Below, in pieces: positions 1 to 48,087 of a stretch of DNA of 48,087 nucleotides; positions within the stretch are counted from its first letter, which is position 1; each line of letters begins with the position of its first letter. A model generated the notes under the pieces. It ran no database searches, was not told the DNA's origin, and saw nothing but the letters and a program-made list of their open reading frames with translations. The stretch lies in the NCBI RefSeq assembly GCF_900114545.1, contig NZ_FOTI01000023.1, positions 1 through 48,087 on the forward strand, written 5' to 3'. This DNA is from Halanaerobium salsuginis (lineage in GTDB: Bacteria > Bacillota > Halanaerobiia > Halanaerobiales > Halanaerobiaceae). The translations under genes and the position numbers were made by a program.

Positions 1-234
1 GACAGAGAGGGATCCCAGCTCCTGTTTCAGATAATCTCAGACTGTTATGAGAAAAAGAGCTTAATAATCACTACAAATCTTGAATTTAGTAAATGGGCTA
101 ATATCTTTTATGATGAGCAAATGACAGCTGCTTTAATTGATAGATTAGTCCACCACAGTCACCTACTTGTATTTCCTGGTGACAGTCATAGAATCAAAAA
201 TTCACTGATGAAAGGAGCCCAAAATTCACTTTAA
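1..234 (+). CDS. istB: IS21-family helper ATPase IstB, C-terminal fragment
   Basis: This is an open frame of 77 codons that runs in from the left window edge and stops with TAA at 232-234. The translation contains ITTNLEFSKWANIFYDEQMT followed by AALIDRLVHHSHLLVF, the typical C-terminal part of the DnaA-like AAA+ protein IstB, which assists the IstA transposase of IS21 elements. The Walker A and B motifs would lie outside the window. The family match is clear from these motifs. Whether the full element is intact cannot be seen from here. Confidence 0.88.
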   Translation, partial: DREGSQLLFQIISDCYEKKSLIITTNLEFSKWANIFYDEQMTAALIDRLVHHSHLLVFPGDSHRIKNSLMKGAQNSL

Positions 235-307
235 TTTTTCCCTATTGGGTGGCTGCGAAAACAACTTTGCAAAAACCGGGAATTTTAACTTGCAAAAAAC
301 AGCCGCA
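1..307 (+). mobile_element. Right end of an IS21-family insertion sequence
   Basis: The segment holds the IstB tail and about 70 bases of terminal DNA. The end carries two similar sub-terminal repeats, CTTTGCAAAAACC at 265-277 and ACTTGCAAAAAAC at 288-300; multiple terminal repeats are typical of IS21 elements. The boundary is placed near 307 because a MATE protein reading frame on the minus strand becomes non-MATE there. IS21 ends usually finish in CA, which fits GCCGCA ending at 307. The exact boundary is an estimate, since the other end and the target duplication are out of view. Confidence 0.75.
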
Positions 308-681
308 AAAGGTGTAGACATAATAGTGACAATAGGCTTTACAACGAATATTAAAGTGACAGACAAAATAATGGATATCGCCATAAATAAGGTGATAGTA
401 TTGCCTATTGCATGTGAAGCATCTTTTTCTTTCTTTCCACCTATAGCCCGTCCAATTATAATGGTTGAGCCCATTGCTAGCCCAACAATCATAACAGTTA
501 GCATACGCATAACTTGACTGCCAATAGATACGGCGGTGGTACTTTCAACGCCATTAAATTGTCCAATAATAAGCAAATCTGCCATGCCATATAGTGTTTG
601 TAAAAAATAGGCTAATAAATACGGCATTGAAAAATAGATGACCGTTTTTAGTACACTACCTTTTGTTAAGTTTCTTTTCAT
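308..681 (-). pseudogene. MATE-family efflux transporter, N-terminal part, cut by IS21
   Basis: The minus-strand frame starts at ATG 681 with a good ribosome site (AGAGGAGA) and encodes about 124 residues of a MATE-type multidrug/Na+ antiporter. The N-terminus MKRNLTKGSVLKTVIYFSMP, then LLAYFLQTLYGMADLLIIGQ and a run of membrane helices, is characteristic. Full-length MATE proteins have about 450 residues and 12 helices; only the first three or four helices are present. After MSTP the frame reads into the IS21 end and adds about 27 unrelated residues before a stop at 226. The remainder of the gene presumably lies left of the element. The transporter is almost certainly inactivated. Confidence 0.85.
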
Positions 682-867
682 ATTTTTGATTCTCCTCTAA
701 TTATATTCTTTATTCATTATAAAGTCTACAACTATTATAGAGTCAATAGAAATATAAAATTAATCTTTACCAATGTTTTGCCAGTTTAGTCGAAGCAGTT
801 AAAGCGGCAGAATTAATGCTTACTTGAAAAAATTTATAGAATAGTTAAAATAAACAATAAGTTTATA

Positions 868-896
868 TTGACTATTATATTTATTGATGATAAACT
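868..896 (+). promoter_or_regulatory. Candidate sigma-70 type promoter
   Basis: TTGACT at 868-873 and TAAACT at 891-896 are separated by 17 bases, a good vegetative promoter arrangement. Transcription would start near 903 and reach a strong hairpin terminator at 992-1025, giving an RNA of about 120 bases with no convincing open frame. The rest of the gap from 682 to 1188 is AT-rich and shows no other gene. Confidence 0.4.
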
Positions 897-978
897 ATAT
901 GTATACTAAGTAACAAAAAGCAATTACAAAACAAACATCTCTAGTCTCAAAAAAACAGAATATTTAAATCATTCATTG

Positions 979-1025
979 ATTCTGGGGCCATGGGCCGGGA
1001 AATAATTTTCCTGGTCCATTTTTTT
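979..1025 (+). terminator. Terminator hairpin with conserved 24-base 5' segment (copy 1)
   Basis: An 11-bp stem (992-1002 with 1007-1017, two G-U pairs, 4-base loop) is followed by a T-run at 1019-1025, the layout of an intrinsic terminator. The 24 bases 979-1002, which include CTGGGGCCATGGGCCGGG, are identical to 40655-40678. The 3' arms differ between the two copies but keep pairing, which suggests the RNA structure is selected. It lies upstream of the LacI gene and could end a short RNA started near 903. Confidence 0.7.
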
Positions 1026-1170
1026 ATTAACTAGTAAAAATTTTTAATAAGAAAAGTGGAAAGATTATAAAAATTAAATATAATTATTTGATATTTAATA
1101 ATAAATCTCTATTTCACAGAAAAAAATCGATAAAATTTATGTTCTAACAAACCCACAAAATTATTTTCAA

Positions 1171-1190
1171 ATATGAAAGGGGTTTCATAT
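1171..1190 (+). promoter_or_regulatory. LacI/CcpA-like operator overlapping the lacI-type start codon
   Basis: ATATGAAA (1171-1178) and TTTCATAT (1183-1190) are perfect inverted arms around GGGG. The core TGAAAGGGGTTTCA differs from a classical cre/LacI-family operator by one base in the central CG. The site covers the ribosome binding sequence AGGGG and the first two bases of the ATG at 1189, so binding, or a hairpin in the mRNA, could block expression of the regulator and the fucose operon behind it. The function is inferred. Confidence 0.5.
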
Positions 1191-2181
1191 GGTAACAATT
1201 TACGATATAGCAAAAAAAGCAGGAGTTTCAATTACAACTGTATCGAGGGTGATTAATAATCATCCTTATGTTAAAGATAAAACAAGAGCAAAAGTAAAAA
1301 AGCTTTTAAAAGCAACAGGTTATGTACCTAATAGTAATGCCAGTAGTCTAGTTAGTAAAAAAACAAATACAATTGCAGTGATATTACCGGATATTACAAA
1401 TATTTTCTTTGCTAAGATATTGAGAAGTGCAGAAGAAAGAGCTAATTCTAAAAACTTCACTGTGATATATGGTAATACAAATGAAGATTTTCAACGAGAA
1501 AAAAATTATATCAAAACATTTATTGAAAAAAGAATAGATGGATTACTTTTAGATCCAATTGCAACTGACATTTCAATTATCCAGCCCTTAGAGCAAAATA
1601 ATATTCCTTTTGTTTTGATTGATAGAGAGATTAAAGGTTCTCAAAAAAGTCATGTTGGAATCCATAATGAAAAAGAGGCAATTCGTATTGTTAATTATCT
1701 AATCAAAAAAGGCAAAAAAAATATTGCATTAATTTCTGCTTCCGAAGAATTATCAGTTTATAAAGACAGAAAAAAGGGCTATATTAAGGCCTTAAAAGGT
1801 TCAGGTTTAGAATTAAAAAAAGATCATTTAAAAATAGGGACTAAGCCAATCAAAGCAGTTGGCTATAATTTAACTAAAGAAATGCTGAAATCATCAGCAG
1901 TTCCAGATGCCATTTTTGTGGCAAACAACTTCCTGGCTATTGGTGTCTATAATGCTTTACAAGACTTAGATTTTAAAGTTCCAGCTGATATAGCAATTGC
2001 TTGTTTTGATGATTTTGCTACAGAGTCAATAATACCACCATTTTTTACTTCTATAATTCAGCCGGCAAGTAAAATGGGCACGGTAGCTATGGAATTATTA
2101 TTAAATAAAATTGAAGGAGGTGATAGTAATAGAAAAAAGATTTATTTAAAGAGTAAGTTATCTGTAAGAAGATCTACTTAA
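1189..2181 (+). CDS. LacI-family transcriptional regulator of the fucose operon
   Basis: The 330-residue protein has the LacI layout: an N-terminal helix-turn-helix (IYDIAKKAGVSITTVSRVIN, about residues 4-23), a hinge helix around residues 45-56, and a periplasmic-binding-protein-like effector domain (KKTNTIAVILPDI, later ACFDDFATESIIPP). It starts at ATG 1189 behind an AAAGGGG ribosome site. It is the first gene ahead of a sugar ABC transporter and L-fucose catabolic genes on the same strand, with no terminator between, so it most likely represses this operon in response to fucose, fuculose or a phosphorylated intermediate. A candidate operator overlaps its own start. The effector is not known. 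Confidence 0.88.
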   Translation: MVTIYDIAKKAGVSITTVSRVINNHPYVKDKTRAKVKKLLKATGYVPNSNASSLVSKKTNTIAVILPDITNIFFAKILRSAEERANSKNFTVIYGNTNEDFQREKNYIKTFIEKRIDGLLLDPIATDISIIQPLEQNNIPFVLIDREIKGSQKSHVGIHNEKEAIRIVNYLIKKGKKNIALISASEELSVYKDRKKGYIKALKGSGLELKKDHLKIGTKPIKAVGYNLTKEMLKSSAVPDAIFVANNFLAIGVYNALQDLDFKVPADIAIACFDDFATESIIPPFFTSIIQPASKMGTVAMELLLNKIEGGDSNRKKIYLKSKLSVRRST

Positions 2182-2231
2182 GTTTATTTTTTAATATCAT
2201 GATAATAATTTTAGATTGGGGTGAAAGATAA

Positions 2232-3728
2232 GTGGAAAGAAATTTGGTCCAGATGAACGATATAGAAAAATCATTTCCGGGTGTTAAAGCACTCGATAAA
2301 TGTCAGTTTACTTTAAATAAAGGAGAAGTTCATGCTTTAGTTGGTGAAAATGGGGCGGGAAAGTCAACTCTAATGAAAGTTCTGACTGGTGTTCATCAAG
2401 AAGACGCAGGGACGATTTTTTTTAAAGGAAAAAAAGTTAAAATTAATTCGCCCAGAAAAGCCCAGGAGCTTGGGATAAGCATTATTTATCAAGAGTTAAA
2501 TTTAATGCCCCATCTTACTGTAGCGGAAAATGTCTATATTGGACGAGAAGAAAAGAAAAATAAATTATTTATTGATAAGAAAAAACTAAATCAAAAAACA
2601 AAAGATTTTTTAAAAATGTTAAATATCAATTTAGATCCACAGGCTAAGGTAAAAGATTTGACTGTTGCTAAACAACAAATGGTTGAAATAATAAAAGCTT
2701 TATCTTATCAAGCCGAAGTTTTAATTATGGATGAGCCCACTGCTTCTCTAACAGATTCTGAAATCGAAGATCTATTTAGAATTGTTAAGAAATTAAGAAG
2801 TGAAGGCGTCGGAGTTATTTATATTTCTCATAGATTAGAAGAATTAAAAGAAATTTCAGATCGAATAACAGTTATGAGAAATGGTAATTATATTGATACA
2901 GTTGCTACAAAAGATGTTGAAATAGATAGTATCATCAATATGATGGTTGGCAGGGAAGTTTATGAGACTTCAAATAATAAAAGCAGTAAAAACGAAAATG
3001 AGGTTATACTTGAAGTTAAGAATTTAACAAGAAAAGGTGTCTTTAAAAATATAAATTTCAATTTAAAAAAAGGAGAAATTTTAGGGATGTCTGGTTTGGT
3101 TGGTGCCGGGAGAACAGAAGTTGCAAGAGCAATCTTTGGTGCTGATAATATAGATGCTGGAGAAATCTATGTTCATGGCAAGAAAGTTAACATTAGTAGT
3201 CCCAGCCAGTCTGTAGAACTGGGAATTGGTTATCTTTCAGAAGATAGGAAACGGTATGGGCTGGCCTTAGGACGTGATGTAGCTACAAATATAGTCCTGG
3301 CTAATCTGAAAGAATATATGAACAAATTTGGTTTTATAAAAGAAGATAAAATTAAGCAAGTTGCTCAAAATCAGGTGAAACAATTAGCCATTAAAACTCC
3401 AAACTTAAAACAGGATGTTAAAAATCTTTCAGGTGGAAATCAACAAAAGGTTGTAATTGGTAAATGGTTAGACAAAGACAGTGAGATTTTAATATTTGAT
3501 GAGCCAACGAGAGGAATTGATGTTGGAGCAAAGAATGAAATTTATAAACTTTTAAATAGTCTAGTTGAAGAAGGCAAGTCAGTTATAATGATTTCTTCTG
3601 AATTACCAGAAATTTTAAGGATGAGTCATCGAATTTTAGTTATGTGTGAAGGTGAAGTGACTGGTGAACTTGGTATTGAAGAAGCTTCAAAAGAAAAAAT
3701 TATGAAATTTGCAACAATGCGAAATTAA
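2232..3728 (+). CDS. Sugar ABC transporter, ATP-binding protein (RbsA/MglA type)
   Basis: This is a 498-residue tandem ATPase with two ABC domains. The first has Walker A GENGAGKS (about residues 39-46) and Walker B VLIMDEPTASL; its signature region is the variant LTVAKQQMVEI. The second has the degenerate Walker A GLVGAGRTEVARA usual in this family, signature LSGGNQQKVV and Walker B LIFDEPTRGIDVG. The length and this asymmetry define the RbsA/MglA/XylG family of sugar importers. Translation starts at GTG 2232 behind a TTGGGGTG ribosome site. It lies between the LacI regulator and the permease in one operon; from context the substrate is probably L-fucose. Confidence 0.93.
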   Translation: MERNLVQMNDIEKSFPGVKALDKCQFTLNKGEVHALVGENGAGKSTLMKVLTGVHQEDAGTIFFKGKKVKINSPRKAQELGISIIYQELNLMPHLTVAENVYIGREEKKNKLFIDKKKLNQKTKDFLKMLNINLDPQAKVKDLTVAKQQMVEIIKALSYQAEVLIMDEPTASLTDSEIEDLFRIVKKLRSEGVGVIYISHRLEELKEISDRITVMRNGNYIDTVATKDVEIDSIINMMVGREVYETSNNKSSKNENEVILEVKNLTRKGVFKNINFNLKKGEILGMSGLVGAGRTEVARAIFGADNIDAGEIYVHGKKVNISSPSQSVELGIGYLSEDRKRYGLALGRDVATNIVLANLKEYMNKFGFIKEDKIKQVAQNQVKQLAIKTPNLKQDVKNLSGGNQQKVVIGKWLDKDSEILIFDEPTRGIDVGAKNEIYKLLNSLVEEGKSVIMISSELPEILRMSHRILVMCEGEVTGELGIEEASKEKIMKFATMRN

Positions 3729-3751
3729 AATAAGATATTGGAGGCAATAGA

Positions 3752-4723
3752 ATGGATGCGAACATTAAAGAAAAGAAACAACTAATCTCAGCCGATTCTA
3801 AACAAAAAGTACTTGCTTTTTCTAGTTTAATTATGATGATAATTGTATTTTCAATTGCATCACCTCATTTTGCAACATTTTCTAATTTCATTGGAATTTT
3901 AATCTCTACAGCAGTAACAGGTCTTTTAGCAATTGGTGTAACATTTATCATTATAACTAGTGGTATTGATCTTTCAATTGGGACTGTAATGACTTTTGGT
4001 TCTGTGATGACAGGTGTATTCATCACTTTTATGGGGTTGCCAATTTGGTTGGGAATATTGGGAGGTATTCTAGCCTCTACAGTTGCCGGGATAGTAAATG
4101 GTAGTTTAACTGCCAAATTAAAGATTCCACCATTTATTGCAACTTTAGGTATGATGATGGTTGCAGAAGGTTTGAATCTAGTTATTTCTGGTACTAAGCC
4201 AATTTATTTTATGCATACACCTGCTTTCAGGAAAATAGCTATGGGTAAATTTTTTAATATTCCGCACGCAGTTTTCATATTTTTAGGTGCTGCTATTGTG
4301 GCTGGTATTATCCTGGATAAAACTGTGTTTGGTAAATATACATATGCTATTGGCAGCAATGAAGAAGCAGTAAGATTATCAGGAGTTAATGTAGATAGAT
4401 GGAAAATTGCTATTTATGCATTTGGTGGGTTCTTTTATGGAATTGCAGGAGTTATTATGGCTTCTAGATTAAATTCAGCCCAGCCAGCCTTAGGCCCTGG
4501 TTATGAGTTAGAAGCAATTGCAGCAGTAGTAATCGGTGGTACCTCTCTAAGTGGTGGTAAAGGTACAATCCTGGGTACTATAATTGGAGCTTTTATTATG
4601 AGTGTTTTAACAAATGGTTTAAGAATTTTATCAATACCCCAGGAATGGCAAACTGTTATTACAGGAGCTATAGTAATTATTGCAGTATATACTGATATTT
4701 TAAGAAGAAAGAAAACAGCTTAA
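3752..4723 (+). CDS. Sugar ABC transporter, permease (RbsC type)
   Basis: The 323-residue protein is very hydrophobic, with eight to ten predicted membrane helices. It has RbsC/XylH family motifs: GIDLSIGTVM near residue 74, AIGSNEEAVRLSGVNV near 199 and GGTSLSGGKGTILGT near 262. It starts at ATG 3752 with GGAGG seven bases upstream, 23 bases behind the ATPase gene. RbsC-type permeases normally work as homodimers with one tandem ATPase and a binding protein, all encoded here. Membrane topology was judged by eye. Confidence 0.93.
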   Translation: MDANIKEKKQLISADSKQKVLAFSSLIMMIIVFSIASPHFATFSNFIGILISTAVTGLLAIGVTFIIITSGIDLSIGTVMTFGSVMTGVFITFMGLPIWLGILGGILASTVAGIVNGSLTAKLKIPPFIATLGMMMVAEGLNLVISGTKPIYFMHTPAFRKIAMGKFFNIPHAVFIFLGAAIVAGIILDKTVFGKYTYAIGSNEEAVRLSGVNVDRWKIAIYAFGGFFYGIAGVIMASRLNSAQPALGPGYELEAIAAVVIGGTSLSGGKGTILGTIIGAFIMSVLTNGLRILSIPQEWQTVITGAIVIIAVYTDILRRKKTA

Positions 4724-4780
4724 TTAATGTTATTTAGCCTATTCTCAGGCTTTATAAAAAAATACTAGGAGGTTATATTT

Positions 4781-5722
4781 ATGAAAAAGCTAACATTATT
4801 ATTTGTTTTATTGGCAGTTTTGCTGGTGTTTACTGGAACAGTTATGGCACAGGATAAACCTTATATTGCAATTGTTTCTAAAGGGTTTCAGCATCAATTC
4901 TGGCAAGCTGTTAGACAGGGAGCTAAACAAGCTGCAGAAGATTATGATGTAGAAATAACTTATGAAGGGCCAGAAAGTGAAACCCAGGTAGCAAATCAAA
5001 TTGATATGCTCCAGACAGCAGTTGATAAAAATCCAGATGCGCTTGTTTTTGCAGCCCTAGATACCCAGGCTGCCCTCCCCTTAATTGAAGAAGTAGATTC
5101 TAAAGGCATTCCAATTATTGCTTTTGATTCAGGTATTGATAGTGACATACCTGTAACTACAGCAGCTACTGATAATTATGTTGCATCTTCTTATGCAGCT
5201 GATAAAATGGCTGAACTAATTGGTTATCAGGGTAAGGTTGCAGCTATAGTACAGGATCAGACTAGTTTAACTGGTAGAAAACGGCGAGATGGATTTCTAG
5301 ATAGAATAAAAAATTCATATCCAGAAATTGAAATTGTTGATGTCCAGTATGGTGGGGGAGACCACTTAAAGTCAACTGACCTTGCTAAAAGTATTATAGA
5401 ATCTAATCCTGATTTAGATGGCTTTTTTGGGGCTAACGAAGGTTCGGCAGTAGGTATTGTTAATGCGATTATGGAATTAGGCAGAGATGATATTGCTACA
5501 ATTGGTTTTGATTCGGGAAGTATTCTTTTAGATGCAATTAGAAATGGTATTATAGATGGTGCCATTACTCAGAACCCAGTTGGCATTGGTTATCGTGCAG
5601 TTGAAGCCGCAGTAAAAGCAATAAAAGGAGAAGAATTACCAGAAATGATTGATACAGGTTTTTATTACTATAATAAGCGTAATATGGATTCAGAAATTCT
5701 TCAGCCTTTATTATATAAATAA
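4781..5722 (+). CDS. Sugar ABC transporter, periplasmic binding protein (RbsB type)
   Basis: The 313-residue protein begins with a signal peptide (MKKLTLLFVLLAVLLVFTG, probable cleavage after VMA near residue 23). There is no lipobox cysteine, so the mature protein should be free in a periplasm, which supports a diderm host. The mature part is a type I periplasmic binding domain (PYIAIVSKGFQHQFWQ, then TQAALPLIEEV and FDSG motifs) of the ribose/galactose/fucose class. It is the third transporter gene, with the ribosome site AGGAGG. Immediate coupling to fucU-fucI makes L-fucose the likely ligand, though related sugars are possible. Confidence 0.9.
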   Translation: MKKLTLLFVLLAVLLVFTGTVMAQDKPYIAIVSKGFQHQFWQAVRQGAKQAAEDYDVEITYEGPESETQVANQIDMLQTAVDKNPDALVFAALDTQAALPLIEEVDSKGIPIIAFDSGIDSDIPVTTAATDNYVASSYAADKMAELIGYQGKVAAIVQDQTSLTGRKRRDGFLDRIKNSYPEIEIVDVQYGGGDHLKSTDLAKSIIESNPDLDGFFGANEGSAVGIVNAIMELGRDDIATIGFDSGSILLDAIRNGIIDGAITQNPVGIGYRAVEAAVKAIKGEELPEMIDTGFYYYNKRNMDSEILQPLLYK

Positions 5723-5733
5723 AATATTAAGCT

Positions 5734-5778
5734 AATCAAAAATATTTAAATGTCATAAGATTCGATTAATTTTTGATT
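5734..5778 (+). other. Intercistronic stem-loop between binding protein and fucU
   Basis: AATCAAAAAT at 5734-5743 pairs perfectly with ATTTTTGATT at 5769-5778 around a 25-base loop. No T-run follows directly, so it is more likely an RNA-processing or stability element than a terminator. Such an element would help give more binding protein than downstream enzymes. The function is inferred. Confidence 0.35.
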
Positions 5779-5802
5779 GATTTTTATTAAAGGAGATAAA
5801 TA

Positions 5803-6246
5803 ATGTTAAAAAAAATACCTTCAATAATTAGTCCCGAGTTAATAAAAATATTGATGGAGATGGGACATGGAGACGAAATTGTTCTTGCAGATGGGAATTT
5901 CCCATCTGCAAGTATTGGCCAAAGAGTTGTTCGACTAGATGGACATGGGGGACCAGAAATTTTAATGGCTATTTTAAAATTATTTCCCCTCGATCCGTAT
6001 GTAGAAAGTCCAGTTATATTAATGCAAACTACTGAATCAGATAAAGATTTAAAACCAGAAATCTGGCAAGAATATCGAGATATAGTGACTTCTTTTTCAA
6101 AGAGAGAGATAAAATTTAACTATCTTGAAAGATTTAAGTTCTATCAAAGAGCCAGAAAAGCTTATGCTGTTGTTGCTAGTAGTGAAACAAGTCTTTATGC
6201 AAATCTAATTTTGAAAAAGGGAGTAATAGCGAAAGAACCTGTTTGA
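5803..6246 (+). CDS. fucU: L-fucose mutarotase FucU
   Basis: The 147-residue protein belongs to the RbsD/FucU family. It interconverts alpha and beta anomers of L-fucose, feeding the form used by the isomerase. MGHGDEIVLADGNFP contains the conserved histidine (His22) and aspartate of the family, and VVRLDGHGGPEILMAILKLF matches the FucU subgroup rather than RbsD. Length agrees with the roughly 140-residue norm. The start is ATG 5803 behind AAAGGAG. It sits directly ahead of fucI, as expected for fucose operons. Confidence 0.92.
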   Translation: MLKKIPSIISPELIKILMEMGHGDEIVLADGNFPSASIGQRVVRLDGHGGPEILMAILKLFPLDPYVESPVILMQTTESDKDLKPEIWQEYRDIVTSFSKREIKFNYLERFKFYQRARKAYAVVASSETSLYANLILKKGVIAKEPV

Positions 6247-6343
6247 TAAAATAATTAATTAACTAATTAAATATATGTGAATAGATATTTTATAAATCTG
6301 TTTTTAATACTAATTAAGTCAATTTTAAAAGGAGGAAAAAATA

Positions 6344-8143
6344 ATGAATGACAAAGAAGCTAAAAATAGACTTATTGGCTCAATGCCCAAAATAGGAATT
6401 AGACCAGTAATTGATGGTAGACAGAGGGGCGTCAGAGAATCTCTAGAAGATCCAACAATGAATTTAGCTAAAAGTGTAGCTAAATTTATAGAAAGAAATT
6501 TGAGACATCCAAATGGCATGCCGGTAGAATGTGTACTTGCAGATACAACTATTGGTGGTGTAGCCGAAGCTGCTAAAACAGAAGAAAAATTTCAGCGTCA
6601 AGGTGTAGGGGCTTCTCTAACTATAACAAAATCATGGACATATGGAACTGAAACAATAGACCAAAATCCTTTAAGACCAAAAGCGATCTGGGGTTTTAAT
6701 GGTTCAGAAAGACCAGGAGCAGTTTATTTAGCAGCAGCGGCAGCTGGTCATAATCAAAAAGGATTGCCTGTATTCAAAATTTATGGGCAAAATGTCCAGT
6801 CTGCTGAAGATACAACAATTCCTGACGAAGTAAAAGAAAAAATACTTAAATTTGCTAAAGCAGGTCTTGCTGTTGCATATCTGAGAGGTAAATCATATTT
6901 AGCAATGGGTGGAGTGGCAATGGGTATTGCCGGCTCAATTGTAGATGAAGAAGTTTTTCAGGATTACCTGGGGATGAGAAATGAATACATTGATATGAGC
7001 GAGTTTACCCGCAGAATAGCAGAAAATATTTATGATCAGAAAGAATTTGAAAAGGCTTTAGCCTGGGTTAAAAATAATTGTAGTGAAGGTAAGGATAATA
7101 ATCCAGCAGCAGAGCAGGCCAGCCGGGAAGAAAAAAATGAGCAGTGGGAATTTATTGTTAAAATGACTTTAATTGCAAGGGATCTAATGATTGGTAATCC
7201 TAGACTAGCAGAGTTAGGGTATAAAGAGGAGGCTAAAGGTCATAATGCAATTGCAGCTGGATTTCAGGGACAAAGGCAATGGACAGATCACTTTCCCAAT
7301 GGAGATTTTATGGAGGCAATTTTGAACTCTTCTTTTGACTGGAATGGTATTCGAGAAGCCTATATTGTTGCAACAGAAAATGATAGTTTAAATGCAGTTC
7401 CAATGTTATTTAATCATCTTTTAACAAATCGAGCTCAGATCTTTTCTGATGTAAGAACTTTCTGGAGTCCAGAAGCAGTTGAGCGAGTAACAGGTAAAAA
7501 ACTAACCGGGAGAGCTAAAAATGGAATTATTCATTTAATTAACTCCGGTTCTACAACTCTTGATGGAACAGGTAAAATGCAAGATGAAGCAGGTAATCCT
7601 GTTATGAAAGAATTCTGGAATATAAAAGAAAAAGAGGTAGAAGCCTGCCTACAAGCAACAGAATGGCCCCCTGCAAATCTAGGTTATTTTAGAGGAGGTG
7701 GTTTTTCCTCTCAATTTTTAACAGAAGGAGGAATGCCAGTTACTATGGCCAGAATGAATACAGTTAAAGGTTTAGGACCAGTTTTACAAATAGCAGAAGG
7801 TTATACGGTAGAAATAGATCCAGAAATTCATGAAGTCTTAAACCAGAGGACAGATCCTACCTGGCCGACAACCTGGTTTGTTCCAAACTTGACCGGAAAA
7901 GGTGCTTTTAAAGATGTTTATTCAGTTATGAACAATTGGGGAGCTAATCATGGTGCAATTAGTTTTGGCCATATTGGAGATCAGCTTATTACCTTAGCAG
8001 CAATGTTAAGAATTCCAGTTAATATGCATAATGTAGCGGCAAAAAGAATCTTTAGACCTGATGCCTGGAATTTATTTGGTACTAATGATTTAGAAAGTGC
8101 TGATTATCGAGCCTGTAAGAATTTTGGTCCTCTATATAGATAA
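6344..8143 (+). CDS. fucI: L-fucose isomerase
   Basis: The 599-residue enzyme converts L-fucose to L-fuculose and usually also accepts D-arabinose. The metal ligands of E. coli FucI (Glu337, Asp361, His528) are matched by Glu345 in VATEND, Asp369 in [10 protein letters not shown] and His536 in [10 protein letters not shown], all at a constant offset of eight. The N-terminal [20 protein letters not shown] is also typical, and length fits the family (about 590). It starts at ATG 6344 with AAAGGAGG. A stable hairpin follows its stop. The enzyme is a cytoplasmic, Mn2+-dependent oligomer by family knowledge. Confidence 0.97.
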
Positions 8144-8156
8144 AATCTAAAAATAA

Positions 8157-8195
8157 ATATTCAGCAGAGTTATTTTTAGCTGCTCTGCTGAATAT
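8157..8195 (+). terminator. Strong hairpin after fucI (partial terminator or mRNA stabiliser)
   Basis: A perfect 13-bp stem (8157-8169 with 8183-8195) surrounds a 13-base loop. The following bases are only moderately T-rich (ATTTAATTA), so read-through into the kinase gene is likely. It may lower expression of the kinase and aldolase relative to fucI. Confidence 0.5.
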
Positions 8196-8253
8196 ATTTA
8201 ATTATCAAAGAGTAATTTATCAATTTAATTATTTATTGAAAAGAGGTGTAAAA

Positions 8254-9696
8254 ATGAATAAACAACTAACAAAAGTTTTAGCTTGTGATTTAGGGGCATC
8301 TAGTGGTCGATCAATACTTGGCAAATTTGATGGAGAAAAGTTGACATTAGATATCTTACATAAATTTAATAATAATGGAGTTTATTTGAATAATAATTTT
8401 CACTGGAATACACTAAAACAGTTTGTAGAAATTAAAAATGGAATTAGAAAGGCTATTCAGAAGACTAATCATAATCTAGCTTCAATTGGAATTGATACCT
8501 GGGGGGTAGACTATGGATTATTAGATAATACGGGAAGTTTAATGTCTGTACCTTTTCACTATAGAGATCAGAGGACTAATAAAACTTTAAGCAAAGTTTT
8601 TAAAAATATATCTAAACAAGAGCTTTATTCTGAGACGGGCATTCAGATTATGCAAGTAAATACAATTTTTCAATTATATTCTGAATTAAAAGAACGGCCC
8701 TGGCTGTTGGAAAATGCAAAAGATTTATTGTTTACTCCAGATTTATTAAATTATTTTTTAACAGGTAATAAATTCAATGAAGCTACAATAGCATCTACTT
8801 CTCAGCTTTTAAATCCCTTGCAGAGAAAGTGGTCGTCAAAAATATTTAATACCCTTAATTTGCCACAATCAATTATGCAGCAAATAGTTTTTCCTGGTCA
8901 GAAAATAGGCAATATAAATAGTAAAATAAAAGATGAACTTGCTCTTCAAAAAGATATCCCTATTATTGCAGTTGGTAGTCATGATACAGCATCCGCAATT
9001 GCTGCAACACCAATTGTAGATCAAAACAGTGTATTCTTATCCAGTGGAACCTGGTCTTTACTTGGCATTGAGTTAGATAAGCCAATAATTTCAGCTAAAA
9101 GTTTACAGAAAAATTTTACTAATGAATTAGGGGTTGGAAGTAAAGTTACATTTTTAAAAAATTTAACCGGTCTCTGGCTAATACAAGAATGTAAAAGAGC
9201 CTGGAAGAGAGAGGGTAAAAACTTAAGTTATAAAGCTATAAATGAGGCAGCAAGAAAAGCTAAACCTTTTAAATATCAGATTGATACAGATCATTCAAGT
9301 TTTATTAATCCTGCTAATATGCCAGCAGCAATCAAAACTTATTGTAAAAAAACAAAGCAATCTGTGCCAGAGCAACCTGGAGAAATTGCCCGGTTAATTT
9401 ATGAGAGCTTAGCTCAAAAATATAAAGAAGTTATTCAAGAGCTAGAGAAGCTTACAGATAAAAAAATTAAAACTATAAATGTAGTGGGAGGTGGAACTAA
9501 ATCTGAGCTTTTATGCCAATATACGGCCAATATTACTAAAAGAAAAGTAATTGCAGGTCCCATTGAAGCAACTGCTGTTGGTAATATTTTAACTCAATTA
9601 ATTGCTTTAGGAGAAATAAAAGATTTAAAAGAAGGTCGAGAAATTGTTAAAAATTCAATTGACTTAAAGGTATATGAGCCTGAAGAATTATTATAA
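8254..9696 (+). CDS. Rhamnulokinase-family kinase, probable L-fuculokinase
   Basis: This is a 480-residue FGGY-family sugar kinase. VLACDLGASSGRS at the N-terminus, GIDTWGVDYGLLD, PFHYRDQRT, SSGTWSLLGIEL and NVVGGGTKSELLCQYTAN are hallmarks of the rhamnulokinase (RhaB) branch rather than classical FucK. Because it lies between fucI and fucA with no rhamnose genes nearby, it most likely phosphorylates L-fuculose at O-1, a non-orthologous replacement of FucK. The start is taken as ATG 8254, behind AAGAGGTG with six bases of spacing; a TTG at 8236 would extend it by six residues but lacks a ribosome site. Confidence 0.88.
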   Translation: MNKQLTKVLACDLGASSGRSILGKFDGEKLTLDILHKFNNNGVYLNNNFHWNTLKQFVEIKNGIRKAIQKTNHNLASIGIDTWGVDYGLLDNTGSLMSVPFHYRDQRTNKTLSKVFKNISKQELYSETGIQIMQVNTIFQLYSELKERPWLLENAKDLLFTPDLLNYFLTGNKFNEATIASTSQLLNPLQRKWSSKIFNTLNLPQSIMQQIVFPGQKIGNINSKIKDELALQKDIPIIAVGSHDTASAIAATPIVDQNSVFLSSGTWSLLGIELDKPIISAKSLQKNFTNELGVGSKVTFLKNLTGLWLIQECKRAWKREGKNLSYKAINEAARKAKPFKYQIDTDHSSFINPANMPAAIKTYCKKTKQSVPEQPGEIARLIYESLAQKYKEVIQELEKLTDKKIKTINVVGGGTKSELLCQYTANITKRKVIAGPIEATAVGNILTQLIALGEIKDLKEGREIVKNSIDLKVYEPEELL

Positions 9697-9746
9697 TAAA
9701 TATAAAAACTAGCTTTTATATAAAAGTAAAAATTGGAGGAGAAAAT

Positions 9747-10391
9747 ATGAAATTAGAATTAGCAAGAAAAAAGATTATAGATTTTGGTAAAAAACTTGTT
9801 GATAGTGGTCTAACTAAAGGAACTGGGGGTAATTTGAGTATCTATAATCCTGAACAGGAATTAATGGCCATTAGTCCTAGTGGTATACCTTATTATGAAA
9901 CAAGATTAGAGGATATAGTAATCATGGATTTAAAAGGGAATAAAATTGAAGGTGCTAAACAGCCCTCAAGTGAATATCAAATGCATAAAATATTCTATAA
10001 GCAAAGAAATGATATATTTGCAGTTGTTCATTGTCATTCAATTTATTCAACAGCTATTTCTATTTTAAGAGAGAATTTACCTGCCTCGCATTATATGATT
10101 GCACTGGCAGGAAAAAATGTTAGATGTGCAAATTATGCAACTTATGGTACACAAGAACTTGCAGATAATGCCTTCACAGCAATGCAGGACAGAAAGGCAG
10201 TGCTTTTAGCTAATCATGGTTTACTGACAGGTGCTGATTGTATTGAAAATGCTTTTAATATCGCAGAAGAAATTGAATATGTAGCAGAAACATTTTATAG
10301 AGCTAAAAGTATAGGAGATCCAATTATTTTAGAAGATCAAGAAATGAATAAAATGGCGAAAAAATTCAAAACATATGGTCAGGTCAAATAA
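9747..10391 (+). CDS. fucA: L-fuculose-1-phosphate aldolase (class II)
   Basis: The 214-residue zinc enzyme cleaves L-fuculose 1-phosphate to dihydroxyacetone phosphate and L-lactaldehyde. The E. coli FucA catalytic glutamate and zinc histidines (Glu73, His92, His94, His155) correspond to Glu76 in PSSEYQMH, His95 and His97 in VVHCHS, and His157 in LLANHGLL. The TKGTGGNLS phosphate-binding loop is present near residue 23. It starts at ATG 9747 with TTGGAGGAG and is the last gene of the fucose operon. A lactaldehyde reductase gene (fucO) is absent from the window. A close paralog (about 78% identity by eye) lies at 35297-35941. Confidence 0.95.
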   Translation: MKLELARKKIIDFGKKLVDSGLTKGTGGNLSIYNPEQELMAISPSGIPYYETRLEDIVIMDLKGNKIEGAKQPSSEYQMHKIFYKQRNDIFAVVHCHSIYSTAISILRENLPASHYMIALAGKNVRCANYATYGTQELADNAFTAMQDRKAVLLANHGLLTGADCIENAFNIAEEIEYVAETFYRAKSIGDPIILEDQEMNKMAKKFKTYGQVK

Positions 10392-10414
10392 TTAAATAGA
10401 ATATATAAAAAGAT

Positions 10415-10479
10415 TATCCATAGTGCTAAATTTATTGTAGTTGTTAAATCCTACAGTTTAAAGCGCTATGGATATTTTT
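10415..10479 (+). terminator. Terminator of the fucose operon
   Basis: The arms 10415-10426 and 10463-10474 form a 12-bp stem with one G-U pair. An inner stem (TGTAG with CTACA) sits in the loop, and TTTTT follows at 10475-10479. The position behind fucA marks the operon end. Confidence 0.75.
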
Positions 10480-10670
10480 GTTTATATTTGAGATAATTTT
10501 TAAATAGTAATAATATTCATTTTATTAAGAATTTATAGCCAGAGACTATAAAATACCAGAATATATTTTTATTTAGAATTAGATGAATATTGCAAATTAT
10601 GGTAGACTAGATTTAGAAATGATAGTGAAAAATATAACAAATAAACTTTAAATATTTTAATTAATAATCT

Positions 10671-10715
10671 CTCATCTAGATGAGTCACTATAGTATTACA
10701 TATGGCTGCTATAAT
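10671..10715 (+). promoter_or_regulatory. Probable promoter with extended -10 and upstream palindrome
   Basis: TGCTATAAT at 10707-10715 is a perfect extended -10 element. No good -35 hexamer is seen, as expected for an activated promoter. The 14-bp perfect palindrome CTCATCTAGATGAG at 10671-10684 is centred about 44 bases upstream of the predicted start, a fitting place for an activator such as one of the two LysR proteins of the cluster. The rest of the 10480-10802 gap is AT-rich with no gene. Confidence 0.5.
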
Positions 10716-10802
10716 TGAAAAATTTAAAGATTTAATATTCCAGCTATCAAGTCTAAACAAGAATTTTTAGTTAGCTTTAAAAATAATTAAGGGGGAAAAC
10801 TA

Positions 10803-11969
10803 ATGTCAAAATTAACTGATCAAGAGTTTAAGGCGTATTTAAAACAGATCCGTGAATTAGCAGAAGGTCCATTTGATGAAATGCAAAAAGAGATTGAACA
10901 AACAAATAAGTTTCCCGAAGAGTTTTATAAACTATCAATTGAAAATGATCTCTATCGTTTCTACATGCCAGAAGAATATGGTGGTTGGGGATTTACAACA
11001 AAAGAAATTTTTAAGGTGCAGGAAGAATTTAGCCGCGGCCCAGGTGGAATGAGAATGCATTTACACCATGCAGCAGGTCTTAACTGGAAAATCATGAATG
11101 ACTATGGTTCGGAAGAATTAAAAGAAAAATATATGAAAAAATTCCAGGATAAATCTGTTTATATTAACTTTGCTTTAACTGAAAAAGAAGCTGGTTCTGG
11201 AGCAGATATTAAAACTAGTGCTGTTAAAGATGGTGACTATTATATCCTGAATGGCGAAAAGACTCTTATCTCACATACTGATTGTTCTGATGCCAGTTAT
11301 GTTTTTGCAGTAACTAATCCTGAAAATCCTAAAACAACTAGAATCTCATGTTTCCTTGTTCCAACAAATACTCCTGGTTATGAAATTAATCCTATGGCTC
11401 ATATGATGGGCTGCCGGGGTGCAGGACATGCAGACTTAAAATTTACTGATGTAAAAGTACCTAAAGAAAATCTTTTAGGTAAAGAAGGTCAGGGTCTCGA
11501 AATAGCAATGGCTGAATTAGGTCTCTCTCGTGCTCATATTGCTGTTAGTAACTTGGGAATGAGTCAGAGAATGTTAGAAATGGCTGTTAAGAGAGCTAAA
11601 GATAGAATAACTTTTGGCAAACCACTGGCTAAAAGACAGGCTATTCAACAGATGATTGCTGATATGGGAACACAAATTTATGCTTTGAGAATGATGCTTT
11701 ATGATATCGCAGATCAATATGATCAAGGAGAAGATATCGAAATGAAAGCAGCAATGTCTAAACTTCACAGTATAGATACTGTTAAATTAGTTTCCGATTA
11801 TTGTATCGAAATATTTGGCGGAATTGGCTACTTCGAAGATAATCCTTACGGTCCAGTTGAAAGAATGTATCGAGACTGTAGAGCAATGTGGTTTGAAGAA
11901 GGCCCCCGTACAATTCAGAGATTTACTGCTTCAAGAAAATTAATTGCCAATGGTGGCATAGTTGAGTAA
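10803..11969 (+). CDS. Acyl-CoA dehydrogenase, CaiA/YdiO-like (probable enoyl-CoA reductase)
   Basis: The 388-residue flavoprotein has the acyl-CoA dehydrogenase fold: FALTEKEAGSGADIKT (FAD/substrate loop, about residues 123-138), LSRAHIAVSN and IFGGIGYFEDNPYGPVERMY. The catalytic base region reads WFEEGPRTIQR, so the usual glutamate is present (Glu366) but the common EGT motif has become EGP. It heads a cluster with CoA-transferase, EtfBA and CoA ligase genes, which parallels crotonobetainyl-CoA reductase CaiA and E. coli YdiO, so it probably works in the reducing direction with electrons from EtfAB. The ribosome site is AAGGGGG. A terminator-like hairpin follows the gene. Confidence 0.88.
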   Translation: MSKLTDQEFKAYLKQIRELAEGPFDEMQKEIEQTNKFPEEFYKLSIENDLYRFYMPEEYGGWGFTTKEIFKVQEEFSRGPGGMRMHLHHAAGLNWKIMNDYGSEELKEKYMKKFQDKSVYINFALTEKEAGSGADIKTSAVKDGDYYILNGEKTLISHTDCSDASYVFAVTNPENPKTTRISCFLVPTNTPGYEINPMAHMMGCRGAGHADLKFTDVKVPKENLLGKEGQGLEIAMAELGLSRAHIAVSNLGMSQRMLEMAVKRAKDRITFGKPLAKRQAIQQMIADMGTQIYALRMMLYDIADQYDQGEDIEMKAAMSKLHSIDTVKLVSDYCIEIFGGIGYFEDNPYGPVERMYRDCRAMWFEEGPRTIQRFTASRKLIANGGIVE

Positions 11970-11995
11970 TAAATACTAGATTGATAATAAAAAAG

Positions 11996-12029
11996 CATAG
12001 CCTTTTGCTGGTCAGAAGGCTATGTTTTT
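11996..12029 (+). terminator. Intrinsic terminator inside the cluster, after the first acyl-CoA dehydrogenase
   Basis: CATAGCCTT (11996-12004) pairs with AAGGCTATG (12016-12024), and TTTTT follows at 12025-12029; an A-run precedes the stem. Placed between genes on the same strand, it should attenuate transcription into the CoA-transferase gene. It also shows that the in-frame ATG at 12022, inside the stem, is not the real start of the next gene. Confidence 0.75.
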
Positions 12030-12063
12030 CAGATTAGATATAACAAGGAAAGGAATTGATCCT

Positions 12064-13287
12064 ATGAAACCATTAGAAGGAATTAAAATTGTAGATATGA
12101 CTACTTTTTTAGCAGCTCCTACTGTTGGTAGAGTTCTGGGCGAATGGGGAGCAGATGTTATAAAAGTAGAAGCTCCTAAAGGAGACCCCGGTAGAACCCA
12201 GGGAGCAGTTTTTAATATGCATTATGAAGATGATGAAAATCTCGGTTTTGATGTAGCTAATATGAATAAAAGATTTATTACAGTTAATTTAAAAAAAGCT
12301 TCTGGTAAAAAAGTAATGTATGACCTTTTAGCAGAGGCAGATGTTTTTCTGACAAATACCAGGACAAAATCACTATCTAAACTAGGAATCGATTATCAAA
12401 CCCTGAGTGATAAATTTCCAGAGCTTATCTTTGCTCAGGTACTTGGTTATGGTGAAAATGGTCCTGAAAAAGATACAGCTGGTTTTGATGCAACAGCTTA
12501 TATGTCAAGAGGAGGAGTTTTAGGTACAACTTTAGAAAAAGGGGCAAGTCCAATGAATCCTGCCAATGGTTATGGTGATTTTCAGGTATCAATGTGCCTG
12601 GCCTCAGGAATCTGTGGGGCATTAGTTAATAAAATGAAAACTGGTAAGGGTGATAAAGTTACCGTTAGTTTACATCATGCTGCAATATTTATGCAAAATA
12701 TCGCAATGGTATCTGCTCAGTATGGCAACCAGTATCCTAAAACTAGAAAAGAGAATGCCAATCCTTTTAACAATACCTATAAAACTTCTGATGATAAATG
12801 GATGGTAATTTGCTTCCCAGAATATAACAAAGACTTTGATCAAGTGATGAGCTTAATTGGACGCGCAGATTTAGTGGGGGACGAAAGATATTCAGATATT
12901 GATTATTTAAATCAAAACAACTTAAACAGGGAATTTATAGATTTACTTGATCAAGAAATATCAAAACGGACATTAGCGGAATGGGTTAATTTATTTAAAG
13001 AAAATGATTTGCCGTGTGAAGCTTGTTATGAACCACTTGATATTTACGAAGATAAGCAGGTATGGGCTAATGATATTTTAAGAAAAATTGATTATCCAAC
13101 TGGTGCTGAACGGATGATTCCAACCAACCCAGTTAGATTTAGTTCAATGGATAAACCTGATTTAAAAATATCAAAAGCACAGGGTGCTTCTACGATTGAT
13201 ATTCTAAAAGAGCACGGTTATAGCAAAGAGGAAATTGAAAGTCTAATCGCTGAAGGTGCAGTAGTAGGCGAAGAACATATCAAATAA
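12064..13287 (+). CDS. CaiB/BaiF-type CoA-transferase (family III)
   Basis: The 407-residue protein moves CoA between carboxylic acids through a covalent aspartyl intermediate. The N-terminus MKPLEGIKIVDMTTFLAAPT, then GRVLGEWGADVIKVEAPKGD, and Asp172 in GYGDFQ (Asp169 in E. coli CaiB) identify family III. The start is ATG 12064; an upstream in-frame ATG at 12022 is rejected because it lies within the terminator stem. In a reductive CoA cycle this enzyme would hand CoA from reduced product to incoming substrate, saving ATP. Neighbours are acyl-CoA dehydrogenases on both sides. The substrate is inferred to be a hydroaromatic acid, but carnitine-like or bile-acid-like acids cannot be excluded. 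Confidence 0.9.
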   Translation: MKPLEGIKIVDMTTFLAAPTVGRVLGEWGADVIKVEAPKGDPGRTQGAVFNMHYEDDENLGFDVANMNKRFITVNLKKASGKKVMYDLLAEADVFLTNTRTKSLSKLGIDYQTLSDKFPELIFAQVLGYGENGPEKDTAGFDATAYMSRGGVLGTTLEKGASPMNPANGYGDFQVSMCLASGICGALVNKMKTGKGDKVTVSLHHAAIFMQNIAMVSAQYGNQYPKTRKENANPFNNTYKTSDDKWMVICFPEYNKDFDQVMSLIGRADLVGDERYSDIDYLNQNNLNREFIDLLDQEISKRTLAEWVNLFKENDLPCEACYEPLDIYEDKQVWANDILRKIDYPTGAERMIPTNPVRFSSMDKPDLKISKAQGASTIDILKEHGYSKEEIESLIAEGAVVGEEHIK

Positions 13288-13313
13288 ATATAAATTATAA
13301 GGAGGGAAGAGTA

Positions 13314-14459
13314 TTGAGTTTATTATATACAGAGCAACAAGAAGAATTAATTAAATTAGTTAAAGACTTTGCTGAAAATGAAATTAAACCTTACGTAGAA
13401 GAATTAGATAAAAAAGGAGAAACCCCTGCCAAAGAATTATTTAAGGGTGCTTTTGAGATGGGACTCCATATGGTAGAAATCCCGGAAGAATATGGTGGAG
13501 CAGGGCTCGATTTTGAAACTACAGCGATGATATTTGAAGAATTAGCTAAAGTAGATGCTGGTTACGCAATTACTTTAGTTAGTACTTTTGTAGCTTTAAG
13601 ATCTGTAATTTTATCAGGTAGTCCGGAACAGGCCAGATTATTTGCTGATATTATTGAGCCTGGAAATTTTGCAGCCTTTACTTTGACTGAACCTAATGCT
13701 GGAACTGATGTAGCAGCTATGAAGGGTACAGCTGTTAAAGATGGTGATGAATATATACTAAATGCTTCGAAAACTTTCATTACAAATGGTGAAATTGCTG
13801 ATGTTTATGTTGTTTTCTTTAAAACTGATAAAAATGCTGGTAATAAGGGAATATCTGCTTTTATAGTAGAAAGAGATCGGCCTGGAGTAACTGTAGGAGT
13901 TCATGAAGATAAAATGGGTTTAAGGCTTTCTAATACTTCAGATGTATTTTTCCAGGATGTTAGAGTTCCTGCAGATCATCTAATCGGTAGAGAAGGTCAG
14001 GGTTTTAAAATAGCATTAAATACTTTAAATCTTTCGAGAGCCTTTGTTGGTACTCTGGCAGTTGGTATTATGCAGAGAGCATTAGATGAAGCCATTGCTT
14101 ATGCTCAGGAAAGAGAACAATTTGGCAGACCAATTATGAAATTCCAGTCTGTCCAGGGGCTAATTGCTGATATGGCTATCAAAACAGAAGCAGCCAGAGC
14201 ATTAGTTAATAATACAATGCGGCTGATGGATCAGGGAGATCTAGTTAAAAAAGAAGGCGCAATAACTAAAACATTTGTTTCTGATGCTTGCCAGGAAGTT
14301 ACTTCTAAAGCAGTCCAGGTTTTTGGTGGTTATGGAGTTATTAAAGATTATCCTGTTGAAAAATTAATGCGTGACTGCAAGGTATTTCAAATTTTTGAAG
14401 GTACAAATGAAATTCAAAGATCAACTATTGCTAGAGAGTTAGACAAAGAATATAAATAA
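13314..14459 (+). CDS. Acyl-CoA dehydrogenase (butyryl-CoA dehydrogenase-like)
   Basis: The 381-residue enzyme is a canonical short-chain acyl-CoA dehydrogenase: AFTLTEPNAGTDVAAMKGTA (residues 121-140), REQFGRPIMKFQSVQ, and the catalytic base Glu362 in IFEGTNEIQR. It starts at TTG 13314 with a strong AAGGAGGG ribosome site. It is directly followed by etfB and etfA, the order of the bcd-etfBA genes whose products form electron-bifurcating complexes in clostridia. Here it probably reduces an unsaturated acyl-CoA made by the neighbouring CoA-transferase or ligase. The other genes of a butyrate pathway (thiolase, crotonase, 3-hydroxybutyryl-CoA dehydrogenase) are absent, which argues for a different substrate. 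Confidence 0.9.
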   Translation: MSLLYTEQQEELIKLVKDFAENEIKPYVEELDKKGETPAKELFKGAFEMGLHMVEIPEEYGGAGLDFETTAMIFEELAKVDAGYAITLVSTFVALRSVILSGSPEQARLFADIIEPGNFAAFTLTEPNAGTDVAAMKGTAVKDGDEYILNASKTFITNGEIADVYVVFFKTDKNAGNKGISAFIVERDRPGVTVGVHEDKMGLRLSNTSDVFFQDVRVPADHLIGREGQGFKIALNTLNLSRAFVGTLAVGIMQRALDEAIAYAQEREQFGRPIMKFQSVQGLIADMAIKTEAARALVNNTMRLMDQGDLVKKEGAITKTFVSDACQEVTSKAVQVFGGYGVIKDYPVEKLMRDCKVFQIFEGTNEIQRSTIARELDKEYK

Positions 14460-14472
14460 AGGAGGTAGACTG

Positions 14473-15264
14473 ATGAACATTATAGTTTTAATTAAACAAG
14501 TTCCGGATACATCTGAAATAAAAATAGATCCTGAAACTAATAGATTAATGCGAGCTGGAGTTCCAAGCATAATTAATCCAGTTGATAAAAATGCGATAGA
14601 GGCTGCTGTTCAATATAAAGAAGAATACGGAGGAAAAGTAGTAGTTCTATCAATGGGACCCAGTCAGGCTAAAAAAGCACTGAAAGAGTCACTTGCTTTA
14701 GGTGCAGACGAAGCCTATCTTGTTACAGATAGATTATTTGGCGGTTCCGATACATATGCTACAAGTTATATACTATCAGAAGCAATTAAAAAAATAGGCG
14801 ATTTTGATATTATTTTTGCTGGACAGCAGGCAATTGACGGTGATACAGGCCAAACTGGTCCCAGTACTGCTCAACATTTAGGAATTAGCCGCTTAACTTA
14901 TGTAGTAGATGTTAGTCTGGAAGGAGAAGATACAGTTATTGTAAAACGTGAAGTTGAAGAAGGAATTGAAGTTATTGCAAGTAAAAAGCCATTATTATGT
15001 ACTGTTACAAAAGCAATTAATAAGCCCCGTTATGCAACAATTAAGAGTATATTAGCTGCCAATCAAGCTGAAATAGGCGAAATAACAGCTGCTGATCTCG
15101 GTGAGATAGATAAAAATAAAATTGGTTTAAAAGGTTCACCAACTAGAGTAAAGAAAACTTTTACTCCTGATATTAGCAAAAATGGCGAAATAATAGCAGC
15201 CGATACAGCAGAAGAAGCAGCCGAAAAATTAGTAGATAAATTACTTGCTAAAAATGTTTTATAG
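14473..15264 (+). CDS. etfB: Electron transfer flavoprotein, beta subunit
   Basis: The 263-residue protein has the EtfB/FixA signature: MNIIVLIKQVPDTSEIKID at the N-terminus, NPVDKNAIEAAVQYKE, and FAGQQAIDGDTGQTGP near residue 115. It starts at ATG 14473, 13 bases after the dehydrogenase stop, with AAAGGAGG. EtfB binds the second cofactor (AMP, or FAD in bifurcating forms) and docks on acyl-CoA dehydrogenases. The gene order dehydrogenase-etfB-etfA suggests a stable complex. Whether it bifurcates from NADH to ferredoxin cannot be decided by eye. Confidence 0.95.
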   Translation: MNIIVLIKQVPDTSEIKIDPETNRLMRAGVPSIINPVDKNAIEAAVQYKEEYGGKVVVLSMGPSQAKKALKESLALGADEAYLVTDRLFGGSDTYATSYILSEAIKKIGDFDIIFAGQQAIDGDTGQTGPSTAQHLGISRLTYVVDVSLEGEDTVIVKREVEEGIEVIASKKPLLCTVTKAINKPRYATIKSILAANQAEIGEITAADLGEIDKNKIGLKGSPTRVKKTFTPDISKNGEIIAADTAEEAAEKLVDKLLAKNVL

Positions 15265-15275
15265 AGGAGGATATT

Positions 15276-16292
15276 ATGAATTTTGAAGAATATAAAAATT
15301 TGTGGGTTTTTATAGAAACATTTCAGGGAAAACCTAAAGATGTCGGACTTGAATTATTAAATGAAGGAAGACGATTAGCAGATCTTACTCAGGAGAGGCT
15401 TTGCGCAGTAATTATTGGATCTGATGTAGACGAATCTGTTGCTAAAGTAACAGCATATGGAGTAGATGATGTTTATGTTGTTAAAGGAAAAGAATACGAA
15501 AATTATTGTTCTGACTCTTATGGTGATGCTATGGCAAAATTAGTAAGAAAATTCAAACCAGCTACAATTTTAATTGGAGCAACTCATAATGGTCGAGATT
15601 TAGGCTCAAAAGTAGCAGTTACTTTACAAACTGGTTTAACAGCTGATTGTACTAATCTTGATGTAGATCAGGAGACAGAAAATGTGATCTGGGAAAGACC
15701 GGCTTTTGGTGGTAATCTTTATGCTCAGATATTATGTGCAGATAGCAGACCTCAGATGGGTACAGTCAGGGCTGGCGTTTTTAAAAAAGGTGAGCCAGAC
15801 GACAGTAGGACAGCAAATGTTATTGAAGTAGATATTCATACTCCGCAAGAATTGATAACAACTAAATTAAGAGAATTTATCAAAGGAGAAGAACCAGCTG
15901 ATCTTAAACCAGCAGAAGCAAATATTGTTGTTGCAGGTGGTAGAGGTGTAGGTAGTAAAGAAAACTTTTCTATTATTCAAAAGCTGGCCGATGAACTAGA
16001 TGGAGCTGCAGTTGGAGCTTCTCGGGCAGCAGTAGATGCTGGTTGGGTTCCTCATTTCCGCCAAGTTGGGCAGACTGGAACAACTGTAACTCCAGAATTA
16101 TATATAGCCTGTGGAATTTCTGGAGCAATACAGCATCAGGTAGGTATGAAAGACTCTGCTACAATTGTTGCTATTAATAAAGATCCAGACGCCCCTATTT
16201 TTGAGATAGCTGACTATGGTATCGTAGGTGATCTATTTAAAGTAGTACCAGAATTAACTAAAGCAATCAAAGAATTAAAAGCTGCTAAATAG
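15276..16292 (+). CDS. etfA: Electron transfer flavoprotein, alpha subunit
   Basis: The 338-residue protein shows the conserved FAD-binding C-terminal half of EtfA: VVAGGRGVGSKENF near residue 217, GASRAAVDAGWVPHFRQVGQ, GTTVTPELYIACGISGAIQH and IVAINKDPDAPIFEIADYGI. There is no N-terminal ferredoxin domain, unlike some clostridial EtfA proteins. It starts at ATG 15276, 11 bases behind etfB, with AGAGGAGG. It should pass electrons to one or both acyl-CoA dehydrogenases of the cluster. A 38-bp palindrome follows the gene. Confidence 0.95.
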   Translation: MNFEEYKNLWVFIETFQGKPKDVGLELLNEGRRLADLTQERLCAVIIGSDVDESVAKVTAYGVDDVYVVKGKEYENYCSDSYGDAMAKLVRKFKPATILIGATHNGRDLGSKVAVTLQTGLTADCTNLDVDQETENVIWERPAFGGNLYAQILCADSRPQMGTVRAGVFKKGEPDDSRTANVIEVDIHTPQELITTKLREFIKGEEPADLKPAEANIVVAGGRGVGSKENFSIIQKLADELDGAAVGASRAAVDAGWVPHFRQVGQTGTTVTPELYIACGISGAIQHQVGMKDSATIVAINKDPDAPIFEIADYGIVGDLFKVVPELTKAIKELKAAK

Positions 16293-16310
16293 AATTTTCC
16301 TGGTAAACTA

Positions 16311-16348
16311 TATCTAGTTGATTATTTTGCAAAATAATCAACTAGATA
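16311..16348 (+). other. Perfect 38-bp palindrome between etfA and the CoA ligase gene
   Basis: Bases 16311-16329 are exactly complementary to 16330-16348, so RNA from either strand could fold into a long hairpin with only a minimal loop. The following bases are A-rich on the plus strand, so it is not a classic terminator in the operon direction. It may be an RNA-processing site, a two-fold protein site, or a boundary that lowers ligase expression. Confidence 0.55.
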
Positions 16349-16388
16349 ATAAAAAGATAAAATTATGATTATAAATTGAGGGATGTTA

Positions 16389-18035
16389 ATGTTTGATAAT
16401 TTAAGAATAGATCCTGATTTGAGTGATGAGTATCGGTCAAAAGGATATTGGAGCGATAAGACTTTATTAGACTATTGGTTAACTAGTGTTGAATTATATG
16501 CAGACAAAGACTTTGTTATAGATTCATATGGTGGTAAGTTCACCTATAAAGAAGCAGATAATTTATCATCTCGGTTAGCATCATTTTTGCAAGAAAGGGG
16601 AGTTGCTAAAAATGATATTGTAACTTTTCAGGTTCCAGGTTGGAAAGAATTTGTACTAATCCTGGTTGCCTGTTTAAAAGTTGGGGCCGCAGCTAATCCA
16701 ATTTGTTTAAGCTGTGAGAAAGAAGAAGTTATAGCTCAATTAAATATGACAGAATCTAAAGTATTTTTTACTCCAACAGAGTATTATAAATATAATTATT
16801 CTGCTACTATGCTGGAAATAAAAAAGAAATTACAATTTGTTGAAAAAATTGTAATGCTCGATAATTTAGCCAAAAATAATACAGTATTTATAACTTTATC
16901 ACAAATACTAACAGAGTATAGCCCACTTAAAGATTTTGTTAAAGCTGAGTCTGATTCGGTAGCAGCTATTTTGTTTACATCTGGAACAACTGGAGAATCA
17001 AAAGGGGTAATGCTAACTCACAATAATATTATTTATAGTGAAAAAGCTTTTAATCAGACATTAGGAATAGATAATAAGGATATCATGTTGATGCCTTCCC
17101 CATTAAATCATGCAATTGGATTTCATCACGGAATTATATCACCGCTGTTGGCAGGTGCAACTACTGTTTTACAGGATAGATTTAATGCTCATGATTCTCT
17201 GGAGCTAATTCAACAGCATAAATGCAGCTATGGAATGGGTGTTACTCCAATGATCCATGATATATTAGAAGAATTAAAAATTGCAGAATATAATATTGAT
17301 TCCTTAGAATTCTTTCTCTGTGGGGGAGCTTCTATTCAAGAAAGTATGATAGCAGAAGCTCTGGAGAATGGATTTAAAGTCTGCGGAGTATATGGTTCTA
17401 CGGAGAGTGTGCCCCATACTTGCATAAAACCAACCGATACAATAGATAAAATAGTTAATACTGAGGGTTCTCCTATAGCTGGGGTTGAAGTAAAAATTGT
17501 TGATAAAAATCTTAAGGAAGTAGCTGTTGGAAATATTGGACAAGAATTATCAAGAGGTCCTAATGTTTTTGTTGGTTATCTTAAATCTCCTCAATTAACA
17601 GCTAAGGCTTTTTTAGATAATGGTTGGTATCAAAGTGGTGATTTATGTAGTTTAGATAATGACGGCTATCTTAGTTTTGTGGGGAGACTAAAAGATATTA
17701 TTGTCAGGGGAGGAGAAAATCTGCCTTCACACAAAATCGAAGCAAATATTTTGAAAAATCCTAAAATTAAAGATGCTGTTGTAATTGGAATGCCAGATAA
17801 AAGAATGGGTGAAAGAATTTGTGGCTATATAGTTTTAGAAGATAAGAATAACAGGCTGAATTTAGCAGAGTTAATAGATTTCCTGCAAAAGATTAATGTT
17901 AGTAAAAAACTATGGCCGGAAAGGCTAGTGATTATTGATGCTTTGCCGAGAAATGAATCTGGAAAAATTGAAAAATTTATTTTAAAGGCTGATATAAAAG
18001 AAAAGCTGAAACAAGAAAATAATGTCGACAATTAA
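16389..18035 (+). CDS. Acyl-CoA ligase (AMP-forming), CaiC/YdiD-like
   Basis: The 548-residue protein is an ANL-superfamily adenylate-forming ligase. Motifs in order: ILFTSGTTGESKGVMLTHNN (P-loop, about residues 195-214), VYGSTESVPHT, YQSGDLCSLDNDGYLSFVGR, KDIIVRGGENLPSHKIE and PRNESGKIEKF, whose lysine is the C-terminal catalytic residue. It would activate a free carboxylic acid with ATP and CoA and so prime the CoA-transferase cycle, as CaiC does for carnitine. The start is ATG 16389, with GAGGG six bases upstream; an ATG at 16383 touches that site and is unlikely. The substrate is unknown; context favours shikimate- or quinate-derived acids. Confidence 0.9.
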   Translation: MFDNLRIDPDLSDEYRSKGYWSDKTLLDYWLTSVELYADKDFVIDSYGGKFTYKEADNLSSRLASFLQERGVAKNDIVTFQVPGWKEFVLILVACLKVGAAANPICLSCEKEEVIAQLNMTESKVFFTPTEYYKYNYSATMLEIKKKLQFVEKIVMLDNLAKNNTVFITLSQILTEYSPLKDFVKAESDSVAAILFTSGTTGESKGVMLTHNNIIYSEKAFNQTLGIDNKDIMLMPSPLNHAIGFHHGIISPLLAGATTVLQDRFNAHDSLELIQQHKCSYGMGVTPMIHDILEELKIAEYNIDSLEFFLCGGASIQESMIAEALENGFKVCGVYGSTESVPHTCIKPTDTIDKIVNTEGSPIAGVEVKIVDKNLKEVAVGNIGQELSRGPNVFVGYLKSPQLTAKAFLDNGWYQSGDLCSLDNDGYLSFVGRLKDIIVRGGENLPSHKIEANILKNPKIKDAVVIGMPDKRMGERICGYIVLEDKNNRLNLAELIDFLQKINVSKKLWPERLVIIDALPRNESGKIEKFILKADIKEKLKQENNVDN

Positions 18036-18075
18036 ATTTTTTTGGAGATTATTGATTAAAAAAAATTTTTAAACA

Positions 18076-18084
18076 TGATATAAT
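18076..18084 (+). promoter_or_regulatory. Extended -10 promoter for the first LysR gene
   Basis: TGATATAAT is a perfect extended -10 element, 48 bases upstream of the ATG at 18132. An A-tract followed by a T-tract lies just upstream, and no strong -35 box is correctly spaced. It gives the regulator and the downstream desulfoferrodoxin-like gene their own promoter. Confidence 0.5.
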
Positions 18085-18131
18085 ACGAGATAATTACAAA
18101 TAATTTTTGCTTTTAAGAAAGGAGGGCTAGT

Positions 18132-19055
18132 ATGAATCTAAATCAGTTAGAATATTTTTCAGTCTTAGCTAAGACACAACATTATACAAAAGCTGCCAAG
18201 ATTCTTCATATCACACAGCCTAGCCTAAGTAATGCTATTTCTAAGCTAGAAGATGAATTAGGAACAAAATTATTTGTAAAGACTGGTAGAAGTGTTAAAC
18301 TGTCGAAGATGGGCGAAGAATTTGTAGATTATATTGATAATTCACTGGAAGAAATAGATTTAGGTATCAAAAGACTGGAAGATTTAAAAAATAATGCTTA
18401 CCAAAAAATAAGAATTTCATTTTTATATACACTAAGTTCAGACTTTATACCTCAAATGATTTCAGATTTTCTAGAGTCAAGAAACGAGAAAAATTTTCGT
18501 TTCCAACTTTCTGAAAGTACAACTATAGCTAGAGAATGTACTACTGAGATGATTGAAGGATTAAAAAATGATAGATTTGAAGCAATATTTGTTAATCGGA
18601 TTGATGAAAAAGATTCTGAGCTGCAATTCACTAAAATTACTGAACAAAATTACGTTGCAATTGTAAATAAAAATTCCTTTTTAGCTGAATATGATACGCT
18701 TGACTTAAGAGATACAAAAGAAGTTCCTTTTATTCAATATTCAAGTAAATTTGGAACTAGAGATGAAATTACTTCTTTATTTAAGCAGGTTGATGTAGAA
18801 CCTAAAGTATATGCTCAAATTGAAGACGAAATGTCTATATTGGCCCTTGTAAAAGCTGGAGTTGGCTATACTATAACTCCAATGAAAAAAATTTATAATA
18901 ATATAGATGAAAAGATTTTGCCTATTTCTAATCCAGCTAATACGAGAGATATTTATATTGGCTATAAAAAAAATTCATGTAAAAGTCCCTTTTTTAAGAA
19001 ATTTATTGATTTTATAGAAAATGAATTTGAGCTTAATTATGAAGTTGGTGAGTAA
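18132..19055 (+). CDS. LysR-family transcriptional regulator
   Basis: The 307-residue protein has the LysR N-terminal winged helix-turn-helix (MNLNQLEYFSVLAKTQHYTK, then ITQPSLSNAISKLEDELGTK, residues 1-60) and a periplasmic-binding-like effector domain (IRISFLYTLSSDFIPQMISD onwards). It starts at ATG 18132 with AAAGGAGGG. Its TAA touches the ATG of the next gene, so the two are translationally coupled. A second LysR protein of similar type lies at 21939, and the pair flank the reductase gene. It probably activates the CoA-ester cluster in response to a hydroaromatic acid; the effector is inferred. Confidence 0.9.
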   Translation: MNLNQLEYFSVLAKTQHYTKAAKILHITQPSLSNAISKLEDELGTKLFVKTGRSVKLSKMGEEFVDYIDNSLEEIDLGIKRLEDLKNNAYQKIRISFLYTLSSDFIPQMISDFLESRNEKNFRFQLSESTTIARECTTEMIEGLKNDRFEAIFVNRIDEKDSELQFTKITEQNYVAIVNKNSFLAEYDTLDLRDTKEVPFIQYSSKFGTRDEITSLFKQVDVEPKVYAQIEDEMSILALVKAGVGYTITPMKKIYNNIDEKILPISNPANTRDIYIGYKKNSCKSPFFKKFIDFIENEFELNYEVGE

Positions 19056-19568
19056 ATGAAAGATAAAATAAGTATAACTAGATTTAATACTGGCAAAAAA
19101 CCAGCAGTTATAAGTCCAGATCCAATATTTTTTAAATGTAAAAAATGTGGTGCTACTATAATCTTTTTGAAAGAAAATAAATCACCAGATATCTGCCAAT
19201 GCTGTGGGACAGCAATGATTAGACTAAATCCTGAAACAGCAGGTCCGGGGAGTGAGACTCATTTACCAGATTATTCTATTATTGGTGGTTATGATAACAA
19301 TGTAATTAAAGTATCGATTGGTAAAAAACTACATCCAATGGAAGAAGAGCATTTTATTGAATGGATTTATTTAAGAACTTTTACTGGTGGCCAAATTAAA
19401 TATGTTAATAATAAAAAGCAGGCAGAGGTAATTTTTGCTTTAGCTAATGAAGATGCTTATGTATATTGTGATGAAGATTTATGTCAGGAATGTACTTTTA
19501 GATGCAAAAGAGGATTTAAAATATATTCTTACTGTAATCAACATGGTTTATGGAAATTTGAACTTTAA
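19056..19568 (+). CDS. Desulfoferrodoxin-like (superoxide reductase family) protein with extra cysteines
   Basis: The 170-residue protein has both desulfoferrodoxin iron sites. An N-terminal rubredoxin-like knot uses Cys28, Cys31, Cys49 and Cys50 (CKKCG and QCCG). The superoxide reductase site has the expected His69, His93, His99, Cys160 and His163 (ETHLPD, HPMEEEHFIEW, CNQHGLW). The lysine next to the first histidine in typical enzymes (EKH) is threonine here, and an inserted loop adds Cys138, Cys143, Cys146 and Cys150. It may remove superoxide made by the flavoproteins nearby, or be a redox sensor or electron carrier for the cluster. The start codon abuts the LysR stop. Confidence 0.82.
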   Translation: MKDKISITRFNTGKKPAVISPDPIFFKCKKCGATIIFLKENKSPDICQCCGTAMIRLNPETAGPGSETHLPDYSIIGGYDNNVIKVSIGKKLHPMEEEHFIEWIYLRTFTGGQIKYVNNKKQAEVIFALANEDAYVYCDEDLCQECTFRCKRGFKIYSYCNQHGLWKFEL

Positions 19569-19658
19569 TAATTAAATACTTGCTAAATTGCAGTGGTTGT
19601 TAATTGGAAAAAGAGTAGTTAACTATTGGAAGTTGTGCAGAAGAAAAATCTGGATAAA

Positions 19659-19697
19659 AAAATAAGTGAGCCCTGCTTTACCTAGCTCACTTATTTT
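19659..19697. terminator. Bidirectional terminator between convergent genes
   Basis: A 13-bp stem pairs 19659-19671 with 19685-19697, with A-rich sequence on the left and T-rich on the right, so it can stop transcription from both sides. It separates the desulfoferrodoxin-like gene (plus) from the reductase gene (minus). The remainder of the gap holds no gene. Confidence 0.8.
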
Positions 19698-19752
19698 ATA
19701 TTTATAATTTTGTTTAAACAATTATTATTTTTAAACTCTACTATAAAATATT

Positions 19753-21750
19753 TTAGAGATAGTTTCTTTTAGCTAAAATTTTAAGTATATTTCTTCCTTC
19801 ATGGACTCCATCTATAATCTTTCTTGCTCTTACACTATCGCCAATATTCATTATTTCTATATCTGTAGATTCAAATTTTTTATGAAGTTCTTCCAGAACT
19901 GGATTATTAGATTTCATACCTAAGCAAACAAAGCCATAATCAAAAGTTAATTCTTTTTTACCTTCATCATTTTCTACGATAAAAGAGTTTTCTTTTACTT
20001 CTAAAAGTTTAGTATTTAGTAATTTTTTGACTTTATGCTCTTTAATAATATCAGAAATATTAGCTTCAGTTACCGGATCCAGGTCTTTGCCAATAGTACT
20101 CTGCATTTCTACAATACTGACTTTAGCATTTCTAGGAGCAAGAAATTCGACTACATCGAGACCAACTGCTCCACCTCCGATTACAACGACTTCTTTATTA
20201 CTTAAGTCCTGAGGATACTTATCGATCTGATTAATCATTCCACTAATAGAAGATATTTTACTGTCTTCTTTATCAACAAGTTCATTAAGTCCTGTTATTG
20301 GTGGAAGAAGTGGTTGTGAACCAGTTGCATTTACAATAATGTCTGGATTTAGTTTTTCTATAAAATCAGTATCTGCTTCTGTTTCTGTAATAGCAAAAAG
20401 ATTATTTAATTGTTTAGCTCTGTTAACAAGATATTTAGGAAAATCAGATAATCTTTTTTTATCAGGAATCTGAGATATTTGATTAACTAGTCCGCCAAGT
20501 TTTTGCTCTTTTTCTATAATAAAGGTTGTACAGCCAACTTCAGCTGCAGTGCATGCTGCTTCTAGACCGGCAGTACCTCCTCCGATAACAACTACATTGC
20601 AGTCTTTTTTTATGCTTTGTCCTTGATAATCATTTTCGCCACTAATATCAGGGTTAACTGTACAGCGGATAGGACGATTAAATTTAATTCTGTGACCAGC
20701 ACAGCCGATATTGCAGGAAATGCATTTGCGGATATTTTCTTCAGCCCCAAATTCAACTTTATTGACCCATTCTGGATCTGCAATTAAACCACGTCCCATT
20801 CCAATAAAGTCTGAGTCACCATTGGCTAAAATTTCTTCTGCTACACGAGGACTTCTAATATTACCAGTTGTAATTACAGGTTTACTAAATTTTTCTCGAA
20901 CAGCTTTAGCCATATAAGAACGCCAGCCATCTTCTAAATAGTTAGCATCAATTTGATAGTAAATTGAGTCATTTAGACCGGCAGAAACATCAATTATATC
21001 TGCTTCTTCCTGAAAATATTCTAATAAGACTAAAGTATCTTCTAAACTATTTCCGCCTTCTAATAATTCGTCAGCACTAATTCTAACCATGATTGGGAAG
21101 TCTGGGCCAACAGTTTTTCTTACTTCAGACATAACTAATTTTGCAAAACGAGCTCTATTTTCTGGAGAACCGCCAAACTCATCAGTTCTATCATTTGTTA
21201 GAGGAGATAAGAATTGACTAATTAAATATGAATGACCCCCATGGACTTCTATAGAATCAAAACCGGCAGTTTTTGCTCTTTGAGCTGCTTGACCATATTT
21301 TTTAGCAATTTCCTGTAATTCTTCTTTAGTCAATGGTCTCGGTATTTCGCCACCCTTTTTAGATGGTATGTTTGAAGCTGATGCTGGTTGCATTCCTGTT
21401 CTTGCAGAAACAGCTGAGGCTCCTGCATGATTGATTTGAATAGAGATTTTGGTACCGTACTCATGAACTGTTTCACAAAGTTTGAATAAACTAGGCAGAT
21501 AATTATCCTGATCTATTCTAAGTTGGGTAGTTCCATTAGAGCCAAGTGGAAAATCAATACAAGCATTTTCTACAATTATAAGGCCAGCACCACCCTTTGC
21601 GCGTTGTTTATAATAATTGATATGTGAGGGACCGATTTCACCATTTTGCTTAGCAAAATTAGTTCCCATTGGTGTCATAGCAACGCGATTTTTAAAAGTT
21701 ATATTTTTAACTGTTAATGGTTTAAAAAGGTTTGAATAGCTTTTATTCAC
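19753..21750 (-). CDS. NADH:flavin oxidoreductase, 2-enoate/2,4-dienoyl-CoA reductase type
   Basis: The 665-residue enzyme has an old-yellow-enzyme TIM barrel (LFKPLTVKNITFKNRVAMTP; active-site region EVHGGHSYLISQFLSP), then a 4Fe-4S motif CISCNIGC with a fourth cysteine 13 residues on (about 343-363), and NAD(P)- and FAD-binding domains (VVVIGGGTAGLEAA near 384; EVVVIGGGAVGLDV near 528). This FMN/Fe-S/FAD layout reduces activated C=C bonds (2-enoate, dienoyl-CoA, bile-acid BaiCD). 3-Dehydroshikimate is such an enone. The start is GTG 21750, eight bases after GGAG; GTG 21759 overlaps that site. It is divergent from the second LysR gene. Confidence 0.9.
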   Translation of the reverse strand: MNKSYSNLFKPLTVKNITFKNRVAMTPMGTNFAKQNGEIGPSHINYYKQRAKGGAGLIIVENACIDFPLGSNGTTQLRIDQDNYLPSLFKLCETVHEYGTKISIQINHAGASAVSARTGMQPASASNIPSKKGGEIPRPLTKEELQEIAKKYGQAAQRAKTAGFDSIEVHGGHSYLISQFLSPLTNDRTDEFGGSPENRARFAKLVMSEVRKTVGPDFPIMVRISADELLEGGNSLEDTLVLLEYFQEEADIIDVSAGLNDSIYYQIDANYLEDGWRSYMAKAVREKFSKPVITTGNIRSPRVAEEILANGDSDFIGMGRGLIADPEWVNKVEFGAEENIRKCISCNIGCAGHRIKFNRPIRCTVNPDISGENDYQGQSIKKDCNVVVIGGGTAGLEAACTAAEVGCTTFIIEKEQKLGGLVNQISQIPDKKRLSDFPKYLVNRAKQLNNLFAITETEADTDFIEKLNPDIIVNATGSQPLLPPITGLNELVDKEDSKISSISGMINQIDKYPQDLSNKEVVVIGGGAVGLDVVEFLAPRNAKVSIVEMQSTIGKDLDPVTEANISDIIKEHKVKKLLNTKLLEVKENSFIVENDEGKKELTFDYGFVCLGMKSNNPVLEELHKKFESTDIEIMNIGDSVRARKIIDGVHEGRNILKILAKRNYL

Positions 21751-21873
21751 AATTATCACTCCATAATAAATTTTGAACTAGAAATTGTTTGTGTTGTTAA
21801 CTAGATTATAGATTATTAATTTCACTAAAACAAATTAATAATTTTAAGGCAATCAATAGATTTTATCTATATA

Positions 21874-21891
21874 TTGTGTTATACTACACAA
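21874..21891 (+). promoter_or_regulatory. Extended -10 promoter inside an inverted repeat, upstream of the second LysR gene
   Basis: TGTTATACT (21877-21885) is an extended -10 element. The arms TTGTGT (21874-21879) and ACACAA (21886-21891) flank TATACT, so a protein bound to the repeat would cover the promoter. This fits autorepression by the LysR protein and possible control of the divergent reductase gene. Confidence 0.45.
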
Positions 21892-21938
21892 AGTAATTTG
21901 GATAGTTTTTATTAAATATTTAAAAGGGGTCTGTAAAT

Positions 21939-22835
21939 ATGAACTTACATCATCTGCGTTATTTTAGAAAATTAGCTTATCTTGAACATTACACCAAAGC
22001 TGCTGATGAATTAAAAATTACTCAACCTAGTTTAAGCTATGCTATAAATTCATTAGAAGAAGAACTTAGTACCTGTTTATTCGAAAAAGAGGGCAGAAAT
22101 ATCAGATTAACTAAATATGGCAAGCTGTTTTTAAAGTATGTAGAGGATTCTCTAGATAACTTAGATACTGGTATAAAAAAAACGAAAGCTATGACAAGTG
22201 GTAAAAGTGGTTTTATTGATTTAGCATATATCTATAGTTTAGGATCTTACTTTATTCCCGAAATTGTTAGTGATTTTTTAACTTGTAATGCAGATAAAGA
22301 TATAAAATTTTCTTTTTCTGCTCAAAATACTACTGACATAGTTAAAGGACTCAAAGAAGAAAAATATGATGTAGCTTTTTGTTCCAAGAAAAAGAGTGAA
22401 GCTGATCTAGAGTTCACTCCTATTATGGACCAGAAGTTAGTTTTAATTGTTCCTCATGATCATCAGCTGGCAAACAAAGATAAGATTGATTTAAAAGAAG
22501 TCGCTTCATTTCCTTTTATAACCTACTCTAAAGAAAGTGGATTGCGTTCTGTTATTGATAATTTATTTACTAAAGTTAAAATAAAACCTAATATAGTTTA
22601 TGAATTAATTGAAGATGGTGCTTTAGCAGGATTAGTTGCTAAAAATTTTGGAATCGCTATTGTGCCAGAACTGCTTATTTTAGAAAATATGAATATCAAA
22701 AAAATTGAAATTGTGAATCCCAAATATAAACGTGAAATTTATTTAGCAAGAGTAAAGAATAAGTATTTACCACCAGTTGTACATGAGTTTATAAAACATG
22801 TAACAAACTCTACTTTCAATAAAAAATATCTATAA
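21939..22835 (+). CDS. LysR-family transcriptional regulator (second copy)
   Basis: This is a 298-residue LysR protein with the HTH MNLHHLRYFRKLAYLEHYTK then ITQPSLSYAINSLEEELSTC, and a C-terminal effector domain. It resembles the LysR at 18132 in the HTH (HYTKAA and ITQPSLS shared) but differs along the rest, so the two are distant paralogs. It is divergent from the Fe-S reductase gene and precedes the YdiB-type dehydrogenase gene by about 150 bases with no clear terminator. It likely controls one or both of these. The ribosome site is AAAGGGG. Confidence 0.9.
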   Translation: MNLHHLRYFRKLAYLEHYTKAADELKITQPSLSYAINSLEEELSTCLFEKEGRNIRLTKYGKLFLKYVEDSLDNLDTGIKKTKAMTSGKSGFIDLAYIYSLGSYFIPEIVSDFLTCNADKDIKFSFSAQNTTDIVKGLKEEKYDVAFCSKKKSEADLEFTPIMDQKLVLIVPHDHQLANKDKIDLKEVASFPFITYSKESGLRSVIDNLFTKVKIKPNIVYELIEDGALAGLVAKNFGIAIVPELLILENMNIKKIEIVNPKYKREIYLARVKNKYLPPVVHEFIKHVTNSTFNKKYL

Positions 22836-22982
22836 TTAGACAAGAAAAAATCGATTGGATTAATAGAAACTGATAGTTTATAATTACTGATAGAAAGTTG
22901 AGCTAGAGTGTTTGTGATCTTCAATGTGAAAAAATTTTCAAAGTTAAACTTTTCAAACAAAATTAACTAGGGGATGATAATT

Positions 22983-23855
22983 ATGGAAAAAAGAATTACT
23001 GGACATACTGAATTAATAGGACTGATTGCTTATCCAATCAGACATTCAAGCTCACCTGCAATGCACAATGCAGCTTTTGCAAAATTAGGACTTGATTATG
23101 CTTATCTTGCTTTTGAAGTTGGTAAAGAAGATTTAGAAGATACAATAAAGGGTTTTAGAGCTATGAAAGTTAGAGGATCTAATGTATCAATGCCAAATAA
23201 GACAGTTGTACATAAATATTTAGATAAATTATCTCCAGCAGCAAAAATGTGTGGTGCAGTAAACACTATTGTTAATGATGATGGTGTGTTAACTGGCCAT
23301 ATTACTGATGGGGTTGGCTATATGATGTCTTTAAAGGATAATGATATTGATCCAATTGGTAAAAAAATGACTATTGTAGGTGCTGGTGGTGCAGCTACAG
23401 CAATTCAAATTCAGGCAGCTCTAGATGGTGTAAAAGAAATATCAATTTTTAATCGTAAAGATGATTTCTGGGCTACTGGAGAAGAAACAGTTAAGAAAAT
23501 AAACGAAAAAACAGACTGCAAAGCAGCACTTTATGATATAGCTGATTTAGATAAATTAAAAGTTGAAATTGAAGATAGTTATTTATTTACTAATGCTACA
23601 GGAATGGGAATGAAACCTTTAGAAGGTAAAACATATATACCCGATAAATCATTTTTTAGACCAGATTTAATTGTTACAGATGTAGTTTACTCACCACGTG
23701 AAACCAAAATGTTAAAGATGGCAAAAGAAGTCGGCTGTAAAACCATGAATGGCCTGGGAATGATGCTCTTCCAGGGAGCTGCAGCTTTTAGATTATGGAC
23801 TGATCAGTCCATGCCAATTGATTATATGAAAGAAATTTTAGACATTAAATATTAA
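22983..23855 (+). CDS. ydiB: Quinate/shikimate dehydrogenase, YdiB type
   Basis: The 290-residue enzyme interconverts shikimate with 3-dehydroshikimate and quinate with 3-dehydroquinate. VSMPNK (Lys73) and HITDG (Asp109) hold the catalytic pair. The VSMPNK form, and NRKDDF after the GAGGAA nucleotide-binding loop (Asp161 in place of the NADP-selective Thr/Arg of AroE), are YdiB features and suggest NAD use. The long match to E. coli YdiB (LIAYPIRHS, VNTIVNDDG, GMKPLE) was recognised by memory, not by alignment software. The start is ATG 22983 behind AGGGGA; an ATG at 22974 overlaps this site. It precedes an MFS carrier and a dehydroquinase, which supports a catabolic role. Confidence 0.92.
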   Translation: MEKRITGHTELIGLIAYPIRHSSSPAMHNAAFAKLGLDYAYLAFEVGKEDLEDTIKGFRAMKVRGSNVSMPNKTVVHKYLDKLSPAAKMCGAVNTIVNDDGVLTGHITDGVGYMMSLKDNDIDPIGKKMTIVGAGGAATAIQIQAALDGVKEISIFNRKDDFWATGEETVKKINEKTDCKAALYDIADLDKLKVEIEDSYLFTNATGMGMKPLEGKTYIPDKSFFRPDLIVTDVVYSPRETKMLKMAKEVGCKTMNGLGMMLFQGAAAFRLWTDQSMPIDYMKEILDIKY

Positions 23856-23881
23856 TTTGAATAGGAGAGAGGTGTACAATA

Positions 23882-25135
23882 ATGGCAGCATCACAAGCAA
23901 CGGGAATAAGAAATAATAAATATCTTGGAACAGCTATTGGTTTGTATATGAATTACTTTGTTTTAGGGGTACAAATGATTGTTCTGGCACAAAATATGCC
24001 AGAATTTGCTACTATGTGGGGAACGACTGAGGCAGGAGTAATGGGCGTAATTGCTATGACTGGAATTGGAAAAGTTATTGGTCAGCTATTTTCAGGTGCG
24101 TTATCAGATAAATTTGGTAGAAAACCTGTTGCCTTAGCTGGAATGGTAGGTTTTATGTTATTCTTTGGTATTTTACCGTTTAATACTAGTTTACTGGTAG
24201 CTAATATCATTGTATTTGTTGCCGGGGCATCTACTTCTTGCTGGGATGGATCAATTTATCCAGCTTTAATAGAAATTTTCCCTGATAATGCTAGTTCAGC
24301 TTCAGCAATGGTAAAAGGATTTATCTCAATATCAGGTATGTTATTTCCATTCTTACTAATATTCTTAGATAGTAATGGTTTCTGGTTCGGTTGGTCTTCT
24401 GTACTATTATTTGTGATTATATTAATTAATTTTATTTATTTGTGGAATGCAAAATTTCCTGATCAAGATGTAAAGAAATCAGAAAATAAGGATGAAAAGC
24501 TTCCAGAAGATGGCTTAGACTGTGTTAAAAAACCTAACTTTAAAATTGAAGGATTGACATTAGTAATGTATTCTTTCCTTTGTATGTCAACATTTTATTT
24601 ATTCCAACAGGTTATTACTAGATATGGTACTCAAGTTGTAGGAATGACAGAAAATGCATCTAAAATATTGATGACATATTTTACTGCTGGTTCACTATTA
24701 GGGGTATTTTTCTCATCATTTATCATGGCTAAAGGTTTCAGAAATATAGCAGTTCTTATAATATATAGTGGTTTATCAGCTGTAGCTACCTTATCTATTT
24801 ATTTAGCTCCAACTCCAGTAACTACATCAATTGGTTCTTTTGTTATAGGATTAACTGCCGCTGGTGGTGTATTACAGATTGGTAACACCTTATTATGCCA
24901 GTTTTTCCCAAAAGGTAAAGGGAAACTTACTAATGCATATTATATAGCTACAAGTTTTGCAGCTTATGTACTGCCAACAATCGCTGGGAAATTAATGGAA
25001 ATTGATTTTACTAAAGTTATGTTATTAGATTTTATTGTAGCAATATTTGGTTTTGTTTTAATGCTATTCTTAGGTGCTAGATATAAAAAGCTTGTTGGTG
25101 TAAATAGTATATTTAGCATGGATAATAATTCATAG
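23882..25135 (+). CDS. MFS transporter, YdiM/YdiN-like (probable quinate/shikimate carrier)
   Basis: The 417-residue protein has about 12 membrane helices and the MFS motif A GALSDKFGRKPVALAG near residue 79. Segments such as IGLYMNYFVLGVQ, DGSIYPALIEIFP and FWFGWS recall E. coli YdiM and YdiN, whose genes neighbour ydiB-aroD. It lies 26 bases behind the ydiB-like gene with GGAGAGAGG as ribosome site, so the two are one transcript. A role in uptake of quinate or shikimate, or in product export, is inferred from this context. Topology was judged by eye. Confidence 0.87.
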   Translation: MAASQATGIRNNKYLGTAIGLYMNYFVLGVQMIVLAQNMPEFATMWGTTEAGVMGVIAMTGIGKVIGQLFSGALSDKFGRKPVALAGMVGFMLFFGILPFNTSLLVANIIVFVAGASTSCWDGSIYPALIEIFPDNASSASAMVKGFISISGMLFPFLLIFLDSNGFWFGWSSVLLFVIILINFIYLWNAKFPDQDVKKSENKDEKLPEDGLDCVKKPNFKIEGLTLVMYSFLCMSTFYLFQQVITRYGTQVVGMTENASKILMTYFTAGSLLGVFFSSFIMAKGFRNIAVLIIYSGLSAVATLSIYLAPTPVTTSIGSFVIGLTAAGGVLQIGNTLLCQFFPKGKGKLTNAYYIATSFAAYVLPTIAGKLMEIDFTKVMLLDFIVAIFGFVLMLFLGARYKKLVGVNSIFSMDNNS

Positions 25136-25176
25136 AACTAGTTATTGGTAAGATAGCTAAACAAGTTAGATATAAT

Positions 25177-25224
25177 GGGCTTTAGTTAGTATAATAAGTA
25201 TTGATATACGATTAGCTAAAGTCC
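25177..25224 (+). other. Stem-loop between the MFS and dehydroquinase genes
   Basis: Thirteen bases at 25177-25189 pair with 25212-25224, with three or four G-U pairs. No T-run follows, so it is a weak terminator at best. The other bases between 25136 and 25353 are AT-rich and hold no gene. Confidence 0.35.
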
Positions 25225-25353
25225 TAAACAAATGTTTCGAACTAGGATTATATTAAATATTAATCTTAATTATAATAAAAATTTTTATAAATTATAAGTC
25301 CTATTTTATAGGAAGATTTACTGATAAGTAGAGAAAGAAAGGATGAAAAGATA

Positions 25354-26118
25354 ATGAAAACTTTTAAAATTAAAAATACAATTTTAGGAGAAGGAGTACC
25401 TAAAATTTGTGTGCCAATTGTAGCAAAGACTAAGGAAGAAGCAATTGAAGAAGCCAAAAGTTTTGCTGATATTAAAGCAGATCTTGTTGAATTAAGGATA
25501 GACTGGTATGATGAAGTTAATGATATCAAAAAGGTAAAAGATTTATTAAAAGATTTACAACTTATTTTAAAGGACTTACCTCTGTTATTTACTTTCAGAA
25601 CCGCAGAGGAAGGTGGAGAAAAAAAAATCACAATAGAAGACTATATTACCTTAAATAAAGAAGCAGCTAAGTCAGGTTTTGTAGATTTGATAGATGTCGA
25701 AGTATTTAAAGGGGATGAAGTTGTTAAAGATATTATAGCAACTGCTCATCAGGCTGGAATTAAAGTAGTAGCTTCAAATCATGATTTTGATAAAACCCCT
25801 GCTAAAGATGATATTGTTTACCGCTTACGTAAAATGCAAGATTTAGGAGCGGATATTCCCAAGATAGCAGTAATGCCAAAATCAAAATTTGATGTATTAG
25901 AATTATTAGAAGCTACTCTAATAATGCAAGAAAAATATGCTGATCGACCAATTATAACTATGTCAATGTCGGGCAAAGGCGTGATAAGTCGTTTAGCTGG
26001 TGAAGTTTTTGGCTCTTGTTTAACTTTTGGAGCTGCTAAAAAAGCATCTGCCCCGGGGCAAATAGGGGTTAATGAGTTAAGTAATGTTTTAGAAACTATT
26101 CATAAAAGTTCTAACTAG
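25354..26118 (+). CDS. aroD: 3-Dehydroquinate dehydratase, type I
   Basis: The 254-residue enzyme interconverts 3-dehydroquinate and 3-dehydroshikimate through a Schiff base. The catalytic pair is exactly at the classical positions: His143 in SNHDFDKTP and Lys170 in DIPKIAVMP. LVELRIDW near residue 44 and MSMSGKGVISR near 203 are also diagnostic. The start is ATG 25354 with AAAGGATG. In biosynthesis it would serve the shikimate pathway, but clustering with YdiB-type dehydrogenase, an MFS carrier and CoA-ester enzymes argues for use in quinate/shikimate dissimilation; both roles remain possible. Confidence 0.96.
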   Translation: MKTFKIKNTILGEGVPKICVPIVAKTKEEAIEEAKSFADIKADLVELRIDWYDEVNDIKKVKDLLKDLQLILKDLPLLFTFRTAEEGGEKKITIEDYITLNKEAAKSGFVDLIDVEVFKGDEVVKDIIATAHQAGIKVVASNHDFDKTPAKDDIVYRLRKMQDLGADIPKIAVMPKSKFDVLELLEATLIMQEKYADRPIITMSMSGKGVISRLAGEVFGSCLTFGAAKKASAPGQIGVNELSNVLETIHKSSN

Positions 26119-26156
26119 TTTTAGCTAAATATTGTTTTTATAGTAGGAGAATAATT

Positions 26157-26282
26157 TTGACTAATTTATTTAAATATGGATTTTATTTTAAATATTTAGC
26201 AATTCTTTTAATAAAAGCTATTTTTAACGAATTTAAGCTAAAATGTATTAGTGAAAAATCATTTATTATTGGGGGGGTATAA
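26157..26282 (+). CDS. Possible small protein (41 aa) coupled to dctQ
   Basis: A TTG at 26157 has AGGAGA six bases upstream and opens a 41-residue frame ending in TAA that overlaps the dctQ ATG (TAATG). The peptide is hydrophobic and basic (NLFKYGFYFKYLAILLIKAI). Its end is encoded by the G-rich ribosome site of dctQ. It could be a leader whose translation opens dctQ, or a chance frame; no family is recognised. Two other small frames in the window (32671, 35097) share the TAATG coupling. Confidence 0.3.
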   Translation: MTNLFKYGFYFKYLAILLIKAIFNEFKLKCISEKSFIIGGV

Positions 26283-26761
26283 TGAAAGTAATAAAATGGC
26301 TTGATAATAATCTAGAAGAATTTTTAATGGTTATGTTTCTTATTTTAATGATATTTATTATGGGAGTGCAGGTTTTTGCCAGATATTTTTTGAATTATTC
26401 TCTTTCCTGGTCGGAGGAAATTAGTAGATATTTATTTATTTGGTCAGCATTTATTAGTGTAAGTTATTGTACTAAAAAATGTATTTCAATTAAAATAGAA
26501 CATTTAGTAGCTGAATTACCAGTCAGAAAAAAAGCTTTTGCTAAATTAGTTAATCATACAATTGAACTTATTTTTTTCGTATATATATTATACTTTTCAG
26601 TTTTGTATGTTATTTCTGCTGTTAAGAGTGGTCAGCTAAGTCCAGCTTTTAGAATTCCAATGTATTATGTTCAGGCCGCCCCCTTAGTTAGTTTTATTTT
26701 AGTTATTATTCGGATTATCCAGAGATGGATTATTGAATTTAAAACAATGATGGGGGTTTAA
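26282..26761 (+). CDS. dctQ: TRAP transporter, small membrane subunit DctQ
   Basis: The 159-residue protein has four predicted helices. The family pattern is clear: MGVQVFARYFLNYSLSWSEE (helix 1 end and first loop, about residues 33-52) followed by ISRYLFIWSAFISVSYC. A run of seven G bases just upstream serves as ribosome site. It forms the membrane part of a TRAP carrier with DctM, encoded three bases downstream. The set directly follows the aroD-like gene, so a hydroaromatic carboxylate is a reasonable substrate. Confidence 0.92.
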   Translation: MKVIKWLDNNLEEFLMVMFLILMIFIMGVQVFARYFLNYSLSWSEEISRYLFIWSAFISVSYCTKKCISIKIEHLVAELPVRKKAFAKLVNHTIELIFFVYILYFSVLYVISAVKSGQLSPAFRIPMYYVQAAPLVSFILVIIRIIQRWIIEFKTMMGV

Positions 26762-26764
26762 GCT

Positions 26765-28057
26765 ATGCCAATTACATTAGTTTTCTTAATTTTTATTATA
26801 TGTATATTACTTGCCATACCAGTCTCTATCTCGTTAGGAATTATTTCAATATTACCTGGAGCTTTTGATCCATCTTTTACAGCCAGTGGTCAATATATAG
26901 TTAGTTCTATGTTGGGAGGAGTAAATAGTTTTCCTCTACTTGCTGTGCCTATGTTTGTGTTGGCAGGAGTTATCATGGCTAGAGGTGGAATTTCAAAAAA
27001 AATATTTGATATTTTTACATATTTTATTGGTAAATTTACTGGAGGTATGCCTTCAGCAGTTGTAATTACCTGTTTATTTTATGGGGCTATTTCTGGTTCT
27101 GCTCCTGCTACAGTTGCTGCAGTAGGTAGTATGACTATTCCAGTTTTAACTGAATTGGGTTATGATAAATTATTTGTAACAGGTATTTTGGCTACAGCAG
27201 GAAGTTTGGGCGTTATTATACCGCCAAGTATACCTTTTATTATGTACGGAATGTCTTCGGGAGAATCGGTAAGTGAGCTTTTTTTAGCCGGGATCATGCC
27301 GGGAGTTTTAATTGCTTTTCTATTAGTAGTATATTGTGTTTATCATTCTAAAAAACATGGAGAAGATAAAGAAAAGATAGCAAAAAAACTTAATGAATTA
27401 CGTGCTAAAGGAGTTATGAGTCTTTTTAAAGAAAGCTTTTGGGCTATTTTATCCCCGGTAATAATTTTAGGCTGTATTTATAGTGGCTTTGCTTCCCCGA
27501 CAGAAGCAGCAGTATTATCTGTTTTTTATTCACTTTTTATTAGTTTGTTTATCTATAAAACACTTAAAATTAAAGATTTATGGGGGATTTTTGTTAGTGC
27601 AGTAAAAACTTTTTCACCAGTGTTATTTATTTTAGCAGCTTCAATGGCTTTTTCTAGAATGCTTACTTTAATGCAAGTTCCTCAGATGATTAGTAGCTGG
27701 ATATTAGGAAATATAGTAAATGAAGTGTTTATTTTAATTATAATAAATATTTTATTGTTAATTGTAGGTATGATAATGGATACAACTCCAGCTATTTTGA
27801 TATTGTCTCCAATTTTACTTCCAATTATTAAAGAAATAGGGATTTCCCCAATTCAGTTTGGAGTTATTGTAGTTATAAACTTAGCAATTGGTTTTGTAAC
27901 TCCTCCTATCGGAATTAACTTATTTGTGGCGAGTTCATTGACTGATATACCCGTATTTAAAATTTCTAGACAAGTTATGCCCATAATTTATCTTTTTATA
28001 ATTGCACTGCTGTTAATAACATTTATCCCAAATATTAGTTTGATATTGTTAAATTAA
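26765..28057 (+). CDS. dctM: TRAP transporter, large membrane subunit DctM
   Basis: The 430-residue protein has about 12 to 13 helices. Diagnostic segments are GGMPSAVVITCLFYGAISGS near residue 93, PPSIPFIMYG, FASPTEAAV and GFVTPPIGINLF near 377. DctM carries the Na+-coupled translocation path of TRAP systems. It lies three bases behind dctQ and uses a GGGGG ribosome site within the dctQ end, so the two subunits are coupled. Its partner binding protein follows. Confidence 0.94.
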   Translation: MPITLVFLIFIICILLAIPVSISLGIISILPGAFDPSFTASGQYIVSSMLGGVNSFPLLAVPMFVLAGVIMARGGISKKIFDIFTYFIGKFTGGMPSAVVITCLFYGAISGSAPATVAAVGSMTIPVLTELGYDKLFVTGILATAGSLGVIIPPSIPFIMYGMSSGESVSELFLAGIMPGVLIAFLLVVYCVYHSKKHGEDKEKIAKKLNELRAKGVMSLFKESFWAILSPVIILGCIYSGFASPTEAAVLSVFYSLFISLFIYKTLKIKDLWGIFVSAVKTFSPVLFILAASMAFSRMLTLMQVPQMISSWILGNIVNEVFILIIINILLLIVGMIMDTTPAILILSPILLPIIKEIGISPIQFGVIVVINLAIGFVTPPIGINLFVASSLTDIPVFKISRQVMPIIYLFIIALLLITFIPNISLILLN

Positions 28058-28074
28058 AATAAGTAGGTGACTTT

Positions 28075-29097
28075 ATGCAGAAAAAAAGAATAATAATGGT
28101 TTTTTTATTAGTTATAATTGTGATTTTGGTCACTATTTCTTACAAGGACCTCTCTAATGCTGACACACAATATTATGCCTGGCCGCTTGGAACTGCCAGT
28201 CCAGAAGATACAGTAACAAACATATTTGCGCGTAAGTTTGCTCAGGAAGTTAATGAGCTCAGTGACGGAAAAATGAAAATTGAAGTTTATGGTAATAGTG
28301 TTATTGGTACGGATAGAGAACTTCTAGAAAGCTGTAAAAATGGAGATATACCTTTTGTGGCTCAAAATACTGCCCCTCAGGTTACTTTTATGCCAGAAAT
28401 TGCAGTATTTGATATTCCCAGTGCTTTTTCTTCAATTGATGAAGTTAGGGCTACAGTTGATAATCAAGAGTTTAATAATTATATTCAAGAAGTTTATCAG
28501 AAAGCTGGCTATAAATTGCTTGCTTTTGCAGATCAGGGATTTAGGGTAATGACAACTAATAAAAGAATTGACAAGTTAGCTGATTTTAATGGCCTAAAGA
28601 TTAGGACAATGGGTAATACTTATCATTTAGCTTTCTGGAAATCTCTTGGAGCTAATCCAACGCCAATGTCTTTTAGTGAAGTTTATATTGGACTTCAACA
28701 GGGAACTATTGATGCTCAGGAAAATCCTTACGAAGTTATTGCTTCAAGTAAATTATATGAGCAGCAAAAATATTTAGTTAAAACTAATCATTTACCACAC
28801 TTAATATCATTAATTGTGAGTGATGAATTTTATCAAGGCCTACCTGCAGATGAACAGAAGATTATCGATAAAGCAGCTAAGATAGCTCAGCTATATGCCA
28901 GACAAACTTCTGATCAAAGAATTGAATCTAAGTTAAAATTAATTGAAGAAAAAGGTACCGAGGTAATAGAAGTTTCAGATGAATTATATAAAGAAATTAA
29001 TGAAAGATCTATTCCGGTTTACGAAAAGATTAGAAATGAAATTGGGGACGAAGTTACTGGACTATATATAAAAGAAAGTAAAAACTATCATCAATAG
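28075..29097 (+). CDS. dctP: TRAP transporter, solute-binding protein DctP
   Basis: The 340-residue protein begins with a hydrophobic signal or anchor segment (IIMVFLLVIIVILVTI) without a lipobox, then a DctP domain: GLKIRTMGN contains the arginine that binds the ligand carboxylate in this family, followed by ANPTPMSFSEVYIGLQQGTI and DAQENP. The gene order Q-M-P is common when the binding protein comes last. The ligand is probably an organic acid; from the neighbours, quinate or shikimate is proposed. An intrinsic terminator follows. Confidence 0.92.
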   Translation: MQKKRIIMVFLLVIIVILVTISYKDLSNADTQYYAWPLGTASPEDTVTNIFARKFAQEVNELSDGKMKIEVYGNSVIGTDRELLESCKNGDIPFVAQNTAPQVTFMPEIAVFDIPSAFSSIDEVRATVDNQEFNNYIQEVYQKAGYKLLAFADQGFRVMTTNKRIDKLADFNGLKIRTMGNTYHLAFWKSLGANPTPMSFSEVYIGLQQGTIDAQENPYEVIASSKLYEQQKYLVKTNHLPHLISLIVSDEFYQGLPADEQKIIDKAAKIAQLYARQTSDQRIESKLKLIEEKGTEVIEVSDELYKEINERSIPVYEKIRNEIGDEVTGLYIKESKNYHQ

Positions 29098-29150
29098 ATA
29101 GAGTTTAAATAAATCACAGGGATAAGTAAAATCAAATAGATTTAGCAAAT

Positions 29151-29188
29151 AATTCTCAGCCTTTGATTAGGTTGAGAATTATTTTTTT
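29151..29188 (+). terminator. Terminator of the TRAP operon
   Basis: An 11-bp stem (29151-29161 with 29170-29180, one G-U pair) is followed by seven T bases at 29182-29188. It closes the long plus-strand cluster and may also act on the convergent hydE transcript. Confidence 0.85.
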
Positions 29189-29274
29189 GTATATAGTTAA
29201 TTTTTGCAGCAATTAGACTGAAATATTCTATTTTATATAAAACAAATTAATCTGTTTAGCTAAAACAAATTTAT

Positions 29275-30354
29275 TTAATTTGAATTGCGTTTAAAATAGT
29301 GGGGAGAATCTCCCCATTTATTATAGCCAATTTTTGCATTTAATTCTTTACTTAAATCAAATTTTTTGAACTCGTCTGCTGCTGAAACACCTATTAATTC
29401 TTTGTTTTCATAAAGTTGATAATCTTTTCTATAATTTGGGTGGGTAATTACCGGCATAATAATATTAGCACCTGCTTTTAAGCCTCTTTTTTTGCCATCT
29501 GGACTCAGAGCATCTAAGGCTGTAGTGGCTGCAATATTTATATCAGGGATTAAAATTCTGAGAGCAGCGATCATTTTTAGAGCTAGATCAAAGTTTCGTA
29601 CTTTTAATATTTTTTCATCAACTATTTTTTTAGCCAGTGGTGTTTGCTTATGAATAACATAAGGTCCCATTCCTACCATATCTACGTCAATTTCTTTAAA
29701 AAATAATAGATCATTGGCCAGGTCTTCTATTGTCTGACCTGGCAGTCCAATCATAACTCCTGTCCCAACCTGATAGCCTATTTCTCTTAGTATATTTAAA
29801 CAGTTAAGCCTTTTTTTAAAACTATGACTTACTGGATGAATATTTTCATATAATTTTTGATTAGAACTCTCTATTCTCAGCAGGTAACGATGTGCTCCTA
29901 ATTCAAACCACTTTTGATAGGTTTTTTTATCCTGTTCACCTAAAGAAAGAGTTATTCCTAATTTATTGTTACTTAAATTTTTAATTTCTTTAATTAAATC
30001 GTTAACAAAATTTATAAACTCGGGATCATTTCTTTCTCCAGATTGAAGTACAATAGAAGCATAGTTATTTTTATAAATCCAGCCAGCACTTTCCAAAATT
30101 TCTGTTTTGCTCATTTTAAATCTATTAATCTTTTGATTAGATTTTCTAATACCGCAATAATAACAATCTTTACTGCAAATATTACTAAATTCTATAATTC
30201 CACGTAGATAAATTTCTCTATCCAAATTGTTAATTCTTAATTGATAAGCAGTTTTAAATAATTCTTTTAATTCTGCTGTCTGCTTTAGATTCAGCAAATA
30301 TTTAAGCTGATTTGAAGTCAGATTTCCAGCTGAATTTTTAATATCTATCTGCAT
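29275..30354 (-). CDS. hydE: [FeFe]-hydrogenase maturase HydE (radical SAM)
   Basis: The 359-residue protein has the radical SAM cluster motif CSKDCYYCGIR (Cys60, Cys64, Cys67) after YLRGIIEFSN, typical of HydE. Further signs are LQSGE, GTGVMIGLPGQTIEDL, MGPYVIH and AATTALDAL. HydE helps to build the dithiomethylamine ligand of the H-cluster. The length fits the roughly 350-residue norm. The gene stands alone, divergent from the PTS regulator, without hydF or hydG nearby. The minus-strand start ATG at 30354 has a GTGGTGA ribosome site. The match to HydE rather than biotin synthase or PylB is strong but was made by eye. Confidence 0.9.
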   Translation of the reverse strand: MQIDIKNSAGNLTSNQLKYLLNLKQTAELKELFKTAYQLRINNLDREIYLRGIIEFSNICSKDCYYCGIRKSNQKINRFKMSKTEILESAGWIYKNNYASIVLQSGERNDPEFINFVNDLIKEIKNLSNNKLGITLSLGEQDKKTYQKWFELGAHRYLLRIESSNQKLYENIHPVSHSFKKRLNCLNILREIGYQVGTGVMIGLPGQTIEDLANDLLFFKEIDVDMVGMGPYVIHKQTPLAKKIVDEKILKVRNFDLALKMIAALRILIPDINIAATTALDALSPDGKKRGLKAGANIIMPVITHPNYRKDYQLYENKELIGVSAADEFKKFDLSKELNAKIGYNKWGDSPHYFKRNSN

Positions 30355-30597
30355 TGTATCACCACTTTATTTAAATTTAAAAGAAAGAATGCTTTTTAAT
30401 TATATTTAGATTTTTTTATTAAATTATTGTTTAGTTTAATAAAATTATATCATTTTAAAGAAGTTATTTATATATATTCAATTAAAAATTACGTTTAGTT
30501 AATATTAATTATATTATATTTATTACCACATTAATCTGGAAATAGACGTCAGCTCTCAGCTCTACTATTTTTAAATTTTTTGTGCTATTATAAAAAC

Positions 30598-30612
30598 AAG
30601 TTAACTTAAGTT
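30598..30612 (+). promoter_or_regulatory. Overlapping palindromes upstream of the PTS regulator
   Basis: AAGTTAACTTAAGTT contains two overlapping perfect 10-bp palindromes. It is about 45 bases before the regulator start and just after TATAAA-like sequence at 30590-30595, a sensible place for an operator. The remainder of 30355-30654 is AT-rich and shows no gene. Confidence 0.3.
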
Positions 30613-30654
30613 GATTTTTATAAATGATCCCAAATAAATATGTGGTGATTAAAT

Positions 30655-32670
30655 ATGGTAAATTTACCAACCAAAAGATTAAAAGATATTTTGTTTAGTT
30701 TACTTAAAAGTCTAAAACCAATTACAATAAGTGATCTGGCAAATAAGTTAAACGTATCTAATCGAACTATTCGCAGTGATCTAAATAAATTAGCAGAATG
30801 GGGGTTAAATAGAAATTTAAACTTAATTAAAAAGACAGGAGTTGGTGTCTGGTTAGAGATTGATGACTTAAGAAGAAGGCAGTTCTTACAATCACTTGGT
30901 CGAGTTAATAATTATACTGAGCAGTTATCTCCTTATCAGCGAGAACAATATATTTTAAGATTATTGTTACAGTTTGAGAGTAAATATACTGCTCAATCAT
31001 TAGCAGAAGAATTATATGTTAGCCGTGCTACTGTTTATAAAGACTTAAAAGAAGTAGAAAAGTGGTTAGTAAAATATAACTTAACTTTAGAAAGAGAAAG
31101 AAATTATATATTAAATATCAAAGGTCAGGAGTCTGATTGGAGAAAAGCAGTTGCAGATTTATTAGCAAGATTGAAAAACAATCAGAAATTGAATGATATT
31201 TTAGCAGAATCAGATGACTTTTCTCCTGATAGTCGTTTTGATAATCAGACTTATCATCAGATAAATAGTCTTTTAGGTGATATTAGGCTTGAAAAAATTG
31301 AGAGTATTTTATCTGAGTTAGAAAAATCATTAGATTTTGTGTTTACAGATGAAGCTTTTATTGGTTTAGTTATTCATATAGCAATTAGTTTTGAAAGGCT
31401 AAAAAAAGGTAAAGATATCAAAATGAATCAGGAGCAGCTGGAAAGTTTGAAAAACAAAACAGAGTTTAAAGTTGCAGAATTAATTGCTCAAAAATTGCAG
31501 ACTGAACTTGGTATTATAATACCAACAGCTGAAATTGGATATATTTCTTTGCATATTCTGGGATCTAAATTAAAACAAGACATCAACTCTGTTAGAGTAG
31601 ATGATGTTTTAAAAAATTCAGATGATCAAGTTATAATGATTGCTAGAGATATTATAATAACCGCCGAAGAAGTATTAAGTATAGATTTAAGTAAAGATAA
31701 ACAGTTATTATTAGGACTAGTTTTACATTTAAGATCTACTATTAATAGATTGAAATATGGGATGAGTTTAAGAAATCCTTTATTAAGCCAGATAAAAAGT
31801 AATTATCCGGCTATTTATGGAGCAGCCTGGGCCACAAGTGTTATTTTTGAAGAACATTTAGGAGTAAAAATTGAAGAAGAAGAAATAGGTTATTTGGCTA
31901 TTCATTTAGGAGCTGCTTTAGAACGAATAAATAATAAAATTAAAGCTATTGTGGTTTGTGGAAGTGGAATTGGAACTTCCCAACTGGCAGCGACTAAGTT
32001 AGCTAGCCGTCTGCTTAATTTAGAAATAGTTGATTTATTAGCGGTTCATGAATTAAAGCAAGAAAATTTACAAGGAATTGATATTATTATAACTACGGTT
32101 CCTTTGCAAGAATTTAATGATAATATTGTCCAGGTTAGTCCTTTAATAACAGATAATGATATTAATTTAATTAAGACTAAAGTTAATAATTTATTGACTG
32201 TTAAAAAACAGAATATTTTAAATGTTAAATATGATAAAATTGATGAGTTATTTGATAATGACTTAATATTTATTAATTTGAATATAAATTCTAAAGTAGA
32301 AATAATTAAGTTTTTAAGTAATAAACTACTTATTAAAGATCGAGTAGATGAGTTTTTTGTTGAATCAGTTTTAGAAAGAGAAGAATTCACTTCTACCAGG
32401 ATGGCAATGGGAGTTGCAATTCCACATGGAACAGAAGAAAGACATATTTTAAAGTCAGCTATTGCTGTAGCAACACTGGCCAGGCCAGTTGAATGGGGGG
32501 ATGGATTTGTAAAAATTATTTTTCTACTGGCTCTTAAAAAAGAAGAAGGCAGGAAATTTTTTAAACATTTTCACCCCATTTTGGAGAATGAAATTATATT
32601 AAATAAACTTAAGAATACTTCTGAAAAACGATTAATAATCGAAAGTATATTAAAATTTAATCAGAGGTAA
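30655..32670 (+). CDS. PRD-containing transcriptional activator (MtlR/BglG type) with PTS IIB and IIA domains
   Basis: The 671-residue regulator has an N-terminal HTH (ITISDLANKLNVSNRTIRSD, residues 21-40), a second HTH (YTAQSLAEELYVSRATVYKD, about 115-134), two PRD domains (HIAISFERLKKG; LVLHLRSTINRLKYG), a GatB-like IIB domain with Cys435 in VVCGSGIGTS and an EIIA-type domain with His591 in AIPHGTE. PTS-dependent phosphorylation of the PRD, IIB and IIA residues normally tunes its activity. It heads the PTS genes and likely activates them when substrate flows. The start is ATG 30655 with GTGGTGA upstream. Confidence 0.92.
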   Translation: MVNLPTKRLKDILFSLLKSLKPITISDLANKLNVSNRTIRSDLNKLAEWGLNRNLNLIKKTGVGVWLEIDDLRRRQFLQSLGRVNNYTEQLSPYQREQYILRLLLQFESKYTAQSLAEELYVSRATVYKDLKEVEKWLVKYNLTLERERNYILNIKGQESDWRKAVADLLARLKNNQKLNDILAESDDFSPDSRFDNQTYHQINSLLGDIRLEKIESILSELEKSLDFVFTDEAFIGLVIHIAISFERLKKGKDIKMNQEQLESLKNKTEFKVAELIAQKLQTELGIIIPTAEIGYISLHILGSKLKQDINSVRVDDVLKNSDDQVIMIARDIIITAEEVLSIDLSKDKQLLLGLVLHLRSTINRLKYGMSLRNPLLSQIKSNYPAIYGAAWATSVIFEEHLGVKIEEEEIGYLAIHLGAALERINNKIKAIVVCGSGIGTSQLAATKLASRLLNLEIVDLLAVHELKQENLQGIDIIITTVPLQEFNDNIVQVSPLITDNDINLIKTKVNNLLTVKKQNILNVKYDKIDELFDNDLIFINLNINSKVEIIKFLSNKLLIKDRVDEFFVESVLEREEFTSTRMAMGVAIPHGTEERHILKSAIAVATLARPVEWGDGFVKIIFLLALKKEEGRKFFKHFHPILENEIILNKLKNTSEKRLIIESILKFNQR

Positions 32671-32796
32671 ATGCTAAAATATCAGAAGGTGAATAACAGT
32701 GGCTCCGCCTGCTTTTTATTATTGGCAATATCTATCTATTATTTGCTAGTTAACCTATTTTTTAAGCTATTTATTTGGCAGGGAGGTATTAATTAA
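32671..32796 (+). CDS. Possible small membrane protein (41 aa) between regulator and PTS IIA
   Basis: An ATG directly after the regulator stop opens a 41-residue frame with one hydrophobic stretch (CFLLLAISIYYLLVNLFF) and ends at a TAA overlapping the IIA ATG. Its own ribosome site would be GAGGT, only two bases from the ATG, which is weak. The arrangement suggests translational coupling, but the frame may be accidental. No family is recognised. Confidence 0.3.
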   Translation: MLKYQKVNNSGSACFLLLAISIYYLLVNLFFKLFIWQGGIN

Positions 32797-33254
32797 TGAA
32801 TGATCTATATATAGATGAAAATTTAATTGAAATTGATCTAAATTTAAACAATAAAGAAGAAATTATTAAAAAATTAAGCAATATTTTAGAAACAGCTGGT
32901 CTTGTAAAAGAGACATATCAATCAGCAGTATTGAAAAGAGAAAAAGAATTTCCAACAGCTTTAGAAACAGAAAGTATAGGTTTTGCTATTCCACATACTG
33001 ACCCTCAATATGTTAATAAAGCTGCTGTTGCCGTTGCTAGATTAAAAAATACAGTTAATTTTATCAGTATGGAGAATTATGAAAAAAATATTGCAGTCAA
33101 ATTAGTATTTCTACTTGCAATAACGGATCCGTCTAAACAAGTCAAAGTATTGCAGAAATTAATTAAATTAATGCAAAATAAAGAAATAGTTAATACTATT
33201 CTAAGAGCAGATAACCAAAAAAAATTGAGTGAAATTTTAAAAAATAATTTTTAA
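32796..33254 (+). CDS. PTS system, galactitol-type IIA component
   Basis: The 152-residue protein is a single EIIA domain of the fructose/mannitol-galactitol class. His67 in GFAIPHTDP is the phosphorylation site, and VFLLAITDPSKQVKVLQKL is typical of the GatA branch. The ribosome site is GGGAGG. It relays phosphate from HPr to the IIB protein encoded next. The sugar is not fixed by IIA sequence. Confidence 0.9.
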   Translation: MNDLYIDENLIEIDLNLNNKEEIIKKLSNILETAGLVKETYQSAVLKREKEFPTALETESIGFAIPHTDPQYVNKAAVAVARLKNTVNFISMENYEKNIAVKLVFLLAITDPSKQVKVLQKLIKLMQNKEIVNTILRADNQKKLSEILKNNF

Positions 33255-33278
33255 ATAAAAATTTAGGAGGTAATAATA

Positions 33279-33566
33279 ATGAATAAGAAAAAAGTTCTGG
33301 TGGCCTGTGGATCCGGGATTGCGACTTCAACTATCATCATGGACAAATTAGAAGAAGGTTTAGCAGAGAGGGGAATTGAAGTTGAATTTGAGCAATGTAA
33401 AATTTCAGAAGCTAAAAATTATATTGAAGATTTAAGTATAGATATTATAATTCTAAATGGTCCAGTAAATAGCGAATATAGTATACCTGCTTTTAGTGGA
33501 GTTAGTTTTTTGACTGGAATTGGTGAAGAAGAGTTATTTGATAAAATAGTTGCCGAGCTTGAATAA
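33279..33566 (+). CDS. PTS system, galactitol-type IIB component
   Basis: The 95-residue protein has the GatB fold start KKVLVACGSGIATSTIIMDK, with Cys10 as phosphate acceptor. Length is normal for stand-alone IIB proteins of this family. It lies 24 bases behind the IIA gene with TTAGGAGG as ribosome site. It passes phosphate to the sugar as it enters through IIC. Confidence 0.92.
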   Translation: MNKKKVLVACGSGIATSTIIMDKLEEGLAERGIEVEFEQCKISEAKNYIEDLSIDIIILNGPVNSEYSIPAFSGVSFLTGIGEEELFDKIVAELE

Positions 33567-33660
33567 TTAAGAGCTGTTTTTACTAACTATTTTTAATTCA
33601 AGTTTAATAGAGTAGTTTAAACAAATTGTTTAATCATTTTAGATCAGGAGGGAAATAACA

Positions 33661-35097
33661 ATGGCACAAATTATGAATGTCGTTAATTTCATTTTAGATT
33701 TAGGTCCCAGTGTGATGATGCCTCTCATTTTATTTATTATGGCAATGATCTTTAGAATAAAAGTAAGCAAAGCAATCAGATCTTCTCTAACTGTTGGTAT
33801 GGGCTTTATTGGGATTAATCTTGTGTTAGGATTAATGGTTCAGACTTTAAGTCCAGCAACCGAAGCAATGGTTAATAATTTGGGTCTAGAACTTAATGTT
33901 ATGGATGTTGGTTGGCCAGCTTCATCTGCAATTGCTTTTGGAACTACTGCACTTGTTCCCTGGATATTTACCCTGGGAATATTATTAAATGTAGTTTTAG
34001 TATTATTAAATTGGACTAAAACTCTGGATATTGATCTCTGGAATTACTGGCACTTTATTTTTGCTTCTGCTTTTGTCTATGCAGCTACTGATAATTTTTT
34101 ATTAGCAGTTATAATTGGCTTATTGACAGAATTAATTGTCTTAAAATTAGCAGATTTAACTGCACCAGTAGTTCAGGATTTTTTTGGAATGCCAGGAGTC
34201 TCATTTCCCCATACAGAAACAGTATCCTGGGCACCTGTTGGATGGGTTATTAATGAGATAATAGATAAAATACCTGTAATTAGAGAATGGGATTTTGATC
34301 AAGATAAAATTCAGGAAAAGTTTGGGATTATGGGTGAATCATTAATGATCGGCACAATTATTGGTTTGTTAATTGGTATTTTTGCTTATGGACCAAATAT
34401 TAGTTCTGATATGTCAACTAGTTTAGCTAATATAATTAACATAGCAATTACTTTAGGCGCTGTTATGCTGATCTTTCCTAAGATGGTTAAACTTTTAATG
34501 AACGGTCTTTTACCACTTTCAAAAGGAGTAAAAGAGTTTTTGAATCAGCGTTTTCCAGATAGAGAACTCTACATTGGTTTAGATGCAGCTACGGTTATTG
34601 GACATCCAGCTAATGTTGCTACAGGTTTAATCTTAATTCCAGTTTCACTTGGATTAGCAGTAATTTTAAGTATGCTGGGAGTAAATAGAATGCTTCCTTT
34701 TGCTGATTTATCAATAATGCCTGTTTTGATTTTGTGGGCAACTGGTTGGTCAAGAGGAAATATATTTAGAGGAGTAGTTATTGGCAGCGTTTTTATAACA
34801 GGTTTTTTAATTATTGGAACTTTCCTTGCTCCAATGACAACTACTCTTGCTCAAGGAGCCAATTTTGCTATTCCAGAAACTGCTGCTCAGATTTCTAGCT
34901 TAGATGTTGGGGGCCATCTTGCACCCTGGTTGTTAATGTTGCCTTTTATCGGAAATATATTTTCTGAACTAGGCAGTGGTTTTGCAATATTTTCGGTAAT
35001 ATTTGCTCTTTTTACAGCTGGCTGTTATATATTATTCTTTTATAAGGCTTTTAAAGGAGATCTGGGCATTAAAACAGCTAAAAAAGGTGTTAATTAA
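33661..35097 (+). CDS. PTS system, galactitol-type IIC component
   Basis: This 478-residue membrane protein belongs to the GatC/SgcC permease family. ILDLGPSVMMPLILFIMAMI at the N-terminus, LVPWIFTLG, GLDAATVIGHPANVATGLIL near residue 302 and GGHLAPWLLMLPFIG near 418 are typical. It starts at ATG 33661 with AGGAGGG, and its TAA overlaps the ATG of a 52-codon frame. With the aldolase gene downstream, a ketose that becomes a 1-phosphate on entry (for instance L-fuculose or a pentulose) is a better fit than galactitol, because no dehydrogenase is present. This is inference. Confidence 0.9.
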   Translation: MAQIMNVVNFILDLGPSVMMPLILFIMAMIFRIKVSKAIRSSLTVGMGFIGINLVLGLMVQTLSPATEAMVNNLGLELNVMDVGWPASSAIAFGTTALVPWIFTLGILLNVVLVLLNWTKTLDIDLWNYWHFIFASAFVYAATDNFLLAVIIGLLTELIVLKLADLTAPVVQDFFGMPGVSFPHTETVSWAPVGWVINEIIDKIPVIREWDFDQDKIQEKFGIMGESLMIGTIIGLLIGIFAYGPNISSDMSTSLANIINIAITLGAVMLIFPKMVKLLMNGLLPLSKGVKEFLNQRFPDRELYIGLDAATVIGHPANVATGLILIPVSLGLAVILSMLGVNRMLPFADLSIMPVLILWATGWSRGNIFRGVVIGSVFITGFLIIGTFLAPMTTTLAQGANFAIPETAAQISSLDVGGHLAPWLLMLPFIGNIFSELGSGFAIFSVIFALFTAGCYILFFYKAFKGDLGIKTAKKGVN

Positions 35098-35255
35098 TGA
35101 TTTATCAAATTGTTTTAATTTCTTTGGGTCCATATGGAAGACGTTTATTAGACTTTTTGACTGCTAATCAATTAATAATAATGTCACTAGTGTTTTTAGG
35201 CTTAATTATTGAAAAAGTTTTTTTAACTAATAAAGGTAAAAATAATTTTAAATAG
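35097..35255 (+). CDS. Small single-span membrane protein (52 aa) after PTS IIC
   Basis: The frame begins at the ATG that overlaps the IIC stop (TAATG) and runs to TAG at 35253. It encodes MIYQIVLISLGPYGRRLLDF, then a hydrophobic span (LIIMSLVFLGLIIEKVFL) and a basic tail. Tight coupling, one clear membrane helix and a sensible charge pattern support a real gene, perhaps an accessory of the PTS permease. No family is recognised. Confidence 0.55.
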   Translation: MIYQIVLISLGPYGRRLLDFLTANQLIIMSLVFLGLIIEKVFLTNKGKNNFK

Positions 35256-35296
35256 ATAAAATTATAGAATTAAAAATTTATTAAGGGAGGAAAAAG

Positions 35297-35941
35297 ATGA
35301 AATTAGAATTAGAAAGAAAAAAAATAAAAGAATTTGGTCAAAAACTATTAACAAGTCATTTAACTAAAGGAACTGGTGGGAATTTAAGTATTTATAATCC
35401 ATCAGAAAATTTAATGGCAATTAGCCCAAGTGGAATTCCTTATCCAGAAATTAAACTAACAGATATAGTAGTTATGGATTTAAATGGGAATGTAGTTGAA
35501 GGTGATAAAGCACCATCAAGTGAATACGAGATGCATAAGATATTTTATGAAAAAAGAAATGATATTTTTTCAGTAGTGCACTGCCATTCAGTATATTCTA
35601 CCAGTCTTTCTATTTTGAGAAAAGAACTACCAGCATCTCATTATATGATAGCACTTGCTGGTAAAAATGTTCGCTGTGCTGATTATGCTACTTATGGTAC
35701 AAAAGAATTGGCCATTAATGCTTTTACAGCGATGCAGGATCGTTATGGAGTTTTACTGGCTAATCATGGTTTATTAACTGGAGCAGACTGCATAGAAAAT
35801 GCCTTTAATATAGCTGAAGAATTGGAATATGTAGCAGAAACATATTATAGAGCAAAAACAATTGGTGAACCTGCTATTTTAAGTGAACAAGAAATGGACT
35901 TAATGCAGAAAAAATTTAAGAATTATGGTCAGGCAAGATAG
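35297..35941 (+). CDS. fucA: Class II aldolase, FucA paralog of the PTS operon
   Basis: The 214-residue protein has the same length as FucA at 9747 and differs at about 47 positions by eye (near 78% identity). All functional residues are kept: Glu76 in PSSEYEMH, His95 and His97 in VVHCHS, His157 in LLANHGLL. It follows the PTS genes with GGGAGG as ribosome site and is closed by a strong terminator, so it belongs to this operon. It should split the ketose 1-phosphate made by the PTS into dihydroxyacetone phosphate and an aldehyde. Fuculose 1-phosphate, ribulose 1-phosphate or a related compound are candidates. Confidence 0.92.
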   Translation: MKLELERKKIKEFGQKLLTSHLTKGTGGNLSIYNPSENLMAISPSGIPYPEIKLTDIVVMDLNGNVVEGDKAPSSEYEMHKIFYEKRNDIFSVVHCHSVYSTSLSILRKELPASHYMIALAGKNVRCADYATYGTKELAINAFTAMQDRYGVLLANHGLLTGADCIENAFNIAEELEYVAETYYRAKTIGEPAILSEQEMDLMQKKFKNYGQAR

Positions 35942-35977
35942 GATATTGTTAACTTTTCAATTATTATATATTATTAA

Positions 35978-36012
35978 TCCTCAACTAATTATTAATTAGT
36001 TGAGGATTTTTT
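35978..36012 (+). terminator. Terminator of the PTS-aldolase operon
   Basis: The bases around CCTCAACTAATTA pair with TAATTAGTTGAGG in a stem of about 14 bp (35978-36006 overall), followed by TTTTTT. This is a textbook intrinsic terminator. Confidence 0.9.
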
Positions 36013-36112
36013 ATTATTTTTAACAATTGCATTTATTATCTAATAATCCTATAATAAATAAAATAAGCTAAATTAGTAGAGATTCAAATAAATTTAATTG
36101 GAGTTGATATAA

Positions 36113-37093
36113 ATGCGTTATATTGATTTACATTGTGATAGTTTATTAAAGATCTTTAATAAATCCGAACAAGAAAATCTATTTGAAAATAACAATTTAA
36201 GTGTTGACTTTAAAAGTTTACAACAAGGAGAAGCTCTGGCTCAGTTTTTTGCTATTTTTATGCCAGATGAAGAGACTTTAACTGAATTAAAACTTGAAGA
36301 AATAAATGATGATCTATATATAGATAGGGCAGTCAATATTTTAGAACAGGAAGTTACTCAACATAATCAGATAGTTGCTCTAGCTAAGAATTATCAGGAT
36401 ATTATTGTTAATCAGCAGCAGGGTAAAATATCAGCTCTTTTAACCATTGAAGATGGTAGAAGTGTTGCTGGTAATTTAGATAAATTAAAAAGATATTATA
36501 AAAAAGGAATTAGATTAATTACTTTGACCTGGAATTATGAAAATTGTTTTGGTTATCCCAATTCAACAAATCCTGCCCAGATGGCCCGGGGCCTAAAAGA
36601 CTTTGGAATTGAGGCAGTTCAGTATATGAATCAGCTTGGGATGTTAATTGATGTTTCACATCTTTCGGATGGAGGATTTTATGATGTTGCTCAATACAGC
36701 AGTAAGCCTTTTATAGCTTCTCATTCTAATGCCCGCTCTCTTGCTAACCATCCTCGTAATTTGACTGATCAAATGATAATAAAAATAGCTGAAAAAGGTG
36801 GTGTAATAGGGCTTAATTTTGCTCCTTATTTTTTGAATAAAGATAGCACTAATTCTAAGAGCAGTATTGAGAGGATGATTGCTCATTTAAATTATTTGAA
36901 AAATATTGGGGGAGAGAATGTTTTGGCACTAGGAACTGATTTTGATGGTATTCATGGTAATTTAGAAATAGCTAGTAGTAAGCAGATGCCTCTTTTATTT
37001 AAAGCTTTAGCCAGATCAGGTTGGAATATAGATTTAATTGAAAAGTTTGCTTTTAAAAATAGCATGCGGGTAATAAAAGAGGTACTTAGCTAA
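36113..37093 (+). CDS. Membrane dipeptidase family protein (M19, renal dipeptidase)
   Basis: The 326-residue zinc amidohydrolase has IDLHCDS with the HxD metal pair (His7, Asp9), IEDGRS (bridging glutamate), LTWNYENCFG, IDVSHLSDGGFYDV, FIASHSNARSLANHPRNL and LGTDFDGI, the ordered motifs of peptidase family M19. It hydrolyses dipeptides, often including D-residues at the second position. No signal peptide is seen, so it should be cytoplasmic. It stands between a terminator and an unrelated gene and probably forms its own transcript, with GGAG upstream of ATG 36113. Confidence 0.92.
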   Translation: MRYIDLHCDSLLKIFNKSEQENLFENNNLSVDFKSLQQGEALAQFFAIFMPDEETLTELKLEEINDDLYIDRAVNILEQEVTQHNQIVALAKNYQDIIVNQQQGKISALLTIEDGRSVAGNLDKLKRYYKKGIRLITLTWNYENCFGYPNSTNPAQMARGLKDFGIEAVQYMNQLGMLIDVSHLSDGGFYDVAQYSSKPFIASHSNARSLANHPRNLTDQMIIKIAEKGGVIGLNFAPYFLNKDSTNSKSSIERMIAHLNYLKNIGGENVLALGTDFDGIHGNLEIASSKQMPLLFKALARSGWNIDLIEKFAFKNSMRVIKEVLS

Positions 37094-37220
37094 TTATAGA
37101 GCTTGGCTGTTTTAATTAAAACAATAAAAATCAGATCATTTTTTACAAAAAAAGCTTGAACTTTACAAATATTTACAATAAAATAAAAGTGAGCTAATTA
37201 AAATAAGGAGTTGAAATAGT

Positions 37221-38345
37221 ATGGATCTTGAATTTCATTATTATATTACTTATTTGATTGCTGTAAAAGCAGGCTTTAAAAAATCTGCAGCAGAAACTCT
37301 GGCTTATGCAAGCCAATACATTGATGATAATGATTATATCTTTGATATATCTCCAGAAACTCCAGCTCACTATCAAAATTATATTAGTCAGACTAAAGAT
37401 ATTATTCAACCTCGCAAAAAGTTATTTAGAATTTATCCTATTTTTCATTTTATTCCTGGTAATCCTCTACAGAAATCAGCCCGGAGGAAAGATGGTAAGT
37501 TACATTATTTAAATACTATACCTGCTAATCAAAATGCCAATAGAATTTTGGCTGAAGCTTTAAATAGTCATAATATTTATCAAATTGGATTGGCAATTCA
37601 TTCTTTTGCCGATACCTATGCCCATCAAAATTTTGTTGGTTATTATGATACATTTAATTCTTTAAAAGGAATTTTAAAAAGATCACCTGCTAAAATAGGA
37701 CATGCTTCAGCAACTCATAAACCTGATATTCCTAATCTCATCTGGCAGGATAAAAGATTATGTAATTTACTTGCCACTAGAAATAACAAAGCTCTTTTTT
37801 TGCAGGCGGCAGCTAGTATTTTTGTTAAATTAAAGCGATATAATCAACCTGAAGTAAGTAATTTGGAAGTTGAAAGTGAAACAAAAGAATTAATAGCTGA
37901 TTTAACTTCTGCGATTGGAGAAACAACTACTGAGTATAATTTTTTTAAAAATACTTTATCTAATTTATTAAAAAAGGGCAGTCGTCAGCAGAGAATTAAT
38001 AATTATCGTGCTCTTGCTTTAAAAGAAAAATATGGTGGTCAGGAATTAGCAGAGTATGATTCTAATAAATGGCTTAAGCAAATACTTGAAGATACTTTTC
38101 AATTTAAGCTGTTTAAATTACTAAAGAAATTTCCTCTGTTAGGCTTGGGTATAGAAATTATTACTGATAAAATAAAAGAGATTTTTAGTTTTGATCTTTC
38201 TCTTAATTATCAATGGAAAGATAAGTTAACATACCAGAAAAGTCATTGGTATAAGTTTCAGCAGGCAGTTAAAGAAGTTCAGGCTAGGTCAGAAAAGATT
38301 ATTGGTAAAAGTGTTTTCTCAAAAATGGATCTCGCTAAATTTTAA
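37221..38345 (+). CDS. DUF6765-like protein with phospholipase C/P1-nuclease-like metal motif
   Basis: The 374-residue protein starts MDLEFHYYITYLIAVKAGF and has FDISPETPAHYQNY, then a histidine/aspartate cluster AIHSFADTYAHQNFVGYYD near residues 129-147. The H-x3-D-x3-HQ pattern resembles zinc-phospholipase C-like helical proteins and fits the uncharacterised DUF6765 family. The second half, rich in lysine, shows no motif I recognise. The start ATG 37221 has AAGGAGTTG upstream. Substrate and role are unknown; the family assignment is tentative. Confidence 0.65.
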   Translation: MDLEFHYYITYLIAVKAGFKKSAAETLAYASQYIDDNDYIFDISPETPAHYQNYISQTKDIIQPRKKLFRIYPIFHFIPGNPLQKSARRKDGKLHYLNTIPANQNANRILAEALNSHNIYQIGLAIHSFADTYAHQNFVGYYDTFNSLKGILKRSPAKIGHASATHKPDIPNLIWQDKRLCNLLATRNNKALFLQAAASIFVKLKRYNQPEVSNLEVESETKELIADLTSAIGETTTEYNFFKNTLSNLLKKGSRQQRINNYRALALKEKYGGQELAEYDSNKWLKQILEDTFQFKLFKLLKKFPLLGLGIEIITDKIKEIFSFDLSLNYQWKDKLTYQKSHWYKFQQAVKEVQARSEKIIGKSVFSKMDLAKF

Positions 38346-38363
38346 TTTACATGGAGGAGAGTA

Positions 38364-39089
38364 ATGGCAGAAATAAAGTTGAAAGATAAATTACTTAATT
38401 ATAAAATAGTGCGCAGTCAGCGTAAAACTATTGGCATAATAATTAAAGTAGATCAGGAGCTATTAGTTAGAGCCCCCCAGACTACATCACTTAAAAATAT
38501 CGAAAGACTTTTACATAAAAAAACTGATTGGATCTTAAGAAAATTGAAAAAAGTTGCTCAGATTAAACCTGCTCCAGCAGCTAAAAAATTTATTAATGGT
38601 GAACAATTTAGTTATTTGGGTCAGAAATATGAACTCATTATTAAAAATAGTTCAGCTGCAGCAAAAGTTGAACTATTTTCAGATAAAATTATTGTTAATT
38701 ATCCGGCAGTTCAACAAGGGGATTATCAGGCAAGACAGCCAATTATACGAAAAATTTTAGTGGATTGGTATAGAAAACAGGCTAAAATAAAAATTGAACA
38801 GAGAATATTAAATTACAAGGATCTACTTGGAGTAGAACCAAACCGAATTGTAGTTAAGAAACAGCGTAAACGGTGGGGCAGCTGCAGCAGTAAAGGTAAT
38901 CTTAATTTTAATTGGAAAATTATAATGGCCCCTCCACCAATTATTGATTATTTAGTTGTACATGAACTTAGTCATTTAGTTCATGCCAATCATTCAAAAG
39001 CATTCTGGCAGACTGTTGCTAGTTTGATTCCTGAGGTTGAAAAAAAGCGGGAATGGTTAAGAATTAATGCTCGTCAGCTTGATTTTTAA
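38364..39089 (+). CDS. YgjP-type metallopeptidase domain protein
   Basis: The 241-residue protein has the zincin motif HELSHLVHANHSKAFW (His200, Glu201, His204, His210) and upstream KKQRKRWGSCSSKGNLNFNW, the hallmark of the YgjP/DUF45 family. The N-terminal half contains the RSQRKTIGIIIKVDQELLVR strand region seen in the same family. Such proteins are often near restriction or stress genes, but the exact function is not established. The gene lies 18 bases after the DUF6765-like gene with GGAGGAG, so the two may be one operon. Confidence 0.88.
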   Translation: MAEIKLKDKLLNYKIVRSQRKTIGIIIKVDQELLVRAPQTTSLKNIERLLHKKTDWILRKLKKVAQIKPAPAAKKFINGEQFSYLGQKYELIIKNSSAAAKVELFSDKIIVNYPAVQQGDYQARQPIIRKILVDWYRKQAKIKIEQRILNYKDLLGVEPNRIVVKKQRKRWGSCSSKGNLNFNWKIIMAPPPIIDYLVVHELSHLVHANHSKAFWQTVASLIPEVEKKREWLRINARQLDF

Positions 39090-39165
39090 AACTTTAATTT
39101 ATATTATATAATTAAAGTTTTTTCAAATAAATTAATTTTTTAAATATGGGAATAGGTGATTTATC

Positions 39166-39693
39166 ATTAAAACTATCAACTATCAAAAGTATTTGGCTAA
39201 ATATCAATCTACAACAGGTTTATATCCAGCTGCTTTGCTAGAAATTGGCAGTCAATATCACGAAAAAGGTTATTTAACAAAAGAAGAATTATATGAGTTG
39301 GCCCATCTAAATTCAACTAGAAGCTCTTACCATGTTAAAAAGAATCCAGCTCAGCGGGTTGAACGAGTAACTGAGGCAGCTTATCAGCTTAAAGACGAAT
39401 TTTGTCAGCTTGCTCTTTACAGCAGTTTAAGTGGAATTGGAATTCCAACTGCTTCTGCTATTTTAACAGCTCTAGATAAAAATAAACATTGTGTTATCGA
39501 CACCAGGGTTTGGGCAGCTTTGTTTAGATTAGGTTATTTTGAACAGGAAAAAGAGAGCTTTAAAGCGGATGATTATCTCAGAATAATTGCTATTGTCAGA
39601 AAACTGGCAGCTGAATCTGATTATAATCCAGCTGAGGTTGGTTATGCTCTGTTTGCTTATGATGTAGTACATCGAACAGGAAATTTACATTAA
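39166..39693 (+). CDS. Helix-hairpin-helix domain protein, possibly started at ATT
   Basis: The frame is open from 39160 and codes for up to 175 residues. SSLSGIGIPTASAILTALDK followed by HCVIDTRVWAALFRLG is a helix-hairpin-helix arrangement like those of HhH-GPD DNA glycosylases, but no iron-sulphur cluster is present and the catalytic lysine/aspartate pair is not evident. A good ribosome site (AGGTGA, 39154-39159) is six bases from an ATT at 39166, suggesting the rare start codon ATT. The conventional choice is TTG 39193, which lacks such a site. The function is unknown. Confidence 0.65.
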   Translation: MKTINYQKYLAKYQSTTGLYPAALLEIGSQYHEKGYLTKEELYELAHLNSTRSSYHVKKNPAQRVERVTEAAYQLKDEFCQLALYSSLSGIGIPTASAILTALDKNKHCVIDTRVWAALFRLGYFEQEKESFKADDYLRIIAIVRKLAAESDYNPAEVGYALFAYDVVHRTGNLH

Positions 39694-39701
39694 AATAATA
39701 A

Positions 39702-39723
39702 AACCATGGCTTAAACCAGGGTT
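39702..39723 (-). terminator. Terminator of the XRE gene
   Basis: On the minus strand AACCCTGG and CCATGGTT form a stem with one mismatch, and TTTTATTATTTT follows. It lies between the convergent HhH-protein and XRE genes and fits the end of the XRE transcript. Confidence 0.6.
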
Positions 39724-39743
39724 AAATTCAGGTTATTAACTAA

Positions 39744-40121
39744 TTATCTAGTGTGAAGTGCTTTAATTACTCTAATTAACTGTTTAACTTCATCTGGGGT
39801 TAAATCTTTAGTTTCTTTAAATAATTCCTGTAGGTCATCACGTTCAGAAATTTTATCCATAAAGTTTTTAAATTCTGGATCGGCAGCTAATTCTTCTTTT
39901 AAACCTTCAACAGTAATTTTTTCATAAGAATTACCCAGCAAATAATCAGTCGACACATTAAAATAGTCGGCCAGTTTCCGGATCATTTTAGTATCAGGAA
40001 ATCTTTTTCCTTTTTCATAATGAGAAATAGCCTGATCTGTAATTCCCATAACTTTGCCCAGTTTTTTTTGAGTTACCCCTTTTTCTTTTCTGAGCAGTCT
40101 TAATCTTTCCCCAAATGACAT
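39744..40121 (-). CDS. XRE-family transcriptional regulator
   Basis: The 125-residue protein has a Cro/CI-type helix-turn-helix at the N-terminus (FGERLRLLRKEKGVTQKKLG, then ITDQAISHYEKGKRFPD, residues 3-42) and a short acidic C-terminal part that may mediate dimerisation. It resembles phage-type repressors such as Xre or ImmR. It starts at ATG 40121 with AAGGAGA. Its own promoter is well placed: TTTACA (40185-40190), 17 bases, TATAAT (40162-40167) on the minus strand. Three palindromic sites next to this promoter and a divergent one suggest it represses both. Confidence 0.92.
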   Translation of the reverse strand: MSFGERLRLLRKEKGVTQKKLGKVMGITDQAISHYEKGKRFPDTKMIRKLADYFNVSTDYLLGNSYEKITVEGLKEELAADPEFKNFMDKISERDDLQELFKETKDLTPDEVKQLIRVIKALHTR

Positions 40122-40195
40122 GTTATTATCTCCTTAGTAAAAGTATTTAAAGCCTGTTTATATTATATCCAGCATAGAAATTTATGTAAAACTAT

Positions 40196-40291
40196 GTAAA
40201 CATTATGTATATAAAAAAATAAAATATCTGCTTGCATAAACATAATGTTTATGATATTATTTATTTAAAGATAGATAAACATTATGTTTAT
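40196..40291. promoter_or_regulatory. Three evenly spaced 17-bp operators of the XRE regulator
   Basis: Two perfect copies of the palindrome ATAAACATWATGTTTAT lie at 40236-40252 and 40275-40291, and a 15/17 match lies at 40196-40212. Centres are 40 and 39 bases apart, close to four helical turns, which suits cooperative binding on one face. The first copy abuts the XRE -35 box, the second fills the spacer of the divergent promoter, and the third lies just past its start. The identity of the bound protein is inferred from position. Confidence 0.8.
40232..40260 (+). promoter_or_regulatory. Divergent promoter covered by an XRE operator
   Basis: TTGCAT (40232-40237) and TATTAT (40255-40260) are 17 bases apart. 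The second 17-bp operator begins inside the -35 box and fills most of the spacer, so bound repressor should exclude RNA polymerase. Transcription would begin near 40267 and run rightwards into a region with no credible protein gene. Confidence 0.65.
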
Positions 40292-40446
40292 AGTAATTAT
40301 TTAAAAAAAGAAATTCTTTAACTTTAAGGTGTTTTCCAATAATAGATTGATTTCTACCCCTATTTATCTATTATTATAAAATTGCCTGTTTTTAGCAGGT
40401 AAAATATACACTAAAAAAGACATACTTATCCCACTTTGTCTTTTTT
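40267..40446 (+). ncRNA. Candidate XRE-controlled structured RNA
   Basis: From the repressed promoter to a hairpin at 40413-40446, the transcript would be about 180 bases. It contains a perfect 10-bp stem (40338-40347 with 40366-40375, 18-base loop) and ends with the 10-bp stem AAAAAAGACA/TGTCTTTTTT, which can terminate on both strands. No open frame above 16 codons with a ribosome site was found on this strand. No known RNA family was recognised. An unusual AAGGAGG without a start codon follows at about 40456. Confidence 0.45.
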
Positions 40447-40533
40447 AGATAAAGAAAGGAGGTATATATTAAGCTGGTGATAATTGAACAGCTGTAACTG
40501 TTCATAAGTTTTAATTTATCAATTTACTAAATA

Positions 40534-40562
40534 ATTATATCATATCATTAGAATGGTGTAAA
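40534..40562 (-). promoter_or_regulatory. Minus-strand promoter opposing the candidate RNA
   Basis: Read on the minus strand, TTTACA (40562-40557), 17 bases and TATAAT (40539-40534, with TG in the extended -10 position) make an almost ideal promoter. The transcript would start near 40527 and end at the bidirectional hairpin 40413-40446, about 115 bases. It covers part of a 37-codon frame (40505 to 40392) that lacks a ribosome site. Confidence 0.5.
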
Positions 40563-40654
40563 TTTCTGGGAGGACTTATTATCCAGAGATAACTGAATTT
40601 TTCTAATAGTGATATTTATCCAGATTTATTTAATTAATATAATTAAATTTATTT

Positions 40655-40703
40655 ATTCTGGGGCCATGGGCCGGGAAAAGATACTTTTCCCGGCCTTATT
40701 TTT
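40655..40703 (+). terminator. Terminator hairpin with conserved 24-base 5' segment (copy 2)
   Basis: The stem 40669-40680 with 40684-40695 is a perfect 12-bp helix with a 3-base loop, followed by TTATTTTTTT. Bases 40655-40678 equal 979-1002 exactly. Between 40447 and 40814 there is otherwise a short stem (TCTGG/CCAGA near 40565-40587) and no gene. Confidence 0.75.
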
Positions 40704-40814
40704 TTATTTAATCGTTTGGGTAATTATTTAATGAAGTTAAATAAAAAATAAGAAGATTTGGTTTCAAAGTTAGTGATTAAAATTTTTAAGCAACTCTAAA
40801 GGGTGTGATAAATA

Positions 40815-41204
40815 ATGATTGCAGACCATTTAACCAGGATTCAACATTTGGGAATTCCAACTGATAAGATGCACCAGACAATTGAATTTTATCAAAAGCT
40901 TGGCTTTGAGCTTATTTATACAGAGAGTGATCAATCAGGAAAGTTAGAAGTCGCTTTTTTTAAATTAAATAATCTTATTATAGAAAGCTATTTAGTGAAT
41001 TTTATTGCCAACCAGACTGGTCCAATTGATCATTTTGCAGTTAATGTTACACAAATCAATAGTTTGTTTAAAAAAATGAAAAATGAAAACTACGAAATTA
41101 TAGAAACTACAATTCAACAACGTTCCTTTTTGGGGAAAAAGATGGCCTTTTTTACTGCTTTTGGTCCTAATGGTGAAAAGATAGAATTTAATCAAATAAG
41201 ATAA
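40815..41204 (+). CDS. VOC (glyoxalase/bleomycin-resistance) superfamily protein
   Basis: The 129-residue protein has the paired beta-alpha-beta repeats of VOC proteins: RIQHLGIPTDKMHQTIEFYQ at the start and HFAVNVTQINSLFKKMKNEN in the second half, ending with AFGPNGEKIEFNQI, where the glutamate is a usual metal ligand. Members include glyoxalase I, dioxygenases and antibiotic-binding proteins; nothing here decides between these. It starts at ATG 40815 with AAAGGGTGTG upstream. It stands alone after the terminator at 40655. Confidence 0.85.
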   Translation: MIADHLTRIQHLGIPTDKMHQTIEFYQKLGFELIYTESDQSGKLEVAFFKLNNLIIESYLVNFIANQTGPIDHFAVNVTQINSLFKKMKNENYEIIETTIQQRSFLGKKMAFFTAFGPNGEKIEFNQIR

Positions 41205-41341
41205 ATAGTTTATATCTTAATTTAAAATAATCTGCTAGTTTCTAATAGTCTAAATTTTTGAAAGAGAGGTTCTGAAAATCAGAAGAGCTGATGAAAGATA
41301 TAGTTCTTTAAGTTTAATGACTATATATTTTTAGCTTATTA

Positions 41342-41389
41342 TGTATACAAGATATATATAATATCTTTTTAATTTAGATTGTATATAGT
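41342..41389 (+). promoter_or_regulatory. Candidate GntR/UxuR-type operators
   Basis: TGTATACA (41342-41349, within TTATGTATACAAG) and ATTGTATATAGT (41378-41389) resemble the TTGTATACAA sites of GntR-FCD hexuronate regulators. Both lie 55 to 105 bases upstream of the GntR gene, where autoregulation is expected. The rest of 41205-41445 is AT-rich with one short hairpin near 41270-41284. Confidence 0.4.
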
Positions 41390-41445
41390 AACTATGTTTA
41401 AATTAATTTGATTTTTAAAATATATAAGAAGAAAGGCTTTGAAAA

Positions 41446-42108
41446 ATGAATTTTATATATGATAAAGAACCTGTTTATGATAATTTAAAAGAAAAAGCTT
41501 ATTATATTATCAAAGATAAGATAATAAACTGTGAGGTTCCGCCGGGAAGCTTTTTAGATGAAAAAGAATTAACTGAAGAAATTGGTGCTAGTAGAACTCC
41601 TATTAGAGAAGCTCTCAACAAACTAGAACAAGAAAATTTAATTAATATTTTACCTAAAAGAGGAATCCTGGTTTGTGATATTACAATGAAGGATATTAAA
41701 GAAATATTTACTATAAGAAAATTTATGGAACCATATATTTTAAGGCTTTCTTATAAAAACTTAGTTAAAGAAGAATTAATAAAATATAAAAATTTATTTG
41801 AAGAATTTTACACTGATAGAAAAGATAATAATTACTATACAAGTCTAGATGCAAGATTTCATTATTTTCTAATTAAAGCTTCTGATAATAAATATTTAAT
41901 AAATATGATGCAGCAAATTTTTATTCAAAATCATCGGATTAGAATTATTACAGCTAAAAAGCCAAATAGATTAGAGCATAGTATAGAAGAACATTTAAGA
42001 ATAATTAATTTTATGTTAGAAGGGGAAATAGAAAATGCTGTTTCAGAACTTGAAAAACATATAGGTCAGTCTTGGCAAGTATCTTTACAATTAGGTATAG
42101 ATATATAA
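41446..42108 (+). CDS. GntR-family regulator (FCD subfamily) of the L-galactonate operon
   Basis: The 220-residue protein has an N-terminal winged helix (AYYIIKDKIINCEVPPGSFL, then IGASRTPIREALNKLEQENL, about residues 15-67) and a helical FCD effector domain with metal/ligand residues (DARFHYFLIKAS, SIEEHLRIINF). FCD regulators such as UxuR, ExuR and LgoR respond to sugar acids. It starts at ATG 41446 with AAGAAAGG and precedes the dehydrogenase gene by 24 bases, so it is likely the operon regulator. Confidence 0.9.
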   Translation: MNFIYDKEPVYDNLKEKAYYIIKDKIINCEVPPGSFLDEKELTEEIGASRTPIREALNKLEQENLINILPKRGILVCDITMKDIKEIFTIRKFMEPYILRLSYKNLVKEELIKYKNLFEEFYTDRKDNNYYTSLDARFHYFLIKASDNKYLINMMQQIFIQNHRIRIITAKKPNRLEHSIEEHLRIINFMLEGEIENAVSELEKHIGQSWQVSLQLGIDI

Positions 42109-42132
42109 ATATAAATGCGAGGTGTTTAACTA

Positions 42133-43146
42133 ATGGATGTTGTTTTTATTAAGGAACCTGGTGAAATTGAGCTTTTAGATGTGCCAGAGCCAGCTGTTAA
42201 AGATGGGGAAGCTCTTCTAAAAATAAAATATTGTGGTATTTGTGGATCAGATATTGCAACTTATACGGGGAATCAACCATTTGCTAGTTATCCAAGGATA
42301 CCTGGTCATGAATTTTCAGCTGAGATAGTTGATATTGAAGATAATGATCTAGGACTTAAAGCAGGAATGATTGTCACAGCAAATCCTTATTTTAATTGTG
42401 GTCATTGCTATCCCTGTAGTAAAGGAAAAGTTAATTGTTGTGAAAGTAATGAAACTATGGGAGTGCAGAGAGATGGATCTTTTGCTGAATATATTACTAT
42501 GCCGATAGAAAGAATAGTGAATGGAAGGGGCTTGTCTGCCCAGACCTTAGCTTTAATTGAGCCCTTTTCGATAGGTTATCATGCTATTAATAGAGGGAAT
42601 ATTAAAAATAAAGATAATGTTCTTGTTATTGGAGCTGGGCCAATTGGTATTTTTGCCATGTTATCAGCAAAACTAGCTGGAGCTAAAGTTACAATTGTTG
42701 ACATGTTAAAAGAAAGATTAGATTTAGCTAAAAGTATGGGAGCAGATCAGATAGTTAATGTTAGTCAAAAAACATTGGCTAAAGAGGTAGAAAAGTTAAC
42801 TAATGGCAATGGAATGGATGCTTGTGTTGAAGCAGTTGGACATGCAAATACTTTTTTGCAATGCATAGAAAATGCCGCGTTTGGTGGGAAGATCATTTTA
42901 ATTGGCAATGGAAAAACTGAAACTAAATTTAATCATTCTATACTATTAAAAAAAGAATTAGATGTTTATGGCTCACGTAATAGCCTATATGATTTTAAGC
43001 CTTTAATTGATAAAGTTAAAACTAATAATTTGGATATTGAAAAGATAATAACTCATATTTATGCTAAAGAAGATGTATTACAGGCTTTTAAAGAATTAAA
43101 CAACAATGACGGCAGTATGGCCAAAGTATTAATCAAATTCAATTAA
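42133..43146 (+). CDS. Zinc-dependent alcohol dehydrogenase, L-galactonate dehydrogenase (LgoD)-like
   Basis: The 337-residue MDR protein has CGICGSDIATYTGNQPFASY, PGHEFSAEIVD, a structural-zinc cysteine set (NCGHCYPCSKGKVNCC) and the nucleotide loop VIGAGPIGIFA near residue 172. The segment around GNQPFASYPRIPGHE resembles E. coli LgoD (YjjN), which oxidises L-galactonate to D-tagaturonate. The next gene encodes tagaturonate reductase, so this assignment makes a complete two-step route. Other polyol dehydrogenases remain possible. The start ATG 42133 has GCGAGGTG upstream. Confidence 0.8.
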   Translation: MDVVFIKEPGEIELLDVPEPAVKDGEALLKIKYCGICGSDIATYTGNQPFASYPRIPGHEFSAEIVDIEDNDLGLKAGMIVTANPYFNCGHCYPCSKGKVNCCESNETMGVQRDGSFAEYITMPIERIVNGRGLSAQTLALIEPFSIGYHAINRGNIKNKDNVLVIGAGPIGIFAMLSAKLAGAKVTIVDMLKERLDLAKSMGADQIVNVSQKTLAKEVEKLTNGNGMDACVEAVGHANTFLQCIENAAFGGKIILIGNGKTETKFNHSILLKKELDVYGSRNSLYDFKPLIDKVKTNNLDIEKIITHIYAKEDVLQAFKELNNNDGSMAKVLIKFN

Positions 43147-43162
43147 AAAGAGGAGGCAAAAA

Positions 43163-44713
43163 ATGTCTGAAGACAATTTACCAATGCTTAATAGAGAGTA
43201 TTTAGAATCAGAATTAATAGGAACAGAGCTGGCAGATTTTTCAGCTGAAATTCTTGATTATCCCGAAAAAGTAGTTCAAATTGGAGAAGGTAACTTTTTA
43301 AGAGCTTTTGTTGATTGGATGTTTCATACCATGAATAAAAAAGGTATATTTAAAGGTAGGGCAGTTGTTGTACAGCCAATTGCCGAAGGTAGAGTAGCTA
43401 ATTTAAATCAGCAAGATGGTCTCTATACACTTTACTTGCGGGGAATAGAAAATGGCAAAGAAGTAAATAAAAGAGAAATTATGACAGCAATTTCTCGTGG
43501 CTTAAACTCCTATACAGAATGGGAGCAGTTTTTAAAATTAGCTGAAGATCCTGCAGTTGAGTTTGTAGTTTCTAATACAACTGAAGCCGGGATTAGCTAT
43601 AATGAAGCTGACCAATTAGCAGATACACCGCCCCAGTCATATCCAGGGAAATTAACAGCTTATTTATACAGACGTTACCAGAGTTTTAATGGAGATCCTG
43701 AAAAAGGAATGGTTATTATTCCTGTTGAATTAATTGAGCGTAACGGAGATAATCTCAAAAGAATTATTCTACAGCTAGCTGAAGATTGGAATTTAGAAGC
43801 GGAATTTAGCAGCTGGATTAAAGAGGCAAATCATTTTTTAAATACTCTGGTTGACAGGATAGTAACAGGATATCCTTTTAATGAAATAGATAAATTGGAA
43901 AAAGAGTTAGCTTATCATGATCAAAATCTGGATACAGGAGAGATCTTCCATCTCTGGGTTATTGAAGGTGATGAAAGTTTAAAAGAAAAATTACCTTTTC
44001 ATAAAGCCGGTTTAAATGTCAAATGGGTAGATGATTTAACACCTTATAGAACAACTAAAGTTAGAATTTTAAATGGAGCACATACTTCAACAGTACCAGT
44101 TTCCTATCTAGCAGGTATTGAACTGGTAAGAGATGCAGTTAATGATGATTTAGTTGGGGAATTTATTAAACAAGCAGTTTTTGAAGATATAATACCAACT
44201 CTTGCAGCAGATCCAGCTGAACTAGATGATTTTGCTCATAAGATTTTTGAACGTTTCAAAAATCCATATATAGATCATAAATGGCTTGATATTTCGCTTA
44301 ACTCAACTTCAAAATTCAAGACGAGAGTATTGCCTTCTCTAGTTCAACATATTGAGAAATTATCGAAAGTGCCAGCCAGATTAAGTTTTTCCTTAGCAGC
44401 TTTAATAACCTTTTATCAGGGAACAGAGCTTGAGAATGGTAAATTAGTTGCATATCGAGGAGAAGATAAGTATTTAATTAGAGATGATAAACCAGCCTTA
44501 GAGTATTTTGCCCAACTATGGAGTAAATTTAAAGCAGCAGAAATAACTCTGGCTGAACTGGGAAGAGACGTACTGGCTAATCAGGATTTTTGGGACCGAG
44601 ATTTAAATAAATTACCTGGTTTAACTGAGTCAGTAGTTAGCAATTTAAAAATGATAAAAAAAGCAGGAATGAAAGCCAGTTTATTAAATTTATTAGGGAA
44701 TAATGATAATTAA
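43163..44713 (+). CDS. uxaB: Tagaturonate reductase (altronate oxidoreductase)
   Basis: The 516-residue protein belongs to the mannitol dehydrogenase/UxaB family. VVQIGEGNFLRAFVDWMFH near residue 36, VSNTTEAGISY, IIPVELIERNGDNLKRI, the VDRIVTGYP segment and TKVRILNGAHTSTVPVSYLA (catalytic region near 296-315) are characteristic of UxaB. It reduces D-tagaturonate to D-altronate with NADH. It starts at ATG 43163 with AGAGGAGG, 16 bases behind the LgoD-like gene. Altronate dehydratase is not in the window and may lie right of the insertion sequence. Confidence 0.93.
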   Translation: MSEDNLPMLNREYLESELIGTELADFSAEILDYPEKVVQIGEGNFLRAFVDWMFHTMNKKGIFKGRAVVVQPIAEGRVANLNQQDGLYTLYLRGIENGKEVNKREIMTAISRGLNSYTEWEQFLKLAEDPAVEFVVSNTTEAGISYNEADQLADTPPQSYPGKLTAYLYRRYQSFNGDPEKGMVIIPVELIERNGDNLKRIILQLAEDWNLEAEFSSWIKEANHFLNTLVDRIVTGYPFNEIDKLEKELAYHDQNLDTGEIFHLWVIEGDESLKEKLPFHKAGLNVKWVDDLTPYRTTKVRILNGAHTSTVPVSYLAGIELVRDAVNDDLVGEFIKQAVFEDIIPTLAADPAELDDFAHKIFERFKNPYIDHKWLDISLNSTSKFKTRVLPSLVQHIEKLSKVPARLSFSLAALITFYQGTELENGKLVAYRGEDKYLIRDDKPALEYFAQLWSKFKAAEITLAELGRDVLANQDFWDRDLNKLPGLTESVVSNLKMIKKAGMKASLLNLLGNNDN

Positions 44714-44822
44714 AAATTTGCAGATTAATGAAAAATATAATTTTAAATAAATAGCTATTTTTAAAGCTGGGTTTACATGATAGTTAATATTTAATAATAA
44801 AATTAATTTTAGGGGGAAAAAA

Positions 44823-45809
44823 ATGAAAAAGGTAATTTTAATATTAATAGTATTAGGTCTTTTAATTGGTGGAGTTGTCCAGGCAAAGGATGAGACAATT
44901 GTTATTCAAGCAGGATATGCAAATAATCCTGGTGAACCTGTTGATTTAGCTATGCATAAGTGGGCTGAACTTTTAGCAGAAAGAACAGATGGTAAAATTA
45001 AGATGAATTTATATCCATCAAGTCAATTAGGAAGTAAAAGTGAATTGATTGATCAAATGTTTGCTGGTGCTAATGTTATAACACTTGCTGATGGAGCATT
45101 TTATGCAGATCTTGGTGTAGCGGATTTTGGAATTGTATTTGCTCCTTACTTGTTTGATACATGGCAAGATGTTTGGAACTTAACTGAGAGTGACTGGTAT
45201 GCAGAACAGTCTGCTAAACTTGAAAAAAAGGGAATTAAAATACTAACTTCAAATTGGAAATATGGGGACAGACATACACTTATCGATAGACCTATCAAGT
45301 CAGTTGATGGACTTAAAGGATTAAAAATAAGAGTTCCTGGAAATTTAATTCAGGTAAAAGGATTTGAAGTACTTGGTGCTACTCCAACTCCAATGGCTCT
45401 TGGAGAGGTTTATACATCATTACAGCAAGGTGTAATTAATGGTTTAGAAAATCCATTGCCAGTACTTTATAATGGTAAATTTTATGAGGTAGCAAAATAT
45501 TTAATTCTTGATGGTCATGTTAAAAACTTTACTACATGGATCACTGGAACTGTATTTTTTAATTCATTAACTGAAGAACAACAAAAAATCTTAATTCAAA
45601 CTGGTAATGAGGCTGGGATATATAATAATAAAGTTCAAGCTGAGGTTTATGATAAAACACTTCAAAATATGCAGGATGAGGGTGTTAAGGTTTTAGATCT
45701 TAATCTAGCTGAATTTAAGAAAAAAGCTCAGTCATTTTATAAACTACCTACTTTTACTGAAAAATGGTCAGATGGACTTTATGAAAGAGTAAAAGAAGCA
45801 ATGAAATAA
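44823..45809 (+). CDS. dctP: TRAP transporter, solute-binding protein DctP (sugar-acid type)
   Basis: The 328-residue protein has a signal peptide (MKKVILILIVLGLLIGGVVQ, cleavage after VQA near 22) with no lipobox, then a DctP domain: PGEPVDLAMHKWAELLAERT, YPSSQLGSKSELIDQM, LKGLKIRVPGN with the carboxylate-binding arginine, and ATPTPMALGEVYTSLQQGVI. It directly follows uxaB, so an aldonate or uronate such as L-galactonate is the likely ligand. A 19-bp hairpin follows the gene. The ribosome site is AGGGGG. Confidence 0.93.
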   Translation: MKKVILILIVLGLLIGGVVQAKDETIVIQAGYANNPGEPVDLAMHKWAELLAERTDGKIKMNLYPSSQLGSKSELIDQMFAGANVITLADGAFYADLGVADFGIVFAPYLFDTWQDVWNLTESDWYAEQSAKLEKKGIKILTSNWKYGDRHTLIDRPIKSVDGLKGLKIRVPGNLIQVKGFEVLGATPTPMALGEVYTSLQQGVINGLENPLPVLYNGKFYEVAKYLILDGHVKNFTTWITGTVFFNSLTEEQQKILIQTGNEAGIYNNKVQAEVYDKTLQNMQDEGVKVLDLNLAEFKKKAQSFYKLPTFTEKWSDGLYERVKEAMK

Positions 45810-45826
45810 ACTTAAGTTTATAAATG

Positions 45827-45868
45827 ATTCATTCTGGCAGATATATCAATATATCTGCCAGAATGAAT
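45827..45868 (+). other. 19-bp intercistronic hairpin between dctP and dctQ
   Basis: Bases 45827-45845 pair perfectly with 45850-45868 around the loop TCAA. No T-run follows, so it most likely protects the dctP mRNA end and leaves less dctQ message, as binding proteins are needed in excess. It also shows that an in-frame ATG at 45824 is not the dctQ start. Confidence 0.7.
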
Positions 45869-45883
45869 AAAGGGGGAGTATAT

Positions 45884-46369
45884 ATGGGCATGAAAAAAAA
45901 CAAAATAAGTAATCTTCTTATAAATATTGATTATTTTATAGCAGGAATATCATTAACTATTTTAGTAATTATAACATTTTTGGGAGTTCTGGCAAGATAC
46001 TTCTTGAATTCTCCCTTTATATGGTTACAAGAATTACAAATGATGTTATTTGTTTGGCTTACATATATAGGAGCAGGTGCCGCTTTTAGAACTGGCAGTC
46101 ATATTGCAATAAACTATTTAATAAATCAGCTACCTTTAAGGATCAGAAAAATAGCTGAGATATTAATTTCAATAGTTGTTATATCTGTTTTAGGATATTT
46201 CATGTTAAAAGGAATTGGTCTTGTAAAACAACAATTAATGATTAGCAGAACTACAAATATACTAAATATCCCTTTTGCATTTATTTATTCTGCCTTGCCG
46301 ATAGGTAGTATACTTATGATTATAAACTATATTTTTACCACATATATCTTTATTGTTAAAAAAGGATAA
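45884..46369 (+). CDS. dctQ: TRAP transporter, small membrane subunit DctQ
   Basis: The 161-residue protein has four predicted helices and the DctQ pattern TFLGVLARYFLNSPFIWLQE followed by MLFVWLTYIGAGAAFRTGSH. It starts at ATG 45884 with GGGGGAG; a longer frame from 45824 runs through the preceding hairpin and is rejected. Its stop codon TAA (46367-46369) coincides with the left edge of an insertion sequence, so a few C-terminal residues could have been altered. The dctM gene that should follow is absent from the window and is either displaced beyond the element or deleted. Confidence 0.9.
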   Translation: MGMKKNKISNLLINIDYFIAGISLTILVIITFLGVLARYFLNSPFIWLQELQMMLFVWLTYIGAGAAFRTGSHIAINYLINQLPLRIRKIAEILISIVVISVLGYFMLKGIGLVKQQLMISRTTNILNIPFAFIYSALPIGSILMIINYIFTTYIFIVKKG

Positions 46370-48082
46370 CGTCAAATAAAATATGATAGTTACCATAAAA
46401 TGTAAGTAAATAGTAATAGAGTATCACTAATTTTAATTATAATAAAAATCTTAAGAATGTCAAAAGCTTGAAGATGTAAATGATGTAAAAAAATGTAATT
46501 AAATAAATATAAAACTCTAAAAGAGTTGAGCAAGATTTTTTGAAAAGTTATTCAGTAAAGATATTTAGTTACTTATCAGTTTTGTTGATCCACCTGATAA
46601 GTTGAGCCCAGGAGTTAATGGGCTGGCCTCTTGAATCTTCAACAACAAGAGGAGCCTTGTTATCAAAAGAGCTATGAGGTTTTATATAGTTAAAATATAG
46701 CTGATATAAAGTTAAATGAGCAAGAGCACCATCAAAGGAACTAAAGCTTTTATGACGTTTGTAATGAGCTTTATAGGTGCCAAAGAAACGCTCAATGATG
46801 TTTTTATAGGGTCTGTAAACCTCATCTGAATTATCGTCATCAGTAAAAAGTCCTTTAACTTGTCTGTGATCTACATCGGTCTTTAAAAAGGCCTTTGCAG
46901 CATGCACAGCAGTTCTATAGATTGGTGCCATATCAGAAACCAGGACAAAATCCCGACCCTGGTATTGGTCAATAATTCTTTTGAGAATGGTGATTGCACC
47001 TTTGGCATCTCGATGTTTTGAGAGATGCTGAGCAATGATACAGCCGTTTTTACCATCAATGGCAGTAAAAAGATAATGCCAGCTGCCTTTGATTTTGATA
47101 TATGTTTCATCAACAGCAACAATGCCAGATAAAGGTAGATCAAGGTCCTTAATGTTAGGACCAAGTCTGTGAGCTAAAGAGACAGTCCAGTTTTGGATAG
47201 TCTGAGCTGAAGGTGAAACATTATATGCAAGTTTCAGGGCTCTTTTAGTCTGTCTTAGAGAAAGACCAAGACCCACATAAAAATCCATAGCTTTGGAGAT
47301 TATGAAGTTCCCATACTGGGAATGATCCAGGTTAACAGGTTCTTTATCAGGTCTTGAAACTTCAAGGTTTTCGACATCAAAATCATAGGCTCTATAGCGA
47401 TATCTTTTGTGTTCATTTTTCCATTTAGAGCAGTCATCATTGCGGCATTTATACTTGGTAAAATGCTTACGCTCTTTCTCTTTAGATAAAGCATAGCCGC
47501 AAAAAGGGCAGCGATAGGTAGGCCTGTTACTGGATCTTAGTTCAGGTTTTTCAGGAGCCCACTGATGATCACAAACTTTGCACTGAAGCTTCTGGTAACC
47601 ATCTGGGTCATGACCGAAGCTGTAGAGATATTTTTTAGGAGCGCCACATTCGGAGCATTTTTCGACTTCTACAGTCAGAGGTTTACGGCGGTTAACAGGC
47701 TTTATGGGCTGACCATTTTCTTTAGCTTCAGCCAAAATTTCCTGATAATTAAGCTGTTCAATAACAGGAAGTGGGTCATCAAAGCTGTTAAACTTAGTAT
47801 AGCTGTCATCAAGTTTTTCTTTGGGTTCAAAGTCAACGTGAAAGAGCTTGGAGAAAAAGAGATAGACCAAAAGAACAAAATTCATAAGAGGTTTAAGCAG
47901 GAAATTAGGTAAATTTCGAGAAATCATAACTTAGGATCCCTTCCTTTCTGGGTGTAGTAGGTTGTGACTTCTCAATTACTATTTACGAGCTCAGGGGGAG
48001 GGATTCCTGCATTTAGTGCAGATTCCTAAACTGACAATTATGATAACTATTAATATTTTTAAAAAAACTATTAGATTTGACG
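46370..48082 (-). mobile_element. Insertion sequence with DDE transposase
   Basis: The termini CGTCAAAT at 46370-46377 and ATTTGACG at 48075-48082 are perfect 8-bp inverted repeats. They are flanked by TAA on both sides (46367-46369 and 48083-48085), a possible 3-bp target duplication. Both ends carry TTGACG reading outwards. The element is about 1.7 kb, holds one transposase gene, and is visibly richer in G and C than the host genes. Only five bases beyond the right end are visible, so the duplication is not certain. The bases 46370-46568 hold a small hairpin (AACTC/GAGTT) that may end the transposase transcript. Confidence 0.75.
46569..47927 (-). CDS. DDE transposase with N-terminal zinc ribbons (IS6/IS240-like catalytic domain)
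   Basis: The 452-residue protein has two or three zinc-ribbon pairs (CSECGAPKKY, CKVCDHQW, CPFCGYA, CRNDDC) in residues 90-165, then a DDE domain: VDETYIKIKGSWHYLFTAID (first D), VLVSDMAPIYRTAV (second D) and NIIERFFGTYKAHYKRHKSF (E). The catalytic part resembles IS6/IS240 transposases, but the long N-terminus and the probable 3-bp target duplication are not typical of IS6. The start ATG at 47927 follows an AAGGAAGGGAT ribosome site. It appears intact. Confidence 0.88.
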   Translation of the reverse strand: MISRNLPNFLLKPLMNFVLLVYLFFSKLFHVDFEPKEKLDDSYTKFNSFDDPLPVIEQLNYQEILAEAKENGQPIKPVNRRKPLTVEVEKCSECGAPKKYLYSFGHDPDGYQKLQCKVCDHQWAPEKPELRSSNRPTYRCPFCGYALSKEKERKHFTKYKCRNDDCSKWKNEHKRYRYRAYDFDVENLEVSRPDKEPVNLDHSQYGNFIISKAMDFYVGLGLSLRQTKRALKLAYNVSPSAQTIQNWTVSLAHRLGPNIKDLDLPLSGIVAVDETYIKIKGSWHYLFTAIDGKNGCIIAQHLSKHRDAKGAITILKRIIDQYQGRDFVLVSDMAPIYRTAVHAAKAFLKTDVDHRQVKGLFTDDDNSDEVYRPYKNIIERFFGTYKAHYKRHKSFSSFDGALAHLTLYQLYFNYIKPHSSFDNKAPLVVEDSRGQPINSWAQLIRWINKTDK

Positions 48083-48087
48083 TAACG

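What the first reader, a model, noticed from the sequence alone, without database searches (positions are those of the whole stretch)
979..1025. Identical 24-base segment in two distant terminator hairpins
Bases 979-1002 equal 40655-40678 exactly, far beyond chance in AT-rich intergenic DNA. Each makes the 5' arm of a terminator, while the 3' arms differ yet still pair, including compensating G-U pairs. The segment upstream of the stem (CTGGGGCCAT) is conserved too, so it may be a binding site for a protein or small RNA, or the conserved 3' end of a family of small RNAs.
Basis: seen in the sequence. Interest (0 to 1): 0.65.

Follow-up and report, generated by a model that had tools for sequence, protein, structure and literature searches.

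The report
Sugar-operon attenuator with matching mini-protein
The two identical 24-base segments are copies of a conserved RNA switch (GGGCC-NN-GGGCC built into an early transcription terminator) in front of nutrient-uptake operons, and it occurs only in bacteria that also encode an undescribed protein of about 48 amino acids, which probably reads the switch.

Summary
In detail: 979-1002 and 40655-40678 are identical, and each forms the 5' arm of an intrinsic terminator. Neither ends an upstream + strand gene, because the genes just upstream are on the - strand. Both sit in leaders of catabolic or transport operons, so they are attenuators. The genome (a Halanaerobium relative) has four copies. 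Six Halanaerobiales genomes have 18 in all; in 16 of the 18 the ten bases of the 5' arm are identical, while the 3' arms vary but still pair. The constant element is GGGCC-N2-GGGCC: the second GGGCC starts the terminator stem, and the two can also form a competing 4-bp hairpin. It travels with an undescribed 46-59-residue protein. Of 38 Halanaerobiales genomes, the six with the motif are exactly the six with the protein; in two the gene is unlinked. In six distant Bacillota genomes the protein gene lies between gutM and srlA, with a GGGCC-N2-GGGCC terminator at its end whose remaining stem covaries. Best explanation: a small RNA-binding antiterminator and its target, working like LicT/RAT but with a new protein and a new RNA. 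Binding, direction of the effect and signal are inferred. No Rfam, NCBIfam or supported Pfam match.

The parts
985..996 (+). GGGCC-AT-GGGCC element, copy 1
   Evidence: sequence; the GGGCC units are invariant in 23 terminators
990..1026 (+). intrinsic terminator of leader 1: stem 990-1019 and T tract 1020-1026
   Evidence: terminator scan, folding
1189..5722 (+). operon behind leader 1: LacI-family regulator, sugar ABC ATPase, permease and sugar-binding protein
   Evidence: ORFs, Pfam
39744..40121 (-). divergent XRE/HTH_3 regulator of cassette 2
   Evidence: ORF, Pfam HTH_3 E=4.7e-17
40122..40660 (+). leader region 2, with conserved boxes shared with other XRE cassettes (AGAAAGGAGGTAT, TAATTATATCATA...GTAAATTT)
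   Evidence: alignments
40661..40672 (+). GGGCC-AT-GGGCC element, copy 2
   Evidence: sequence
40668..40705 (+). intrinsic terminator of leader 2: stem 40668-40696 and T tract
   Evidence: terminator scan, folding
40815..43146 (+). first genes behind leader 2: glyoxalase-like protein, GntR/FCD regulator, zinc dehydrogenase
   Evidence: ORFs, Pfam

Best explanation
GGGCC-N2-GGGCC is the RNA target of a small (46-59 aa), previously undescribed RNA-binding protein that controls conditional transcription termination in operon leaders. Without the protein the second GGGCC starts the terminator stem, and RNA polymerase stops before the operon. When the protein binds the two GGGCC units as they emerge, either as single-stranded repeats or as the short hairpin GGCC-NNG-GGCC, the base of the terminator stem is occupied and polymerase reads through. 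The protein gene often lies in such a leader just upstream of the terminator and so would control itself; it also acts in trans on leaders that lack it, as in this genome. Shown: the conserved element, its constant place in leader terminators, covariation of the rest of the stem, purifying selection on the protein, strict co-occurrence. Inferred: direct binding, antitermination rather than enhanced termination, and any inducing signal.
For: (1) 18 terminator-linked copies in six Halanaerobiales genomes; 16 of 18 share the ten-base 5' arm while 3' arms vary. (2) In 23 terminators all pairs with changes on both sides lie outside GGGCC; inside it only the 3' partner varies. (3) The small protein is found in exactly the six motif-bearing genomes of 38 (naive probability 3.6e-7); in G000 and G013 its gene is not next to any motif copy, and in G001 and G004 an intact copy is kept while others are broken or deleted, as expected of a protein acting in trans. 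(4) In the genomes of the order that lack the protein, the GGGCCNNGGGCC sites examined lie in reading frames without a terminator. (5) Six distant genomes found by the protein alone all carry a GGGCCNNGGGCC terminator at the end of its gene, before srlA of the sorbitol PTS operon. No XRE gene is annotated there, so the XRE is not the common partner. (6) dN/dS of the ORF 0.03-0.46. (7) All copies can form GGCC-NNG-GGCC (about -6 kcal/mol), which excludes the terminator stem.
Against: No binding or expression data. In G000 and G013 the protein gene itself is followed by a different hairpin. Part of the co-occurrence is simple linkage in cis, and genomes are related. The only RNA-binding hint for the protein (CAT_RBD, E=0.011) is not repeated in other members, and the predicted fold has no significant PDB match.
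Confidence: 0.6

Rival explanations
1. Ribosome-mediated attenuation: translation of the small ORF up to the terminator controls whether the hairpin forms, and the peptide itself does nothing.
For: The ORF ends 1-13 nt before the element in Halanaerobiales, and in three distant genomes its stop codon lies inside the terminator.
Against: Amino-acid sequence is under purifying selection and conserved across distant Bacillota; eight motif copies have no intact ORF in front, yet keep the element; the unlinked ORFs are followed by other hairpins.
Confidence: 0.13
2. The protein binds the element but strengthens termination (a repressor of read-through), or binds the RNA of terminated leaders.
For: The same co-occurrence data; the element is kept in the terminator stem.
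Against: Occupying the base of the stem and the competing GGCC-NNG-GGCC hairpin would be expected to oppose the terminator.
Confidence: 0.12
3. Orphan riboswitch or other trans factor: a metabolite or another protein reads GGGCC-N2-GGGCC, and the small protein gene is only a member of the regulon.
For: Terminator-embedded aptamers are known (HMP-PP riboswitch, PMC6478431).
Against: The element is 12 nt with no room for an aptamer; it is absent at terminators in the 32 genomes without the protein; no Rfam match even at loose threshold.
Confidence: 0.1
4. Recently duplicated leader cassettes or a mobile repeat; the identity is only common descent.
For: Five to seven leaders of G025 are clearly paralogous.
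Against: Leaders of different genera are far more diverged around an invariant core; the 3' arm changes and the 5' arm does not; the element recurs in distant Bacillota.
Confidence: 0.03

Closest known systems
BglG/LicT/SacY antiterminators with their RAT (ribonucleic antiterminator) element
   Same: RNA element overlapping the 5' side of a leader terminator, mutually exclusive hairpins, control of sugar catabolism (PMC3369936)
   Different: Protein has 46-59 residues and no CAT or PRD domain; the RNA is GGGCC-N2-GGGCC, much shorter than RAT (about 30 nt, from memory); no PTS-regulation domain
HutP and other RNA-binding attenuation proteins (TRAP, PyrR, ANTAR), from general knowledge
   Same: Protein binds a short repeated or hairpin motif beside a leader terminator
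   Different: No sequence similarity found in Pfam, NCBIfam or PDB searches
Ribosome-mediated leader-peptide attenuation
   Same: Small ORF ending at a leader terminator
   Different: ORF encodes a conserved protein; many leaders lack an ORF; unlinked copies exist
Sorbitol (gut/srl) operon regulation by GutM and GutR
   Same: In six distant genomes the small gene and element lie between gutM and srlA
   Different: No attenuator or small protein turned up for this operon in the literature searched; Halanaerobiales copies serve other operons

Membership tests
BglG/LicT (CAT-RAT) antiterminators | CAT RNA-binding domain (PF03123) | tested here: not met
   1 of 13 members hits CAT_RBD at E=0.011, 16.1 bits against a cut-off of 25; 12 do not
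BglG/LicT (CAT-RAT) antiterminators | PRD domains | tested here: not met
   protein is only 46-59 aa
BglG/LicT (CAT-RAT) antiterminators | RNA element overlapping the 5' arm of a leader terminator, with mutually exclusive folds | tested here: met
BglG/LicT (CAT-RAT) antiterminators | Direct binding of the protein to the leader and read-through in vitro | not testable with these tools
   needs biochemistry
Known Rfam leader or riboswitch families (T-box included) | covariance-model match at gathering score | tested here: not met
   no match in window or in 17 loci; nothing credible at E up to 10 in 11 loci
Ribosome-mediated attenuator | short ORF translated up to the terminator in each regulated leader | tested here: not met
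   both window copies and six others lack an intact ORF
Small-RNA family with a conserved 3' end | independent short transcripts ending at the terminator and acting in trans | not testable with these tools
   no RNA-seq; placement in operon leaders argues for cis regulation

The most novel reading that the evidence does not exclude
An undescribed family of mini-proteins of about 48 residues is a stand-alone transcription antiterminator, with a 12-base RNA code (GGGCC-N2-GGGCC) that has been installed in front of many unrelated catabolic operons across several classes of Bacillota, acting both in cis and in trans.
Probability: 0.55. Interest if true: 0.78.

Novelty: new variant of a known kind. 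Interest (0 to 1): 0.66.

Why it matters
If true, this is a new protein-RNA pair for transcription antitermination with a very small protein and a very short, portable RNA target. It would explain how one regulator can be attached to diverse nutrient operons, give an annotation to a small ORF that gene callers can miss (non-ATG starts in Halanaerobiales), and supply a compact part for RNA-based gene control. The prediction is concrete and can be tested with one purified peptide and one short RNA.

Tried and rejected
Mobile-element end: rejected, because copies keep one place in leaders and the core is invariant across genera while flanks diverge. Known riboswitch, T-box or Rfam leader: no match. 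CAT_RBD homology: one weak hit, not repeated. Fold search: no significant match; the weak rows are mostly PhD/YefM-type antitoxins and halves of CBS domains at Z of about 2. PDB sequence search: nothing credible. Plasmids and viral contigs: no small-protein relatives. A leader structure by RNAalifold gave only 8 weak pairs, so the leader boxes stay unexplained. UUCCCGG of the ORF's ribosome-binding region pairing with CCGGGAA as a general antiterminator: rejected as general, since it is missing in several copies. The G035 copies CTGGGGTCATGGGCC lie inside a reading frame and are not terminators. Non-Halanaerobium hits of the core pattern in 85,000 genomes show no T tract behind them. A second GGGCCNNGGGCC in G434 (L140) stands before a different hairpin with a T tract and was left undecided.

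Full report
Observation. Both start a strong hairpin followed by a T tract. The gene upstream of copy 1 (MatE-like fragment, 226-681) and that of copy 2 (XRE regulator, 39744-40121) are on the minus strand. The terminators therefore belong to leaders of the downstream plus-strand operons: a LacI regulator with a sugar ABC transporter, and a glyoxalase-like gene followed by a GntR regulator and a dehydrogenase.

Copies elsewhere. The own genome has four copies of CTGGGGCCNNGGGCCGGGAA. In the 38 genomes of the order, terminator-linked copies occur in six: G000, G001, G004, G008, G013 and G025. Downstream first genes include TRAP and ABC solute-binding proteins, a mandelate-racemase-like enzyme, a GntP permease, a protein with sugar-binding and nucleotide-binding domains, an M20 peptidase and arginine deiminase. 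A divergent XRE-type gene of varying kind sits upstream of most copies, but not of copy 1 or of the G008 copy.

Which part is constant. Among 18 Halanaerobiales copies the ten bases of the 5' arm are the same in 16, while the 3' arms are many and still pair. Adding the distant sites, ten stem pairs in 23 sequences are 98.3% paired; every pair with changes on both sides lies outside GGGCC, and within GGGCC only the 3' partner varies, mostly C to U, keeping a G-U pair. So the hairpin is kept for termination, and GGGCC-N2-GGGCC is kept for something else. All copies can form GGCC-NNG-GGCC, about -6 kcal/mol, which excludes the terminator stem.

A protein travels with it. In ten Halanaerobiales leaders an intact ORF with a GTG or TTG start ends shortly before the element and encodes ...PGDKIYKLFxHxxVxIxGKxxxFxIxI...; an eleventh copy (L091) is broken by a stop. 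The ORF has dN/dS of 0.03-0.46. A profile search finds it in exactly the six genomes that have terminator-linked motifs. In G000 the only copy is at C53:29751-29885, in an XRE cassette before an alanine/sodium symporter-like gene, unlinked to any of the four motifs; G013 is similar. G001 and G004 keep an intact copy and have broken or deleted others. In the genomes without the protein, the GGGCCNNGGGCC sites examined lie in reading frames and have no terminator. Phylum-wide and class-wide searches found the protein in six further genomes; in each it lies between gutM (or the gutM-like gene in that place) and srlA of the sorbitol PTS operon, and a GGGCCNNGGGCC terminator overlaps or follows its end. 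There the rest of the stem differs (GGGCCAAGAG/CUCUUGG, GGGCCGAAAG/CUUUUCGGUCC, GGGCCGGCGG/CCGCCGGC), as expected if only GGGCC-N2-GGGCC is read.

Mechanism. The simplest reading is protein-dependent antitermination: the mini-protein binds the two GGGCC units and blocks the base of the terminator. This works like CAT-RAT antitermination (PMC3369936) but is not a member: no CAT or PRD domain is supported and no Rfam family matches. AlphaFold2 gives a confident core (pLDDT about 92) of short strand, helix and beta hairpin, without a significant PDB match. Binding, direction and signal are inference.

Limits. Seven of the 18 Halanaerobiales copies were found through the 5' sequence alone; the other eleven lie next to the ORF and were also recovered by the protein. 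Genomes are related, so the 3.6e-7 figure is naive. No paper on this element or protein turned up in the open-access library searched.

Noticed in passing
window 40411-40577; leaders in L080-L096: Halanaerobiales XRE cassettes share a leader with conserved boxes (AUCCCUG...GGAGG.AU...CAGGGUAAC and UAAUUAUAyCAyA...GUAAAUUU) of unknown role and without an Rfam match; the first box holds AGAAAGGAGGU, like the complement of the 16S rRNA 3' end, with no evident start codon.
   Followed up: partly
L090 and L096, about 300-450 nt upstream of the motif: Palindromes such as GTTCTAAATTAGAAC sit between the -35 and -10 of the leader promoter, a likely XRE operator.
   Followed up: no
L105/L091 (genome G004): One copy of the small ORF carries an internal stop codon while its terminator element stays intact.
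   Followed up: partly
window 868-896: A promoter-like TTGACT-17-TAAACT with extended TG lies about 85 bases upstream of copy 1, so leader 1 may be much shorter than leader 2.
   Followed up: no
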